Shown: one piece after another, positions 1 to 64,000 of the stretch
Layout of the letters: every line of letters begins with the position of its first letter
Position numbering within the stretch: position 1 is the first letter of the stretch
Source of the DNA: Pelomonas caseinilytica
GTDB lineage: Bacteria > Pseudomonadota > Gammaproteobacteria > Burkholderiales > Burkholderiaceae_C
Reading direction: 5' to 3'
Assembly (NCBI RefSeq): GCF_021353235.1
Contig: NZ_JAJTWT010000001.1
Span: 496,001-560,000, forward strand
Length of the DNA stretch: 64,000 nt
Made by a program: the position numbers and the translations under genes
The notes under the pieces: generated by a model
Database searches by the model: none
The model's input: the letters and a program-made list of their open reading frames with translations, nothing else
Told to the model about the DNA's origin: nothing

Positions 1-198
1 CGCGCCCAGGCCGCGGTGGCGGAGTTCCAGTACGCCCCCGGCATCGAGGAGGCGCTCTACATCATGACCGAGAGCTACGACAAGCTCGGCCTCACCCAGC
101 TGCGCGACGACGCCCGCCGCGTGCTGGACAAGAACTTCCCGAACAGCGAATACGCCACCCACGGCCTGGCCAAGAAACCCTGGTGGAAGTTCTGGTGA
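1..198 (+). CDS. bamD: BamD, outer membrane assembly lipoprotein (C-terminal end only)
   Basis: Only the last 65 codons are present; the reading frame is open from base 1 and ends in TGA at 196-198. The residues, with a helical stretch ALYIMTESYDKLGLTQLRDD and the ending KKPWWKFW, match the C-terminal helices of BamD (ComL), the TPR-type lipoprotein that works with BamA in folding beta-barrel proteins into the outer membrane. The signal peptide, lipobox and most TPR repeats lie upstream of the window. It converges on the helicase gene on the other strand, with 22 bp between the stop codons. The assignment rests on a short tail, so it is good but not certain. Confidence 0.8.
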   Translation, partial: RAQAAVAEFQYAPGIEEALYIMTESYDKLGLTQLRDDARRVLDKNFPNSEYATHGLAKKPWWKFW

Positions 199-220
199 AC
201 GCGCGGCGCATGCCCGCGCT

Positions 221-2269
221 TCAATGAGCCGCTGACAGCTCCGTGAGCCAGGCGAGCGCCTCGGCCTCGTTGGCCACCGGCGTCATGGGCGGCAGGGCGG
301 CGCGCAGGCGCCGGCCGTAGTTCATGCCCGCCATGCGCGGGTCGCACACCACCAGCAGGCCGCGGTCGGTCTCGGTGCGGATCAAGCGCCCGGCGCCCTG
401 CTTCAACGCGATGGCCGCCTCGGCAACGAAATACTCCGCGAAGGCATTGCGCCCCTCGGCCTCCAGCCGCTGCACGCGCGCCTCCACCAACGGGTCGTTG
501 GGCGGGGGGAAGGGCAGCTTGTCGATGACGACGCATTGCAGGGCATCGCCCGGCACGTCGATGCCCTCCCAGAAGCTGGCCGAGCCGACCAGGACGGACG
601 CCGGGTTGTCGATGAAACGCTGCAGCAGCACGCGCTTGGGCGCCGCCCCCTGCTGCAGCACGGTGATGGCGTCGCCGGCCTCCTCGAAGCGCTCGCGCAG
701 CGCATCGGCCACGGTCTGCAGGTTGCGCAGGGTGGTCGTCAGCACGAAGGTGCGCCCGCCCAGCGCCCGCGCCAGCCGCGAGGCCAGCAGTGCGACGCTG
801 GCCGGATGCTCGGGCTCCGACGGCTTGGGAAAGCCGCGCGGCACGTACAGGCGCGCGTGAGCCGGGTAGTCGAAGGGACTGCCGACGCGCAGCACTTCGG
901 CCTCGCTGAGGCCGGCGGGCTCGGTGAACCAGGTCAGCCGCTCGTCGTCGCCCAGCGTGGCGGACGTGAAGACCCAGGCCTTGGGCGGCCCCTCGAGCTG
1001 CTGCTGCATGGCCTCGCGGATGTCCAGCGGCGACTCGACGAGGCGGGCGGCGTGCGGCGTGAGGTCGATCCACCGCACGTCGCCGGGGTCGGGCTCGGCG
1101 GCGAACTGCCGCGCCAGGTCGCGCAGCTGCTGGGCACGTTCGCAGAGGCGGGCGAAATCGGGGGCGGCGTCGCGCACGGCGGTCAGCGCGGCCAAGGCGT
1201 TCGCACAGGCCTGCTCCACGTCGCCGAGCGCGGTGGCCAGCGCGGGCTGGCCGGCCCGCTCCTTCCAGCCCAGCTTGAGCGTGCCGCGGAGCTCCCGCCC
1301 CGCCGCCGCCAGCGGCCCGGCCGCGGCCAGGCGCAGCTCGCGCGCCGCCTTCTCGACGGCGCCTTGCAGCGCCTGCCAATCATGCACGCCGCGGGCATGG
1401 GCCAGGCCCTGGGCCAGCAGGTCGCGGCCGAAATCGCCGAGCTGGGCGGTGCCCAGCAGGGTGCCGAGGAACTGCACGCCCGCCTCGGCGAGCTGGTGGG
1501 CCTCGTCGAAGATGGCCACCTCGACGCTGGGCAGCAGCTCGGCCACGCCGGTGTCGCGCAACGTCAGGTCCGCGAAGAAGAGGTGGTGGTTGACGACGAC
1601 GATGTCGGCCTCCATGGCCTCGCGCCGCGCCTTGACGACATGGCAGGCCTTCCAGTCCGGGCAATCCTGGCCCAGGCAGTTCTCGCGGCTGCTGCTGACG
1701 ATGGGAATGATGGGCGAGCGCTCGTCCAACCCGTCGATCTCGGCGAAGTCGCCGGTCGCCGTCCCCAGGGCCCAGCGCTCGATGCGGGCCAGCGCCAGCG
1801 CCGTGCGCCGGTCCGGGAACTCGCCGGAGATGCGGGCTTCCTTCATGCGGTGCAGGCAGAGGTAGCTGCCGCGGCCCTTGAGCAGGGCCAGGCGCACCGG
1901 CGTCTGCAAGGCCTTGGCCAGGCGCGGCAGGTCGCGCAGGAAGAGCTGGTCCTGCAGGCTCTTGGTGGCGGTGCTGACGAGGGCCCGGCTGCCGGACAGC
2001 AGCGTCGGCACAAGGTAGGCGAAGGTCTTGCCGACGCCGGTCCCCGCCTCGACGACGAGGGCCTGGCGCCGGCTCAGGGCGCGGGCGACCGCCCGGCTCA
2101 TCTGCAGCTGCGGCTCGCGGGGCTTGTAGCCGGGGTCCAGACGGGCCAGCGGGCCGGCGTCGTCGAAGGCCGCGGCGACGGCCTGCTCCAGCTCCTCCAC
2201 CGGGGGCGGGGCGGGCGGCGTGGCCTGGTCCAGGGCGTCGAGCCAGTCGTCGAGATCAGGCTCGGTCAT
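221..2269 (-). CDS. ATP-dependent DNA helicase, DinG/YoaA family (XPD-like, Fe-S)
   Basis: A 682-residue superfamily 2 helicase of the XPD/DinG group, which unwinds forked, D-loop or R-loop DNA 5' to 3' and is linked to DNA damage tolerance. Visible motifs are the Walker A GTGVGKT at residues 76-82, motif Ia region VSTATKSLQDQ near 98-108, the DEAH box at 255-258 (FDEAHQL), and near the C-terminus the region QGAGRLIRTETDRG. Four cysteines at about 138, 198, 203 and 209 sit between motifs Ia and II, as expected for the 4Fe-4S cluster ligands. The architecture, lacking an exonuclease domain, fits YoaA better than the DinG of Firmicutes. The start overlaps the end of the upstream DUF465 gene by 14 bp, so the two are probably cotranscribed. 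Confidence 0.9.
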   Translation of the reverse strand: MTEPDLDDWLDALDQATPPAPPPVEELEQAVAAAFDDAGPLARLDPGYKPREPQLQMSRAVARALSRRQALVVEAGTGVGKTFAYLVPTLLSGSRALVSTATKSLQDQLFLRDLPRLAKALQTPVRLALLKGRGSYLCLHRMKEARISGEFPDRRTALALARIERWALGTATGDFAEIDGLDERSPIIPIVSSSRENCLGQDCPDWKACHVVKARREAMEADIVVVNHHLFFADLTLRDTGVAELLPSVEVAIFDEAHQLAEAGVQFLGTLLGTAQLGDFGRDLLAQGLAHARGVHDWQALQGAVEKAARELRLAAAGPLAAAGRELRGTLKLGWKERAGQPALATALGDVEQACANALAALTAVRDAAPDFARLCERAQQLRDLARQFAAEPDPGDVRWIDLTPHAARLVESPLDIREAMQQQLEGPPKAWVFTSATLGDDERLTWFTEPAGLSEAEVLRVGSPFDYPAHARLYVPRGFPKPSEPEHPASVALLASRLARALGGRTFVLTTTLRNLQTVADALRERFEEAGDAITVLQQGAAPKRVLLQRFIDNPASVLVGSASFWEGIDVPGDALQCVVIDKLPFPPPNDPLVEARVQRLEAEGRNAFAEYFVAEAAIALKQGAGRLIRTETDRGLLVVCDPRMAGMNYGRRLRAALPPMTPVANEAEALAWLTELSAAH

Positions 2270-2459
2270 CGGGGTCCGCGGCGGCTTCGATCCGGGCCAT
2301 CATGTCGCGCAGCGCCAGGCGCCGCTTCTTCAACCGCTGCAGGGCCAGTTCGTCCACGGACGCCTGTCCAACCAGCCGGTCGATCATGGCGTCGAGGTCC
2401 GCGTGCTCGATGCGCAACTCGATGAGGCGTCGCGTCAACGAGTGAAGTTGTTCATCCAT
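2256..2459 (-). CDS. DUF465 (YdcH-like) small helical protein
   Basis: A 67-residue charged, all-helical protein. The pattern IEHADLDAMIDRLV followed by ELALQRLKKRRLALRD is the usual DUF465/YdcH signature: an antiparallel coiled-coil hairpin ending in a basic KKRR-type segment. Function is unknown for the family. The gene ends inside the helicase start (14-bp overlap), suggesting translational coupling. An in-frame ATG 24 bp upstream, at 2483, is an alternative start with a G-run just before it; I prefer 2459 because family members usually begin close to the first helix. A divergent gene (PP2C) starts 36-60 bp away, so the promoters share a short region. Confidence 0.75.
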   Translation of the reverse strand: MDEQLHSLTRRLIELRIEHADLDAMIDRLVGQASVDELALQRLKKRRLALRDMMARIEAAADPDDRA

Positions 2460-2519
2460 CCAGCGTTTATGGGGGGTCCGCATGGGCCCCCGTCTCAGCT
2501 GACCAGTATAGTTTTCGGC

Positions 2520-3290
2520 ATGGCCTCATCCACCGCCGTCGGATTCCGACTCAACGCCGCCACCGGCACCCATCGCGGGGACCGCGCCTACCAGCAGGAT
2601 CAGGTGGCAGTGTTCGCGCACCCTCGCATCGAGGGCTGCGTGATGGGCATCGTCGCCGACGGCATGGGCGGCAAGAGCGGCGGACGCAAGGCGGCCGACC
2701 AGGTCATCCTGACGGCCCGCCAGCTCTTCGAGCGCTATTCGCCCGAGGACGAGTCTCCCGCCGAACTGCTCGGCCAGATCGCGGCCGAGGCTCACCTGAT
2801 GATCAAGCTGACGGCCATCTCCGCCGAGGAGGAGCCGCACAGCACCATCGCCAGCTTCGTCGTCACCAGCGACCGCTGCGTGCACTGGATTCATTCGGGC
2901 GATTCCCGCATCTACTGGTTCCGCGGTGCCCGCCTGGTCAAGCGGTCGATGGACCACTCCTACGTGCAGCGCCTGGTGGACGAAGGCCAGCTCACCGAAG
3001 CCGAGGCCAGCTCCCATCCGCAGAGCAACCTGCTCACGGCCTGCCTGGGCACCGTCCAGGACCCGACCTCCACGGCCGAGCGCTTCGAGGGCCTGGAAGT
3101 GGGCGACACGCTGATGTGCTGCAGCGACGGGCTGTGGCACTACTTCACCGCCCAGGAACTCGGCAGCGTGCTCTACAGCCTGCCGCCGCGCGAGGCGGCC
3201 GAGCTGCTGGTCAGCAAGGCGCGCCAGCGCGCCCGCGGCGGCGGTGACAACCTGTCCATCGCCATCGCCAAGCTCGAGAGCTTGGACTGA
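2520..3290 (+). CDS. PP2C-family serine/threonine protein phosphatase
   Basis: A 256-residue cytosolic Mg/Mn-dependent phosphatase of the bacterial PP2C (Stp/PrpC) type, which dephosphorylates phospho-Ser/Thr proteins. Metal-binding and core motifs are present in the right order: GDRAYQQDQ at 20-28, ADGMGG at 46-51, HSGDSRIYW at 125-133, SDGLW at 202-206 and GGDNLS at 241-246. The length is that of a bare catalytic domain. The ATG at 2520 is chosen because the N-terminal strand starts soon after; a longer in-frame extension to 2220 would run through the divergent DUF465 and helicase genes. No partner kinase or FHA gene lies next to it, so the substrate cannot be inferred. Confidence 0.88.
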   Translation: MASSTAVGFRLNAATGTHRGDRAYQQDQVAVFAHPRIEGCVMGIVADGMGGKSGGRKAADQVILTARQLFERYSPEDESPAELLGQIAAEAHLMIKLTAISAEEEPHSTIASFVVTSDRCVHWIHSGDSRIYWFRGARLVKRSMDHSYVQRLVDEGQLTEAEASSHPQSNLLTACLGTVQDPTSTAERFEGLEVGDTLMCCSDGLWHYFTAQELGSVLYSLPPREAAELLVSKARQRARGGGDNLSIAIAKLESLD

Positions 3291-3310
3291 CCGGGCCGGC
3301 AGGCCCGGCC

Positions 3311-3898
3311 TCAGCGCCCCACGTCCGAGGCCGGCGGCAGCGGCAGCGGCGCGGCCGGCGGCTTCAGGCGCGACTTCTCGCGCGCTGCGTGCTCGGCCAA
3401 GCGTTGGTCGCGGCGCAGCTGGCGTTCCCGGGCCTTGTCACGACGCTGGGCGGCCTCGCTGGCGGCCTGTGTCTCGGCCTCGCGGCGCGCCTGCTCAGCC
3501 TGCTCGGGCGTGCGCGCCCGTACCGGGTGCGGTGCCGCGGACGCGGGCGTGGCGGGCGGCGCCGCCATGGCCTTGTCGCGGCGCTGGCCTTGGTCCGCCG
3601 TGGCGGCCTGTTCGCGGTCGCGCACGCGCTGCGCCTGGGCGGCCGCGCGGTCGCGCCTTTCCTGGGCGGCCAGCTCGTGCTCGCGCCGCACCAGCGGGGC
3701 CAGAGCGTCGTGGCGGCGGCGGCGCACGTCGTCCACGCAGGCGCTGACGGCAAAGCGTTGCTCGCAATCGGCCTGGTCGTGGGCAAAGCGCTGCTCGATC
3801 GCGGCGCGCTGGGCGGCGATGTCGGCGCGGCTCGTGGGCAGCGAGGCGGCCGGCGAGGACGCCGCGGCGGCGGCAAGCAGGGTGAGCAGCAGGGGCAT
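3311..3898 (-). CDS. Exported Ala/Arg/Gln-rich protein of unknown function
   Basis: I do not recognise a characterised family. The 195-residue product starts with a short hydrophobic stretch (MPLLLTLLAAAAASSPAASL) that looks like a signal peptide, then is almost entirely charged helix rich in Arg, Ala, Gln and Glu, with long runs predicted to be coiled coil. Two cysteines in the region DCEQRFAVSACVDD (about residues 44-53) could form a disulfide in the periplasm. Its ATG overlaps the zapE stop by one base (TGATG), so it is probably translated by termination-reinitiation after zapE. Codon use is like the neighbours. A periplasmic structural or scaffolding role is only a guess. Confidence 0.65.
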   Translation of the reverse strand: MPLLLTLLAAAAASSPAASLPTSRADIAAQRAAIEQRFAHDQADCEQRFAVSACVDDVRRRRHDALAPLVRREHELAAQERRDRAAAQAQRVRDREQAATADQGQRRDKAMAAPPATPASAAPHPVRARTPEQAEQARREAETQAASEAAQRRDKARERQLRRDQRLAEHAAREKSRLKPPAAPLPLPPASDVGR

Positions 3899-4998
3899 CA
3901 GGTCAGCGAGGTGTCGACTTCACGGCGGGCGAGCGCAAGGTACTCCGCGGAACGCATTTCCTGCAAGCGCGACACGGTGCGCGGGAATTCGTGGGCGAGC
4001 GGCCCCTCGGTGTAGAGCCGTTCGGCCGGCACCGCGGCCGAGATGATGAGCTTGACGCGGCGGTCGTAGAGCACGTCCACCAGCCAGGTGAAGCGGCGCG
4101 CCTCGCTGGCCAGGCGCACGGGCATCTCGGGTACGTCGGAGAGGATGACGGTGTGGAACTGGCTGGCCAGCTCCAGGTAATCGTTCTGCGAGCGTGGGCC
4201 GCCGCACAGGGTCTGGAAGTCGAACCACACCACGCCGCCGGCACGCCGCCGCGCCCAGATCGCACGGTGCTCGATCATCAGCTTGCGGTCCTCGTCCTGG
4301 GCCTCCGCGAGCGACTCGAAGGCCTGCGTCAGCGCCGCCTCGGTGTCCGCGTTCAGCGGCGTCAGGTAGAGGTTCATATCCTCCAGCGTGCGGCGCCGGT
4401 AGTCGGTGCCCGCGTCGACGTTGATGACCTCCAGGCGCGACTTCAGCAGCTCGATGGCCGGCAGGATGCGGTCGCGGTGCAGACCGTTGGGGTAGAGCTC
4501 GTCGGGATGGAAGTTGGACGTCGTGACGATGGAGACGCGGTTGCGGAACAGCGCGTCCAGCAGCCGGTGCAGGATCATCGCGTCGGTCACGTCGGCCACG
4601 TGGAACTCGTCGAAGCAGATCAAGCGGAAGCGCCGCGCGATGCGCTTGCCCAGTTCCTCCAGCGGGTCGGGGATGCCCTTGAGTTCCTGCAGCTCGCGGT
4701 GCACCTCGCGCATGAACTCGTGGAAGTGCAGCCGCGTCTTGCGCGTCAGCGGCACGGCCTGGAAGAAGCAGTCCATCAGGAAGCTCTTGCCCCGGCCGAC
4801 GCCGCCGTACATGTAGACGCCGCGCGGGATGGGCGGGCGCACGAGCAGCTTGGCCACCGCGTTGCCGCGGCGGGCCTTGTAGGCCGCCCATTCATCCTGG
4901 CAGCGCTGCAGGGCCTGGATGGCGCGCAGCTGCGCCTCGTCTGCCTTGAAGCCGCGTTCGGCGAGGGTCTGCTGGTAAAGGTCGGTGACGGAGGTCAT
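3898..4998 (-). CDS. zapE: ZapE (AFG1-like) cell division ATPase
   Basis: A 366-residue AFG1/LACE1-type ATPase. In Escherichia coli ZapE associates with the Z ring under stress or late constriction. Walker A (GGVGRGKS) is at residues 65-72 and Walker B (LICFDEFHVAD) at about 126-136, followed by TTSNFHPDELYPNGL, the sensor 1 region typical of the family. Length is as usual for ZapE. It is downstream of lpdA with 103 bp between, a spacer that holds a strong palindromic repeat (5021-5082), and it is translationally linked to the exported protein downstream. Placement near odhAB-lpdA is common in Burkholderiales. Confidence 0.92.
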   Translation of the reverse strand: MTSVTDLYQQTLAERGFKADEAQLRAIQALQRCQDEWAAYKARRGNAVAKLLVRPPIPRGVYMYGGVGRGKSFLMDCFFQAVPLTRKTRLHFHEFMREVHRELQELKGIPDPLEELGKRIARRFRLICFDEFHVADVTDAMILHRLLDALFRNRVSIVTTSNFHPDELYPNGLHRDRILPAIELLKSRLEVINVDAGTDYRRRTLEDMNLYLTPLNADTEAALTQAFESLAEAQDEDRKLMIEHRAIWARRRAGGVVWFDFQTLCGGPRSQNDYLELASQFHTVILSDVPEMPVRLASEARRFTWLVDVLYDRRVKLIISAAVPAERLYTEGPLAHEFPRTVSRLQEMRSAEYLALARREVDTSLT

Positions 4999-5020
4999 TA
5001 GCCTTCAGCTCAAGAACAAA

Positions 5021-5082
5021 GCCACAGAGTCACAGAGGCACAGAGAAAGCCGATTTCCTCTGTGCCTCTGTGTCTCTGTGGC
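5021..5082. repeat. CCACAGAG-type long palindromic repeat
   Basis: Two 25-nt arms, 5021-5045 and 5058-5082, are complementary except for one T:T mismatch, separated by 12 nt; each arm is itself built from repeats of CACAGAG. Base composition is plainly different from the surrounding GC-rich genes. It lies between the lpdA stop (5102) and the zapE start (4998), so it can act as a hairpin in the transcript. Similar CACAGAG-type inverted repeats occur in many unrelated environmental bacteria and give rise to spurious ORFs; that recollection is general knowledge and not a search result. Confidence 0.85.
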
Positions 5083-5101
5083 TGTGTTTGATGCCTTCCG
5101 A

Positions 5102-6523
5102 TCAGAAGTTCAGCGTGCGCTTGTCGACGGCCAGCGCGGCCTCCTTGGTCGCCTCGGACAGCGACGGGTGGGCGTGGCAGATGCGGGCGATGTCCTCGGC
5201 GCTGGCCTTGAACTCCATCGCAACGACGGCTTCCGAGATCAGCTCGGAGGCGAACGGGCCGATGATGTGCACGCCCAGGATCTCGTCGGTGGTGGCGTCG
5301 GCCAGGAACTTGACGAAGCCCGTCGTATCGCCCAGCGCACGGGCGCGGCCGTTGGCCAGGAAGGGGAACTGGCCGGCCTTGTAGGCCACGCCGAGCTCTT
5401 TCAGCTGCTGCTCGGTCTTGCCCACCCAGGCGATCTCCGGGCTGGTGTAGATGACCCAGGGGATGGTGTTGAAGTTGACGTGCCCGTGCTGGCCGGCGAT
5501 GCGCTCGGCCACGGCCACCCCCTCTTCCTCCGCCTTGTGCGCGAGCATCGGGCCGCGCACGACGTCGCCGACTGCCCAGACACCCGGCAGGCTGGTCCTG
5601 CACTCGTCGTCGACGACGATGGCACCGCGCTCGTCGAGCTTCAGGCCCACCGCCTCGGGGTTGAGGCCGATGGTGTTGGGCACGCGGCCGATGGAGACGA
5701 TGAGCTTGTCGACCTCCAGGGTCCTGGCCTCGCCCTTGGCGTCGGTGTAGGCGACGCTGACGCCCTTCTTGCCCGACTTGACCTCGCCCACCTTGACGCC
5801 GAGCTGGATGTCCAGGCCCTGCTTCTTGAAGACCTTGGCGGCCTCCTTGGCGATGCTTTCGTCGACGGCGCCCAGGAAGGTGGGCAGCCCTTCGAGCACC
5901 GTCACTTCGGCACCCAGGCGGCGCCAGACCGAGCCCATCTCCAGGCCGATGACGCCCGAGCCGATGACGCCGAGCTTCTTGGGCACCGCACCGACGCGCA
6001 GGGCGCCGTCGTTGGACAGGATGTTCTCTTCGTCGAAGGCGGCGCCCGGCAGGGCACGGGCGTTGGAGCCGGTGGCCACGATGACCTGCTTGGCGAAGAT
6101 GACCTCTTCGCCGGCCTTGATCTCATAACCACCATCCTTGGCGGCGACGAAGCTGCCGCGGCCGTGGAAGAACGTGACCTTGTTCTTCTTGAACAGGTAG
6201 ACGATGCCGTCGTTGTTCTGCTTCACGACCTGGTCCTTGCGGGCCAGCATCTTGGCAACGTCCATCTTGACGTTGTCGGCCGTGATGCCGTGGTCGGCGA
6301 AGTGGTGGTTGAGGTGCTCGAAGTGCTCACTGGACTGCAGCAGGGCCTTGGACGGGATGCAGCCGACGTTGGTGCAGGTGCCGCCGAGGGCGGGGCCGCC
6401 CTTGTCGTTCTTCCACTCGTCGATGCAGGCCGTGTTCTGGCCGAGCTGGGCTGCGCGGATGGCCGCGATGTAGCCGCCGGGGCCGCCGCCGATGACGACG
6501 ACGTCGAATTGCTTGGTGGTCAT
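5102..6523 (-). CDS. lpdA: Dihydrolipoyl dehydrogenase (E3)
   Basis: A 473-residue FAD-dependent E3 that reoxidises dihydrolipoamide on the 2-oxoglutarate dehydrogenase complex and passes electrons to NAD+. The N-terminal FAD-binding motif GGGPGGYIA is at residues 12-20, the redox-active disulfide is C50/C55 in [13 protein letters not shown], the NAD-binding [10 protein letters not shown] lies in the middle, and the C-terminal HAHPSLSEA carries the catalytic His. It is third in the order odhA-odhB-lpdA. A 157-bp spacer with a palindromic element separates it from odhB, so its level may differ from that of E1 and E2. Confidence 0.95.
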
Positions 6524-6553
6524 TCAGTTCTCCAAATCTTCGTAAGCGCCCCT

Positions 6554-6680
6554 GTCGGAGCGTAGCGAGCGGCTTCAGGGCAAGGCGCGGGTGCCGAGGC
6601 ACCGGAACGTAGCAGCGCTACGTGAGGATGCCGAGGACGGGACCCGCAACGCCGCCATGAAGTCGCGCAGTAGCTCCGAC
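6554..6680. repeat. Intergenic palindromic element, relative of the 44 kb element
   Basis: The ends are an exact 8-bp inverted repeat, GTCGGAGC at 6554-6561 and GCTCCGAC at 6673-6680, and the next ~25 bp inward on each side are imperfectly complementary. A perfect small hairpin CGTAGC-AGC-GCTACG lies near the centre (6608-6622). The segment GGCAAGGCGCG on the left and ACGGGACCCGCAACG on the right recur in the element at 44047-44313, which suggests a dispersed family. The element ends exactly where the odhB stop codon begins, in the spacer between odhB and lpdA. Confidence 0.7.
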
Positions 6681-7919
<1,239 letters not shown>

Positions 7920-7959
7920 GATGGAGGCTCCGTGTCTTCTATTCGGGTGTTGGGTGGCG

Positions 7960-7984
7960 CAGGCGCGAGCGAGCGCAGCGCCTG
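7960..7984. other. Small hairpin between odhA and odhB
   Basis: CAGGCGC at 7960-7966 and GCGCCTG at 7978-7984 form a 7-bp GC stem with an 11-nt loop in the 89-bp odhA-odhB spacer. There is no T-run, so it is more likely an RNA-stability or processing structure than a terminator. Weak evidence. Confidence 0.35.
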
Positions 7985-8008
7985 TGGAGGGCGCTGCGCT
8001 TCGCGGTC

Positions 8009-10864
<2,856 letters not shown>

Positions 10865-11057
10865 CTCTCGCTCACCTCATGCCCCGGTTTCCAGGGAGTT
10901 GGCTGGTTGAAGAACCTTCCGCGACACGGCTCGACCGATTGGCGGATTGCGACCCACCTCCGCTGTCGCCAGCAAAAGGGACGGGAAGGACCAAAGAACT
11001 TCCAAGGGGCGAACTCTAGCACCAAGGGTTTGCCCGGCAAGGCCGCGTGGACGCGAC

Positions 11058-11096
11058 AAAGTTCACTGATCCCGGTGGCTAAAAGTTGACTGATCC
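11058..11096. repeat. 15-bp direct repeats upstream of odhA
   Basis: AAAGTTCACTGATCC at 11058-11072 and AAAGTTGACTGATCC at 11082-11096 match at 14 of 15 bases with a 24-bp period, about two and a half helical turns. They sit in the 298-bp divergent region between odhA (start 10864) and the 2OG-Fe oxygenase (start 11163). This could be a pair of regulator-binding sites or the remnant of a mobile-element end; the sequence does not decide. Apart from this I see nothing else convincing in 10865-11162. Confidence 0.6.
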
Positions 11097-11162
11097 GTAA
11101 ACTTGGCGCCGCGCCAGCCCCGCCATTGAATGGCTGCGCCACGGGACATTCAGGAGATCCCA

Positions 11163-12005
11163 ATGCAAGTCCAGGTCGTCGACTACCGCGCGCCCGATGC
11201 CGCCGAAAAGTTCACCCGCTCCCTGCACGAGACCGGGTTCGGGGTGCTGACCAACCATCCCATCCGCCAGGCCCTGGTCGAGAAGATCTACGCCGACTGG
11301 CTGGATTTCTTCAACGGCGAGGCCAAGCACGCCTACGCGTTTTCCAAGGAGACGCAGGATGGTTATTTCTCGACCGAGATTTCCGAAACCGCGAAGGGTT
11401 TCAAGCAGAAGGACATCAAGGAGTACTTCCACATCTACCCCTGGGGCCGCATCCCCGAGTCGCTGAAGGCCGACGCCCTCGCCTACTACCGCGAGGCCAA
11501 TGCCCTGGCCGAGGAGTTGCTCGGCTGGGTCGAGCGCTACACGCCGCCGGAGATCGCCGCGCGCTACCGCGAACCGCTGTCGCGCATGATCCAGGGCAGC
11601 ACCAAGACCCTGCTGCGCGTGCTGCGCTACCCGCCGCTGACCGGCCAGGAGCCCGAAGGTTCCCTGCGCGCAGCCCCGCATGGCGACATCAACCTGCTGA
11701 CCATCCTGCCCGCGGCCAACGAGCCGGGCCTGCAGGTGCTGGGCAAGGATGGCGCCTGGCACGACGTGCCCTGCGATTTCGGCACGCTGACCATCAACAT
11801 CGGCGACATGCTGCAGGAAGCCTCCGAGGGCTATTACCCGTCGACCCAGCACCGCGTCGTCAATCCCACCGGCGAAGGCGCCAGAAAGAGCCGCGTGTCC
11901 CTGCCCCTGTTCCTGCATCCCCGCGACGACGTGGTGCTGAGCGACCGCTACACCGCGGAGAGCTACCTGAACGAGCGGCTGCGGGAATTGGGCGTGAAGA
12001 CCTGA
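11163..12005 (+). CDS. 2-oxoglutarate/Fe(II)-dependent oxygenase, isopenicillin N synthase-like
   Basis: A 280-residue member of the isopenicillin N synthase-like 2OG-Fe(II) dioxygenase superfamily, soluble and cytosolic. The N-terminal DIOX_N-like part contains HETGFGVLTNH (residues 22-32). The iron ligands are visible as H173-x-D175 (APHGDIN) and H230 (STQHRVVN), and R244-x-S246 is the expected 2OG-binding pair. The ATG at 11163 is preceded by GGAG seven bases upstream; an in-frame start 33 bp earlier lacks this. The substrate cannot be told from sequence. It is divergent from odhA, an interesting position for a 2-oxoglutarate-consuming enzyme, but I see no proof of a functional link. Confidence 0.88.
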   Translation: MQVQVVDYRAPDAAEKFTRSLHETGFGVLTNHPIRQALVEKIYADWLDFFNGEAKHAYAFSKETQDGYFSTEISETAKGFKQKDIKEYFHIYPWGRIPESLKADALAYYREANALAEELLGWVERYTPPEIAARYREPLSRMIQGSTKTLLRVLRYPPLTGQEPEGSLRAAPHGDINLLTILPAANEPGLQVLGKDGAWHDVPCDFGTLTINIGDMLQEASEGYYPSTQHRVVNPTGEGARKSRVSLPLFLHPRDDVVLSDRYTAESYLNERLRELGVKT

Positions 12006-12030
12006 AGACCGCAGTCCACGCATCCGGGTG

Positions 12031-12594
12031 TCATGAGCGGGTATCGACCGCGATCCAGTTCGACTCCCACGTCATCCCCGCGTCGGCCGAGAAGGCCTGC
12101 TCGAAGCGGCAACGGTCGGCGCCCTCGGCGTCGATGACAAAGCGCACCAGGATCTGGCGCCCGTCGTATTCCTCGACGCTGTAGAAGACGCCGCGAGGAC
12201 CGCCGCCGAACCCACCCACCATCGGCGTGGCCAGTTCGCCCGATGCGGCGTTGGAGAAGTTGAGCGTCCACCGCTACCGCTGCGGCTCGAAGAGCCGCAG
12301 CGAAAGGCCCTGCAGCTGGCCTTTCGGCCCGGTCACGTCGAGTTCGACCAGATTCGCTCGGCCGCTCCATACCGGGCGCACGACGGTCGTGCCCGAGTAT
12401 TCGGTCCAGGCGTCCGACCCGCTCAAGGGCTTCAGGCGCCGGCGCAGTGCGGTGCGCCAACTGCCGAGTTCGAAGTCGAAGTCATGCGCCGAGCCGACCG
12501 GCGTGGCCGGCAACTGCGGGGCGCCGGCCGCCGCGCCCGAAAGCGCCATCAGGACGGCCGCACGGCGGGTCGGGTTCAGGAGCGGAAGGGGCAT
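12031..12594 (-). pseudogene. Exported protein gene broken by one in-frame TAG
   Basis: One frame runs from an ATG at 12594 to TGA at 12031-12033, interrupted only by a TAG codon at 12274-12276. The first part (106 residues) begins with a twin-arginine-like signal (PTRRAAVLMALSGAAAG) and continues FDFELGSWRTALRRRL; after the stop the same frame continues RWTLNFSNAASGELATPMVG and ends SADAGMTWESNWIAVDTRS. Together this looks like one intact family of exported proteins of unknown function, with the fold continuing straight across the stop. A CAG to TAG transition would explain it. It may be a true nonsense mutation or a base-call error. It is divergent from the HxlR regulator, 90 bp away. Confidence 0.75.
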
Positions 12595-12684
12595 GGCGCG
12601 ATGTGATCTGAATAGACTTGGACGGGCCGCACACCACCGCCGACAGCGGCGTGCTCCAAAGACGAATCCACTCTAGCCAGCACC

Positions 12685-13128
12685 ATGGGCACCGCCAAGA
12701 AGGCACCTGCAGGTAACCACCCCCGCCTCGTCCGCGCGAATGCGATCCCGGGCTGCGCGCTCACGGAGGCGCTGGCGGCCATCGGCGGCCGGTGGAAGCT
12801 CTTCGTCGTGTATCGCCTGGCGGACGGCCCGCGCCACTTTGCCGCGCTGAGGCGCAGCCTGCCGGACGTGTCGGCCAAGGTGCTGGCGCAGCAGTTGCGC
12901 GAACTGCAGGCGGACGGGCTGGTCAGCCGGCAGCGCACCGGCCCGGTGCCCGCTACCGTCCATTACTCGCTCACTGCGCACGGGCTGTCGGTGCTGCCCG
13001 TGGCCGAGCAGATCCGCCGCTGGGGCCTGGCCCACCAGGCCGCCTTCGGAGGCGATGCATGTCACGACGCCGGCGCCGACCCGCGGGCCACGTGCGACGC
13101 CGCCACCGGCCTGGCCGCCCGGCCCTGA
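12685..13128 (+). CDS. HxlR-family transcriptional regulator
   Basis: A 147-residue winged-helix regulator of the HxlR/MarR-like type. The pattern GCALTEALAAIGGRWKLFVVYRLADGPRHFAALRR, with cysteine at about residue 24, followed by VSAKVLAQQLRELQADGLVSR, is characteristic; the Cys near the N-terminus is a redox-sensing residue in some family members. It is divergently placed from the broken exported-protein gene, with 90 bp between, the usual arrangement of an HxlR regulator and its target. The interval includes an inverted CCGC-CGACA-GCGG that could be its operator. If the target is dead, this regulator may have lost its main job. Confidence 0.85.
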   Translation: MGTAKKAPAGNHPRLVRANAIPGCALTEALAAIGGRWKLFVVYRLADGPRHFAALRRSLPDVSAKVLAQQLRELQADGLVSRQRTGPVPATVHYSLTAHGLSVLPVAEQIRRWGLAHQAAFGGDACHDAGADPRATCDAATGLAARP

Positions 13129-13140
13129 TGCCGCGAGACC

Positions 13141-13443
13141 GTGACGCCGCGGCGGGTCATCCACATCCATCCCGAGGCGCCGCCCAAGCCGGCGCCCGGC
13201 CAGCCCTGCAACGGCTGCGGCGTCTGCTGCCTGGCCGAGCCCTGCCCCCTGGGCGTCGTGCTGAGCCGGCGCCTTCGCGGTGCGTGCGTCGCCCTGCGAT
13301 GGGACGGCGCACGCTACCTGTGCGGCGCCCTGACGGCTCAACCGAGCGGCCTCTTCGGCAGATGGGGCCTCCGGCTGGTGCGGCGCTGGATCGCCGCGGG
13401 CGCCGGTTGCGATTGCTCACTCGAACCCGCGGGCAAGCCCTAG
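13141..13443 (+). CDS. Small Cys-rich protein with CxxCxxCC cluster
   Basis: A 100-residue protein, GTG start, 12 bp after the HxlR gene on the same strand. The N-terminal third carries CNGCGVCCLAEPCPLG (C23, C26, C29, C30, C35 approximately), then a single cysteine near residue 50, C61 in YLCGAL and C90/C92 near the end. A C-x2-C-x2-CC cluster recalls the YkgJ-type putative zinc- or iron-chelating domain, but the rest does not clearly match and I do not assign it. It could bind a metal or Fe-S centre. No ATG is available in frame nearby, so the GTG start is inferred. Confidence 0.6.
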   Translation: MTPRRVIHIHPEAPPKPAPGQPCNGCGVCCLAEPCPLGVVLSRRLRGACVALRWDGARYLCGALTAQPSGLFGRWGLRLVRRWIAAGAGCDCSLEPAGKP

Positions 13444-13501
13444 CCAAGCCCCCCGAGGCCGCGGCTACATTTTTCGGCTTCCGATGCACCGAGGAAGCCG
13501 C

Positions 13502-15070
13502 ATGAAATCCCTTGCACGTCGACTCCTGCCCTTGCTGGCCGCTCTCGCCTTCAGCGCCACCGCCGCCCCACTGCGCTGGGCCGCCACCAACGACATCCTG
13601 ACGCTGGACCCGCACTCGCAAGACCACAACACCTCCAACACCATCGGCACCCACATCTACGAGGGCCTGACGCGACTGGGCAAGGACTACCGTCCCGAAC
13701 CCTCGCTGGCCACCAAGTGGACCTACCTGTCGCAGACCCAGGTGCGCTTCGACCTGCGCCGCGGCGTCAAGTTCCACGACGGCTCGCCCTTCACGGCCGA
13801 CGACGTGGTGTTCAGCTTCGGCCGCATCACCCAGCCCCAGGGTACCAAGCAGACCTACGTGTCCGGCATCAAGGAGGTGAAGAAGATCGACGACCACACC
13901 GTCGACTTCATCCTCGAGGCGCCGACGCCGATGCTGCTGCAGAACATCATCGCCTTCCCCATCATGAGCAAGGCCTGGGCGGTGAAGAACAATGCCACCA
14001 ACACCCAGGACTACAAGTCCAAGGAAGAGAACTTCGCCTCCCGCAACGCCAACGGCACGGGGCCTTACAAGCTGGTGAGCTGGCAGCCCGACCAGGCCGT
14101 CAAGATGGTGGCCAACAAGGACTGGTGGGACAAGAACCCGGGCAACGTCACCGAGCTGACCTACCTGCCCATCAAGTCGGCGCCGACCCGCGTGGCGGCC
14201 CTGCTGTCGGGCGACGTGGACATCGTCACCGACCTGCCGCCGCAGGACTTCTTCCGCCTCAAGGAGCAGGGCAAGGTCAAGCTGCTGGAGGGACCGGAGA
14301 TCCGCACCGTCTTCTTCGTCATGGACGAGGGCAGCGACGAGCTGCGCGACTCGAGCGTCAAGGGCAAGAACCCCTTCAAGGACAAGCGCGTGCGCGAGGC
14401 GCTGAACATCGCACTGGACCGCGAGACCATCAAGCGCAGCATCATGCGCGGGCTGTCGGTGCCGGCCGCGCTGATGGTGCCGCCGGGCGTCAACGGCTAC
14501 GACGCGGCGCTGGACACGCCGGCCAAGCCCGACCTCGACAAGGCCCGCAAGCTGCTGGCCGAGGCCGGCTACCCGCAGGGCTTCGAGGTGCCGCTGCATT
14601 GCCCCAACAACCGCTACGTCAACGACGAGCAGGTCTGCCAGGCCGCGGCGTCGATGTGGGCCAAGATCGGCGTGAAGGTGCGCCTCATCGCCGCGCCGTT
14701 CGCGACCCACAGCCAGACCTTCCAGCGCGGCGAGTCCCCCTTCTACATGCTGGGATGGGGCGTCTCCACCTACGACGCCCTCTACGCCATGCAGGCCTGG
14801 GGCCACACCCGCACCAACGGCGCGGACGGCAACTTCAACTTCGGCAAGGTCAGCGACGCCAAGCTCGACGAGCTCATCCAGAAGATCAAGTTCGAGCCGG
14901 ACGTGCCCAAGCGCAACGCCCTCATCAAGGAGGCCCTGCTGCGCATCCGCGACGAGTCCCTCTTCATTCCCATCCACCACCAGATCCGGCCCTGGGCGAT
15001 GAAGCCGGGCGTGGAAACCCTGCACCGCTCGAACGACTATTTCGAGGCCCGCTACACCACCGTGAAGTAA
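13502..15070 (+). CDS. ABC transporter substrate-binding protein, family 5 (peptide/nickel type)
   Basis: A 522-residue periplasmic binding protein. Residues 1-21 form a signal peptide (KSLARRLLPLLAALAFSATAA). The mature part has the SBP_bac_5 signature: LDPHSQDHNTSNTIG, YEGLTRLG, LRRGVKFHDGSPFTADDVVFSF and the second-lobe region RVREALNIALDRE. Family members deliver di- or oligopeptides, opines or nickel to a Dpp/Opp-type transporter. No permease or ATPase genes are adjacent, so this is an orphan binding protein relying on a transporter elsewhere. The ATG at 13502 is preferred over one 18 bp upstream because the basic n-region begins there. Confidence 0.9.
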   Translation: MKSLARRLLPLLAALAFSATAAPLRWAATNDILTLDPHSQDHNTSNTIGTHIYEGLTRLGKDYRPEPSLATKWTYLSQTQVRFDLRRGVKFHDGSPFTADDVVFSFGRITQPQGTKQTYVSGIKEVKKIDDHTVDFILEAPTPMLLQNIIAFPIMSKAWAVKNNATNTQDYKSKEENFASRNANGTGPYKLVSWQPDQAVKMVANKDWWDKNPGNVTELTYLPIKSAPTRVAALLSGDVDIVTDLPPQDFFRLKEQGKVKLLEGPEIRTVFFVMDEGSDELRDSSVKGKNPFKDKRVREALNIALDRETIKRSIMRGLSVPAALMVPPGVNGYDAALDTPAKPDLDKARKLLAEAGYPQGFEVPLHCPNNRYVNDEQVCQAAASMWAKIGVKVRLIAAPFATHSQTFQRGESPFYMLGWGVSTYDALYAMQAWGHTRTNGADGNFNFGKVSDAKLDELIQKIKFEPDVPKRNALIKEALLRIRDESLFIPIHHQIRPWAMKPGVETLHRSNDYFEARYTTVK

Positions 15071-15101
15071 CCGGCCCCACGGACGGTGGAATGATGCGGG
15101 C

Positions 15102-15752
15102 GTGAAGCCGCCCGTCCTCAATTTCTCCACCCTGCAGGCCGCCGTCGAGGTCGCGGCCACCCTCGCCTTCGCGCTGTCCGGCCTGCTGGCCGGCGCACGC
15201 AAGCAACTCGACGTCGTCGGGCTGTGCGTCGTCGCCGGCCTGTCCGCCTTCGGCGGCGGCACGCTGCGCGACGTGCTGCTGGACCGCAGACCCTTCTTCT
15301 GGGTCGAGCACGCCGACTGGCTCTGGGGCCTGATGGCCCTGTGCTTCGCCGCCATGCTGTTCCTGCGCGGGCGCCATCTCGCGCTGACCGAGCGGGCCAT
15401 CCAGTGGCCCGATGCGCTGGGCCTGGGCCTGTTCACCGCCAACGGCGCGCTGCTCGCCCTGGACCTCGGCATGCCGGCCATCGTCGCCGTGCTGATGGGC
15501 GTCATCACCGCCACCTTCGGCGGCGTGCTGCGCGACATCGTCTGCAACGAGATCCCGGCCGCCTTCCACGACCACCGGCCCTACGCGCTTTGCAGCTTCG
15601 TCGGGGCCTGGGTGCTGGTGGCGGCCGTGCGCCTCGATGCGCCGCAGTGGGCCGCCATCAGCGCCGCAGCGGGAACCGCGGTGGCCTTGCGCGGCCTGGC
15701 GCTCTGGACCGGCTGGACCCTCCCCGCCTGGCGCATCGACGCCCGGCGCTGA
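15102..15752 (+). CDS. TRIC-like (UPF0126, YadS/YicG type) membrane protein
   Basis: A 216-residue inner membrane protein with about seven hydrophobic helices arranged as two similar halves, each with a glycine-rich loop: AGLSAFGGGTLRDVLL near residue 45-60 and MGVITATFGGVLRDIV near 134-150. This duplicated GGGxLRD pattern is the hallmark of the UPF0126 family, related to trimeric intracellular cation channels that pass K+. The start is GTG at 15102, with no better ATG near. It follows the binding-protein gene by 31 bp on the same strand, so cotranscription is possible. Substrate is not evident. Confidence 0.85.
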   Translation: MKPPVLNFSTLQAAVEVAATLAFALSGLLAGARKQLDVVGLCVVAGLSAFGGGTLRDVLLDRRPFFWVEHADWLWGLMALCFAAMLFLRGRHLALTERAIQWPDALGLGLFTANGALLALDLGMPAIVAVLMGVITATFGGVLRDIVCNEIPAAFHDHRPYALCSFVGAWVLVAAVRLDAPQWAAISAAAGTAVALRGLALWTGWTLPAWRIDARR

Positions 15753-15782
15753 CCGCTGCGTCGCTGGCGACGCAGACTCGTC

Positions 15783-16736
15783 TCAGCCGAGCGCCAGACG
15801 CGCGCGCGCCGCCGCGTACTCGCGCTTCAGGCGCGCCACGAGCTCGGCCGCAGGCACCACGCCACGCACCGCACCGATGCCCTGGCCGCTGCCCCAGATG
15901 TCCTTCCAGGCCTTGGCCGCGCCACCGCCGAAGTTCATCTTGCTGGGATCGCTTTCGGGCAGGGCGTCGGGGTCCAGGCCCGCGTTGACGATGGAGCCGC
16001 GCAGGTAGTTGCCGTGAACGCCGGTGAAGAGGTTGCTGTAGACGATGTCGTCGCTGTTGCTGTCGACGATCATCTGCTTGTACTCGGCGCTGGCGCGGGC
16101 CTCCTCGGTGGCGATGAAGGCCGAGCCGATGTAGGCCAGGTCGGCGCCCATGGCCTGGGCCGCCAGGATGGCGTCGCCCGAGGCGATGGAGCCGGACAGG
16201 GCCAGCGGGCCGTCGAACCACTCGCGGATTTCCTGCACCAGGGCGAAGGGGCTTTTCACGCCGGCATGGCCGCCCGCGCCGGCTGCCACGGCGATGAGGC
16301 CGTCGGCACCCTTCTCGATGGCCTTCCTGGCGAACTTGTTGTTGATGATGTCGTGCAGCACGATGCCGCCCCAGGCGTGTACGGCCTGGTTCACGTCTTC
16401 GCGGGCGCCGAGCGACGTGATGACGATGGGCACCTTGTACTTGGCGCAGACCTGCATGTCGTGCTCGAGCCTCTCGTTGCTCTTGTGCACGATCTGGTTG
16501 ATGGCGAAGGGCGCGGCGGGGCGGTCGGGATGGTCGCGATTCCAGGCCGCGAGGGTCTCGGTGATCTCGGCCAGCCATTCGTCGAGTTGCTCGGCCGGGC
16601 GGGCGTTGAGGGCCGGCATGGAGCCGACGACGCCGGCCTTGCACTGCTCGATGACGAGCTTGGGGTTGCTGATGATGAACAGCGGCGAGCCGATGACCGG
16701 CAGGGGCAGGTTCTTCAGGATGGGCGGCAGGGCCAA
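15783..16736 (-). CDS. Nitronate monooxygenase (NMO, FMN-dependent)
   Basis: A 317-residue TIM-barrel flavoprotein of the 2-nitropropane dioxygenase/NMO family, which oxidises alkyl nitronates such as propionate-3-nitronate. Visible features are the N-terminal LPVIGSPLFIISNPKLV, VVGSMPALNARP, AVAAGAGGHAGVKSPFALV (FMN phosphate region with the active-site His) and GADLAYIGSAFIATEEA. It is the last gene of an operon etfB-etfA-acyl-CoA dehydrogenase-NMO, with only 11 bp after the dehydrogenase stop. In that company a role in oxidising acyl or enoyl substrates is as likely as true nitronate turnover, since related enzymes are often misnamed. Confidence 0.82.
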   Translation of the reverse strand: MALPPILKNLPLPVIGSPLFIISNPKLVIEQCKAGVVGSMPALNARPAEQLDEWLAEITETLAAWNRDHPDRPAAPFAINQIVHKSNERLEHDMQVCAKYKVPIVITSLGAREDVNQAVHAWGGIVLHDIINNKFARKAIEKGADGLIAVAAGAGGHAGVKSPFALVQEIREWFDGPLALSGSIASGDAILAAQAMGADLAYIGSAFIATEEARASAEYKQMIVDSNSDDIVYSNLFTGVHGNYLRGSIVNAGLDPDALPESDPSKMNFGGGAAKAWKDIWGSGQGIGAVRGVVPAAELVARLKREYAAARARLALG

Positions 16737-16747
16737 GTGGGGTCTCC

Positions 16748-18535
16748 TCAGAAGGCGTCCAGGGGCAGCGCGGTCACGCTCTCGGCGCCATCCACGATGG
16801 CGGCACGCAGCGAGGCGGTGCGCGGCAGGATGTGCTCGGCATAGAAGCGCGCCGTGGCGATCTTGGCCTGCATGAAGGGCGTGTCAGTCGCCAAGGCGTC
16901 TTCCGCCGCCAGCAGCGCGCGGGCCAGTTGCCAGCCGGCGACGAGGTTGCCCGCCAGCATCAGGTAGGGCACCGAGCCGGCATAGGCCGCATTGGGATTG
17001 CCCTTGGCCGACCCGGCGATGAAGTCGACCACGGCGAGGAAGTCCTCCCGCGAGGCCCGCAGGGCCCTCAGCACCGACGGCGCCGCGGCGCCGTCGCGCT
17101 TGGCCAGGGCCGCCTCGGTGACTTCGATCTGGCCGGCGATGCCGCGCGCCAGCTGGCCGCCGTCGCGCGAGGTCTTGCGGCCGACGAGGTCGTTGGCCTG
17201 GATGGCCGTCGTGCCTTCGTAGATGGTCAGGATCTTGGCGTCGCGGTAGTACTGGGCCGCACCGGTCTCCTCGATGAAGCCCATGCCGCCGTGCACCTGC
17301 ACGCCGAGCGAAGTGACCTCCAGGCTCATCTCGGTGCTGTAGCCCTTCACGAGGGGCACCATGAACTCGTAGAAGGCCTGGTTCTGCTTGCGCGCCTCGG
17401 CGTCGGGGTGGTGATGGGCGGCGTCGAAGGCCGCGGCAGCGGTGCTCGCCATGGCGCGGCAGCCTTCGGTCAGCGCACGCATGGTCATCAGCATGCGGCG
17501 CACGTCGGGGTGGTGGATGATGGCGGCGGGGCCGGCCACCGAGCCGTCCACGGGGCGGGACTGCACGCGGTCCTTCGCATAGGCCACGGCCTTCTGGTAG
17601 GCGCGGTCGGCGATGGCGATGCCCTGCAGGCCGACGCCGTAGCGGGCCGCGTTCATCATGATGAACATGTACTCCAGGCCGCGGTTCTCCTCGCCGATGA
17701 GCTGGCCGATGGCGCCACCGTGGTCGCCGAACTGCAGCACGGCCGTCGGGCTGGCCTTGATGCCCATCTTGTGCTCGATGGACACGCAGTGGGCGTCGTT
17801 GCGCGCCCCCAGCGAGCCGTCGGCGTTCACGAGGAACTTGGGCACGAGGAAGAGGCTGATGCCCTTCACGCCCTCCGGCGCGCCGGCCACGCGGGCCAGC
17901 ACGAGGTGGACGATGTTCTCGGCCATGTCGTGCTCGCCATAGGTGATGAAGATCTTGGTGCCGAAGATCTTGTAGGTGCCGTCGGGCTGCGGCTCGGCGC
18001 GGGTGCGCACGAGGGCGAGGTCGGAGCCGGCCTGCGGCTCGGTGAGGTTCATCGTGCCCGTCCAGCTGCCGTCCAGCAGCTTGGGGATGTAGACGTTGCG
18101 CTGCTCGTCGCTGCCGGCGGTCAGCAGGGCCTCGACGGCGCCATCGGTCAGCAGCGGGCACAGCGCGAAGCTCATGTTGGCCGACTGCAGCATCTCGTTG
18201 CAGGCCGCGGCGATGGTCTTGGGCGCGCCCTGTCCGCCGAACTCCTGCGGGTGTACCAGGCCTTGCCAGCCGCCTTCGGCATAGGCGCGGAAGGCCTGCT
18301 TGAAGCCGGGCGTCGTCGTGACGACGCCGTCCTTCCAGCTCGACGGGTTCTTGTCACCCTCGAAGTTCAGCGGCGCGATGACGTCCTGGGTCAGCTTGGC
18401 GCACTCCTCCAGCACGGCGGCGGCGGTGTCCAGGCCGAAGTCGGCGAATGCGGGGACTTGTTGGGTCAGCGTCTCCAGCCCGGCGAGGTGCTGGATGTTG
18501 AAAAGCATGTCCTTGACGGGAGCTTGGTAACTCAT
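16748..18535 (-). CDS. Acyl-CoA dehydrogenase, large DmdC-like subfamily
   Basis: A 595-residue acyl-CoA dehydrogenase, about 200 residues longer than the classical enzymes owing to an extra N-terminal segment (MSYQAPVKDMLFNIQHL) and a C-terminal AcylCoA_DH domain extension, as in 3-methylmercaptopropionyl-CoA dehydrogenase DmdC and FadE-like paralogues. The core holds GTMNLTEPQAGSDL, the FAD site, TYGEHDMAENIVH, and GGMGFIEETGAAQYYRDAKI with YEGTTAIQANDLVGRK. It oxidises acyl-CoA to enoyl-CoA and gives electrons to ETF, encoded just upstream (etfA ends 76 bp before). Chain-length preference cannot be read from sequence. Confidence 0.9.
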   Translation of the reverse strand: MSYQAPVKDMLFNIQHLAGLETLTQQVPAFADFGLDTAAAVLEECAKLTQDVIAPLNFEGDKNPSSWKDGVVTTTPGFKQAFRAYAEGGWQGLVHPQEFGGQGAPKTIAAACNEMLQSANMSFALCPLLTDGAVEALLTAGSDEQRNVYIPKLLDGSWTGTMNLTEPQAGSDLALVRTRAEPQPDGTYKIFGTKIFITYGEHDMAENIVHLVLARVAGAPEGVKGISLFLVPKFLVNADGSLGARNDAHCVSIEHKMGIKASPTAVLQFGDHGGAIGQLIGEENRGLEYMFIMMNAARYGVGLQGIAIADRAYQKAVAYAKDRVQSRPVDGSVAGPAAIIHHPDVRRMLMTMRALTEGCRAMASTAAAAFDAAHHHPDAEARKQNQAFYEFMVPLVKGYSTEMSLEVTSLGVQVHGGMGFIEETGAAQYYRDAKILTIYEGTTAIQANDLVGRKTSRDGGQLARGIAGQIEVTEAALAKRDGAAAPSVLRALRASREDFLAVVDFIAGSAKGNPNAAYAGSVPYLMLAGNLVAGWQLARALLAAEDALATDTPFMQAKIATARFYAEHILPRTASLRAAIVDGAESVTALPLDAF

Positions 18536-18610
18536 TTGTTCCTCCTGGCGGCAACAAAAAGGGCGCCGCGACAGTCGACGTCGGGCGCCCGGTGCGGTCG
18601 GCGCGGTGGC

Positions 18611-19543
18611 TTACAGCGCGGAGACGAGCTCGGGCACGGCCGTGAACAGGTCGGCCTCGAGCCCGTAGTCGGCCACCGAGAAGATCGGGGCCTCGGGGTC
18701 CTTGTTGATCGCCACGATGACCTTGGAGTCCTTCATGCCGGCCAGGTGCTGGATGGCGCCCGAGATGCCGGCGGCGATGTAGAGCTGCGGAGCGACGATC
18801 TTGCCCGTCTGGCCGACCTGCCAGTCATTGGGCGCGTAGCCTGCGTCCACCGCGGCGCGCGAGGCGCCCAGGGCGGCGCCGAGCTTGTCGGCCAGCGGCG
18901 TCAGCACTTCCATGAACTTCTCGTTGGAGCCCAGGGCCCGACCGCCGGAGACGATGATCTTGGCGGCGGTCAGCTCGGGGCGGTCGCTCTTCGTGACCTC
19001 GCGGCCCACGAAGCTGCTCTTGCCGACGTCGGCAGCCGCCGCGACGCTCTCCACCGCGGCCGAGCCGCCCGTGGCGGCGGCCGGGTCGAAGCCGGTGGTG
19101 CGCACGGTGATGACCTTGGTGGCATCGCCGCTCTGGACCGTGGCGATGGCGTTGCCGGCGTAGATCGGGCGCTCGAAGGTATCGGCGCTGACGACTTTGG
19201 TGATGTCGCTGACCTGGGCGACGTCCAGCAGGGCGGCGACGCGCGGGGCGACGTTCTTGCCGGCGGCCGTGGCGGGGAAAAGGATGTGGCTGTAGCCCGA
19301 GGCCAGCGCCACGACCTGCGCGGCGACGTTCTCGGCCAGGCCATCGGCCAGGGCGGCGGAGTCCGCCTGCAGCACCTTGGCCACGCCCGCGATCTGCGCG
19401 GCGGCCGCAGCGGCCGCGGCGGCGTTCTGTCCGGCGACGAGGACGTGAACCTCGCCACCCAGGGCGGCGGCGGCCGTGACGGTGTTCAGGGTCGCGCCCT
19501 TGATGGACGCGTTGTCGTGTTCGGCAATAACCAGGGCAGTCAT
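18611..19543 (-). CDS. etfA: Electron transfer flavoprotein subunit alpha
   Basis: A 310-residue EtfA. The N-terminal domain ([23 protein letters not shown]) packs against EtfB; the C-terminal FAD domain has [44 protein letters not shown] and [12 protein letters not shown] takes electrons from acyl-CoA dehydrogenases and hands them to ETF-ubiquinone oxidoreductase. Its start overlaps the etfB stop by one base (TGATG), so the two subunits are made in equal amounts by coupled translation. Confidence 0.95.
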
Positions 19544-20298
19544 CAGATCACCTTCGCTTCAGTCTTCAGCTTGTTCACCAGGGTGGCCACGTCGGGCACC
19601 TTCACGCCGGCACCGCGCTTGGGCGGCTCGCTCACCTTGAGCGTCTTGATGCGCGGCGCGATGTCCACGCCCAGGTCGGCCGGCTTGACCACGTCGAGCG
19701 GCTTCTTCTTGGCCTTCATGATGTTGGGCAGGGTCACGTAGCGCGGCTCGTTCAGGCGCAGGTCGGTCGTCACGACGGCCGGCAGGCTGAGGGCCACGGT
19801 CTCCAGGCCGCCGTCGACCTCGCGGGTAACGTTGAGCTTGTCGCCGGCCACCTCCAGCTTGCTCGCGAAGGTGCCTTGCGGCAGTCCGGCCAGTGCGGCC
19901 AGCATCTGGCCCGTCTGGTTGCAGTCGTCGTCGATGGCCTGCTTGCCGAGGATGACGAGCTGGGGCTGCTCCTTGTCGACCAGGGCCTTGAGCAGCTTGG
20001 CCACGGCCAGCGGCTGAAGTTCGACGTCGGCAGGCGTCTCGACCAGGATGGCGCGGTCGGCGCCGATGGCCATGGCGGTGCGCAGGGTCTCCTGGCACTG
20101 GGTGACGCCGCAGGACACGGCGATGACTTCCGTCACGACGCCCTTCTCCTTCAGGCGCACCGCCTCTTCGACGGCGATCTCGTCGAAGGGATTCATCGAC
20201 ATCTTCACGTTGGCGATGTCGACGCCCGTGCCATCGCTCTTCACGCGCACCTTGACGTTGTAGTCGACGACACGCTTCACCGGGACCAAGACCTTCAT
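19543..20298 (-). CDS. etfB: Electron transfer flavoprotein subunit beta
   Basis: A 251-residue EtfB with the expected N-terminus ([20 protein letters not shown]), a central AMP-binding region ([25 protein letters not shown]) and the C-terminal arm that wraps round EtfA. First gene of the operon etfB-etfA-acyl-CoA dehydrogenase-NMO. Upstream lie a TAGAAT -10-like hexamer at 20337-20342 (minus strand) and, downstream of it near the likely transcription start, a near-perfect palindrome at 20317-20332, which points to repression. Confidence 0.95.
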
Positions 20299-20316
20299 CG
20301 AAAACTCCAGCTCGAA

Positions 20317-20332
20317 TTGACGTAAACGTTAA
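20317..20332. promoter_or_regulatory. Palindromic operator before etfBA
   Basis: TTGACGTAAACGTTAA is a dyad of the form TTnACGTnnACGTnAA, 19 bp upstream of the etfB start codon and just downstream of a TAGAAT -10-like hexamer, the place where a repressor would block initiation. The ACGT-nn-ACGT core resembles operators described for LiuR-type MerR regulators of branched-chain amino acid and fatty acid catabolism in proteobacteria; that match is from memory and is an inference. No such regulator gene is in the window. Confidence 0.55.
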
Positions 20333-20377
20333 TCGGATTCTACGGGGCGCTCCGGGCGGAGCCGCGCTTAAAAAAGC

Positions 20378-20385
20378 ACGATCGT
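20378..20385. promoter_or_regulatory. ACGATCGT palindrome in the etfB-murI interval
   Basis: A perfect 8-bp palindrome flanked by short A/T-rich sequence (TTAAAAAAGC before, TCGATTCT after), in the 172-bp divergent region between etfB and murI. It could be a second operator (TetR-type regulators of fatty-acid genes bind such cores) but eight bases alone are weak evidence. Confidence 0.3.
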
Positions 20386-20470
20386 TCGATTCTAGCCAGA
20401 GCCTCGATCGCGCTGCACGAAGTCGTTATGGAGAGCCCTCTCGAAATCCTCGGGCTAGACTGCCGCGCCC

Positions 20471-21298
20471 ATGCAGATCGACCCCACCCCGCGCCGCGAG
20501 ATCGGCGTCTTCGACTCCGGCGTCGGCGGGCTGACGGTGCTGCGCGAACTGCGCACCCTGTTGCCTACGGCGCCACTGCGCTACCTCGCGGACACGGCCT
20601 ATGCGCCCTACGGCAACCGCAGCCCGGAGGAGATCCGCGCCCGCTGCATGGCCATCACCGAACATTTGGTCGAGCAAGGGGCCGCGCTGGTCGTCGTGGC
20701 CTGCAACACCGCCACGGCCCACGCCATCGAAGCGCTGCGCGCCCGCTGGCCGGGGCTGCCCTTCGTCGGCACCGAGCCCGGCATCAAGCCGGCCGTCGCG
20801 GCGACGCGCAACGGCCGCATCGGGGTGCTGGCCACGCCGGCCACCGCCGCCAGCGCCCGCCTGCAGGCCTTGATCGAGCGGCATGCCCAGGGACGCGAGG
20901 TCGTCGTGAGAGGCTGCCCGGGCGTCGTCGAGCACATCGAGGCGGGCGATCTCGCCAGCCCCATGCTGCGGCAGTTGTTGGAGCAGCACTGCATGCCGCT
21001 TCGCGCCGCCGGCGTCGACACCGCCCTGCTCGGCTGCACCCACTATCCGCTGATCGAGCCGCTCTGGCAGGCGGCCCTGGGCCCCGAGGTCCAACTGCTG
21101 CGCATCGAGACGGCCGTCGCGCGCCGCGCATGCGAACTCTGGCGGCCGGCCGCCGGTGAGCAAGCCTCCCTGCACATCGAAACCAGCGGCGACCCGCAGA
21201 CCCTGAGCGACTGGATCGCCACCGTCCTGGGCTGGCAGGACACGGCCGTCCAGGCCTGGCAGCCCGGCTTGACGTCGCTCACCACACCGGCCTCCTGA
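20471..21298 (+). CDS. murI: Glutamate racemase
   Basis: A 275-residue cofactor-independent racemase that makes D-glutamate for peptidoglycan. The two catalytic cysteines are at C78 (VACNTATAHAI) and C189 (LLGCTHYPL), with the partner residues in FDSGVGG (D15) and LADTAYAPYG. Length is normal. It is divergent from etfB and seems to have its own promoter within the 172-bp interval. The start ATG at 20471 is followed directly by the family N-terminus. Confidence 0.95.
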   Translation: MQIDPTPRREIGVFDSGVGGLTVLRELRTLLPTAPLRYLADTAYAPYGNRSPEEIRARCMAITEHLVEQGAALVVVACNTATAHAIEALRARWPGLPFVGTEPGIKPAVAATRNGRIGVLATPATAASARLQALIERHAQGREVVVRGCPGVVEHIEAGDLASPMLRQLLEQHCMPLRAAGVDTALLGCTHYPLIEPLWQAALGPEVQLLRIETAVARRACELWRPAAGEQASLHIETSGDPQTLSDWIATVLGWQDTAVQAWQPGLTSLTTPAS

Positions 21299-21450
21299 AC
21301 GGCGCAACGGCACCCGCGGAAGGCGGGCGGGCACCGTTCATGTGCGAAATCTCATAGACGAAATCCTACCGGTGTATCGGTCTGTGAGAGTCGCGCCCGG
21401 AGGGGCCAAGCATCCCTAGACTCCGCCGCTTGCAAACGCAGGCGCCGAGG

Positions 21451-22146
21451 ATGCAGTCGATGGTCCCAATCGTTGAAGCGAGGCGCAACCCGTCTCACAC
21501 CCCCAGCCGCAGCCCGCCCCTGGAGCTGGACAGCGGCTTCGGCGGCCTCGAGGGCGAGGCCCTGGGCCTCGTCGAGCGCCGCTACGGCGACCGTGGCCTT
21601 CGTGTCTCCCGCGAGCGCTACAGCAGCCGCAGCCAGGACGGCGACGTCGTCTGCACGGCGCGCGACGGCGAGCGCATCGTCGGCACGCTGTCGGTGCGCT
21701 TCGACGGACCGGGCGGCCTGCACGCGGACCTGCTGTTCGGCAACGAACTGGACGAGTGGCGCGCCGCTGGCGTGAAGCTGTGCGAATTCGGCGGCCTGGC
21801 CGTGGACAAGCATTCGCACGACCCCAAGCGCGTCCTGGCCCAGATCTTCCACCTCGGCTACCTGCATGCCCACCGGCGTGCCGGCTGCGAACGGCTGGTC
21901 ATCGAGGTGAACCCCCGCCACGTGCCCTTCTACCGACGCTGCCTGGGCCTGATTCCCTACACGCACGAGCGCCACAACCCGAGGGTTCAGGCGCCGGCCG
22001 TGCTGATGAGCATCGATTTCGCGGCGGTGCGGGAGCAGATCGCGCTGCTGGGCGGCCAGCCGGAAATGCTGGCGGCGGCACGCAGCCTCTACCCGCTGGC
22101 GTGGGACGAGGGAACTGAAGCCACGATGCTGGCCCGGCTGTCCTAA
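21451..22146 (+). CDS. FeeM-like N-acyl amino acid synthase/acyltransferase
   Basis: A 231-residue protein of the GNAT-like fold. The run LCEFGGLAVDKHSHDPKRVL, followed by YLHAHRRAGCERLVIEVNPRHVPFYRRCLGL, matches the FeeM/N-acyltyrosine synthase group, which transfers an acyl chain from acyl-ACP to an amino acid and is a relative of autoinducer synthases. The N-terminal ~30 residues are low-complexity and probably flexible. Start at the ATG 21451; a TTG 21 bp upstream is possible. It stands alone between murI and the tRNA cluster, so the acceptor and biological role (signal or membrane lipid) are not indicated. Confidence 0.7.
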   Translation: MQSMVPIVEARRNPSHTPSRSPPLELDSGFGGLEGEALGLVERRYGDRGLRVSRERYSSRSQDGDVVCTARDGERIVGTLSVRFDGPGGLHADLLFGNELDEWRAAGVKLCEFGGLAVDKHSHDPKRVLAQIFHLGYLHAHRRAGCERLVIEVNPRHVPFYRRCLGLIPYTHERHNPRVQAPAVLMSIDFAAVREQIALLGGQPEMLAAARSLYPLAWDEGTEATMLARLS

Positions 22147-22185
22147 CGGGTCATTTCGGCGGCAATCCGTGCCGGCCGGCTGCAC

Positions 22186-22274
22186 TGGTGCGCGGGACGG
22201 GACTTGAACCCGTACGCCCCTTTCGAGGCGGCGGATTTTAAGTCCGCTGCGTTTACCGATTTCGCCACCCGCGC
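22186..22274 (-). tRNA. tRNA-Leu (anticodon TAA)
   Basis: The minus strand folds as a class II tRNA with a 7-bp acceptor stem GCGCGGG/CCCGCGC, a long variable arm, the loop containing TAA, and an encoded CCA at 22186-22188. Last of five tRNAs read from right to left. Confidence 0.95.
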
Positions 22275-22343
22275 GCCGCCGGCATTATCCGGGCCGCACC
22301 AAAGAAAAACGGGAGATCCGGTGACCGAATCTCCCGTGAGGAG

Positions 22344-22419
22344 TGGAGCGGGATAAGAGGCTCGAACTCTCGACCTATACCTTGGCAAGGTATCGCTCTA
22401 CCAACTGAGCTAATCCCGC
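22344..22419 (-). tRNA. tRNA-Gly (anticodon GCC), divergent copy
   Basis: A 76-nt cloverleaf with acceptor GCGGGAT, anticodon loop CTTGCCAAG and encoded CCA. It differs from the two other tRNA-Gly copies here by paired changes in the acceptor, anticodon and T stems, so the fold is kept. Confidence 0.95.
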
Positions 22420-22457
22420 ATCGCCGGAGCGCCTTGCAGCGCACCGTGGCGTCACAC

Positions 22458-22533
22458 TGGAGCGGGAAACGAGGCTCGAACTCGCGACCTCAACCTTGGC
22501 AAGGTTGCGCTCTACCAACTGAGCTATTCCCGC
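22458..22533 (-). tRNA. tRNA-Gly (anticodon GCC)
   Basis: A 76-nt cloverleaf with acceptor GCGGGAA, anticodon GCC and encoded CCA. Identical base for base to the copy at 22695-22770. Confidence 0.95.
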
Positions 22534-22545
22534 AGTGTCTTGTCT

Positions 22546-22619
22546 TGGAGGCGCGATCCGGAGTCGAACCGGACTGACCGGATTTGCAATCCGGGGCATA
22601 ACCGCTTTGCTATCGCGCC
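22546..22619 (-). tRNA. tRNA-Cys (anticodon GCA)
   Basis: A 74-nt cloverleaf with acceptor GGCGCGA, anticodon loop containing GCA (ATTGCAAAT region), discriminator U and encoded CCA. It lies between two identical tRNA-Gly genes. Confidence 0.95.
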
Positions 22620-22694
22620 GCCGTAAACCCAAGCCAAGGCCGTTTGGTGCGGCCTTGACGAAAAAGGGAAGCCGGGGCTTCCCTCAAGGAAAAC

Positions 22695-22770
22695 TGGAGC
22701 GGGAAACGAGGCTCGAACTCGCGACCTCAACCTTGGCAAGGTTGCGCTCTACCAACTGAGCTATTCCCGC
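22695..22770 (-). tRNA. tRNA-Gly (anticodon GCC), first of the cluster
   Basis: A 76-nt cloverleaf, acceptor GCGGGAA, anticodon GCC, CCA encoded. The nearest to the promoter at 22810-22839; the five tRNAs (Gly-Cys-Gly-Gly-Leu) are spaced closely enough to be one transcript. Confidence 0.95.
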
Positions 22771-22809
22771 GTCGCTTCACCAGTCACTTGCGTGTCTAGC
22801 GAAGCTGGC

Positions 22810-22839
22810 ATTGTAATCTGTTTTTTGGTCGGATCACAA
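22810..22839 (-). promoter_or_regulatory. Sigma-70-type promoter of the tRNA cluster
   Basis: On the minus strand a -35 TTGTGA (22834-22839) and a -10 TACAAT (22810-22815) are separated by 18 bp, with the first tRNA-Gly starting 40 bp downstream of the -10. The spacer is A-rich. Lon ends on the far side, so this lies in the only intergenic gap before the cluster. Confidence 0.6.
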
Positions 22840-22856
22840 GACCAGCCGCTTCCGCT

Positions 22857-25277
22857 TCAGTGCGGCACAGACTGCGCGCCAGGCACCACCGCCTCTTCCG
22901 TCTTGGCAGGCGCCACCACGGCCACCTCCTCGTCGGGCAGAGGCGCCGGTACCGCCTCGAGGGCGATCTCCAGCACCTTCTCGATCCAGCGCACCGGCAC
23001 GATCTCGAGCTGGTTCTTGACGTTCTCCGGGATGTCCTGGAGGTCCTTGACGTTCTCCTCGGGGATCAGCACCGTCTTGATGCCGCCGCGGTGGGCCGCC
23101 AGGAGCTTTTCCTTGAGACCGCCGATGGCCGTGACCTCGCCGCGCAGCGTGATCTCGCCCGTCATCGCCACGTCGGCGCGCACCGGGATGCCGGTCAGTG
23201 CCGACACGAAGGCCGTCGTCATGGCCGCACCCGCGCTCGGGCCGTCCTTGGGCGTGGCGCCATCGGGCACGTGGACGTGCACGTCGCGCTTCTCGAAGAC
23301 TTCGTCCTTGATGCCCAGGCGGCGGGCGCGCGAGCGCACCACAGTGCGGGCGGCCTCGACGGACTCCTTCATCACGTCGCCCAGCGAGCCGGTGCGGATG
23401 ATGTTGCCTTTGCCCGGCATGGCCGTGGCCTCGATGGTCAGCAGGTCGCCGCCCACCTCGGTCCAGGCCAGGCCGACGACCTGGCCGACCTGGTTCTTCT
23501 TCTCGGCACGGCCGAAGTCGTACTTGCGCACGCCAAGAAACTCGTGGAGGTTGTCCTCGGTGACGACGACCTTGCCCTCGTAGGTCTTGAGCTGGATGCC
23601 CTTGACCACCTTGCGGCAGATCTTGGACATCTCGCGCTCGAGCGAACGCACGCCGGCTTCACGCGTGTAGTAGCGGATCACGCCACGGATGGCCGACTCG
23701 GTGACGTCGAGTTCCTCGTCCTGCACGCCGTTGTTCTTGCGCTGCTTGGGCAGCAGATAGCGCTGGGCGATGCTGACCTTCTCGTCCTCGGTGTAGCCCG
23801 ACAGGCGGATGACCTCCATCCGGTCCAGCAGGGCCGGCGGGATGTTCATCGAGTTGGACGTGGCGACGAACATCACGTCGGACAGGTCGAAGTCGACCTC
23901 GATGTAGTGGTCGCCGAAGGTGTGGTTCTGCTCCGGGTCCAGCACCTCGAGCAGGGCCGAGGACGGGTCGCCGCGGAAGTCCATGCCCAGCTTGTCGATC
24001 TCGTCGAGCAGGAAGAGCGGATTGCGCGTGCCGATCTTGGACAGGCTCTGCAGCACCTTGCCCGGCATGGAGCCGATGTAGGTGCGGCGGTGGCCGCGGA
24101 TCTCGGCTTCGTCACGCACGCCGCCGAGCGCCATGCGGACGAACTTGCGGCCCGTGGCGCGGGCCACACTCTGGCCGAGCGAGGTCTTGCCGACGCCCGG
24201 AGGGCCGACCAGGCACAGGATGGGCGCCTTGACCTTCTCGACGCGCTGCTGCACCGCGAGGTATTCGAGGATGCGGTCCTTGACCTTCTCGAGGCCGTAG
24301 TGGTCTTCGTTCAGCACGTCCTCGGCGTTCTTGAGGTCGTGCTTGATCTTGGTCTTCTTGCTCCAGGGCAGGCTGACCAGGGTGTCGATGTAGTTGCGCA
24401 CCACGGTCGCCTCGGCGGACATGGGCGACATCAGCTTGAGCTTCTTGAGCTCCGCGTCGGCCTTCTTGCGCGCTTCCTTGGGCATGCGGGCCGCGAGGAT
24501 CTTCTTCTCGAGCTCCTCCATGTCGGCGCCTTCTTCGCCGTCGCCGAGCTCCTTCTGGATGGCCTTGACCTGTTCGTTCAGGTAGTACTCGCGCTGGCTC
24601 TTCTCCATCTGGCGCTTGACGCGGCCACGGATGCGCTTTTCGACCTGCAGGATGTCGACCTCGTGCTCCAGCAGGTCGAGCAGCTTCTCCAGCCGCTTGG
24701 CCACGTCGGACAGGTCGAGCACGGCCTGCTTGGCGTCGAGCTTGAGCGGCAGGTGGGCGGCGATGGTGTCGGCCAGGCGGCCCGGGTCGTCGATGCCGCC
24801 GATGGACGTGAGGATCTCCGGCGGGATCTTCTTGTTGAGCTTGACGTACTGGTCGAACTGCTGCGTCACGGCGCGGCGCAGGGCCTCGACTTCGGGCGCA
24901 TGCTCGGTCTCGGGCGGGATGGGCGTGACCTCGGCGACGAAATGCTCGCCAGGCTCGGTGATGGACAGCGTGGTGGCGCGCTGCAGGCCCTCGACCAGCA
25001 CCTTCACGGTGCCATCGGGCAGCTTGAGCATCTGCAGGATGCTGGAGACGCAGCCGACCTCGAACATGTCTTCGGCCTTGGGCTCGTCCTTGCCGGCGGC
25101 CTTCTGGGCGACCAGCATGATCTGGCGACCCGCCTCCATCGCGGCTTCCAGGGCCTTGATGGACTTCGGCCGGCCCACGAACAGCGGGATGACCATGTGC
25201 GGGAACACGACCACGTCACGCAGCGGCAGCAGCGGCAGCGTGATGGGGTCGGCGGGAAGGATGGGATGTCCGGACAT
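22857..25277 (-). CDS. lon: Lon ATP-dependent protease
   Basis: An 806-residue LonA protease that degrades misfolded and regulatory proteins in the cytosol. Residues 10-210 are the substrate-binding LON domain ([21 protein letters not shown]), the AAA+ module holds Walker [12 protein letters not shown] and Walker [10 protein letters not shown], and the C-terminal protease domain has the Ser/Lys dyad at S681 ([10 protein letters not shown]) and K722 (GGLKEKLLA). The C-terminus carries an acidic and Ala/Val-rich tail beyond the usual end. It is downstream of clpX with 71 bp between, completing the tig-clpP-clpX-lon order. Confidence 0.97.
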
Positions 25278-25348
25278 GTAGACCTCTCTTTCTCAGGCCG
25301 ATGTGCGGCCTGAGGGGGCGAATGCAAGCAGCCGGTGGCGCCCGGGGT

Positions 25349-26620
<1,272 letters not shown>

Positions 26621-26677
26621 GAAACTGCTCGAAGAAGGAGGCGGGGGTGCCTCGAATGATGATAGTCCAAACGATCT

Positions 26678-26705
26678 CGGGGCCCTTGTGGGGATAAGGG
26701 CCCCG
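26678..26705 (-). terminator. Hairpin between clpP and clpX, possible partial terminator
   Basis: Perfect 10-bp arms CGGGGCCCTT (26678-26687) and AAGGGCCCCG (26696-26705) with an 8-nt loop. On the minus strand the stem is followed by AGATCGTTTGG, only a weak T-run, so readthrough into clpX is expected; it may lower clpX relative to clpP or protect the clpP mRNA end. Confidence 0.45.
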
Positions 26706-26758
26706 ATTTCGCGGCGAATCCGTGGGCCGGTTACGGCCCCTCTCGTTTGGCAGGAGGC

Positions 26759-27367
26759 TCAGGGGCGGTGTTCCAGGACCTGGTCGATCAGGCCGTAGCC
26801 CTGGGCTTCGGCCGCCGACATGAAGTAGTCGCGTTCGGTGTCGGACTGGATTTTCTCCAGGCTCTGGCCGGTGCGCTCGGCCAGGATGCGGTTGAGAGCC
26901 TCGCGAGTCTTCAGGATTTCACGGGCATGGATCTCGATGTCGGTCGCCTGGCCCTGGGCGCCGCCCAGGGGCTGGTGGATCATGACCTTGGCGTTGGGCA
27001 GCGAGAAGCGCTTGCCCTTGGCGCCGGCCGCCAGCAGGAAGGCACCCATGCTGGCCGCCATGCCCATGCACAGCGTGGAGACGTCAGGCTTGATGAACTG
27101 CATGGTGTCGTAGATGGACATGCCGGCCGACACGCTGCCGCCGGGGCTGTTGATGTAGAGCGAGATCTCCTTGTCGGGGTTCTCGCTTTCCAGGAACAGC
27201 AGCTGGGCCACGACGAGGTTGGCCACGGCGTCGTTGACCGGACCGACCAGGAAGACGATGCGCTCGCGCAGCAGGCGCGAGTAGATGTCGTAGGCGCGCT
27301 CGCCGCGACCGGACGTTTCGATGACCATGGGCACGAGCCCGAGGTTGCTGGTGTCGAGAGCGCTCAT
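26759..27367 (-). CDS. clpP: ClpP, proteolytic subunit of Clp protease
   Basis: A 202-residue serine peptidase that assembles into the double-heptamer chamber served by ClpX (and ClpA). Catalytic triad S106 (GMAASMGAF), H131 (VMIHQPLGG) and D179 (TERDYFM). The N-terminal ~14 residues are the usual propeptide region and [12 protein letters not shown] forms the oxyanion-side loop. Second in the tig-clpP-clpX-lon order, 107 bp after tig. Confidence 0.97.
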
Positions 27368-27427
27368 TCAGATCCTTGAAAAGCAGTGACGTCAGTTATG
27401 GGGATGGATTATGGACATGCAAGAACA

Positions 27428-27457
27428 AAGGCGCCGGGCCTCGCGGCGCGGCGCCTT
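27428..27457 (-). terminator. Terminator-like hairpin after tig
   Basis: AAGGCGCC (27428-27435) and GGCGCCTT (27450-27457) form an 8-bp stem with further GC pairing inside; on the minus strand it is followed by TTGTTCTTG. This fits a rho-independent terminator or attenuator between tig and clpP. Confidence 0.55.
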
Positions 27458-27474
27458 CCTCAAGGCATGGCCTC

Positions 27475-28788
27475 TCAGTTCGAGGCGGCCATCAACTCGT
27501 CGAAAGGCAGGGCCTTGTCGGTCACCTTGGCCTTGGCCAGCACGAATTCCGTGACATTGTTCTCGACCACGACGGCCTCCACCTCGGCCATGCGCTCGCG
27601 GTCGCTCAGGTACCAGCGCATCACTTCAGCGGGCTTCTCGTAGCTCTGCGACAGCTCTTCGATGTGGGCCTGCAGCTGGGCCGGCTTGGCCTGCAGGTTG
27701 TTGGCACGCACCAGCTCGGCGACGACCAGGCCCAGGCGCACGCGGCGCTCGGCCTGGGGCTTGAAGATGTCGGCCGGGATCTCGGCCTTGTCGGCATCCT
27801 TGACGCCGCGCTTCTTCAGGTCCTCGCGGGCCTGGCCGACCATGCGCTCGGCTTCGCCCTGCACCAGGGCGTTGGGCACGTCCAGTTCGGAGGCGGCCAC
27901 CAGGGCGTCCATGACGGCGCCCTTGTTGCGGGCCAGCACGCGGAACTTCACCTCGCGCTCGAGGTTCTTCTTGATGTCGGCGCGCAAGGCCTCGACCGTG
28001 CCGTCCTTGATGCCGAGCGACTTGGCGAAGGCTTCGTTCACCTCCGGCAGGTGCTGGGCCTCGATCTTCTTGACCGTGACGAGGAAGTCGGCTTCCTTGC
28101 CGGCCACGTCCTTGCCGTGGTAGTCCTCGGGGAATTGCAGCGGGAAGGTCTTGCTCTCGCCGGCCTTCATGCCGCGCACAGCGGCATCGAACTGCTCCAG
28201 CATCTGGCCTTCGCCGATCAGGAACTGGAAGCCCTCGGCCTTGCCGCCGGCGAAGGGCTCGCCGTCGATCTTGCCTTCGAAGTCGATGGTGACGCGGTCA
28301 CCGGCCTGGGCCACGTCGGCGGCGGCCCGCTGGGCGAAGCTGCGGCGCTGCTTGCGCAGGATGTCGACGGTCTTGTCGATGGCTTCCTCGGTCACCTCGC
28401 TGGTGACGCGCTCCACCTCGGCGGTGGCCAGGTCGCCGATCTTGACCTCGGGATAGACCTCGAAGGTGGCGTCGAAGGCCATCTGGCCCTCGGGCGCCTC
28501 GTTCTTCTGCTCGATGCGCGGCATGCCGGCCACGCGCAGCTGGGCTTCGTTGGCGGCGTCGTTGAAGGCCTGGCCGAGCTTGTCGTTGACGACCTCGTAC
28601 TGCACCGAGTAGCCGTAGCGCTGGGCGACGACATTCATCGGCACCTTGCCGGGACGGAAGCCGTCGGCCTTGACGGTGCGGGCCAGCTTCTTGAGGCGGG
28701 CTTCGACTTCGCTGTTGATCTCAGCGGCCGCGACGTGCAGGGTGATGCGGCGTTCCAGCTTTTCGAGGGTTTCGACGGTGACGGCCAT
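27475..28788 (-). CDS. tig: Trigger factor, ribosome-associated chaperone
   Basis: A 437-residue trigger factor, a peptidyl-prolyl isomerase and chaperone at the ribosome exit. The N-terminal ribosome-binding domain contains the signature [12 protein letters not shown] (about residues 44-55), the central FKBP-like domain includes [20 protein letters not shown], and the C-terminal helical arms end in FDELMAASN. Length is normal. It is preceded by a tRNA-Leu gene 28 bp upstream of its start, so tig may be expressed partly from the tRNA promoter. Confidence 0.96.
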
Positions 28789-28816
28789 GATGGACTCGGG
28801 AACAGTTGAAGGACAG

Positions 28817-28903
28817 TGGTGCGCGGGGCCGGACTCGAACCGGCACGCCCGTGAAGGCGTCAGGACCTAAACCTGGTGCGTCTACCAATTTCGCCACCCG
28901 CGC
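28817..28903 (-). tRNA. tRNA-Leu (anticodon TAG)
   Basis: An 87-nt class II tRNA on the minus strand with acceptor GCGCGGG/CCCGCGC, anticodon TAG in the loop TTTAGGT, a long variable arm and encoded CCA. A TACAAT hexamer at 28970-28975 (minus strand) about 65 bp upstream may be its -10 box, though no good -35 is seen. Directly upstream of tig. Confidence 0.95.
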
Positions 28904-28995
28904 AGGTGGTTGGGCCGCTTCAGAGGTAAGTCCGGGAAGCGACCCCGTAGGCGATTCGGCAAACCGGCGATTGTAGCGACGCCGCGCGGCCTGCC

Positions 28996-29020
28996 TGCCG
29001 CCCCGTTCCGCGGGGCGGCA
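28996..29020. other. Strong hairpin downstream of the RND pump gene
   Basis: Perfect 10-bp arms TGCCGCCCCG and CGGGGCGGCA with a 5-nt loop, 32 bp past the RND stop codon. On the minus strand no T-run follows, so it is not a canonical intrinsic terminator, but it may stabilise the mRNA 3' end. Confidence 0.4.
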
Positions 29021-29051
29021 AAACCCTAGGTCTCGCGACCTGTGCGCCGCC

Positions 29052-32000
29052 TCAGGTCGGCTCGCCGGACTCCTCGGGCAGGCGGCTGAGCATGCGGCTG
29101 TGCTCCTCGGGCCGCTGCACGCGGAACCAGGCCGCGTACATGGCCGGCAGGGCCAGCAGCGTCAGCACGGTCGCGACGATGAGGCCGCCCATGATGGCCA
29201 CGGCCATCGGGCCCCAGAAGACGCTGCGCGACAGCGGGATCATCGCCAGCACCGCCGCCGCCGCCGTCAGCACGATCGGCCGGAACCGCCGCACCGCCGA
29301 CTCGACGATGGCCGACCAGTCGGGCACCCCGCGGGCGCGGTCCTGCTCGATCTGGTCGATGAGGATGACGGAGTTGCGGATGATCATGCCGTTGAGGGCG
29401 ATGACGCCCAGCATGGCCACGAAGCCGAAGGGCCGCCCCAGCACCAGCAGCGCTGCGGCCACGCCGGCGATGCCCAGGAAGCCGGTCAGGAAAGCCAGCA
29501 GCGAGCGCGAGAAGCTCTGCAGCTGCAGCATCAGCAGCGTGAAGGTGATGAAGAGCATCACCGGCATGCCGACGAAGATGGAGTTCTGCCCCTTGCTGCT
29601 CTCCTCCACGGCACCCGCGATCTCGATGCGGTAGCCCGTGGGCATCTGCTTTTGCAGCTCGTCGAGCTTGGGCCAGACCTGCTGGGTCACCGTCGCGCCC
29701 TGCAGCCCCTCGACGACGTCGCCCTGCACGGTGACGGCGTAATTGCGGCCCTCGCGCCACATCACGCCGGGTTCCCAGTCGAACTGCACCTTGGCCACCT
29801 GGGCCATCGGGATGGTCCGGCCGGAGGTGGTGGGCAGGTTGGCGTTGCCGAAGTCGGTGATGACGGCCCGCTCCTCCAGCGGCTGGCGCAGCACGATGTC
29901 GATGAGCTTGTCCGCTTCACGGTACTGGCCGATGACGGTGCCCGACAGCAGCGTGCGCGAGGCCTGGGCCAGCGCCTGGCTGGTGACGCCCAGGGCACGC
30001 GCCTTGTCCTGGTCGACCGTCAGGCGCAGGATCTTGACGTTCTCGTTCCAGTTGTCGTTGACGCCCCGCATGTTGGGGTTGGCGCGCAGGATGTCCTTGG
30101 CCTTGTCGGCCCATTCGCGCACGACCTTGGGGTCGACGCCGGCGACTCGGAACTGGACCGGATAGGACACCGGCGGGCCGTTGGGCAGCAGCTTGACGCG
30201 GCCACGCGCCTCCGGGAATTCCTCGGCCAGCACCGCCGGCAGGCGCTTGCGCAGCTCCTCGCGCGCCCCCAGGTCCTTGGGCAGCAGGATGGATTGCGTG
30301 ACGTTGGCCTGCGGAAAGATCTGGTCCAGCGGCAGGTAGAAGCGCGGCACGCCCGAGCCGACCCAGCTCGTGACCGTGGCCACGCCGGGCTCCTTCAGCA
30401 TGCGTGCCTCGAAGCGCTTGGCCAGCGCCTCGGTCTCCTGGATGGTCGAGCCCTCGGGCAGCCACAGGTCGACCATGAGCTCAGGCCGGCTCGAATCAGG
30501 GAAGAACTGCTGCTGCACGCGCCCCATGCCGAGCAGGCCGAGGACGAAGACGAGCAGGGTGATGGCCAGCGTCTTCCAGCGGTTTTCCACGCACCAGCGC
30601 ACCAGGGCGCGGAAGCGGTTGTAGAAAGGCGTGTCGAAGATCTCGTGCACCTCGCCGTCGGCGGCGTGCTTGCTCTTGAGCAGCAGGGCGCCGAGGTAGG
30701 GCACGAAGTAGACGGAAACGCACCAGGAGATGACGAGCGACGCCGCCGTCACCGCGAAGATCGCGAAGGTGTATTCGCCCACCGTGGACTGGGCCAGCCC
30801 GATGGGCAGGAAGCCCACCGCCGTGATCAGCGTGCCGGTCAGCATGGGCATGGCCGTCACGTCGTAGGCGAAGGTGGCGGCGTGCATCTTGTCGTAGCCC
30901 TCTTCGAGCTTGCGCACCATCATCTCGACGGCAATGATGGCGTCGTCCACCAGCAGGCCCAGCGCGATGATGAGCGAGCCCAGCGAGATCTTGTGCAGGC
31001 CCACGCCCCAATAGAACATGGTGACGAAGGTGATGGCCAGCACGAGCGGGATGGTGATGGCGACCACCAGGCCGGGCCAGACGTCGATGCGCAGCGGCCT
31101 CGTGTGCAGGCCCAGCGAGATGAAGCTGACCGCCAGCACGATGACCACGGCCTCGATCAGCACGTGCACGAACTCGCCCACCGACGTGGCCACGGCCTTG
31201 GGCTGGTCCTGGATCTGCTCCAGGTGGATGCCCGCGGGCAGGTCGCGCTCGATGGCCTTGGTGGCCACGCCGAGCGCCTTGCCCATGGCGATGATGTCGC
31301 CGCCCTTGGCCATGGACACGCCCAGGGCGAGCACCTCCTTGCCCTGGTGGCGCACCATGGTGGTCGGCGGGTCGACGTAGTCGCGCTTGATGGTGGCGAT
31401 GTCGCCCAGGCGCATCTGGCTGGCCACGCCCGTCTGCGGATTGACGGCCCGGATGGGCACGTCGGCCAGCGCCTGGGCGGAGGTGAACTGACCCTGTACC
31501 CGCACCTGGAAGTTGGCGCTGCCCGCGTTCAGCACGCCGGCACCCTCGACGGCGTTCTGCGCGCCGATCTGGTTGATCACCTGGCCGAAATCCAGGCCGA
31601 GCTGCGCCAGGCGCTTCTGCGAGACCTCGATGAAGAGCTTCTCGGGCTGCACGCCGAAGATCTCCACCTTGGCCACGTCCTTGACCTGCAGCAGCGCCTG
31701 GCGCACGCGGTCGGCGTGCTCGCGCAGCTCCTCGCGGCTGAAGCCATCGGCCGAGAGCGCGTAGATGGAGCCGTAGACGTCGCCGTACTCGTCGTTGAAG
31801 AAAGGCCCCAGCACGCCCTGCGGCAGGTTGCCGCGCATGTCGCCGACCTTCTTGCGCACCTGGTACCAGAGGTCGTTCACGTCCTTGGGCGGCGTGTTCT
31901 CCTTGACCTGGAACACCGTCACCGACTCGCCCGGCTTGGTGTAGGAGCGGATCTTGTCGGCGTGGTTGACCTCCTGCAGCGTCTTCTCGATCTTGTCGGT

Positions 32001-32228
32001 GACCTGGTCGGCCATCTGCTGGGCCGTGGCCCCGGGCCAGAAGGCCTGGATGACCATGGCGCGGAAGGTGAAGGGCGGGTCCTCGTCCTGGCCGAGCTGG
32101 AAGTAGGCGGCGAAGCCCATCAGCATCAGCACCACCATCAGGTAGCGCGTCAGCGCGGGATGCTCCAGCGCCCAGCGCGAGACGTTGAATCCGCCGACTT
32201 GGGCGTGCTTGGTGATTGGTGAAGTCAT
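29052..32228 (-). CDS. RND-family efflux transporter, inner membrane permease
   Basis: A 1058-residue inner membrane H+-antiporter of the AcrB/MexB superfamily. The N-terminus FNVSRWALEHPALTRYLMVVL is the first transmembrane helix; large periplasmic loops follow TM1 and TM7, and TM4 carries the proton-relay pair in IALGLLVDDAIIAVEMM. The sequence near the N-terminus (QDEDPPFTFRAMVIQAFWPG) is typical of the group close to YegN/MdtB-like or heavy-metal/drug pumps paired with a lipoprotein adaptor. The start 32228 is chosen because TM1 begins soon after; longer frames run into the adaptor gene. It follows the adaptor by 13 bp. No outer-membrane TolC-type gene is adjacent. Drug specificity cannot be inferred. 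Confidence 0.93.
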   Translation of the reverse strand: MTSPITKHAQVGGFNVSRWALEHPALTRYLMVVLMLMGFAAYFQLGQDEDPPFTFRAMVIQAFWPGATAQQMADQVTDKIEKTLQEVNHADKIRSYTKPGESVTVFQVKENTPPKDVNDLWYQVRKKVGDMRGNLPQGVLGPFFNDEYGDVYGSIYALSADGFSREELREHADRVRQALLQVKDVAKVEIFGVQPEKLFIEVSQKRLAQLGLDFGQVINQIGAQNAVEGAGVLNAGSANFQVRVQGQFTSAQALADVPIRAVNPQTGVASQMRLGDIATIKRDYVDPPTTMVRHQGKEVLALGVSMAKGGDIIAMGKALGVATKAIERDLPAGIHLEQIQDQPKAVATSVGEFVHVLIEAVVIVLAVSFISLGLHTRPLRIDVWPGLVVAITIPLVLAITFVTMFYWGVGLHKISLGSLIIALGLLVDDAIIAVEMMVRKLEEGYDKMHAATFAYDVTAMPMLTGTLITAVGFLPIGLAQSTVGEYTFAIFAVTAASLVISWCVSVYFVPYLGALLLKSKHAADGEVHEIFDTPFYNRFRALVRWCVENRWKTLAITLLVFVLGLLGMGRVQQQFFPDSSRPELMVDLWLPEGSTIQETEALAKRFEARMLKEPGVATVTSWVGSGVPRFYLPLDQIFPQANVTQSILLPKDLGAREELRKRLPAVLAEEFPEARGRVKLLPNGPPVSYPVQFRVAGVDPKVVREWADKAKDILRANPNMRGVNDNWNENVKILRLTVDQDKARALGVTSQALAQASRTLLSGTVIGQYREADKLIDIVLRQPLEERAVITDFGNANLPTTSGRTIPMAQVAKVQFDWEPGVMWREGRNYAVTVQGDVVEGLQGATVTQQVWPKLDELQKQMPTGYRIEIAGAVEESSKGQNSIFVGMPVMLFITFTLLMLQLQSFSRSLLAFLTGFLGIAGVAAALLVLGRPFGFVAMLGVIALNGMIIRNSVILIDQIEQDRARGVPDWSAIVESAVRRFRPIVLTAAAAVLAMIPLSRSVFWGPMAVAIMGGLIVATVLTLLALPAMYAAWFRVQRPEEHSRMLSRLPEESGEPT

Positions 32229-32241
32229 GCGCGGCCCCGGC

Positions 32242-33378
32242 TCAGCGAGAGGCTGCGGGAGCGGGAGGGGCGGCATCCGCGGGGGTCCGCGGCGGCACGT
32301 AGCGCTTGACCTTCTGGCCCGGATTGAGCACGTGCACCCCGGCAACCACCACCTCCTGCCCCGGCGCCAGGCCGCCGCCGACGACGACCTCGTTGCCCTC
32401 GGCGCCCGCCACCTGCACCGCCACGGGCTTGACCGTCATCGACGGCCCGTCCAGCACCCAGACCGAGGTCTTGCCGCCTTGCTGCAGGACGGCCGCCAGC
32501 GGCAGCTTGATGACGCCCGGTTGCTGCGGCAGGTCCAGCACCACGGTGGCGGACTGGCCGAGCTTGACGTCCAGCTTGCCGGCGTCAGCCTTGATCAGGA
32601 AGGTCCGCGTGACGGGGTCGGCCGCGGCGGCCACCTCGCGCAGGGTCAATGGGTAGGTCTTGTCGCTGGCCCACAGCCTCACCTTGAGGGCGCCGGGCTG
32701 GCTGGCCGCCGCCTTCACGCGCGAAATCTGGTCTTCAGGCACCGAGAAGACGATGTCGCGGGGGCCGTCGAGGGCGACGCGCACCACCGGCGTACCGGCC
32801 GCCAGCACCTGGCCCGGCTCCGCGTCGATGCCGGTGACGACGCCGGGGCCGTCCGCCACCAGCTGGGCATAGGCCGCCTGGTTGCCCTGCACGTCGGCCT
32901 GGGCGCGCGCCTGCTCCAACTGGGCCTGCGCCGCCTTGAAGGCGGAATCGCGCCGCTCCAGCTCGGCCGCGCTGATGAAGCCCTGGCGCTGCAGGTCGAC
33001 GAAGCGCTTGTAGTCGGCGCCAGCCTGGTCTCGGTTGGTGCGCGCCGCCATCACGGCGGCACTGGCTGCGGCCTCGGCCAGCTTCAGGTCCTGGGCGTCG
33101 ATGCGCGCCAGCACCTGGCCGGCCTTGACCGTGTCGCCGAGGTTGACCGCGCGGCTGAGCAGCTTGCCGCTGACGCGAAATGACAGCCGCGATTCGATGC
33201 GCGGCTTCACCTCGGCCGCGTACTCGTGGCTGGAGCTCGCCGAGCTGGCACTGAGGACCAGGGTCCGCACCGCCCGCTCGGCTTCGGGCGCCGGCGCCTG
33301 TTTGCTGCACCCCGACACCAGAGCCGAAAGCAGGGCCGCCAGCAGCAGGGACGACGCAAGACGCGGAAGATGGGGCAT
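32242..33378 (-). CDS. RND efflux periplasmic adaptor lipoprotein (MFP)
   Basis: A 378-residue membrane fusion protein that bridges the permease and an outer membrane channel. The signal peptide ends in a lipobox LVSGC (C23), so it is a lipoprotein. A barrel-sandwich (lipoyl-like) half is visible at ESRLSFRVSGKLLSRAVNLGDTVKAGQVLARID, a coiled-coil hairpin follows to about residue 190, the second lipoyl half is at GVVTGIDAEPGQVLAAG, and the C-terminal part is the beta-barrel and membrane-proximal domains. Start 33378 has GAGG upstream; the frame stays open to 33465 but that region is the promoter. First gene of the efflux operon. Confidence 0.92.
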   Translation of the reverse strand: MPHLPRLASSLLLAALLSALVSGCSKQAPAPEAERAVRTLVLSASSASSSHEYAAEVKPRIESRLSFRVSGKLLSRAVNLGDTVKAGQVLARIDAQDLKLAEAAASAAVMAARTNRDQAGADYKRFVDLQRQGFISAAELERRDSAFKAAQAQLEQARAQADVQGNQAAYAQLVADGPGVVTGIDAEPGQVLAAGTPVVRVALDGPRDIVFSVPEDQISRVKAAASQPGALKVRLWASDKTYPLTLREVAAAADPVTRTFLIKADAGKLDVKLGQSATVVLDLPQQPGVIKLPLAAVLQQGGKTSVWVLDGPSMTVKPVAVQVAGAEGNEVVVGGGLAPGQEVVVAGVHVLNPGQKVKRYVPPRTPADAAPPAPAASR

Positions 33379-33415
33379 GCAGACCTCGGCAGGGATGGAC
33401 GGCCGGCTCGAAAAT

Positions 33416-33437
33416 TTAATGACCGGCGGGTCAGTAA
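33416..33437. promoter_or_regulatory. Dyad operator of the RND operon (TetR-type)
   Basis: TGACC-GGCG-GGTCA at 33420-33433 is a perfect 5-bp dyad, extended outward to TTAnTGACC...GGTCAnTAA over 22 bp. It overlaps the last bases of the -10 box of the efflux promoter, the classic position for a repressor. Symmetry and spacing are those of TetR-family sites, but no TetR gene is in the window, so the regulator must lie elsewhere. Confidence 0.65.
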
Positions 33438-33465
33438 TGTATTCAGACCCCGTGACAACTGTCAA
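33436..33465 (-). promoter_or_regulatory. Sigma-70 promoter of the RND operon
   Basis: On the minus strand a consensus -35 TTGACA (33460-33465) and -10 TACATT (33436-33441) are spaced by 18 bp, leading to the adaptor start at 33378. The dyad operator lies directly downstream. Confidence 0.65.
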
Positions 33466-33512
33466 ACCTCACTGACACTTCGGACCTTCCCGCGCCGACT
33501 TGAGGACGCAGC

Positions 33513-34337
33513 TTGAGCGTCGACCACTACGAGAACTTTCCCGTCGCCTCCTGGCTCTGCCCGCCGCGCCTGCGGCCGGCCGTCGTGGCCCTCTACCACT
33601 TCGCCCGCACGGCGGACGACCTGGCCGACGAAGGCGACCTGGCGACGCCTCAGCGCGTGCAGGCGCTGCGGGACTACCGCGCCGACCTCGACGCCGTCGT
33701 CGCCGGCCGGCAGCCGTCGCCACGCTGGCCCCAGGTCTTCGCGCCGCTGGCACGTGAGATGCACCGCCTGCAGCCGGCCTTGCTGCATGACCTGCTCGAC
33801 GCCTTCGAGCAGGACCTGACGCCGCCGCGCTACCGCGACCGCGGCCACCTGCTCGACTACTGCCGCCGTTCCGCCAACCCCGTCGGGCGCCTGCTCCTGG
33901 GGCTGTACGGCGTGAGCGACGCCGTCTCGCTGCGCCGTTCGGACGCCATCTGCTCCAGCCTTCAGCTCATCAACTTCTGGCAGGACTTCAGCCGCGACGG
34001 CCCCCGTGGGCGGCTCTACGTGCCCGAGGCCGACCTGGAGCGCTTCGGCGTCAGCGCCGAAGACGTGCTCGCCTGCCGCGACGGGCCGGCCGCACGGGCA
34101 TTGGTGCGCGACCTCTGCGACTGGGCCGGCGCGCTGATGCGGGAAGGCGCACCGCTCGCCCTCACGCTGGCCGGCCGCGCGGGCTGGGAGCTGCGCCTGG
34201 TCGTGCAAGGCGGCCTGGCCATCCTCGACAAGATCGCCACCCGCGGCCACGACAGTTTCATCCACCGCCCAGCCCTGGGAATGGCCGACGCGCCCCGCCT
34301 GGCCTGGCGCGCCCTCACAATGCGGGCCGCACCATGA
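33513..34337 (+). CDS. hpnC: HpnC, hydroxysqualene synthase-type enzyme
   Basis: A 274-residue squalene/phytoene synthase-like enzyme. In the bacterial three-step route HpnD makes presqualene diphosphate from farnesyl diphosphate, HpnC converts it to hydroxysqualene, and HpnE reduces that to squalene. The N-terminus SVDHYENFPVASWLCP and the first Asp-rich motif ARTADDLADE (D35, D36, D39) are typical; the second is NFWQDFSRD. The start is TTG at 33513 with GAGGA eight bases upstream; no ATG fits the conserved N-terminus. First of three overlapping genes. Divergent from the RND operon, 134 bp away. Confidence 0.92.
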   Translation: MSVDHYENFPVASWLCPPRLRPAVVALYHFARTADDLADEGDLATPQRVQALRDYRADLDAVVAGRQPSPRWPQVFAPLAREMHRLQPALLHDLLDAFEQDLTPPRYRDRGHLLDYCRRSANPVGRLLLGLYGVSDAVSLRRSDAICSSLQLINFWQDFSRDGPRGRLYVPEADLERFGVSAEDVLACRDGPAARALVRDLCDWAGALMREGAPLALTLAGRAGWELRLVVQGGLAILDKIATRGHDSFIHRPALGMADAPRLAWRALTMRAAP

Positions 34338-35182
34338 GCCCCGAGCAATACGTCCAGGACAAAGCCGCCGGCAGCGGCTCGAGCTTCTACTACGCCTTTC
34401 TCTTCCTGCCACCGCCGCGGCGGGCCGCGATCACGGCCTTCTACGCCTTCTGTCGGGAGGTGGACGACGTCGTCGACGAGACGCAGGACGCCGGCGTCGC
34501 CGCCACCAAGCTGGCCTGGTGGCGCAAGGAGGCCGCCAGCGCCTTCGCCGGCCAGCCCAGCCATCCGGTGATGAAGGCCCTGATGCCCCACGTGGCCGCC
34601 TACGACATCCGCCGGGAGCACCTCGACGCCGTCATCGAGGGCTGCGAGATGGACCTGCAGCAGACCCGCTACCTCGACTTCCCCGGCCTGCAGCGTTATT
34701 GCCATCTGGTCGCGGGCGTCGTGGGCGAGGTGGCCAGCAGCATCTTCGGCCGCACGCAGCCACAGACGGTGGACTACGCCCACAAGCTCGGCCTGGCGAT
34801 GCAGCTGACCAACATCATCCGCGACGTCGGCGACGACGCCCGGCGCGGGCGCATCTACCTGCCGGTGAACGAGCTGCAGCAGTTCGGCGTCAAGGCCAGC
34901 GAGATCCTGCTGCGCAGCAAACCCTGGGGCTATTCGGACCGCTTCACGGCGCTGATGAAGTTCCAGGCCGAACGCGCCCACCGCCTCTACGACGAGGCCC
35001 TGGCCCAGCTGCCCGAGGCGGACCGTGCGGCGCAAAAGCCGGGGCTGATGATGGCCAACATCTACCGCGCCTTGCTGGTGGAGATCGAGCGCGAAGGCTT
35101 CCAGGTCCTGCACCAGCGCATCGCGCTGACGCCGCTGCGCAAGCTGTGGATCGCCATGCGCACCAACTGGCGCGGCCGGTGA
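34334..35182 (+). CDS. hpnD: HpnD, presqualene diphosphate synthase
   Basis: A 282-residue prenyl-coupling enzyme that condenses two farnesyl diphosphates. The Asp-rich motifs are FCREVDDVVDE (D44, D45, D48) and NIIRDVGDDARRGRIYLP, with the family N-terminus SPEQYVQDKAAGSGSSFYY. Its ATG overlaps the hpnC stop by four bases (ATGA), giving translational coupling. Product feeds HpnC and then HpnE, for hopanoids or other triterpenoids; no squalene-hopene cyclase is in this window. Confidence 0.94.
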   Translation: MSPEQYVQDKAAGSGSSFYYAFLFLPPPRRAAITAFYAFCREVDDVVDETQDAGVAATKLAWWRKEAASAFAGQPSHPVMKALMPHVAAYDIRREHLDAVIEGCEMDLQQTRYLDFPGLQRYCHLVAGVVGEVASSIFGRTQPQTVDYAHKLGLAMQLTNIIRDVGDDARRGRIYLPVNELQQFGVKASEILLRSKPWGYSDRFTALMKFQAERAHRLYDEALAQLPEADRAAQKPGLMMANIYRALLVEIEREGFQVLHQRIALTPLRKLWIAMRTNWRGR

Positions 35183-36486
35183 AGGCGGCCATCGTCGGCG
35201 GCGGCTGGGCCGGCATCGCGGCGGCCGTCAGCCTGGCCGATGCGGGTCACGACATTACCGTCTTCGAGATGGCGCCGCAGGCCGGCGGCCGGGCCCGCAG
35301 CGTCGCCGGCGACCCCGACTACGACAACGGCCAGCACATCCTCATCGGCGCCTACCGCGACAGCCTGGCGCTGATGCGGCGCCTCGACGTGAGTCCCGAG
35401 GCCGTGCTCGAGCGGCTGCCCCTGGCCCTGCCCTACCCCGGCGAGGCGGGGCTGCGCCTGCCGCCGGGGCCGCCCCTGGTGGCCTTCACGCGCGGCGTGC
35501 TGGCGCATCGGGGCTGGCCCCTGGCCGCGCGCTTGCGCCTGCTGGCCGCGGCCGGCGGCTGGCTGGCGCGCGGCTTCCGCTGCGACGCGTCGCTGAGCGT
35601 CGCCCAGCTCTGCGCCGGCCTGCCCGCGGCGGTGAAGCGCGACCTCGTCGAGCCCCTGTGCGTGGCTGCCCTGAACACGCCGGCGCCGCAGGCCAGCGCC
35701 CAGGTCTTCCTGCGCGTGCTGAAAGACGCCCTCTTCAGCGGGCCCGGCAGCGCCGACCTGCTGCTGCCACGCCGCCCGCTGTCCGAGCTGCTCGCCCGCC
35801 CCGCCGCGGCCTGGCTGGGCGAACGGCTGCGCACCGGCCGGCGCGTCCAGTGCATCGAGCCGGGTTGGCGCGTGGACGGCGAGCCCTTCGATGCCGTGGT
35901 GCTCGCCTGCACCAGCGTCGAGGCCGCGAGGTTGACGGCCGGCATCGCGCCCGGCTGGGCGGCGCTGGCCCGGGCCCTCGCCTTCCAGCCCATCGTCACG
36001 GTCTACCTGCACAGCCCCGGCAGCGCCCTGCCCCAGCCCATGCTCGCCCTCCGCGAGGGGCCGGATTCGCCCGCACAGTTCGTCTTCGACCATGGCGCCC
36101 TCGGCGGCGCGCCGGGGCGCTTCGCCTTCGTGGTCAGCGGTGCTGCCCCCTGGGTCGAACGCGGCGACTGCGCGCAGGCCGTGCTGGCCCAGGCGCGGCG
36201 CGAGCTGGCGTGGGCCACGCCGCCCGTCATCGAGCGGATGCTGACGGAAAAGCGCGCGACCTTCGCCTGCACGCCCGGGCTGGTCCGCCCGCCGGGCCGC
36301 ATCGCGCCGGGCCTGTGGGCGGCCGGCGACTATGTCGAAGGGCCCTACCCCGCCACGCTCGAAGGCGCCGTCCGCGCCGGCCTCGCGGCCGCTCAGGGCG
36401 TGGGCGGCGGGAGCGGGGCGAAAGGCGCCGCAAGCGGCTCGCCCACGAACACGCCCTGCGCCGGCCAGGCGACGCTGTGCCAGTAA
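35179..36486 (+). CDS. hpnE: HpnE, hydroxysqualene dehydroxylase
   Basis: A 435-residue FAD-dependent amine-oxidase-fold enzyme that turns hydroxysqualene into squalene. The dinucleotide-binding motif IVGGGWAGIAAAV is at residues 5-17 and the C-terminal FAD-contacting GLWAAGDYVEGPYPATLEGAVRAG is present. The start is GTG, overlapping the hpnD stop (GTGA), as expected for a coupled operon. The conserved part ends near RAGLAAAQ; about 27 further residues, Gly/Ser/Thr-rich and ending ATLCQ, are translated from sequence that on the other strand encodes the end of a TIGR03790 protein. The two stop codons overlap by 94 bp. Confidence 0.9.
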   Translation: MKAAIVGGGWAGIAAAVSLADAGHDITVFEMAPQAGGRARSVAGDPDYDNGQHILIGAYRDSLALMRRLDVSPEAVLERLPLALPYPGEAGLRLPPGPPLVAFTRGVLAHRGWPLAARLRLLAAAGGWLARGFRCDASLSVAQLCAGLPAAVKRDLVEPLCVAALNTPAPQASAQVFLRVLKDALFSGPGSADLLLPRRPLSELLARPAAAWLGERLRTGRRVQCIEPGWRVDGEPFDAVVLACTSVEAARLTAGIAPGWAALARALAFQPIVTVYLHSPGSALPQPMLALREGPDSPAQFVFDHGALGGAPGRFAFVVSGAAPWVERGDCAQAVLAQARRELAWATPPVIERMLTEKRATFACTPGLVRPPGRIAPGLWAAGDYVEGPYPATLEGAVRAGLAAAQGVGGGSGAKGAASGSPTNTPCAGQATLCQ

Positions 36487-37517
36487 GCCTCCAGGGCGCT
36501 GACGCCCTGGGCATAGGCCTGGATCAGGGCCTGGGGATGCGGGAACTTCTGGAGGTGGTTGCAGGGCTCGCTGACCGAGCCATAACTCGCCGTCGCGCCG
36601 GCATCGATCCAGTCGAGGATGTTCATCTGTACGTCCGCCGGCGGTCTTTCGAGCTGGCCTCCGGCCGACGTCAGGTGGTCGGCCAGGGCGCCGGGCAGCC
36701 ATTCGCCGCCCAGCGGCCCCGGCACGCGGGCCAGGCCGGTCTCGTACGCCAGGATGCGGCGCATCGGCGGCAGCGCGTCGCTGCGCACCCGGGCCACCTC
36801 CAGGCCGGCCACGCCTGGCACGGGGCCGGCCGGCGGGAACAGGCGTTCACGGACGTTGCGGTGCACGTCCGGCGTCGCGGCCAGATAGGCCATGGCCGGC
36901 TCGGCGCTGCCGGCAGCCAGCATGTGGTCGGAGGCGATCCCTCGCTCGATCATGGCCATCGCGGCCGGCACGGACCGCGCGGCCAGCTGCATGGCCGGCC
37001 TCAGGCCGATGACCAGCCAGGGCCGGGCACCGAAGTAGCTCGTGTAGGGGCTGACGCGAGTGGGCGCGCAGCTGTGCGCGCAGACGTCGGGCTGCAGGCC
37101 CTGGGCGAGTGCGCTGGTCAGCGAATTGCACTCCACGGCATAGGGCTGAACCCAGGCCAGCGCCAGGCCGTTGACCGACTCGGGAAGGCGGCTGCGAACG
37201 GCCTGGTCGAGGGCCGTGAACTCGTCGCGGCTCAGGCTGGCGCGCAGGGGCAGTTGCACGCGCAGGATGTTGGCCTCCGGGATGCCGCGGCGCCGCGCGT
37301 AGTACTCGCCGATGGTGACCGAATAGGGATCGGCCGTGTTGATGACCAGGCCCAGCTCATCGGCCGTGATCCGCCCATAGAGACGCGGCATGCGGCTCCA
37401 CCGGGCCTCCGGCTGGGCAGGCGCCGAGGCCGGTCCGGCCGCCTGGGCGCCACCCGCCGCCACGGCCAGCAGCAGCGCCGCCAGGGCTTGCCATCTGCTG
37501 AACCTAGCTTTCGCCAT
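36393..37517 (-). CDS. TIGR03790-family exported protein
   Basis: A 374-residue protein of a family of unknown function (TIGR03790), with a signal peptide (residues 1-25, QALAALLLAVAAGGAQA). Typical features are LGLVINTADPYSVTIGEYYARRRGIPEANILR near the mature N-terminus, a TSALAQGLQPDVC segment, and YGSVSEPCNHLQKFPHPQALI near the C-terminus. The family is often found near genes for hopanoid or surface metabolism, though I do not claim a function. The ATG at 37517 gives a proper signal peptide; longer frames reach into the iclR gene. Its 3' end overlaps hpnE by 94 bp. It is divergent from the IclR regulator with only 34 bp between start codons. Confidence 0.85.
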   Translation of the reverse strand: MAKARFSRWQALAALLLAVAAGGAQAAGPASAPAQPEARWSRMPRLYGRITADELGLVINTADPYSVTIGEYYARRRGIPEANILRVQLPLRASLSRDEFTALDQAVRSRLPESVNGLALAWVQPYAVECNSLTSALAQGLQPDVCAHSCAPTRVSPYTSYFGARPWLVIGLRPAMQLAARSVPAAMAMIERGIASDHMLAAGSAEPAMAYLAATPDVHRNVRERLFPPAGPVPGVAGLEVARVRSDALPPMRRILAYETGLARVPGPLGGEWLPGALADHLTSAGGQLERPPADVQMNILDWIDAGATASYGSVSEPCNHLQKFPHPQALIQAYAQGVSALEAYWHSVAWPAQGVFVGEPLAAPFAPLPPPTP

Positions 37518-37551
37518 ACAAAACACGGCCAATCTCCTCCACAATGACGGC

Positions 37552-38322
37552 ATGAAATCCAAAGAGGCGCAGCAAACCCCGGCCATCCAGGTCCTGGAGC
37601 GGATGTTCGCCCTGCTGGACGTGCTGGCCAGCCACCAGGACCCGGTCTCGCTGAAGGCCCTGTCCGAGGCGACGGGCCTGCACCCCTCGACGGCGCACCG
37701 GATTCTCAACGACCTGACCCTGGGCCGATTCGTCGACCGGCCCGAGGCGGGCAGCTACCGGCTGGGCATGCGCATGCTGGAGCTGGGCAACCTCGTCAAG
37801 GCACGGCTGGACGTGCGCGACGCCGCCCTGCCGGCCATGCGCGAACTGCACAAGTTCACGCATCAACCGGTCAACCTCTCCGTGCGCCAGGGCGACGAGA
37901 TCGTCTACATCGAGCGCACCTACTCGGAACGCTCCGGCATGCAGGTCGTGCGCGCCGTGGGTGGCCGCGCGCCGCTGCACCTGACCTCGGTCGGCAAGCT
38001 CTTCCTGGCCGGCGACGACAGCTCGCGGGTGCGCGCCTACGCCACCCGCACCGGCCTGGGCGGCCACACCCGCAACAGCCTGACCGACCTCGGCGCACTG
38101 GAGCGCGAGTTGGCGACGGTGAGGCAGCGCGGCATCGCGCGGGACGACGAGGAGCTGGAACTCGGCGTGCGCTGCATGGCCGCCGGCATCTACGACGACC
38201 AGGCCAAGCTGATCGCCGGCCTGTCCATCTCCGCGCCGGCCGACCGGCTGGAGGAGAGCTGGGTGATCAGACTGAAGGAGACGGCCGCCCAGATCTCGGC
38301 GGCCCTGGGCCACCGGACTTGA
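37552..38322 (+). CDS. IclR-family transcriptional regulator
   Basis: A 256-residue regulator with the winged-helix HTH at about residues 10-70 (LLDVLASHQDPVSLKALSEATGLHPSTAHRILNDL) and a C-terminal effector-binding domain (VNLSVRQGDEIVYIER...LHLTSVGKLFLA...GIYDDQAKLIAGLSISAPADRLEE). IclR members control degradation of small aromatics, glyoxylate or similar acids. The ligand is not evident, and the neighbour is the divergent TIGR03790 gene; with a 34-bp gap its promoter must lie partly inside that gene. The ATG at 37552 gives the normal N-terminus. Confidence 0.9.
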   Translation: MKSKEAQQTPAIQVLERMFALLDVLASHQDPVSLKALSEATGLHPSTAHRILNDLTLGRFVDRPEAGSYRLGMRMLELGNLVKARLDVRDAALPAMRELHKFTHQPVNLSVRQGDEIVYIERTYSERSGMQVVRAVGGRAPLHLTSVGKLFLAGDDSSRVRAYATRTGLGGHTRNSLTDLGALERELATVRQRGIARDDEELELGVRCMAAGIYDDQAKLIAGLSISAPADRLEESWVIRLKETAAQISAALGHRT

Positions 38323-38338
38323 CGGGTCATTCCAAAAA

Positions 38339-38366
38339 GCAAAACGGCGCCTCGGCGCCGTTTTGC
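38339..38366. terminator. Bidirectional terminator between iclR and the endopeptidase gene
   Basis: Perfect 13-bp arms GCAAAACGGCGCC (38339-38351) and GGCGCCGTTTTGC (38354-38366) with a 2-nt nominal loop. The stem ends are A/T-rich on both sides, so it can work for the convergent genes on either strand. Confidence 0.8.
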
Positions 38367-38384
38367 ATGGGAAGGGAGTTGACC

Positions 38385-39350
38385 TCAGAGCTTGCTGGAC
38401 GCCGTGGCGGCCGGCTCGCCGGGCAGCGTCGCCAGCCACTTGCGCATGCGCTCGGCATCGGCGATCCGCGAGGCCTTGCCGCTCGAATCGAGGAACACCA
38501 TGATGAGCTGGCGCCCGGCCATGCGGGCCTGCATGACCAGGCATTTGCCGGCCTCGTTGATGAAGCCGGTCTTCTGCAGGCCGATGTCCCACAGCGGGCT
38601 GGACAGCAGGCCGTTGGTGGAGCGGAACTGCACCATGCGCTTGCCCAGGGCCACGCGGGCCTCGCGGGAGGTGGACAGGTCGCGCAGCAGCGGGATCTGG
38701 CTGGTGACGTTGACGAGGGCGGCCAGGTCCTTGGCGCTGCTCTGGTTGCGACTGGACAGGCCGGTGGGTTCGACGTAGTGGGTGTCGGCCATGCCGAGGG
38801 CCTGGGCCTTGGCATTCATGGCCGCGACGAAGGCCGTCAGGCCGCCCGGGTAGTTGCGGCCCAGTGCATGCGCGGCGCGGTTCTCGCTCGACATCAGCGC
38901 CAGGTGCAGCATTTCGCCGCGGGTCAGCGTGGTGCCGACGGCCAGGCGCGAATGGGTGAACTTCTCGGTGTCGACGTCCTCGTCGGTCACGGTGATCTTC
39001 TCGTCGAGGGACAGGCCGGCCTCGACGACGACCAGGGCCGTCATCAGCTTGGTGATGGAGGCGATGGGCAGCACGGCCTGGGGGTTCTTGGAGAAGAGCA
39101 CCTCGTTGGTGTCTTGGTCGAGCACGTAGGCGACGCTGGACTTCAGCGAGAGCGGATCGTCCACCTCGTGCAGGCCGGCCACCTGGCCGAAGGTCGCCAC
39201 GGGCGGCACGGCCGCGACCGTCTTGCGCAGCACGACGGACTTGACCTTGCGGGTCGGTACGGGTTTGGACTTGTTGGCGGCGGCGCAGGCCGCATCGGGC
39301 AGGCCGGCCAACAGGCTGAGACTCAGGAAAGCGGCGGCAAAAGTCTTCAA
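38385..39350 (-). CDS. pbpG: D-alanyl-D-alanine endopeptidase (PBP7-like, peptidase S11)
   Basis: A 321-residue low-molecular-weight penicillin-binding protein that cleaves D-Ala-meso-DAP cross-links in the periplasm. Signal peptide KTFAAAFLSLSLLAGLPDAACA; catalytic motifs SITK (S98, K101), SEN (155-157) and KTG (260-262). The start is a TTG at 39350 with GGGGAC just upstream. Another in-frame TTG at 39404 coincides with the -35 hexamer of the likely promoter, so it cannot be the usual start. It converges on iclR with a shared terminator. Confidence 0.9.
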   Translation of the reverse strand: MKTFAAAFLSLSLLAGLPDAACAAANKSKPVPTRKVKSVVLRKTVAAVPPVATFGQVAGLHEVDDPLSLKSSVAYVLDQDTNEVLFSKNPQAVLPIASITKLMTALVVVEAGLSLDEKITVTDEDVDTEKFTHSRLAVGTTLTRGEMLHLALMSSENRAAHALGRNYPGGLTAFVAAMNAKAQALGMADTHYVEPTGLSSRNQSSAKDLAALVNVTSQIPLLRDLSTSREARVALGKRMVQFRSTNGLLSSPLWDIGLQKTGFINEAGKCLVMQARMAGRQLIMVFLDSSGKASRIADAERMRKWLATLPGEPAATASSKL

Positions 39351-39375
39351 CGGTGTCCCCAAACAGCAGGGCGGC

Positions 39376-39404
39376 AGTGTAAGTGACGCCAAAAACACTG
39401 ACAA
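39376..39404 (-). promoter_or_regulatory. Sigma-70 promoter of pbpG
   Basis: On the minus strand, -35 TTGTCA (39399-39404) and -10 TACACT (39376-39381) have an ideal 17-bp spacer. Predicted initiation near 39369 leaves a short leader with GGGGAC (39355-39360) before the TTG start at 39350. Confidence 0.6.
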
Positions 39405-39750
39405 GATAAGAACTTAAGCGGGATACCTCAAGTGAACTCTTGCCCTTGTTCTAGGGAAGTCACCGTAGGTCCGCCGTCGGCTCCGGGTCGCTTCGCAGCT
39501 GGCTTCAAACGAACGCAAGTAGGCCTCGGCTGACACGGCGGCGGTATCAGGTCGGCCCCGCATGCCAAGAACGCCGGTCGACCGCCCCGCACGCTGCCCG
39601 CGGATGGCCACGACAGCGATTCTGCGGGCGCAGACCCGGGAGGCGGCCCCGAGCAGCGGGGCCTTTGCGCGCCAGATTGCACGCGGCGGCGTAACGGTCG
39701 GCCCAGGCGTGACACGGTTCACGGCCGTTACACCGGCCCGCGCGCCGGCA
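39405..39750. other. 346-bp stretch without a gene
   Basis: Convergent-free gap between the pbpG promoter and the end of the 513-residue leuA. I see no coding sequence: the frames present lack ribosome sites and domain patterns. Near the leuA end, GTAACGGTCG (39691-39700) and CGGCCGTTAC (39722-39731) form a 9-of-10 inverted repeat with a smaller stem inside it, perhaps the leuA transcript end; it lacks a T-run. Otherwise nothing recognisable. Confidence 0.4.
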
Positions 39751-41292
39751 TCAGCCTTGGGCGGCGACCCGCTCGTTCTTGCTCTGCAGCTTGTTCAGCG
39801 CGCTCAGGTAGGCCTTGGCGGAGGCGACGATGATGTCCGGGTCCGCCCCCACGCCGTTGACGACGCGGCCACTGTGCTGCAGCCGCACCGTCACCTCGCC
39901 CTGAGACTCGGTGCTGCCGCCGGTGATGGCGTTGACGGAGTACAGCACCATCTCGGCGCCGGACTGCACCACGGACTCGATGGCCCGCAGCGTCGCATCG
40001 ACCGGGCCGTTGCCGTCGCTCTCGGCGCGGTGTTCCTGGTGGCCGACCGAGAAGACGATGGCGGCGTGCGGCCGCTCCCCGGTCTCGGAGCGCTGGGCCA
40101 GCGACAGCAGCCGGTAGTGCTCCTCGTCGGCGATGACCGACTCGTCCATGACGAGGGCGATGATGTCTTCGTCGAAGATTTCGTTTTTGCGGTCGGCCAG
40201 GTCCTTGAAGCGCTGGAAGGCGGCATTGACCTCGGCCTCACTGTCCAGCTCGATGCCCAGCTCCTGCAGGCGCTGCTTGAAGGCGTTGCGGCCCGACAGC
40301 TTGCCCAGCACGATCTTGTTGGCGGCCCAGCCGACGTCCTCGGCCCGCATGATCTCGTAGGTGTCGCGGGCCTTGAGCACGCCGTCCTGGTGGATGCCGG
40401 AGGCATGGGCGAATGCATTGGCGCCGACGACGGCCTTGTTGGGCTGCACGACGAAGCCCGTGGTCTGGGAGACCAGCTTGGAGGCGGGCACGATCTGCGA
40501 GGTCTCGATGCCGACGTCCAGGCCGAAGTAGTCGCGCCGCGTCTTCACGGCCATGACGACCTCCTCGAGCGAGCAATTGCCGGCGCGCTCACCCAGGCCG
40601 TTGATGGTGCACTCGATCTGCCGTGCGCCGCCCAGCTTCACGCCGGCCAGCGAATTGGCCACCGCCATGCCGAGGTCGTTGTGGCAGTGCACGCTCCAGA
40701 TCGCCTTGTCGGAGTTGGGCACCTTCTCGCGCAGCCGGCGGATGAAGTCGCCGTAGAGCTCCGGGATGGCATAGCCGACGGTGTCGGGGATGTTGATGGT
40801 GCCGGCGCCCTCCTTGATGACGGCCTCGCAGACGCGGGCCAGGAAGTCGATGTCGGAGCGGTAGCCGTCCTCCGGCGAGAACTCGATGTCGCCGCAGAGG
40901 TTGCGGCCGAAGCGCACGGCCAGCGTGGCCTGCTCCAGCACCTGCTCGCGCGTCATCCGCAGCTTCTTCTCCATGTGGAGCTCGCTGGTGGCGATGAAGG
41001 TGTGGATGCGCGCGCGCTGGGCGCCGGCCAGGGCCTCGGCGGCGCGCGAGATGTCGCGGTCGTTGGCCCGGGCCAGCGAGCAGATGGTGCTGTCCCGAAC
41101 CGCGGCGGCGATGGCCTTGACGGCCTCGAAGTCGCCATTGCTGGAGGCCGCGAAGCCGGCCTCGATGACGTCCACCTTCATCCGCTCCAGCTGGCGGGCG
41201 ATGCGCAGCTTTTCCTCGCGCGTCATGGAGGCGCCGGGCGATTGCTCGCCGTCGCGCAAGGTGGTGTCGAAGATGATCAGCTGGTCACTCAT
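39751..41292 (-). CDS. leuA: 2-isopropylmalate synthase, 513-residue form
   Basis: A LeuA-type enzyme that condenses acetyl-CoA with 2-oxoisovalerate, first step of leucine synthesis. The N-terminal TIM barrel has [16 protein letters not shown] (metal Asp at 9-14), [11 protein letters not shown] (metal His pair), and [14 protein letters not shown]; the C-terminal half is the LeuA dimer/allosteric domain that binds leucine ([14 protein letters not shown]...). The start at 41292 is inside the previous gene's end, an 8-bp overlap, so it is translated by coupling to the longer IPMS. Two synthases of different subtypes stand in tandem. The shorter class is the usual bacterial LeuA type 1. Confidence 0.93.
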
Positions 41293-42976
41293 GGGTCTGT
41301 TCCTGCTTGTGAGGCATCGCGAAAGCCGGGCTGCGGCGCAGGCCGGAGAGGATGGCCTGCATGGAAGCGCGCACGATGCTGCCATCGATGCCGACACCAT
41401 GCCGGGTCTCGTCGCCGACGCGCAACTCCAGATAGGCCACGGCACGGGCGTCGGCACCGCTGCCGATGGCGTGCTCGTGATAGTCCAGCACGCGGATGGG
41501 CGTGCCGGCGCGGGCGCTGAGGGCGTTGACGAAGGCGTCGATGGGGCCATTGCCCTCGCCCTGCACGCGGCCCATCCAGCCGCCCAGCACCACTTCGGCG
41601 GCAACGCGCATCGCGCCACCGCCCACTTCGGTCATCTGCGGCTGCAGCACGGCCGTGCCGGCATCGCCGAGGGCGTATTCGCGCTCGAAGATGGCGTGGA
41701 TGTCGGCTGCGCTGAGTTCCTTGCCCATGTCGTCCATGACGGCCTGCACGACCTGGCTGAACTCGATCTGCAGGCGGCGCGGCAGCTCCAGGCCGTATTC
41801 GGTCTCCAGCAGGTAGGCGATGCCGCCCTTGCCGGACTGGCTGTTCACGCGGATCACGGCGTCATAGCTGCGGCCGAGGTCTTTGGGGTCGACCGGCAGA
41901 TAGGGCATGTCCCAGACGTCGCCGTCCCTGCGGGCGGCGAAGGCCTTCTTGATGGCGTCCTGGTGGGAGCCGGAGAAGGAGGTGTACACGAGATCGCCCA
42001 CGTAGGGATGGCGTGGGTGGACCGGGATCTGCGTGCAGTGCTCGACGCAGCGGCGCACCTCGTCGATGTCCGAGAAGTCCAGCTGCGGGTCCACACCCTG
42101 GGTGTAGAGGTTGAGTGCGATGTTGACGAGGTCGACGTTGCCGGTGCGCTCGCCGTTGCCGAACAGGCAGCCTTCGATGCGCTCGGCGCCGGCCATCAGG
42201 GCCAGCTCGCCGGCGGCCGTGCCGGTGCCGCGGTCGTTGTGGGGGTGGACGGACAGGATGATGCTGTCACGGCGATCGAGGTGGCGGTGCATCCACTCGA
42301 TCATGTCGGCGAAGACGTTGGGCGTGCTGTGCTCGACGGTGGAGGGCAGGTTGATGATGCACTTGCGGTCCGGCGTCGGCGCCCAGACCTCGGTCACCGC
42401 ATCCACCACGCGCTTGCTGAAGGCCAGCTCCGTGCCGGAGAACATCTCGGGCGAATATTCGAAACGCCAGTCGGTGCCCGGACGCGCCGCGGCGAGTGCC
42501 TTGATCTGGCGGGCATGCGAGGCAGCCAGCTCGACAATGCCGTCTTCGTCGGTGCCGAGCACGACGCGGCGCATGATGGGCGCGACGGCGTTGTAGACGT
42601 GCACGACGACCCGCCGCGCGCCATCGAGGGCCTCGAAAGTGCGCTCGATCAGGTGGGCACGCGCCTGCGTCAGAACCTGGATGGTGACGTCGTCGGGAAT
42701 ATGGCCGCCCTCGATGAGCAGCCGGACGAAGTCGAACTCGGTCTGCGACGCGGAAGGGAAGCCGACCTCGATCTCCTTGAAGCCGATCTTCACGAGCTGC
42801 TGGAACATTCGCAGCTTGCGGGCGATGTCCATCGGCTCGATGAGGGCCTGGTTGCCGTCGCGCAGGTCGGTGCTCAGCCAGATCGGCGCACGGGTGAGCA
42901 CGGCGTCGGGCCAGCGACGGTCGGGCAAGGCGATGGGCGCGAAGGCGCGGTACTTCTGCTGCGGTTGCTTCAACAT
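41285..42976 (-). CDS. leuA: 2-isopropylmalate synthase, 563-residue form
   Basis: A second IPMS of the longer, type 2 (yeast/Corynebacterium-like) class. Barrel motifs are [34 protein letters not shown] and [15 protein letters not shown]; the C-terminal regulatory domain follows from about residue 430 ([20 protein letters not shown]...). The N-terminal ~30 residues precede the barrel, as in this class. Of three in-frame ATGs (43000, 42985, 42976), 42976 has the best purine stretch upstream and matches family N-termini. First structural gene after the leucine leader/attenuator (43024-43145), and so probably under leucine control. Gene symbol is shared with the next gene because both do the same reaction. 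Confidence 0.92.
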
Positions 42977-43023
42977 GGTTTCCATCCGAAGAGGTGGCAC
43001 AACCGACAGCCTTTGAAAACGCG

Positions 43024-43054
43024 AACGGCCCGCTGCGGTTGCATACGGGCCGTT
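43024..43054 (-). terminator. Attenuator terminator before the leuA genes
   Basis: On the minus strand AACGGCCCG (43054-43046), a 13-nt loop, and CGGGCCGTT (43032-43024) form a perfect 9-bp stem, followed by CGCGTTTTC. It lies between the leader peptide stop (43086) and the IPMS start (42976), the layout of a leucine attenuator. A second hairpin upstream, ACTAGC (43116-43111) with GCTAGT (43090-43085), contains part of the leader codons and could be the pause stem. Confidence 0.75.
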
Positions 43055-43085
43055 GGGGTCAGGTGGAGCGTGTAGGCGTGACTGA

Positions 43086-43145
43086 CTAGCGAACCCGTGG
43101 TTCCTCCAGGGCTAGTAGCAGGCTGATCGAGTGCACGCTTTGCAT
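43086..43145 (-). CDS. leuL: Leucine operon leader peptide
   Basis: A 19-codon reading frame, [22 protein letters not shown] at 43145 and TAG at 43086-43088. It has four Leu codons in five, CTG CTA CTA GCC CTG, two of them CTA, a rare codon in a genome of this GC content. It stands 25 bp after the pssA stop and ahead of a terminator hairpin and two leucine synthesis genes. In a leucine-starved cell a ribosome stalled at these codons would shift RNA folding and spare the terminator. No clear ribosome-binding site precedes the ATG; a leaderless start from a promoter at 43154-43181 is possible. Confidence 0.75.
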
Positions 43146-43153
43146 GGGACGCG

Positions 43154-43181
43154 AATCTAGCATGAATGGCTACTGATGCAA
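43154..43181 (-). promoter_or_regulatory. Possible promoter of the leucine leader, overlapping the pssA end
   Basis: On the minus strand TTGCAT (43176-43181) and TAGATT (43154-43159) are 16 bp apart and would start transcription only a few bases before the leader ATG. Both hexamers are imperfect, and the -35 lies in the last codons of pssA. Readthrough from pssA is the alternative. Confidence 0.35.
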
Positions 43182-43994
43182 GCCGCGCTCGTCGGGCTCG
43201 TCGGTGCTCGTCGAGATGACGCTGACCGGCTTGCCCTTGGCCTTGCGCCAGCCGTAGATGGCATAGCCCGACAGGCCGTAGACGCAGAAGACGCCGAAGA
43301 GAACGCGCGAGGGATCGAGTGCCGCCAGGCCGATGCCCAGCATGATCACGACCAGCACCACGAAGGGCACGGAGCGCCGCCGGTCGAAGACTTTGAAGCT
43401 GTAGAAGGGCGCATTCGTCACCATCGAAAGCCCGGCGAACAGCGTGATGCCGTAGGCCGCCCAGGCGACCCAACTGCCCGGCTGCACGCCGGTGTAGCTG
43501 GCCTGGTCGACCACCGCCCAGATCAGGCCGATGACCAGCGCCGCCGCGGCCGGGCTGGGCAGGCCCTGGAAATAGCGCTTGTCCACCACGCCGATGTTGA
43601 CGTTGAAGCGCGCCAGGCGCAGCGCCGCCCCGGCGATGTAGACGAAGGCCGGGATCCAGCCCGGCTTGCCCATGTCCTTGAGGGCCCACATGTAGACGAT
43701 GAGGGCCGGCGCGGCGCCGAAGGCCACCATGTCGGACAGGCTGTCCATCTGCTCGCCGAAGGCCGACTGGGTGTTGGTCATGCGCGCGACCCGGCCGTCC
43801 AGGCTGTCGAGCACGGCGGCGGCGAAGATGGCCACGCAGGCCACCTCGAAGCGGCCGTTCATGGCCATGACGATGGCGTAGAAGGCGCTGAACAGCGCGC
43901 CCAGGGTGATGGCATTGGGCAGGGCGTAGATGCCCTTGCGGCGGGGACGGACGGCGATGCTGGGCTCGTCGTCCTCGATGGGATCGGGAGTCAT
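43170..43994 (-). CDS. pssA: CDP-diacylglycerol-serine O-phosphatidyltransferase
   Basis: A 274-residue integral membrane enzyme that makes phosphatidylserine, precursor of phosphatidylethanolamine. The CDP-alcohol phosphotransferase motif D-x2-DG-x2-AR-x8-G-x3-D-x3-D is seen at residues 63-88 (LDSLDGRVAR...GEQMDSLSD). Six or more hydrophobic helices follow; the C-terminal ~15 residues are charged. The start at 43994 gives the usual short cytoplasmic N-terminus. In Burkholderiales this gene commonly lies between ilvC and leuA; here the link with ilvC is broken by two plus-strand genes. Confidence 0.93.
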   Translation of the reverse strand: MTPDPIEDDEPSIAVRPRRKGIYALPNAITLGALFSAFYAIVMAMNGRFEVACVAIFAAAVLDSLDGRVARMTNTQSAFGEQMDSLSDMVAFGAAPALIVYMWALKDMGKPGWIPAFVYIAGAALRLARFNVNIGVVDKRYFQGLPSPAAAALVIGLIWAVVDQASYTGVQPGSWVAWAAYGITLFAGLSMVTNAPFYSFKVFDRRRSVPFVVLVVIMLGIGLAALDPSRVLFGVFCVYGLSGYAIYGWRKAKGKPVSVISTSTDEPDERGLHQ

Positions 43995-44046
43995 GGGGCG
44001 GCAGGATAGCGCAGGGGGCCTGCTGACAGGTCCGGACGATGGCAGG

Positions 44047-44313
44047 CCTAGTCCACTGCGTCGGGGAAATGACACCCCCGCCGGGGCGTAAAGGCAGGCA
44101 GGCAAGGCGCGAGGAGGCCGTGGGTCGGGACCCACAACGACGAGCAACGCTGAATGCCTGCCTTTACGCCCCGGCCCGCAGGGTGAGGTCCCAAGCCGGC
44201 CCACTCGGCGTTGCTCGGCCTCGCCGGGGCCCGACCCCGGCTGCGCCTCGCGCCTTGATTGGGCCGGCTTGGGACCTCACGGGGGTGCCATTTCCCCGAC
44301 GCAGTGGCCTAGG
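44047..44313. repeat. 267-bp composite palindrome: two long hairpins inside an outer inverted repeat
   Basis: Outer arms 44047-44080 and 44280-44313 match in 32 of 34 bases. Inside are two hairpins, each with a perfect base stem: 20 bp (44081-44100 with 44155-44174) and 21 bp (44183-44203 with 44260-44280). Their loops are themselves related in inverse orientation: the first reads AAGGCGCGAGG...GTCGGG...GAGCAACGC, and the complement of the second reads AAGGCGCGAGG...GTCGGG...GAGCAACGC. Each loop holds a further small stem (GTGGGT/ACCCAC at 44120-44135). The single strand would fold like a cloverleaf. It fills most of the 344-bp pssA-NIPSNAP divergent gap. No ORF or known transposase end. Confidence 0.85.
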
Positions 44314-44338
44314 ATGCGCAGCTCGCTGGAGTCCACGC

Positions 44339-44677
44339 ATGAAGCTGATCGAAATCCGCACCTACAAGCTCAAGCCCGGCTGCGCCGAGCGTTTCGTCGC
44401 TGCCGTGCGCACGGCCCTGCCCCTCGTGCGGGCCAGCGGCATGGACGTCGTCGCCTTCGGCCGCTCCGACCACGAGCATGAGAGCTTCTACCTGATCCGT
44501 GCCTATGACAGCCGCGAGCAGCTCATCGCGCAGCAGGAAGCCTTCTACGGCTCCGCCACCTGGAAGCAGGGCCCGCGGGCCGAACTGGTCGACTGTCTGG
44601 ACGACTACCTGAACACCCTGCTGTGGCTGCCGCCCGATGCCGTCGAGGCGCTGCGCGCCCACAATGGGCTCGCATGA
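44339..44677 (+). CDS. NIPSNAP-family small protein
   Basis: A 112-residue ferredoxin-like alpha/beta (dimeric alpha-beta barrel) protein. IEIRTYKLKPG at residues 4-14, then FYLIRAYDSREQLIAQQEAFYGSATWKQGPR, matches the NIPSNAP family of small proteins, whose function is unknown. Start ATG at 44339, GGAG nine bases upstream. It is only 25 bp past the composite palindrome, so any promoter must lie inside or at the edge of that repeat. Overlaps the next gene by 4 bp (ATGA). Confidence 0.8.
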   Translation: MKLIEIRTYKLKPGCAERFVAAVRTALPLVRASGMDVVAFGRSDHEHESFYLIRAYDSREQLIAQQEAFYGSATWKQGPRAELVDCLDDYLNTLLWLPPDAVEALRAHNGLA

Positions 44678-45090
44678 ACCCGCTCGAACGCTTCGTCCAG
44701 GCGCAGGACGGCGTGCATGAACAGGCGCTGGGAGAGTTGAAGGCCGGACGCAAGACCGGCCACTGGATGTGGTTCGTGCTACCCCAGCTGCGCGGCCTCG
44801 GCCGCAGCTCCACGGCCCAGCACTACGGCATCGCCGATCGCGCCGAAGCCGAGGCCTACCTCGCCCATCCCCTGCTGGGCGAGCGGCTGCGCGGCTGCGT
44901 GCAGGCGATGCTGGCCCACCGGGGGCGTTCGGCCGAAAGCATCCTGGGCGAGGTCGACGCGCTCAAGCTCCGGTCCTGCCTGACGCTGTTCGATGCCGTC
45001 AGCCCGTCACCGGTGAACATCTTCCGCGAGGCGCTGGACGCCTTCTACGGCGGGCAGCCCGACGCGACGACGCTGGCTCTGCTCCACTAG
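44674..45090 (+). CDS. DUF1810-family protein
   Basis: A 138-residue protein of the DUF1810 family, recognised from the pattern NPLERFVQAQDGV near the N-terminus, HWMWFVLPQLRGLGRSSTAQHYGIAD, and DALKLRSCLTLFDAV near the end. Function is not established. The ATG overlaps the NIPSNAP stop (ATGA), so the two genes are cotranslated. The pair is inserted on the opposite strand between ilvC and pssA. Confidence 0.85.
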   Translation: MNPLERFVQAQDGVHEQALGELKAGRKTGHWMWFVLPQLRGLGRSSTAQHYGIADRAEAEAYLAHPLLGERLRGCVQAMLAHRGRSAESILGEVDALKLRSCLTLFDAVSPSPVNIFREALDAFYGGQPDATTLALLH

Positions 45091-45092
45091 CG

Positions 45093-45125
45093 AAAAAAGG
45101 GCCGGCGCCTCACGGCACCGGCCCT
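45093..45125 (-). terminator. Intrinsic terminator of ilvC
   Basis: On the minus strand a GC-rich stem AGGGCCGG...CCGGCCCT, with one bulge and a short loop, is followed by TTTTTT (45098-45093). It lies 24 bp past the ilvC stop and also separates ilvC from the convergent DUF1810 gene. Confidence 0.85.
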
Positions 45126-45148
45126 CGTGGACCGTGGAGGACAGGGCC

Positions 45149-46705
<1,557 letters not shown>

Positions 46706-46849
46706 TCAGCGACCGTGGCGGTAACCACGGCACCTTGGCGGCGGGTTCGAATCGTTGAAGAAAGGGCTGCCTTCGTCGGCTGCGTCCGGCATCCGCCGCC
46801 AGCCTCGGCGAGGGAGGTAACCCTCGCCAGGACCGACGGCTTCAGCCGT

Positions 46850-48637
46850 TCACAGGTCTTCCGAGCCCAGCAGCATTTCCGAAATGCCCTTGCCCGCCTT
46901 GACCATGGGCCAGACGTTCTCGGTCGGATCGGTGCGGATGTCGAGGAAGACGGTGCGGTCCTTCAGGCGCATCGCTTCCTTCAGCGCGCCTTCCACGTCG
47001 CTCGGCTTCTCGACCAGCAGGCCGACGTGGCCATAGGCCTCGGCCAGCTTCACGAAGTTGGGCAGCGCGTCCATGTAGCTGTGCGAATAGCGACCCTCGT
47101 AGTCGAGCTCCTGCCACTGGCGCACCATGCCGAGGTAGCGGTTGTTCAGCGAGACGATCTTGACGGGCGTCTTGTACTGCAGGCAGGTCGACAGCTCCTG
47201 GATGCACATCTGGATGCTGCCTTCGCCCGTGATGCAGAACACGTCCGACTCGGGCCGGGCCAGCTTGATGCCCATGGCGTACGGCAGGCCCACGCCCATG
47301 GTGCCCAGGCCGCCGGAGTTGATCCAGCGGCGCGGTTCGTCGAACTTGTAGAACTGCGCGGCCCACATCTGGTGCTGGCCGACGTCGGACGTGATGTACG
47401 TGTCGCGGCCGCGGGTCAGCTTCCAGAGGGTGTCGACCACCATCTGCGGCTTGATGACCTCGTCCGAGCCCTTGTAGGCCAGGCAGTCTCGGCGGCGCCA
47501 GTCGTTGATCTGGCTCCACCAGGCGTTGACGGCGTTGGCGTCGGGCTTGGCCTGGGCCTCCTTCAGCTGGGCGATCAGCTCCTGCAGCACGTCCTTCACG
47601 TCGCCGACGATGGGGATGTCGACCCGCACCCGCTTGGAGATCGACGAGGGGTCGATGTCGACGTGGATGATCTTGCGCTCGACCTGGGCGAAGTGCTTCG
47701 GGTTGCCGATGACGCGGTCGTCGAAGCGCGCGCCGACGGCCAGCAGCACGTCGCAGTGCTGCATGGTCATGTTGGCCTCGTAGGTGCCGTGCATGCCCAG
47801 CATGCCGAGGAAGCGCGGGTCGGTGCCGGGCATGGCGCCCAGGCCCATCAGCGTGTTGGTGCAGGGGTAGCCCAGCAGGTCGACGAGTTCGCGCAGTTCC
47901 TGCGTCGCTTCGCCGAGGATGACGCCGCCGCCGGTGTAGATGTAGGGCCGCTTGGCCTGCAGCAGCAGCTGCACGGCCTTGCGGATCTGGCCGCTGTGGC
48001 CCTTGCGCACCGGGTTGTAGGAGCGCATCTCGATGCGGTCCGGATAGCTGAACGTCGTCTTGGCGAGGGACACGTCCTTGGGGATGTCCACGACCACCGG
48101 ACCCGGGCGGCCGGTGCGGGCGATGTGGAAGGCCTTCTTGAGCGTCACGGCCAGGTCGCGCACGTCCTTCACCAGGAAGTTGTGCTTGACGATGGGCCGG
48201 GTGATGCCTACGGTGTCGCACTCCTGAAAGGCATCCAGGCCGATGGCCGGCGTCGGCACCTGGCCCGAGATGATCACCATCGGGATGGAGTCCATGTAGG
48301 CGGTGGCGATGCCGGTGACGGCATTCGTCACGCCCGGACCCGAAGTGACCAGCGCCACGCCGACCTCGCCGGTCGCCCGGGCGAAGCCGTCGGCTGCATG
48401 GACGGCGGCCTGCTCATGCCGCACCAGCACGTGCTGGATGCTGTCCTGCTTGTAGAGGGCGTCGTAGATGTAGAGCACCGCGCCCCCGGGATAACCCCAG
48501 AGATGGCGCACCCCTTCGGCCTGGAGGCAGCGAACGAGGATCTCGGAGCCATTGAGCTCCGCGGTGGTGGTGGAGGGGGAAGAGGAATTCGGCTGCGCCT
48601 GGGTGGCGCGTTTGATTTCCGCGGCAGACATGTCCAT
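46850..48637 (-). CDS. ilvB: Acetolactate synthase large (catalytic) subunit
   Basis: A 595-residue thiamine-diphosphate enzyme that makes acetolactate and acetohydroxybutyrate. The N-terminal ThDP glutamate lies in LVRHEQAAVHAADGFARATG; GDVKDVLQELIAQL is the middle FAD-binding domain region and the C-terminal ThDP motif GEGSIQMCIQELST with the following NNRYLGMVRQWQ is present. The first ~25 residues (AAEIKRATQAQPNSSSP) are a short low-complexity tail. First gene of ilvBHC; the 228-bp divergent region toward the sigma factor gene holds one weak hairpin (48679-48714). Confidence 0.96.
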   Translation of the reverse strand: MDMSAAEIKRATQAQPNSSSPSTTTAELNGSEILVRCLQAEGVRHLWGYPGGAVLYIYDALYKQDSIQHVLVRHEQAAVHAADGFARATGEVGVALVTSGPGVTNAVTGIATAYMDSIPMVIISGQVPTPAIGLDAFQECDTVGITRPIVKHNFLVKDVRDLAVTLKKAFHIARTGRPGPVVVDIPKDVSLAKTTFSYPDRIEMRSYNPVRKGHSGQIRKAVQLLLQAKRPYIYTGGGVILGEATQELRELVDLLGYPCTNTLMGLGAMPGTDPRFLGMLGMHGTYEANMTMQHCDVLLAVGARFDDRVIGNPKHFAQVERKIIHVDIDPSSISKRVRVDIPIVGDVKDVLQELIAQLKEAQAKPDANAVNAWWSQINDWRRRDCLAYKGSDEVIKPQMVVDTLWKLTRGRDTYITSDVGQHQMWAAQFYKFDEPRRWINSGGLGTMGVGLPYAMGIKLARPESDVFCITGEGSIQMCIQELSTCLQYKTPVKIVSLNNRYLGMVRQWQELDYEGRYSHSYMDALPNFVKLAEAYGHVGLLVEKPSDVEGALKEAMRLKDRTVFLDIRTDPTENVWPMVKAGKGISEMLLGSEDL

Positions 48638-48678
48638 TTTCGAACCTCTGTGAATTTCTCTGACGAAAAACCATCGGT

Positions 48679-48714
48679 GCTCCTACTCGCGCCCTCGTGA
48701 GGCGGACTCGGAGC
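48679..48714. other. Structured leader of ilvB
   Basis: GCTCC (48679-48683) pairs with GGAGC (48710-48714), with an inner CGCCT/AGGGCG pairing; a run of five A's at 48666-48670 on the plus strand would give a T-run seven bases past the stem for ilvB transcripts. I found no leader peptide rich in Ile, Leu or Val codons, so I do not call it an attenuator. Confidence 0.3.
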
Positions 48715-48865
48715 CTGCGCGGTCAGAACAGATGGGGCCCCAGTCGGGCGGCCACTGAGAGACCAGACTCTTTGTGCGAAGCCGCATTATGGCCGGTAAA
48801 ACTCGTTAAGCCTTCGTATCAGGCGAATGCCATAATCCGCCTTGCTGCCCGGACCGCCTTCCGCC

Positions 48866-49432
48866 TTGGCCACTGACAAAGAACTCAACGATTTCCTGCG
48901 TACCGTGGACCGTCGCGCCTTCAAGCGCACGGCCTACGTGGTTCGAGACGACGATGCCGCCCTCGACATCGTGCAGGACGCCATGATCAAGCTGGCCGAA
49001 AACTATTTCGACCGCCCCGCGGCCGAGCTGCCCCTGCTCTTCCAGCGCATCCTGTCCAACGCGACGATGGACTGGTTCCGCCGGCAGAAGGTCCGCAGCG
49101 CGGTCATGACGAATATGTCGGACTTCGAGGGTGCGGACGCCGACGGCGACTTCGACCTGCTGGAGATCCTCGAGACCCAGGACGGCGCCATGGGCGCCCT
49201 GAGCGCCGCGGACGAGGTCAGCCGGGCGCAGATCTTGCAGTCCATCGATACCGAGGTGCAACAGCTGCCGACGCGTCAACGGGAAGCCTTCCTGTTGCGT
49301 TACTGGGAGGAACTGGATGTTGCAGAGACCGCCTCTGTGATGGGTTGCTCCGAAGGCAGTGTCAAAACTCACTGTTCACGAGCAGTCCATGCGCTGGCCA
49401 AGGCTCTCAAGGCCAAAGGGATCACGCTATGA
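48866..49432 (+). CDS. ECF-type RNA polymerase sigma factor
   Basis: A 188-residue sigma-70 family factor with only regions 2 and 4. Region 2 covers FKRTAYVVRDDDAALDIVQDAMIKLAENY and LLFQRILSNATMDWFRRQKVRS; region 4 covers LPTRQREAFLLRYWEELDVAETASVMGCSEGSVKTHCSRAVHALAK, the -35-binding helix-turn-helix. The start is TTG at 48866, giving MATDKELNDFLR, which fits family N-termini; an upstream TTG at 48842 would add a Pro-rich tail. First of five coupled genes (sigma, DUF3619, DUF3106, RDD, DgkA), divergent from ilvB. Confidence 0.88.
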   Translation: MATDKELNDFLRTVDRRAFKRTAYVVRDDDAALDIVQDAMIKLAENYFDRPAAELPLLFQRILSNATMDWFRRQKVRSAVMTNMSDFEGADADGDFDLLEILETQDGAMGALSAADEVSRAQILQSIDTEVQQLPTRQREAFLLRYWEELDVAETASVMGCSEGSVKTHCSRAVHALAKALKAKGITL

Positions 49433-49914
49433 ATTCGCCGAAGTCTTCCCCCCTCCCCGCCGACCTGGACGCCCGCGTTGCGCGGTTCGGCCTGCGCGTC
49501 GCCGCCGGACTGACGGAACGTAGCGCTGCGATGCCTCACGACGTGTCGGAGCGCCTGCGCTTCGCGCGCGAGCAAGCGCTGGCGCGAGCGGCCCAGGCCC
49601 GCGCCGCCCAGGCAGCCGCGGCCCCCAGCCCCAGCGTGGTGCAGATGGGCTCGGTTCTGGCCTTCAGCGGCGGCCCGCGCGGCATGGGGCCGGCTGGCGG
49701 CAGCGATGGCCGAAACGGCCTGTGGGCCAAGCTGATCTCCGCCCTGCCCTTGCTTGCCTTGCTCGCCGGCCTGGTGCTGATGCAGCAGAGCCAAATCCAT
49801 GAACAGGTGGTCGCCGCGGCCGAAGTGGACACCGCCCTGCTGAGCGACCACCTCCCGCCTTCGGCCTTCAGCGACCCCGGTTTTGCCGAATACCTGAGGG
49901 ACAGCCAGGAATGA
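49429..49914 (+). CDS. DUF3619-family single-pass membrane protein, candidate anti-sigma factor
   Basis: A 161-residue protein. Residues 10-60 are an N-terminal helical cytosolic segment (DLDARVARFGLRVAAGLTERSAAMPHDVSERLRFAREQAL), a Gly/Pro-rich linker follows, and one transmembrane helix is at about 99-118 (LWAKLISALPLLALLAGLVL), with a short C-terminal part outside. A cytosolic helical arm, one membrane helix and an exported tail is the layout of anti-sigma factors; together with the four-base ATGA overlap with the sigma gene this makes it a candidate regulator of it. That is an inference; DUF3619 has no established function known to me. Confidence 0.8.
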   Translation: MNSPKSSPLPADLDARVARFGLRVAAGLTERSAAMPHDVSERLRFAREQALARAAQARAAQAAAAPSPSVVQMGSVLAFSGGPRGMGPAGGSDGRNGLWAKLISALPLLALLAGLVLMQQSQIHEQVVAAAEVDTALLSDHLPPSAFSDPGFAEYLRDSQE

Positions 49915-49918
49915 CCGG

Positions 49919-50764
49919 ATGCGCATGAGCCGAGTTGTCCCGACGACGCGAGCCGCCCTTCCCCGCCTGCTGATCGCCCTGCTGCTCAGCGCAGCGGGGC
50001 TTCGTGCTTTTGCGCAGCTTCCCGACGCCGCGTCCGCGCCGCTCCCCGAACCGGCTGCGAGCGTGGCTCCGGCCACCCCGGCACCGCGCCCGGCCGTGCC
50101 GGCGCCCAAGGCCCCGGCCGTGCCGGTGGCCTCCGCCCTGGCGCCGGCCCCGACCTGGGCCAGCCTGACCCCCACCCAGCGCCAGCTGCTCGCGCCGCTG
50201 GAGGCCGACTGGCCCCATCTCGGCCCCACGCAGCGCAGCAAATGGCTGAACGCCACCCCCATGCTCGCCACCCTGCCCCCGCCCGAGCTCACCCGGCTGC
50301 ACGAGCGCATGCGCGACTGGGCCAAGCTGACGCCGGCCGAGCGCCGCGACGCCCGCGTCGGTTTCCAGGTGGCCAAGCAGGTCGACGCCGAGCAGCGCCA
50401 GGCCAAGTGGGAGGCCTACCAGGCCCTGTCGCCGGAGCAGCGCCAGGCGCTCGTCGACAAGGCGGCCGCCCGCCGCAAGGCCCAGCGCACGGCGGCGGGC
50501 CCGGTGGCCAAGCCCCTCGCAGCCCAGCCCAAGTCCAACATCGTTCCGGCGACGCCCCGGCTCGTCGCGCCCGTGGCCGTGACCGGCGGCCTCATCCAGG
50601 CCAAGCCCGGCGCGACCACCGTGCTCATCACCCACGCGCTGCGCCTGCCCAGCCACCAGGTGGCGGGTGAATCCAAGGTGGTGGCCGACCCCGACCTCGT
50701 CGACCCCAAGACCCTGCTGCCCAAGCCCCCGAGAGCGCCGAGCGCCTCCGCGCCGCGCCCATGA
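49919..50764 (+). CDS. DUF3106-family exported protein
   Basis: A 281-residue protein with an N-terminal signal peptide (about residues 1-33, LPRLLIALLLSAAGLRAFA) and a low-complexity Ala/Pro-rich linker (~35-75). The DUF3106 core, WASLTPTQRQLLAPLEADWPHLGPTQRSKWL and WAKLTPAERRDARVGFQVAK, is a repeated helical motif with conserved Trp and an LTP-xx-R/Q pattern; the C-terminal ~80 residues are disordered. Starts 4 bp after the DUF3619 stop and overlaps the RDD gene by 4 bp. Likely periplasmic; role unknown, possibly the sensing partner of the sigma/DUF3619 pair. Confidence 0.85.
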   Translation: MRMSRVVPTTRAALPRLLIALLLSAAGLRAFAQLPDAASAPLPEPAASVAPATPAPRPAVPAPKAPAVPVASALAPAPTWASLTPTQRQLLAPLEADWPHLGPTQRSKWLNATPMLATLPPPELTRLHERMRDWAKLTPAERRDARVGFQVAKQVDAEQRQAKWEAYQALSPEQRQALVDKAAARRKAQRTAAGPVAKPLAAQPKSNIVPATPRLVAPVAVTGGLIQAKPGATTVLITHALRLPSHQVAGESKVVADPDLVDPKTLLPKPPRAPSASAPRP

Positions 50765-51273
50765 CGGCGTCCGGCACCACAGGCGCCACGCCTCCGGGCC
50801 TGGCGCGACGCTTCGCGGCGTTGCTGTATGAGGGCGTGCTGCTCTTCGGCGTCGTCTTCTTCGCGGGCTTCCTGTATTCGGTGCTGACCCGGCAGCAGCA
50901 CGCCCTGCAGGGACGAGTCGGCCTTGGCATCTTCATCTTCATCGTGCTGGGCCTGTACTTCGTCGGCTTCTGGACCCGCTCCGGCCAGACGCTCGCGATG
51001 AAGACCTGGCATCTGCGCGTCGTCGACACCGCGGGCCGACCGCTGAAGGCGCCTCGAGCCGTGGCGCGCTATCTGGCCAGCTGGCTGTGGTTCCTGCCGG
51101 CGCTGGTCAGCACCTGGGCGCTCGGCCTGCACGGTGGCGGCGCCATCGTCGGCAGCCTCGTCGCCGGCATGCTTGCCTACCTGCTCATTGCGCGCCTGCA
51201 TCCCGGACGGCAGTTCCTGCACGATACGATCTGCGGCACGCGCGTCATCACCCAGCTCCCGCAGCGTCCATGA
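50761..51273 (+). CDS. RDD-family membrane protein
   Basis: A 170-residue inner membrane protein of the RDD family, named for conserved Arg-Asp-Asp, here the ARRFAALLYE motif near residue 15-24. About four hydrophobic segments (24-40, 55-72, 103-125 and 128-146) and a conserved LAMKTWHLRVVD strand. RDD proteins are small membrane proteins of mostly unknown function; some are proposed Na+(Li+)/H+ antiporters. Overlaps DUF3106 and the next gene each by 4 bp. Confidence 0.88.
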   Translation: MTASGTTGATPPGLARRFAALLYEGVLLFGVVFFAGFLYSVLTRQQHALQGRVGLGIFIFIVLGLYFVGFWTRSGQTLAMKTWHLRVVDTAGRPLKAPRAVARYLASWLWFLPALVSTWALGLHGGGAIVGSLVAGMLAYLLIARLHPGRQFLHDTICGTRVITQLPQRP

Positions 51274-51647
51274 GCAATCCCCACAAAGGCCGCACGGGCC
51301 TGGACCGAATCATCCGCGCCGCCGGCTACTCCTGGGCCGGGCTGAAGGCCGCCTACACCGGCGAAAGCGCCTTCCGCCAGGAAACCTGGCTGCTCATCGT
51401 CGGCGCGCCGCTGGCCTTCTGGGTTGGCCGCGACTGGGTCCAGATCGCCCTGCTGCTCGGGTCGCTGCTGGCGGTGCTCATCGTCGAGCTGCTCAACTCC
51501 GCGATCGAGGCAGTCGTGGACCGGGTGTCCTTCGAGATGCACCACCTCTCCAAGCGCGCCAAGGACATCGCCAGCGCCGCCGTGATGCTGTCCCTGCTGC
51601 TGGCGGGCGGCGTCTGGGCCGCTGCCGTCTGGCAGCACCTGCGCTGA
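51270..51647 (+). CDS. dgkA: Diacylglycerol kinase
   Basis: A 125-residue integral membrane kinase that recycles diacylglycerol to phosphatidic acid. The family pattern is clear: GLDRIIRAAGYSWAGLKAAYTGESAFRQE, then three transmembrane helices, with the catalytic segment VELLNSAIEAVVDRVSFEMHHLSKRAKDIASAAV. The ATG overlaps the RDD stop (ATGA). Last of the coupled chain; DgkA may link it to envelope phospholipid or membrane-derived glycan turnover. Confidence 0.95.
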   Translation: MSNPHKGRTGLDRIIRAAGYSWAGLKAAYTGESAFRQETWLLIVGAPLAFWVGRDWVQIALLLGSLLAVLIVELLNSAIEAVVDRVSFEMHHLSKRAKDIASAAVMLSLLLAGGVWAAAVWQHLR

Positions 51648-51674
51648 CGGCGCCGTTGGTGTGACACTCGGGCC

Positions 51675-52466
51675 ATGCGCCAGGCCCGAGGCATCCAGTT
51701 GCTGCGTTCCGGCATGCCCGGCATGCAGGTCGTCGTGGCCGATTCGGCCCACGCATTCGGCCGCCACACGCATGACCAGTTCGGCATCGGCCTGATCGAG
51801 CGCGGCGCGCAAAAGTCGGCCAGTGGTCGCGGCACGGTGGAGGCCGGCCCGGGCGACCTCATCACGGTCAACCCCGGCGAGGTGCACGACGGCCGCCCCC
51901 TGGACGCCCGCGGCCGACGCTGGCGCATGCTCTACGTCGACCCGGCTCAGGTGCTCGACGCGGCGGCCGACATGAGCGCCACCCCGGCCTTCGAGTTCCA
52001 CGCCCCCGTGCTGCGCGACGCGGCCGTCGCCCTCCGTTTCCAGGCCCTGTTCGAGGCGGCGCTGTCGCCCGGCTGCTCGAGGCTGGAGGCCGAATCGGCC
52101 CTGCTCGTGCTGGTGGCCTGGCTGCTGCGGCCCGCCGAGCCCCGCCCCGTGGCCGCCACCGCGAGCATTGCCAGCGCCCGCAGCCGGCTGGACGACGATC
52201 CCGCCGCCGAGCTCCGCCTCTCCGAGCTCGCCGCCGACGCCGGCCTGAGCCGCTACCAGTTCTTGCGGGCCTTTGCCCGCCTGACCGGCCTGCCGCCCCA
52301 TGCCTACCAGGTGCAGCGCCGCGTGCAGCTCGCGCGCCGCCTGGTGCTGGCTGGGCAGGGCTTGGCCGAGGCCGCGGCGGCCAGCGGCTTCGCCGACCAG
52401 AGCCACATGACGCGCTGTTTCGTGCGCTGCCTCGGGATGACGCCCGGCGCTCTCGCGCGACTCTGA
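51675..52466 (+). CDS. AraC-family transcriptional regulator
   Basis: A 263-residue regulator. The N-terminal ~130 residues form a cupin ligand-binding domain (FGRHTHDQFGIGLIERGAQKS, DLITVNPGEVHDGRPLDARGRRWRMLYVD) and the C-terminal ~100 form the double HTH: LRLSELAADAGLSRYQFLRAFARLTGLPPHAYQVQRRVQ and LAEAAAASGFADQSHMTRCFVRCLGMTPGALARL. It is followed by a LysE-type exporter gene 65 bp downstream on the same strand, a common pairing in which the regulator controls export of an amino acid or similar solute. Ligand unknown. Confidence 0.9.
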   Translation: MRQARGIQLLRSGMPGMQVVVADSAHAFGRHTHDQFGIGLIERGAQKSASGRGTVEAGPGDLITVNPGEVHDGRPLDARGRRWRMLYVDPAQVLDAAADMSATPAFEFHAPVLRDAAVALRFQALFEAALSPGCSRLEAESALLVLVAWLLRPAEPRPVAATASIASARSRLDDDPAAELRLSELAADAGLSRYQFLRAFARLTGLPPHAYQVQRRVQLARRLVLAGQGLAEAAAASGFADQSHMTRCFVRCLGMTPGALARL

Positions 52467-52531
52467 AATTTCGTTCAAGACGGCCGCGGGCCGGGAAGCC
52501 AGCATGGCGCCCTCACTTCCGGAGCGCCTGC

Positions 52532-53143
52532 ATGAATCTCGAATTCCTCACCGTCTCTTTACTCGTCGTCGCCTCGCCCGGGACGGGCGCGGCCGTCACC
52601 ATCGCCACCGGCCTGTCACGCGGCGCGCGCACGGCCCTGGTCGCCGCCCTCGGCTGCACGCTGGGCATCGTGCCCCACATGCTGGCAGCCATCACCGGCC
52701 TGGCGGCCCTGCTGCACGCCAGCGCCCTGGCCTTCGAGGCCGTCAAGGTGGCGGGCGTGGCCTATCTGCTCTACATCGCCTGGATGACCTGGCGGGAACA
52801 GGGCGTCCTGCGGGTCGAGGCCGAAGGCGCCAGGCGCTCCAACGCCGAGGTCGTGCGGCACGCCGTGCTCGTCAACCTGCTCAATCCCAAGCTGTCGATG
52901 TTCTTCCTGGCCTTCCTGCCGCAATTCGTCGCGCAGGAGGACGCGGAGCCGACACTGGCGATGCTGAAACTCTCCGCCGCTTTTATGGTCATGACCTTCG
53001 CCGTGTTCGCGGCATACGGGGCTTTCGCAGCAGGCATGCGCGATCGCGTATTCGGCAGCGCAACGGCCATGGCCTGGCTGCGTCGAAGCTTCGCAGCGGC
53101 CTTCGTGGGTCTTGGCCTGAAGCTCGCCCTGACTGAGCGTTAA
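52532..53143 (+). CDS. LysE/RhtB-family transporter
   Basis: A 203-residue inner membrane exporter with six hydrophobic helices. The N-terminal LLVVASPGTGAAVTIATGLSRGARTALVAALGC (with SPG-type motif in TM1) and the central VLVNLLNPKLSMFFLAFLPQFV are typical of the family, which exports amino acids and derivatives. It follows the AraC-like regulator by 65 bp on the same strand. The exported substrate cannot be told. Confidence 0.88.
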   Translation: MNLEFLTVSLLVVASPGTGAAVTIATGLSRGARTALVAALGCTLGIVPHMLAAITGLAALLHASALAFEAVKVAGVAYLLYIAWMTWREQGVLRVEAEGARRSNAEVVRHAVLVNLLNPKLSMFFLAFLPQFVAQEDAEPTLAMLKLSAAFMVMTFAVFAAYGAFAAGMRDRVFGSATAMAWLRRSFAAAFVGLGLKLALTER

Positions 53144-53179
53144 GGTCTCGCCCCCCGAACCGCGGCCTGAGCAAAACGG

Positions 53180-55795
53180 TCAACCGGCCTGCCGATGCAG
53201 CGGGCCATCTCCGTACACCGCGCCACCGTCGTGCACGCATGCCGCCGGCGACCCGGCCGGCTCTGCCCCACGATCGAGAGCCGGGATCTGCAGTAACTGC
53301 GCCACCAGGGCCGACAGCTTGCGCGGCGCCAGCGGCTTGTGGGCCACGTACACGCTCGCCTGGGCTGCCTGGCTGGCGATGGCAGCGTCCAGGTCGCCGG
53401 TGACCAGAAGCGCGGGCAGCGCGGGCGCCTGCAGTACATCGCGCAGACGCGCCACTTCCGTCAACCCGTCGCTGGCACCCAGGTGCAGGTCGGAGATGAC
53501 CAGCGCAGGCGCGAGAGGGTTGCTTTCCAGCGATGCGAGTACACCTTCCACGTCGGCCGCGGCATGCACCGTATAGCCCCAGCGTTGCAACAGCGCCGCC
53601 ATGGCGTCCCGTACTTCGACATCGTCCTCCAGCAGCGCCAGCACGCCGCGTCCGCCGCCGACGGCACCCGCGGCCGGGACCGGTTCGGGCAGCGGCGCCT
53701 CGGCGATCAGCGGCAGAGTGAGCGCGACGGTCGTGCCCTCGCCGGGGCTTGAGGAGAGATTCAACTTGTGGCCTAGCAGTTCGGCGGCGCGACGCACGAT
53801 GGACAACCCGATACCGAGGCCTTCGGCAGCCTTGGCCGGGTCGAGCCGCACGCGATCGCGAAAGACGTCCTCGAGCCTGTGGGGCGGGATGCCTGAGCCG
53901 CTGTCCTGCACCGTCAAGCACACGGTGGGTCCCGAGTACTGCAGCCTCACTCTCACAAAGCCGGAATCGGTGTACTTGATGGCGTTGGAGACCAGGTTGA
54001 AGAGGATGCGACGAAGGAGATGCCCGTCCGACATCACGTGGCCGTCCGCTGGCGGCACGTCCAGCGACAGGCCCTTGCGCTTGGCCAGGCCACCAAAGTG
54101 CAGCATGACGTCGTGCAGCAGTTCAGCCAGCGATACGACGGCGAGCTGCGGCGTGTAGTGCCCGCCGTCCAGCCGACCAAGGTCCATCAGCTCATCAAGC
54201 ATCTCGCCCAGCGACGCGGTGCTGCGCCTCACGCTCTGCAGCCAGGCGACAAAGCGCGAGGACTCGCGTTGCGCATCGGCGCCCAGTTCGGCCAGCATGC
54301 CCAGCGCGTGGGCCGGCTGGCGCAGGTCGTGGCAGGCGGCCGCCAGCAGCCGGATGCGCGACGCGCTGCGCTGCTCAAGTTCGCGATTGCGCAACGCCAG
54401 CTCCGCCGACACCTGCACCAGCCGGCGGCCTCGGCGCATAGCCACCGCGAGGGCGACCGCGGTCGCAGCCACTCCGACCGCCGCCGCTCCGAAGGCCATC
54501 ATCCAGCCGCGTTGTCGCGCGGCCTGCAGCTCCGATTCGGCCTTGAGTTCGGCGTTTTCCTTGTCCTTGGCGGCGACGTTGAGCTTTTCCTGCAGTTCCA
54601 CCCGGGCGGTTTCGCTGGAAATCCGCTGCAGTTCCTCGCCAGCCTTGTTGGACTCCCGCAGGGCACGCAGGGCCTCCTCGTAGCGGCCGAACCGCTCCCA
54701 GAACGAAGCCGCGCGAGATTTGAATGCCCTAACGGTTTGCGGTCCGAACGAGCGCGTGTCGGCCAGCAGGGCGTCCATCTGTTCGATCTCCCTTTGGCCG
54801 CGTGCCAGCGCATCCGGCGTGCCGAGGGCCGTGCAGGCTTCCAGAGCCACCCGGCTTCGCAAGGCCACCAGCTTCTTGCAGTTCGAGTTGAACTTCCTGG
54901 CTTCGTCGAGTAACGCGAGCGCTTCCCCGGGCCGCCCCGCGGTGACCTTGGCGCGCGCAAAGGTCACGAGATCGAAACCGGAAGGGCAGGCGCCGAGCAC
55001 ACCCTTGAGCGTGCCGGGCAGCGCCTGTTTCATGTGATCAAACGCCGCCACGTCATGCCGGGCGGCGAACTCCATCCGGAACGACAGGACCTGTTGGCTC
55101 AGGTAGAGCGCAGGGTACTGACTGGCCACGATGCGCGGCAGCGCATCGGCCAGCAGGGCCCGGGCCGCGTTGGACGCCGGGTTGGCCGCAAGCTCGGCCT
55201 GAGCCCGGTTGTGCAGAGAGAACACCACCTGGGGCTGCGAGATGGCGTAGTTCGGTTGTTCGGCCAGCGTCTGGATGGCATCGTTGAACCGGTTCTCCTT
55301 GAGCGTCGCAAGCGCCCGGGCACCGAGGACGAAATACATCCTCGCTGGATCGCCCAACTGGCGAGCCAGCGCCTCCAGTTCATCGGGCTGAAGGAAGCTC
55401 TTGCAGTGCTGGTCCGACAGGCTGAGGTAGGCAGCGGCAGCCACGTCGAACAACTCAACGGCGAACTCCTGGCGTCGCGACTTGGCGGCATTGATGACCG
55501 GATCGACGACCGCGCAATCGCCGGTGTTTTCGTCCATCGCCAGGAAGTAGCTGGCTGCGGCCTTGAGCTGGGCCTGCAAGTCGCCGGAGCGCTGCGCCGC
55601 GTCAAGCGCCACGCGACCTTCACGGGCCGCGCGCACGGGGTCGCGCATGGTCTGCGCGAAATCCCCGAGCACAAAGCGGTCTCGCCAGGTTTGGTCGACA
55701 CCGGCCTGCGCGCCGGATGCGAAGGCTGCCGATCCCTGCAGCAACAACATCGACAACACGATCCACCGGAACCCTGAAAGAGTGCTGTGTGACAT
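53180..55795 (-). CDS. Hybrid sensor histidine kinase/response regulator
   Basis: An 871-residue protein. Residues 1-27 are a signal peptide (FRWIVLSMLLLQGSAAFA); 30-425 is a periplasmic, largely helical TPR-like sensor region; 405-430 is charged coiled coil; 433-453 is the single transmembrane helix; then HisKA with H489 (AAACHDLRQPAHALGM), HATPase_c with N-box NLVSNAIKYTD (600-610), D631 in DSGSGIPP and GLGIGLS (659-665); and a C-terminal receiver with the phospho-accepting D769 (ISDLHLG) and K820. The receiver shares its chain with the kinase, giving an intramolecular or relay output. It is divergent from the HD-GYP gene, 251 bp apart. Confidence 0.9.
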   Translation of the reverse strand: MSHSTLSGFRWIVLSMLLLQGSAAFASGAQAGVDQTWRDRFVLGDFAQTMRDPVRAAREGRVALDAAQRSGDLQAQLKAAASYFLAMDENTGDCAVVDPVINAAKSRRQEFAVELFDVAAAAYLSLSDQHCKSFLQPDELEALARQLGDPARMYFVLGARALATLKENRFNDAIQTLAEQPNYAISQPQVVFSLHNRAQAELAANPASNAARALLADALPRIVASQYPALYLSQQVLSFRMEFAARHDVAAFDHMKQALPGTLKGVLGACPSGFDLVTFARAKVTAGRPGEALALLDEARKFNSNCKKLVALRSRVALEACTALGTPDALARGQREIEQMDALLADTRSFGPQTVRAFKSRAASFWERFGRYEEALRALRESNKAGEELQRISSETARVELQEKLNVAAKDKENAELKAESELQAARQRGWMMAFGAAAVGVAATAVALAVAMRRGRRLVQVSAELALRNRELEQRSASRIRLLAAACHDLRQPAHALGMLAELGADAQRESSRFVAWLQSVRRSTASLGEMLDELMDLGRLDGGHYTPQLAVVSLAELLHDVMLHFGGLAKRKGLSLDVPPADGHVMSDGHLLRRILFNLVSNAIKYTDSGFVRVRLQYSGPTVCLTVQDSGSGIPPHRLEDVFRDRVRLDPAKAAEGLGIGLSIVRRAAELLGHKLNLSSSPGEGTTVALTLPLIAEAPLPEPVPAAGAVGGGRGVLALLEDDVEVRDAMAALLQRWGYTVHAAADVEGVLASLESNPLAPALVISDLHLGASDGLTEVARLRDVLQAPALPALLVTGDLDAAIASQAAQASVYVAHKPLAPRKLSALVAQLLQIPALDRGAEPAGSPAACVHDGGAVYGDGPLHRQAG

Positions 55796-56046
55796 TGCCG
55801 TGGCTCCCAATGGGTCTGATGGAACGGCCGGAACGTCAAGGATGCGCTCGACCACACAGACTGGCGGCCGGTGCCGCGAATCCTGCAGCAGACAGATCAA
55901 GTCCGCCATCGGCACAAGCGCGGTATCCGGAATCACCGCCCCCTGAATCGGGCACGCCAGGACGGCACGAGACGGGGTAGGCTGGCAAACAGGCACTGCA
56001 GGCCTGCGGCAGCACAATCGCCGAGACGCTCGGCTGGAGCGAAGTG

Positions 56047-57123
56047 ATGAACGTCCTGATCGTTGACGACCTTGGAGAAAACGTGTCGTTGCTCGTCGAG
56101 TGGTGTGGGCAGTTGGACGACGTGAGCGCAACCGGTTTCGAAAACCCGCTCCGAGCGCTCGACTGGTGCGCCGTCCACCAGCCGGACCTGGTGATCGTGG
56201 ACTACCGCATGCCGGAACTGGACGGAATCAGCTTCATCCGTCGCTTGCAGCGCATGCCGAATCGGGGCAACGTGCCGGTACTGATGATCACTGCGGATTC
56301 CGAGCGGACGGTCCGCCACGAGGCGCTGAGCGCTGGGGCCAGCGACTTTCTCAACAAGCCCATCGACCGCAAGGAGTTCCTCTCCCGCGCCCGCAACATG
56401 CTCACCCTGCGTGCAGGCCAGAAGGCGCTGGAAGACCGCGCGGAATGGCTGGCGCGGGAGGTCAACAAGGCAGCCGCGACCATCGTCGAACGAGAACGGG
56501 AAACGATCTTCCGGCTGTCACGCGCCGCCGAATACCGCGACCCCGAGACCGGTGCCCACCTGATGCGCATGGCGAACTACTCGAAGCTGATCGCCGCGCA
56601 GTTGGGTGAACCGTCCTCGCTGCAGGAACTCATCCTGCACGCTGCGCCGATGCATGACATCGGCAAAGTCGGGACGCCGGACCACATCCTGCTGAAGCCC
56701 GGACGGTTGACGCCCGAGGAATTGATCGTGATGAGACATCACGCCAGCATCGGCTTCGAGATACTCAGCGACAGCACCAGCCCGGTGCTTCAACTGGCCG
56801 CCACCGTCGCACTGACGCACCATGAGAAGTTCGACGGCAACGGCTACCCGTCGGGCCTGACCGGTGACGCCATCCCTCTGGTCGGGCGCATCGTCGCCGT
56901 GGCGGACGTCTTCGACGCGCTGACCTCGGAGCGGCCCTACAAGCCGGCCTGGGCCGTCGACGAGGCGTTGGATTATCTGCAGGCGCAAAGCGGGCAGCAC
57001 TTCGATCCGGCTTGCGTGCAGGCCTTCATGAACCGATTGCCCGAAGTGCTGGACATCCGGGCCCGCTACCGGGACAGCGGCGAGACGGCGCGTCCCCAGC
57101 TTTCGCGAGCCCCGATGGCGTGA
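56047..57123 (+). CDS. Response regulator with HD-GYP c-di-GMP phosphodiesterase domain
   Basis: A 358-residue RpfG-like protein. The N-terminal receiver (MNVLIVDD..., residues 1-120) has the phospho-acceptor D52 (LVIVDYRMP) and K104 (LNKP). A short coiled-coil linker (125-155) leads to the HD-GYP domain with HD at 203-204 (PMHDIGKVGTPD), HH at 231-232, HHE at 258-260 and GYP at 266-268 (NGYPSG). All key metal residues are present, so it should be active in c-di-GMP hydrolysis. A GTG three bases upstream is the alternative start. It is divergent from the hybrid kinase, and the pair is a likely signalling unit; the phosphorelay between them is inferred from position only. Confidence 0.92.
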   Translation: MNVLIVDDLGENVSLLVEWCGQLDDVSATGFENPLRALDWCAVHQPDLVIVDYRMPELDGISFIRRLQRMPNRGNVPVLMITADSERTVRHEALSAGASDFLNKPIDRKEFLSRARNMLTLRAGQKALEDRAEWLAREVNKAAATIVERERETIFRLSRAAEYRDPETGAHLMRMANYSKLIAAQLGEPSSLQELILHAAPMHDIGKVGTPDHILLKPGRLTPEELIVMRHHASIGFEILSDSTSPVLQLAATVALTHHEKFDGNGYPSGLTGDAIPLVGRIVAVADVFDALTSERPYKPAWAVDEALDYLQAQSGQHFDPACVQAFMNRLPEVLDIRARYRDSGETARPQLSRAPMA

Positions 57124-57140
57124 TCGGAGCTCGGCCCTGG

Positions 57141-57512
<372 letters not shown>

Positions 57513-59522
57513 TTAAGCACGTTCGTCCGGAATCCGGTCCAGATCGGCCAGCCACACGGCCGCTTCCGAATCGCTCGGCGCCCTCCAGTCGCCACGCGGC
57601 GAGAGCGACCCGCCGCTGCCCACCTTGGGCGCGTTCGGCACGCAGCTGCGCTTGAACTGGCTGCCCTTGAAGAAGCGCTGCAGAAAGATGCGCAGCACGC
57701 GCTTGATCTCGGCCGGCGCATAGGCCTCGCCCCAGGCGTGGCGGGCCAGGAAGGCGATCTTGCTCGGCGCGTAGCCGTGGCGAAGGGTGTAGAAGAGGTT
57801 GAAGTCCTGCAGCGCATAGGGGCCGACCACCGCCTCCGTGCTCTGCAGGGCGCCGGGAACGAGTTCCGGGCTGATCTCCGTGTCGAGGATGTCGTGCAGC
57901 ACCTGCGTGTCGGTGCCCGCACCGAGCTGCCCGGTCTCGGCCACCCAGCGCACGAGGTGCTGGATCAGCGTCTTGGGCACGCTGGCATTGACGTTGTAGT
58001 GGGACATGTGGTCGCCCACGCCATAGGTGCACCACCCCAGCGCCAGCTCGGACAGGTCGCCCGTGCCGAGCACCATGCCGCCTGCCAGGTTGGCCAGGCG
58101 GAAGAGGTGGCTGGTCCTCTCGCCGGCCTGGACGTTCTCGAAGGTGACGTCGTAGACCGGCTGGTCTTCGCGGTGGGGATGGCCGATGTCCCGGAGCATC
58201 TGCGCGCAGCTCGGCCGGATGTCGATCTCGCGCGCCTCGCAGCCCACGGCCGCCATCAGACGCCGCGCCTGCTCGCGCGTGCGCTCGCCCGTGGCGAAAC
58301 CCGGCATGGTCACGCCGATGATGTGGGTGCGCGGCAGGCCGAGTGCATCCATCGCGCGGGCGGCCACCAGCAGCGCATGGGTCGAATCCAGCCCGCCGGA
58401 GATGCCGACGACGAGCTTGCCGATGCCGCTGGAGGCCAGGCGCTGGGTCAGGCCCTGGACCTGGATGTTGTAGACCTCCTGGCAGCGCTCGTCGCGGCGG
58501 CCGAGGTCGGCGGGCACGTAGGGGAAGCGCTCGACGCGGCGGTGCAAGGCCAGCGGCCGGTCGCGATCCAGGCCCAGCTCGAACGGCACCTGACGGAAGG
58601 CACCCACCGCCGCCGCATGCAGGCGCACGGAATCGCCGAAGCTGGTCTGGCGCATGCGCTCGCGCGCCAGGCGCTCCAGGTCGACGTCGGCCGTCACGAC
58701 GTGCGAGTCCCGCACGAAGCGCTCGGACTCCGCGAGCAGCTCGCCGTTCTCGCAGATGAGAGCCTGGCCGTCCCAGGCCAGGTCGGTCGTCGACTCGCCC
58801 GCGCCGGCGGACGAATAGACATAGGCTGCCAGGCAGCGCGCCGACTGCTGCGACACCAGCTGGCGCCGGTAGGCGGCCTTGCCGACGACGATGTTGGACG
58901 CCGACAGGTTGACCAGCACGGTCGCCCCGGCCAGCGCCGCGAAGGAGGACGGCGGGATCGGCGTCCAGACGTCCTCGCAGATCTCCACGTGCAGGCGCAG
59001 CAGCGGCATGTCCTCGGCCGAAAAGACCTGGCGGCTGCCGAAAGGCACCTGCTGGCCGAGCAGCGTGACGCTGTCGACCGTTGCCTCCTCGCCGGAGCCG
59101 AACTGGCGTGCTTCGTAGAACTCGCTGTAGTTGGGCAGGAAGGTCTTGGGCACCACGCCGAGGATGCGGCCGCGCAGCAGCACGACGGCACAGTTGAACA
59201 GGCGCTGCTCGACGCGCAGCGGCATGCCGACGATGGCGACGAGAGGCAGCGTTTGGGTGGCGGCCAGCACCTGGGCCAGCGCCGCCTCGCAGCCGTCCAG
59301 CAGGGCGCGCTGGTGGAAGAGGTCGTCGCAGCTGTAGGCCGACAGGCCCAGCTCCGGGAAGGCCATGACGGCCACGCCGTCGGCCGCGGCTTGCCGCAGC
59401 AAGGCAATCGTCTTCTCGGCATTGAACGCCGGATCGGCCACGCGGCACTGGGGGACGCCCACGGCGACGCGGGCGAAGTCATGGCTGTAGAGGTTGTCGA
59501 AACGCATGGCCGGCTTCATCAA
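57513..59522 (-). CDS. nadE: Glutamine-dependent NAD+ synthetase
   Basis: A 669-residue two-domain enzyme that makes NAD+ from nicotinate-adenine dinucleotide with glutamine as amide donor. The N-terminal nitrilase-like glutaminase domain has the triad E57 (FPELGLS), K126 (VPKTFLP) and C182 (EICEDVW). The C-terminal synthetase domain begins near residue 355 and has the PP-loop SGGLDS (around 388-393), then the region [14 protein letters not shown], and [16 protein letters not shown]. Large prokaryotic NadE of this type are normal in betaproteobacteria. glnB follows, linking NAD synthesis with nitrogen sensing. Confidence 0.95.
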
Positions 59523-59570
59523 AACCCCAGTCTAGCCCTGCGTTCCAGCGGTGGTTTCCAATAGCCCGCC

Positions 59571-60722
59571 ATGCCGACACTCCGCGTCCACGACTCGCCC
59601 GCCGCCCTGACGCCAGAAGCCTGGAACCGCCTGCTCGACGCCTCCGCGCAGCCGACGCCCTTCATGCGCCACGAGTACCTGCAGGCCCTGCACGACTCCG
59701 GCTCCGCGGTGGCTGGCACGGGCTGGCAACCGAGCTTCCTCAGCGTCTGGGACGACGGGCACCTGCTGGCCGCCTGCCCCGCCTACCTCAAGGCCCACAG
59801 CTACGGCGAATACGTCTTCGACTGGGCCTGGGCCGAGGCCTACCAGCGGCACGGCCTCAACTACTACCCCAAGCTGCTCGTGGCCGTGCCCTTCACGCCG
59901 GTGCCCGGCAGCCGGCTGCTCGCCGTGGACGACGAGGCCCGCGCCGTGCTGGCGCAGGGCCTGCGGGCGCTGGCACGCGAGACCGATGCCTCGTCCCTGC
60001 ACGTGCTGTTCGGCGACGAAGCCGACCAGGCGGCCCTCGCCGCGGCCGGCTGCATGGCACGCGCCGGTGTGCAGTTCCACTGGACGGCCGGCGGCGATGC
60101 CGACTTCACCGCCTTCCTGGCCCGGCTGCACCGCGACAAGCGCAAGAAGATCCAGCAGGAGCAGCGCCGCGTGCGCGAGGCGGGCGTCAGCTTCGAGGCG
60201 CGCGAGGGCCGGGCCATCACGCCCGAGGACTGGGATTACTTCTACCGCTGCTACCAGCAGACCTACCGCGAGCACCACAGCCGCCCCTACCTGACGCGCG
60301 ACTTCTTCGCCCGCATGGCCAGCGAAATGCCCGGCCACTGGCTGATGTTCACGGCGATGCGGGAGGGCCGCCGCGTCGCCGCCTCGCTCATCGCCCTCGA
60401 TCCCGCCCGCCGGGCGGCCTTCGGGCGCTACTGGGGAGCGACCGAGCAAATCCCCAACCTGCACTTCGACGCCTGCTACTACCAGCCCCTGGCCTGGTGC
60501 ATCGCCGACGGCTACCAGCGCTTCGAAGGGGGCGCCCAGGGCGAGCACAAGATGGCGCGCGGCCTCATGCCCACGCCGACGGCCTCCAGCCACTGGCTGG
60601 CCCACCCGGCCTTCGCCGACGCCGTCAACGATTTCCTCGCCCGTGAGGGCCAGGCCATGGCCGGCTACATCGACGAGCTCCACGACCACGCGCCCTACAA
60701 GACCGCGCAAGCGGGCTCGTAA
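59571..60722 (+). CDS. GNAT/FemAB-like acyltransferase (DUF482, peptidogalycan biosynthesis-type)
   Basis: A 383-residue protein of the DUF482 family, with an Acyl-CoA N-acyltransferase fold. Visible are WNRLLDASAQPTPFMRHEYLQAL near the N-terminus, GEYVFDWAWAEAYQRHGLNYYPKLL, KRKKIQQEQRRVREAGV, and the C-terminal EGGAQGEHKMARGLMPT. The family is annotated as putative aminoacyl or peptidoglycan-related transferase; activity is not established. It is divergent from nadE with 48 bp between starts. No cell-wall genes flank it. Confidence 0.8.
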   Translation: MPTLRVHDSPAALTPEAWNRLLDASAQPTPFMRHEYLQALHDSGSAVAGTGWQPSFLSVWDDGHLLAACPAYLKAHSYGEYVFDWAWAEAYQRHGLNYYPKLLVAVPFTPVPGSRLLAVDDEARAVLAQGLRALARETDASSLHVLFGDEADQAALAAAGCMARAGVQFHWTAGGDADFTAFLARLHRDKRKKIQQEQRRVREAGVSFEAREGRAITPEDWDYFYRCYQQTYREHHSRPYLTRDFFARMASEMPGHWLMFTAMREGRRVAASLIALDPARRAAFGRYWGATEQIPNLHFDACYYQPLAWCIADGYQRFEGGAQGEHKMARGLMPTPTASSHWLAHPAFADAVNDFLAREGQAMAGYIDELHDHAPYKTAQAGS

Positions 60723-60728
60723 AAGCAA

Positions 60729-60752
60729 AAGACGCCGCGAGTGCGGCGTCTT
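60729..60752. terminator. Bidirectional terminator between DUF482 gene and ppa
   Basis: AAGACGCCGC (60729-60738) pairs perfectly with GCGGCGTCTT (60743-60752) with a 4-nt loop. On the minus strand the stem is followed by TTTGCTTTT, so it ends ppa transcripts well; on the plus strand it follows the DUF482 stop by seven bases. Confidence 0.8.
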
Positions 60753-60774
60753 CCTGAATGGGGCCTGAACGGGG

Positions 60775-61305
60775 TCAGGCCTTGCTGAAGTTGGCCATGC
60801 CTTCGGTGATCTCGCGCTTGGCGGCTTCGACGCCTTCCCAGCCCTTGACCTTGACCCACTTGCCCTTCTCCAGATCCTTGTAGTGCTCGAAGAAGTGCTG
60901 GATGGCGGCGCGGCGGGCCGGGTTCACGTCCTCGATCTGCTGCCAGTGGTCGTACATCGCCAGGATCTTGCTGGTCGGCACGGCCAGCAGCTTGGCATCG
61001 CCGCCGGCCTCGTCGTCCATCATCAGCACGCCCAGGGCGCGGCAGGTGACCACGACGCCCGGCTGCAGCGCGAAGGGCGTGATGACCAGCACGTCGACCG
61101 GGTCGCCGTCGTCGGCGAGCGTCTTGGGGATGTACCCATAGTTGCAGGGGTAGTACATCGGCGTGGTGAGGAAGCGATCGACGAACAGTGCGCCGGTTTC
61201 CTTGTCGACCTCGTACTTGATGGGGTCGGCATTCATCGGGATCTCGATGATGACGTTGAACTCGTCGGGCGCCTTGGCGCCGGGGGACACGTTGTGCAGG
61301 CTCAT
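60775..61305 (-). CDS. ppa: Inorganic pyrophosphatase (family I, soluble)
   Basis: A 176-residue cytosolic enzyme that hydrolyses PPi. The family I signature is present: [35 protein letters not shown] (the D-x-D-P-x-D metal site) and the C-terminal [10 protein letters not shown]. Length and motif order are normal. It is divergent from hppA, with 155 bp between starts, so soluble and membrane pyrophosphatases are regulated from one intergenic region. Confidence 0.96.
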
Positions 61306-61460
61306 GGTCGTCGATTTCTATGGGCTAAGGAAAACCCGCATTCTAGGTTTGCTGGTAAACGCTCAGCTGACGCCTCGGACCCCGCCCTTAAGCTCCGCCG
61401 CGCAGGCCGACGCAGCCCGCGGTGGCCGAACAGATCGCACGCTATAGAGGAGACTTTTTC

Positions 61461-63662
61461 ATGTCGACGGAAGTGGCGCTGTATTTCGCGCTGGCCTGCG
61501 GCCTCGCAGCCGTTCTTTACGGGTTCATCCAGCGCAGCTGGATCTTGAGTCAGGACGCGGGCAACGCCCGCATGCAGGAGATCGCCACGGCGATCCAGCA
61601 AGGCGCCGCCGCCTACCTCGGCCGGCAGTACCGCACCATCGCCATCGTCGGCGTCGTGCTCGCCATCGCCATCGCGGTATCGGGGCTGGGCACGACGACG
61701 GCCGTCGGCTTCGTCATCGGCGCGGTGCTCTCGGGCATCTGCGGCTTCATCGGCATGAACATCTCGGTGCGCGCCAACGTGCGCACCGCGCAGGCGGCCA
61801 CCAAGGGCATCGGCCCGGCGCTGGACGTTGCCTTCAAGGGCGGCGCCATCACCGGCATGCTGGTGGTGGGCCTGGGCCTGCTCGGGGTCGGCGGCTTCTA
61901 CATGGCCATCGGCGGCGGGCATGACAGCACGGCGCTCAAGCCCATGCTGGGCCTGGCCTTCGGCTCCTCGCTGATCTCCATCTTCGCCCGCCTGGGCGGC
62001 GGCATCTTCACGAAGGGCGCCGACGTCGGCGCCGACCTCGTCGGCAAGGTCGAGGCCGGCATCCCCGAGGACGACCCGCGCAACCCGGCCGTCATCGCCG
62101 ACAACGTGGGCGACAACGTCGGCGACTGCGCCGGCATGGCGGCCGACCTCTTCGAGACCTATGCCGTCACGCTGATCGCCGCCATGGCGCTGGGCGCCCT
62201 GATGGTGATGGGCGACTCGGCCCAGGCCGGCGTCATCTACCCGCTGGCCCTGGGCGGCGTGTCCATCATCGCCTCCATCGTCGGCTGCTTCTTCGTCAAG
62301 GCCAGCGAGGGCATGAAGAACGTGATGCCGGCCCTCTACAAGGGCCTCATCGTGGCCGGCCTGCTCAGCCTCGTCGCCTTCTTCTTCGTGACGCGGGCCA
62401 TGTTCCCCGGCGAGGTGCAGCTCGCCGGCGGCGTGACGACCAACGCCACGGCCCTGTTCGGCGCCTGCGCCGTGGGCCTGGTGCTGACGGCGGCCATGGT
62501 CTGGATCACCGAGTACTACACCGGCACCCAGTACCACCCCGTGCAGCACGTGGCCCAGGCCTCCACCACCGGCCACGGCACCAACGTCATCGCCGGCCTG
62601 GGCGTGTCGATGAAGTCCACCGCCTGGCCGGTGCTCTTCGTCTGCGCGGCCATCTTCGCGGCCTTCAAGCTGGCGGGGCTGTACGGCATCGCCGTCGCGG
62701 CCACCAGCATGCTGAGCATGGCGGGCATCATCGTCGCGCTCGACGCCTACGGCCCCATCACCGACAACGCCGGCGGCATCGCCGAGATGGCCGAGCTGCC
62801 CGAGAGCGTGCGCAACGTCACCGACCCGCTGGACGCCGTGGGCAACACCACCAAGGCCGTCACCAAGGGCTATGCCATCGGCTCGGCAGGCCTGGCGGCG
62901 CTGGTGCTGTTCGCCGATTACACCCACGCCCTCGAATCGCGCGGCATGGACGTGGCCTTCAACCTGTCGGACTACCGCGTCATCCTCGGCCTCTTCATCG
63001 GCGGCCTCATTCCCTACCTCTTCGGTGCCATGGCAATGGAAGCCGTCGGTCGGGCGGCCGGTGCCGTCGTCGTCGAGGTGCGCAAGCAGTTCGCCGACGG
63101 CGCCATCATGGCCGGCCAGCGCAAGCCCGACTACAGCGCCGCGGTCGACATGCTGACCACCGCCGCCATCAAGGAAATGATCGTGCCCTCGCTGCTGCCG
63201 GTGGCCGCGCCCATCATCGTCGGCCTGACGCTCGGCCCGGCGGCCCTCGGTGGTCTGCTGATGGGCACCATCGTGACCGGCCTGTTCGTCGGCATCTCCA
63301 TGTGCACCGGCGGTGGCGCCTGGGACAACGCCAAGAAGCTCATCGAAGAGGGCTTCACCGACGACAAGGGCGTGCTGCACAAGAAGGGCTCGGAAGCGCA
63401 CAAGGCCGCCGTCACCGGCGACACCGTGGGCGACCCCTACAAGGACACCGCCGGCCCGGCCGTCAACCCGTTGATCAAGATCATCAACATCGTGGCGTTG
63501 CTGATCGTGCCCCTGCTGCCCATGACCGCGGCCACCAAGGCGCCCGAGGCCCTGCCCGCGACGGCGGCGGCGACGGCCGTCGCGCCTCTGGCGGCCAGCG
63601 ACGTGCCGGCAACCGCGGCTCCCACCATGATGGAGGCGCCCGCCTCGGCGGCCTCCCAGTGA
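61461..63662 (+). CDS. hppA: Membrane-bound proton-pumping pyrophosphatase, K+-independent
   Basis: A 733-residue H+-PPase with about 16 transmembrane helices that pumps protons using PPi hydrolysis. The PPi-binding signature [20 protein letters not shown] is at residues 179-198, followed by [20 protein letters not shown]. The segment [10 protein letters not shown] (461-470) has Lys at 465 where K+-dependent enzymes have Ala, which marks the K+-independent class. The start at 61461 has AGGAGA upstream. The C-terminal tail is Ala/Pro-rich and extends past the last helix. It is divergent from ppa. Confidence 0.93.
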
Positions 63663-63683
63663 CGCCCGGGTAAATATCGGTAT

Positions 63684-63706
63684 AACGGCCCGTTCAGCGG
63701 GCCGTT
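63684..63706 (+). terminator. Intrinsic terminator after hppA
   Basis: AACGGCCCG (63684-63692) pairs with CGGGCCGTT (63698-63706), 5-nt loop, followed by TTCATT. A good terminator for hppA 22 bp past its stop. Confidence 0.8.
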
Positions 63707-63738
63707 TTCATTGGCGCGGCACGGCAGAATCGGGCGCC

Positions 63739-64000
63739 ATGGCAAGCAGGGCGATCACGAGGCACGAATTGACGCGGCGGCGCGAGCAACTGCAGGACCT
63801 GCAGCGCTATCTCGCCGTGCTGGAGGCCGACCACGACGGCGCCCGCGCCAAGCTGCTCGGGTTCCGGCAGCGCTACCTCGAGGCACTGGGGCCGCTGATG
63901 CGGGAGCTCGACGAGCTCGAAGGCCAGCTCCAGCAGGCCACCACCCTGCTCTCCGAGGCCCTGAAGCGCCAGGGCGTCGACGCGCCCATGCCGGCCTTGC
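63739..64000 (+). CDS. Coiled-coil protein, N-terminal part (cut by window end)
   Basis: ATG at 63739; the frame is open to the window end with 87 codons visible. The residues LTRRREQLQDLQRYLAVLEADHDGARAKLLGFRQRYLEALGPLMRELDELEGQLQQATTLL are long charged helix, strongly coiled-coil. I do not recognise the family; similar N-terminal helices precede DnaJ or other domains in Burkholderiales, but that is only a recollection. It lies 32 bp past the hppA terminator, so it has its own promoter or is read through. Confidence 0.55.
   Translation, partial: MASRAITRHELTRRREQLQDLQRYLAVLEADHDGARAKLLGFRQRYLEALGPLMRELDELEGQLQQATTLLSEALKRQGVDAPMPAL

Follow-up and report, generated by a model that had tools for sequence, protein, structure and literature searches.

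In the short gap between two divergent gene starts of the window, i.e., of the 64,000-nucleotide stretch of Pelomonas caseinilytica DNA that was analysed, there lies a long palindromic element which, taken as a whole, is with good probability a MITE that inserted at CTAG, that depends for its movement on a DDE transposase acting in trans, and that possesses a conserved, folding interior. As a single element it is of a known kind, that is, a MITE. What merits attention is the conserved folded interior, which is common to elements possessing different ends.

Structure of the Element

An earlier note on this DNA described a 267-bp composite palindrome which as a single strand would fold into three arms, a description that is borne out. 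The outer arms (44047-44080 and 44280-44313), 34 nt each, are complementary at 32 of 34 positions (94%). Within them are the inner arms of two hairpins, those of hairpin A (44080-44100 and 44155-44175) being 21 nt and 100% complementary, and those of hairpin B (44183-44206 and 44257-44280) being 24 nt and 96% complementary, the first 21 bp perfectly so. Two perfect stems are present as had been claimed, though with lengths of 21 bp in both cases rather than of 20 and 21 bp. The loop contents had been called inverted copies of one another, and the 12-base motif CAAGGCGCGAGG (44103-44114) does recur, inverted, in the second loop at 44246-44257. Aligned with its own reverse complement, the window element is 72% identical.

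As DNA, positions 44040-44320 fold at -121.2 kcal/mol (z -13.3) and, as RNA, positions 44048-44312 fold at -203.1 (z -15.1), with 0 of 200 shuffles equally stable in either case. The minimum-energy RNA fold consists of an outer stem and two long hairpins, plus a 2-bp stem between the two hairpins. The element proper is 257 bp (44052-44308), with the CTAG to either side representing duplicated target, and its two hairpin units meet tail to tail across a common CCCGCAGGG. The features are as follows, where R1 is a covariance model of the hairpin unit:

44048-44051, no strand: CTAG, the duplicated target's left copy (7 of the 8 empty orthologous gaps have a single YTAG, by-eye alignment)
44052-44079, plus strand: left terminal inverted repeat, 28 bases (arm shared with the genome's other copies, full as well as solo)
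44080-44175, plus strand: hairpin unit A, a 21-bp perfect stem with core CAAGGCGCGAGG ... GAGCAACGC (R1 match 44080-44187, 87.1 bits)
44176-44182, no strand: linker, within a small palindrome, CCCGCAGGG (44175-44183), in which both units have their tail
44183-44280, minus strand: hairpin unit B, inverted, a 24-bp stem with one mismatch and with unit A's core on the minus strand (R1 match 44171-44280, 91.6 bits)
44281-44308, minus strand: right terminal inverted repeat, 28 bases (by arm comparison)
44309-44312, no strand: CTAG, the duplicated target's right copy (onward bases give TAGGAT, 44310-44315)

Genomic Setting

To the left of the element a minus-strand CDP-alcohol phosphatidyltransferase gene (PF01066; presumably pssA) starts at 43994, and to its right a plus-strand NIPSNAP-like gene (PF07978, 24.6 bits vs. 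a cut-off of 22.3) starts at 44339. The element had been placed correctly, that is, between divergent gene starts and with its 44313 end 25 bp short of the NIPSNAP-like start. The TAGGAT to which the right CTAG gives rise is 23 bp ahead of the NIPSNAP-like ATG.

The element has no gene of its own, with those open reading frames that cross it being extensions of its neighbours or else mechanical. Open frames starting in or beside the element do reach both neighbours (44039-44677, plus strand, 212 codons; 43170-44204, minus strand, 344 codons), and read-through proteins with additional N-terminal residues are possible on paper. An effect of the element on neighbour expression, as had been proposed, is plausible but is a guess, as a promoter and terminator scan at the window copy returned neither a consensus promoter nor an intrinsic terminator, with no terminator-like T tract following the hairpin. 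Looking by eye for an IHF site yielded AATCAA in unit B, without the second half of the consensus as that consensus stands in the available text of PMC3281130.

Copies, Empty Sites, and Target Duplication

A second copy of the element, 99% identical, is found in the same genome (G000:C36:329822-330086), as too are partial copies and a divergent composite (C12:106287), and two relatives (G006 and G003) possess copies at 86-92%. As other copies with different flanks exist, chance or an assembly artefact is a very unlikely origin. The NIPSNAP-like gene is present in 9 of 60 genomes searched, this one included, and in all eight of the others the orthologous gap is empty. Where the window has CTAG to both sides of the element, those empty gaps, by by-eye alignment, have an intact YTAG in seven of eight cases and CTGG in the eighth. 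Outer arms match at 90-94% over approximately 31 bases and at 28% beyond, so the borders of the element are sharp.

The element, that is, is short, gene-less, multicopy, bounded by terminal inverted repeats, flanked by a target duplication, and missing from orthologous sites, as bacterial MITEs are, and its target, YTAR, is as with MITEs derived from the IS5 family. The earlier note's idea of a non-autonomous, MITE-like transposed unit is upheld on these grounds. With blastn, the window element matched nothing in plasmid and phage collections.

The flanks of composites more generally tell of the same target. Among 74 composites, a number that includes near-identical copies, 38 have YTAR at both flanks, at matching distances of 26-30 bases from the units, 58 have it at one flank or both, and 16 have it at neither. 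Seven of the 74 (L171, L172, L176, L182, L187, L188, and L189) had been obtained by means of a YTAG-containing pattern, and leaving those out gives 35 of 67 with YTAR at both flanks. At six control offsets (72-74 composites each) 0 have YTAR at both flanks and 2-8 have it at one or both.

A sister element of 269 bp, including its YTAG ends, is present as five copies which are 98.9-100% identical and which possess different flanks, and this suggests a recent burst. The L147/L148 pair is given as 97.3% over 297 bp in that comparison, as it there extends into flanks. Sister copies have CTAG at both ends, with one copy having TTAG on its left.

Solo palindromes, made from the outer arms alone, are seen as well, in contigs C34, C38, and C37 of the window's own genome. 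These are approximately 45-75 bp, consist of terminal repeats only, and are at YTAG-like sites (G000:C34:73301, C38:275976, C37:227432, and also C16:12262), with further such palindromes at G006:C54:62901, C10:32988, and C34:176893. Probably they are internal-deletion forms. By eye, those of C34, C38, and C37 of G000 begin at a stop codon.

Four contig ends of one draft genome (G084; L064, L065, L081, and L028) fall within copies of such elements. As contigs end within copies, these palindromes evidently can break assemblies, and copy numbers from drafts may be too low. A long insertion sequence at these contig ends was considered and rejected, with the contigs stopping instead inside of copies of this kind of element.

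A Conserved Hairpin Interior

The plan of a unit is a stem of approximately 22 bp around CWAGGCGC, then a small hairpin, then GCAACG, followed usually by CCC-NNN-GGG. R1 gives 171 matches, of which 169 were used for pair geometry, two in L174 (duplicates of L163) being left out. These 169 represent 74 inverted pairs, all of them plus-then-minus, along with 21 single matches, and the unit models overlap by 16 bases in 73 of the pairs and by 18 in the remaining one. The earlier note's suggestion of a repeat that was doubled head-to-head is correct as to symmetry but not as to history, that is, the inverted pair with its near-constant overlap is the standing architecture of a superfamily and not a local doubling.

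Pairing is seen in 95.7% of 3789 cells from 139 distinct units, 1399 cells have changed on both sides, and the covariation score is 0.865 (vs. 0.18), where 0 of 500 shuffles reach either that score or that paired percentage. Double-change cells, paired percentage, and covariation score are similarly reached by no slid register and by 0 of 500 shuffles. As to how many pairs show a double change, however, 56 of the 500 shuffles do as well. Across 84 units, AGGCG and CAAC show 99-100% conservation, which in part is a product of choice, as units were searched for by those motifs. The same is the case for core conservation and covariation in alignment A1 (36 units from 44 non-redundant of 70 extracted), all of whose units were chosen by core motif and stem. 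Alignment A2, of 150 of the 171 matches from 96 loci, was fitted to the model.

The covariance model, with up to 41 and up to 13 candidates scored per genome respectively, has matches in at least 56 of 90 relatives' genomes and in at least 79 of 274 from a sample spanning the class, this genome included in both cases and with at least 31 matches of its own. Another genome, G042, has at least 41. Of 20 distant loci, all possess the unit and 18 the inverted pair, the exceptions being L232, where the contig ends at the unit, and L235, with one unit only; one view of these loci shows 19 of the 20, with L232 left out. Rough ungapped clustering at 60% distinguishes 21 outer-arm types (approximately 20), where one-base shifts can split a type. 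By eye there is, in addition, an arm family with outer arms like TTCAACCTGGAAACGGCAGTTG and only one hairpin, as seen with the single-unit elements L070, L087, and L090 (G042, G034).

The interior of the element, in other words, is not random filler. What persists across the class is a pair of inverted units with constant spacing and with a bulged core that barely varies, whereas stems and terminal repeats differ. Rfam 15, applied to the window stretch and 18 loci, returned nothing above gathering score, with three microRNA-model matches all below it. Nor was a description of this double-hairpin superfamily seen among the papers listed by literature searches of a mainly open-access collection without preprints, and the six genus and class names looked for are absent from PMC3733652.

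Element Ends and a Candidate Transposase

The ends of one type of element are shared with an autonomous one. Particularly, GGCCTGTTAACACTA terminates an insertion sequence of 821 bp that is found, with CTAG on both sides, in G002 and G004, and which has two overlapping reading frames with matches to DUF4096, DDE_Tnp_1, and the IS5 model NF033580. Presumably this IS5-family insertion sequence is of the IS427 group. It is located at L173:698-1518, L175, and L246:1133-1953, and its frames overlap around an A-run, possibly as a programmed frameshift. The same 15-mer is found exactly (15/15) at both ends of a composite in a relative (L176), and sister copies in the window's own genome have 14 of its 15 bases. 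One arm type starts GGCCTGTTMACACTA, and it is for the GGCCTGTT arm type that ends common to an autonomous element are seen. Based on these sequence matches, IS5-type mobilisation of the sister type appears well supported.

The insertion sequence and the sister type thus are alike in CTAG to both sides and terminal GGCCTGTTAACACTA. The insertion sequence differs from the window element in encoding a transposase, in ends that agree over approximately 15 bp rather than 28-30, and in having no hairpin unit by R1, as R1 finds none in the IS5-type loci L173, L175, L245, and L246. Its transposase is present in 3 of 21 genomes, and not in the window's own (E 1e-10), while two weaker, below-cut-off matches to the IS5 model in the latter possess no CTAG-flanked ends among the best six pairs per locus.

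For the window's own ends no autonomous partner was found in 36 genomes, where eight end matches lack a composite or solo partner (L198, L200, L202, L203, L204, L205, L210, and L218) and have no exact 10-base inverted partner within their 3-kb locus. A composite at L205:538-742 is approximately 800 bp from one such unpaired copy of the window's end sequence. IS5-type mobilisation of the window's own type is something that we infer. Two more IS5-type loci have CTAG on both sides but other ends (L257:1049-2227 and L248:1160-2333). Copies of IS5 in E. coli, as described in the available text of PMC11677980, are situated between CTAA or CTAG sites.

Strand Asymmetry and Arm Matching

Among 84 units of less than 85% identity, related units which are not independent of one another, sense-strand mispairs are GT or TG in 77 instances versus AC or CA in 22. 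A model-free stem fit gives 68 versus 20 (75 of the 84 units, with cells treated as independent). Without the two most contributing columns these counts are 47 versus 20, and are 27 versus 12 and 16 versus 3 at stricter redundancy cuts. As arm-to-arm repair would yield equal numbers, this excess suggests selection on one folded strand, which would be the sense strand. A C-to-T mutation bias on that strand could also yield the excess, however, and the excess consists mostly of TG rather than of GT (51 vs. 17 by the model-free fit), which wobble tolerance alone does not predict. The asymmetry, furthermore, fits both RNA and single-stranded DNA, that is, does not separate the two.

From a different perspective, matching between arms might be kept up not by selection but instead by template-switch repair of quasi-palindromes at replication. 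Consistent with such repair, three adjacent bases are jointly changed on both arms among close copies (columns 43-45 with 116-118, six full copies). Template switching would leave the conserved core and the fixed spacing unexplained, and it should be strand-symmetric, yet GT/TG mispairs exceed AC/CA mispairs. We view it as an unlikely, though the least unlikely, of the rivals to a transposed MITE with a conserved interior.

Landing Sites

In 28 of the 55 insertions that have enough flank, versus 18 of 105 control CTAG sites (p 1.6e-5), the TAG of the target is, to one side or both, an in-frame stop codon of whichever frame is most gene-like. Frames were called from GC at third codon positions together with an open run of 60 codons, independently of annotation. 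Control sites were from the window's own genus along with a few other loci around Y1 genes, some of these loci overlapping. Counted end-wise, stop-codon-like TAGs are 32 of 84 versus 5 of 44 YTAG readings in the window. Open runs of at least 95 codons number 34 in the TAG frame and 29 and 16 in the other two, a weak separation of frames, so that it is GC3 which carries the association with stop codons. The window copy, located between two gene starts, is an exception.

Such landing sites bring to mind a structured RNA or regulatory 3' element which the host keeps for the ends of its mRNAs, with mobility incidental. Covariation of the stems, wobble asymmetry of the sense strand, and enrichment at stop-codon-like sites all are as that idea would have them. 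The element nonetheless is missing from orthologous loci, the sister set is multicopy and near-identical, Rfam gave no match above gathering score for the window stretch and 18 loci, and the window copy lacks a terminator-like T tract. Host retention of an RNA is, by this balance, distinctly improbable relative to insertion of a mobile MITE.

Comparison with REPs

The earlier note called the element REP- or MITE-like, and it is the first of these, in its RAYT sense, that is not supported. What would be at issue is a REP- or REPIN-type element that is spread by a RAYT (Y1, HUH) transposase acting on single-stranded hairpins, with CTAG the cleavage tetranucleotide and with no target duplication. 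REPs, BIMEs, and REPINs with TnpA-REP, as presented in the available text of PMC8266576 (cf. PMC3116915 and PMC2817692), do resemble the window element in having hairpins with conserved bulges, strand-specific recognition, inverted pairing, and intergenic locations. Y1 transposase genes moreover are common, found in 34 of 40 genomes searched and with three in the window's own genome, and a single-strand transposon which ends in CTAG and inserts after CTAG is formally possible and would look identical.

REP units, by the same partial account (PMC8266576), are 20-50 nt and mostly possess a GTAG tag, whereas the window family has long units of approximately 100 bp, terminal repeats flanked by YTAR, and no association with Y1 at the loci tested. 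Palindromes of 20-50 nt with an adjacent GTAG or CGTC tag are not what is found, ends instead being of YTAG type. Applied to the surroundings of Y1 genes at 36 loci (113,798 bases, including the three of the window's own genome and with overlapping second copies of loci left out), R1 gave no match. A RAYT/Y1 partner accordingly was rejected, as motif and hairpin scans of these loci gave single motif matches, which do not make a unit. With the sister type's end being common, in addition, to a DDE-type insertion sequence of the IS5 family, movement by RAYT is very unlikely, the least probable of the alternatives. At L110, L131, and similar loci, the Y1 (RAYT-like) gene is in what, by shared flanking motifs, seems a conserved genus neighbourhood lacking flanking hairpin units, and the gene there perhaps is domesticated.

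Other Repeats, Proposed Explanation, and Meaning

MITEPsy1 of Pseudomonas syringae is, like the window element, short, non-autonomous, and bounded by terminal inverted repeats, and it duplicates CTAG or YTAA and is thought to be derived from ISPsy2. By description it is set apart, being 100 nt with 18-nt repeats and with no conserved double-hairpin interior mentioned in the available text (PMC3189936). QMITE elements of Coxiella (PMC5896051; reviewed in PMC10969869) similarly are, from what is available of their description, MITEs with a long stable fold, but with direct repeats of 2-4 bp (QMITE1) or 7-9 bp (QMITE2). Repeats R0-R200 of P. fluorescens, also as described in the available text (PMC2718517), are likewise intergenic, with five families possessing flanking inverted repeats, and are biased to tail-to-tail gene pairs.

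The window copy would have come about by insertion at CTAG in the short gap between the CDP-alcohol phosphatidyltransferase and NIPSNAP-like genes, with duplication of four bases. It has no gene, and a DDE transposase that prefers YTAR, most likely one of the IS5 family, would have moved it in trans. Each unit would have to fold single-stranded, as lagging-strand DNA or as RNA, for recognition by a host or transposition factor, and an inverted pair would offer one correctly oriented hairpin on either strand. With units inverted, and one sense unit thus per strand, the element should work in either orientation. That the core has a function is what we infer. As YTAG is a stop codon in many of these GC-rich genomes, insertion may often spare the neighbouring frame and add a very stable 3' hairpin, which together would lower the cost of insertion.

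More speculatively, and offered as a possibility that we do not favour outright, the inverted double hairpin may be a conserved, folded single-strand module that is transposase-independent, riding within approximately 20 terminal-repeat sets on many YTAR-targeting transposases, with a class-wide factor reading the bulged core and with insertion at stop codons nearly harmless.

Such palindromes offer one explanation of why contigs break off in draft assemblies, and the covariance model can be used to annotate intergenic palindromes that are outside of Rfam. MITEs usually are regarded as deletion remnants of one insertion sequence, their interiors disposable. Here it is instead the interior that is conserved across a class and the ends that vary. 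What now can be tested is the role of a MITE's interior in its movement, the persistence of long near-perfect palindromes, and whether bacteria possess a shared factor that reads bulged hairpins.
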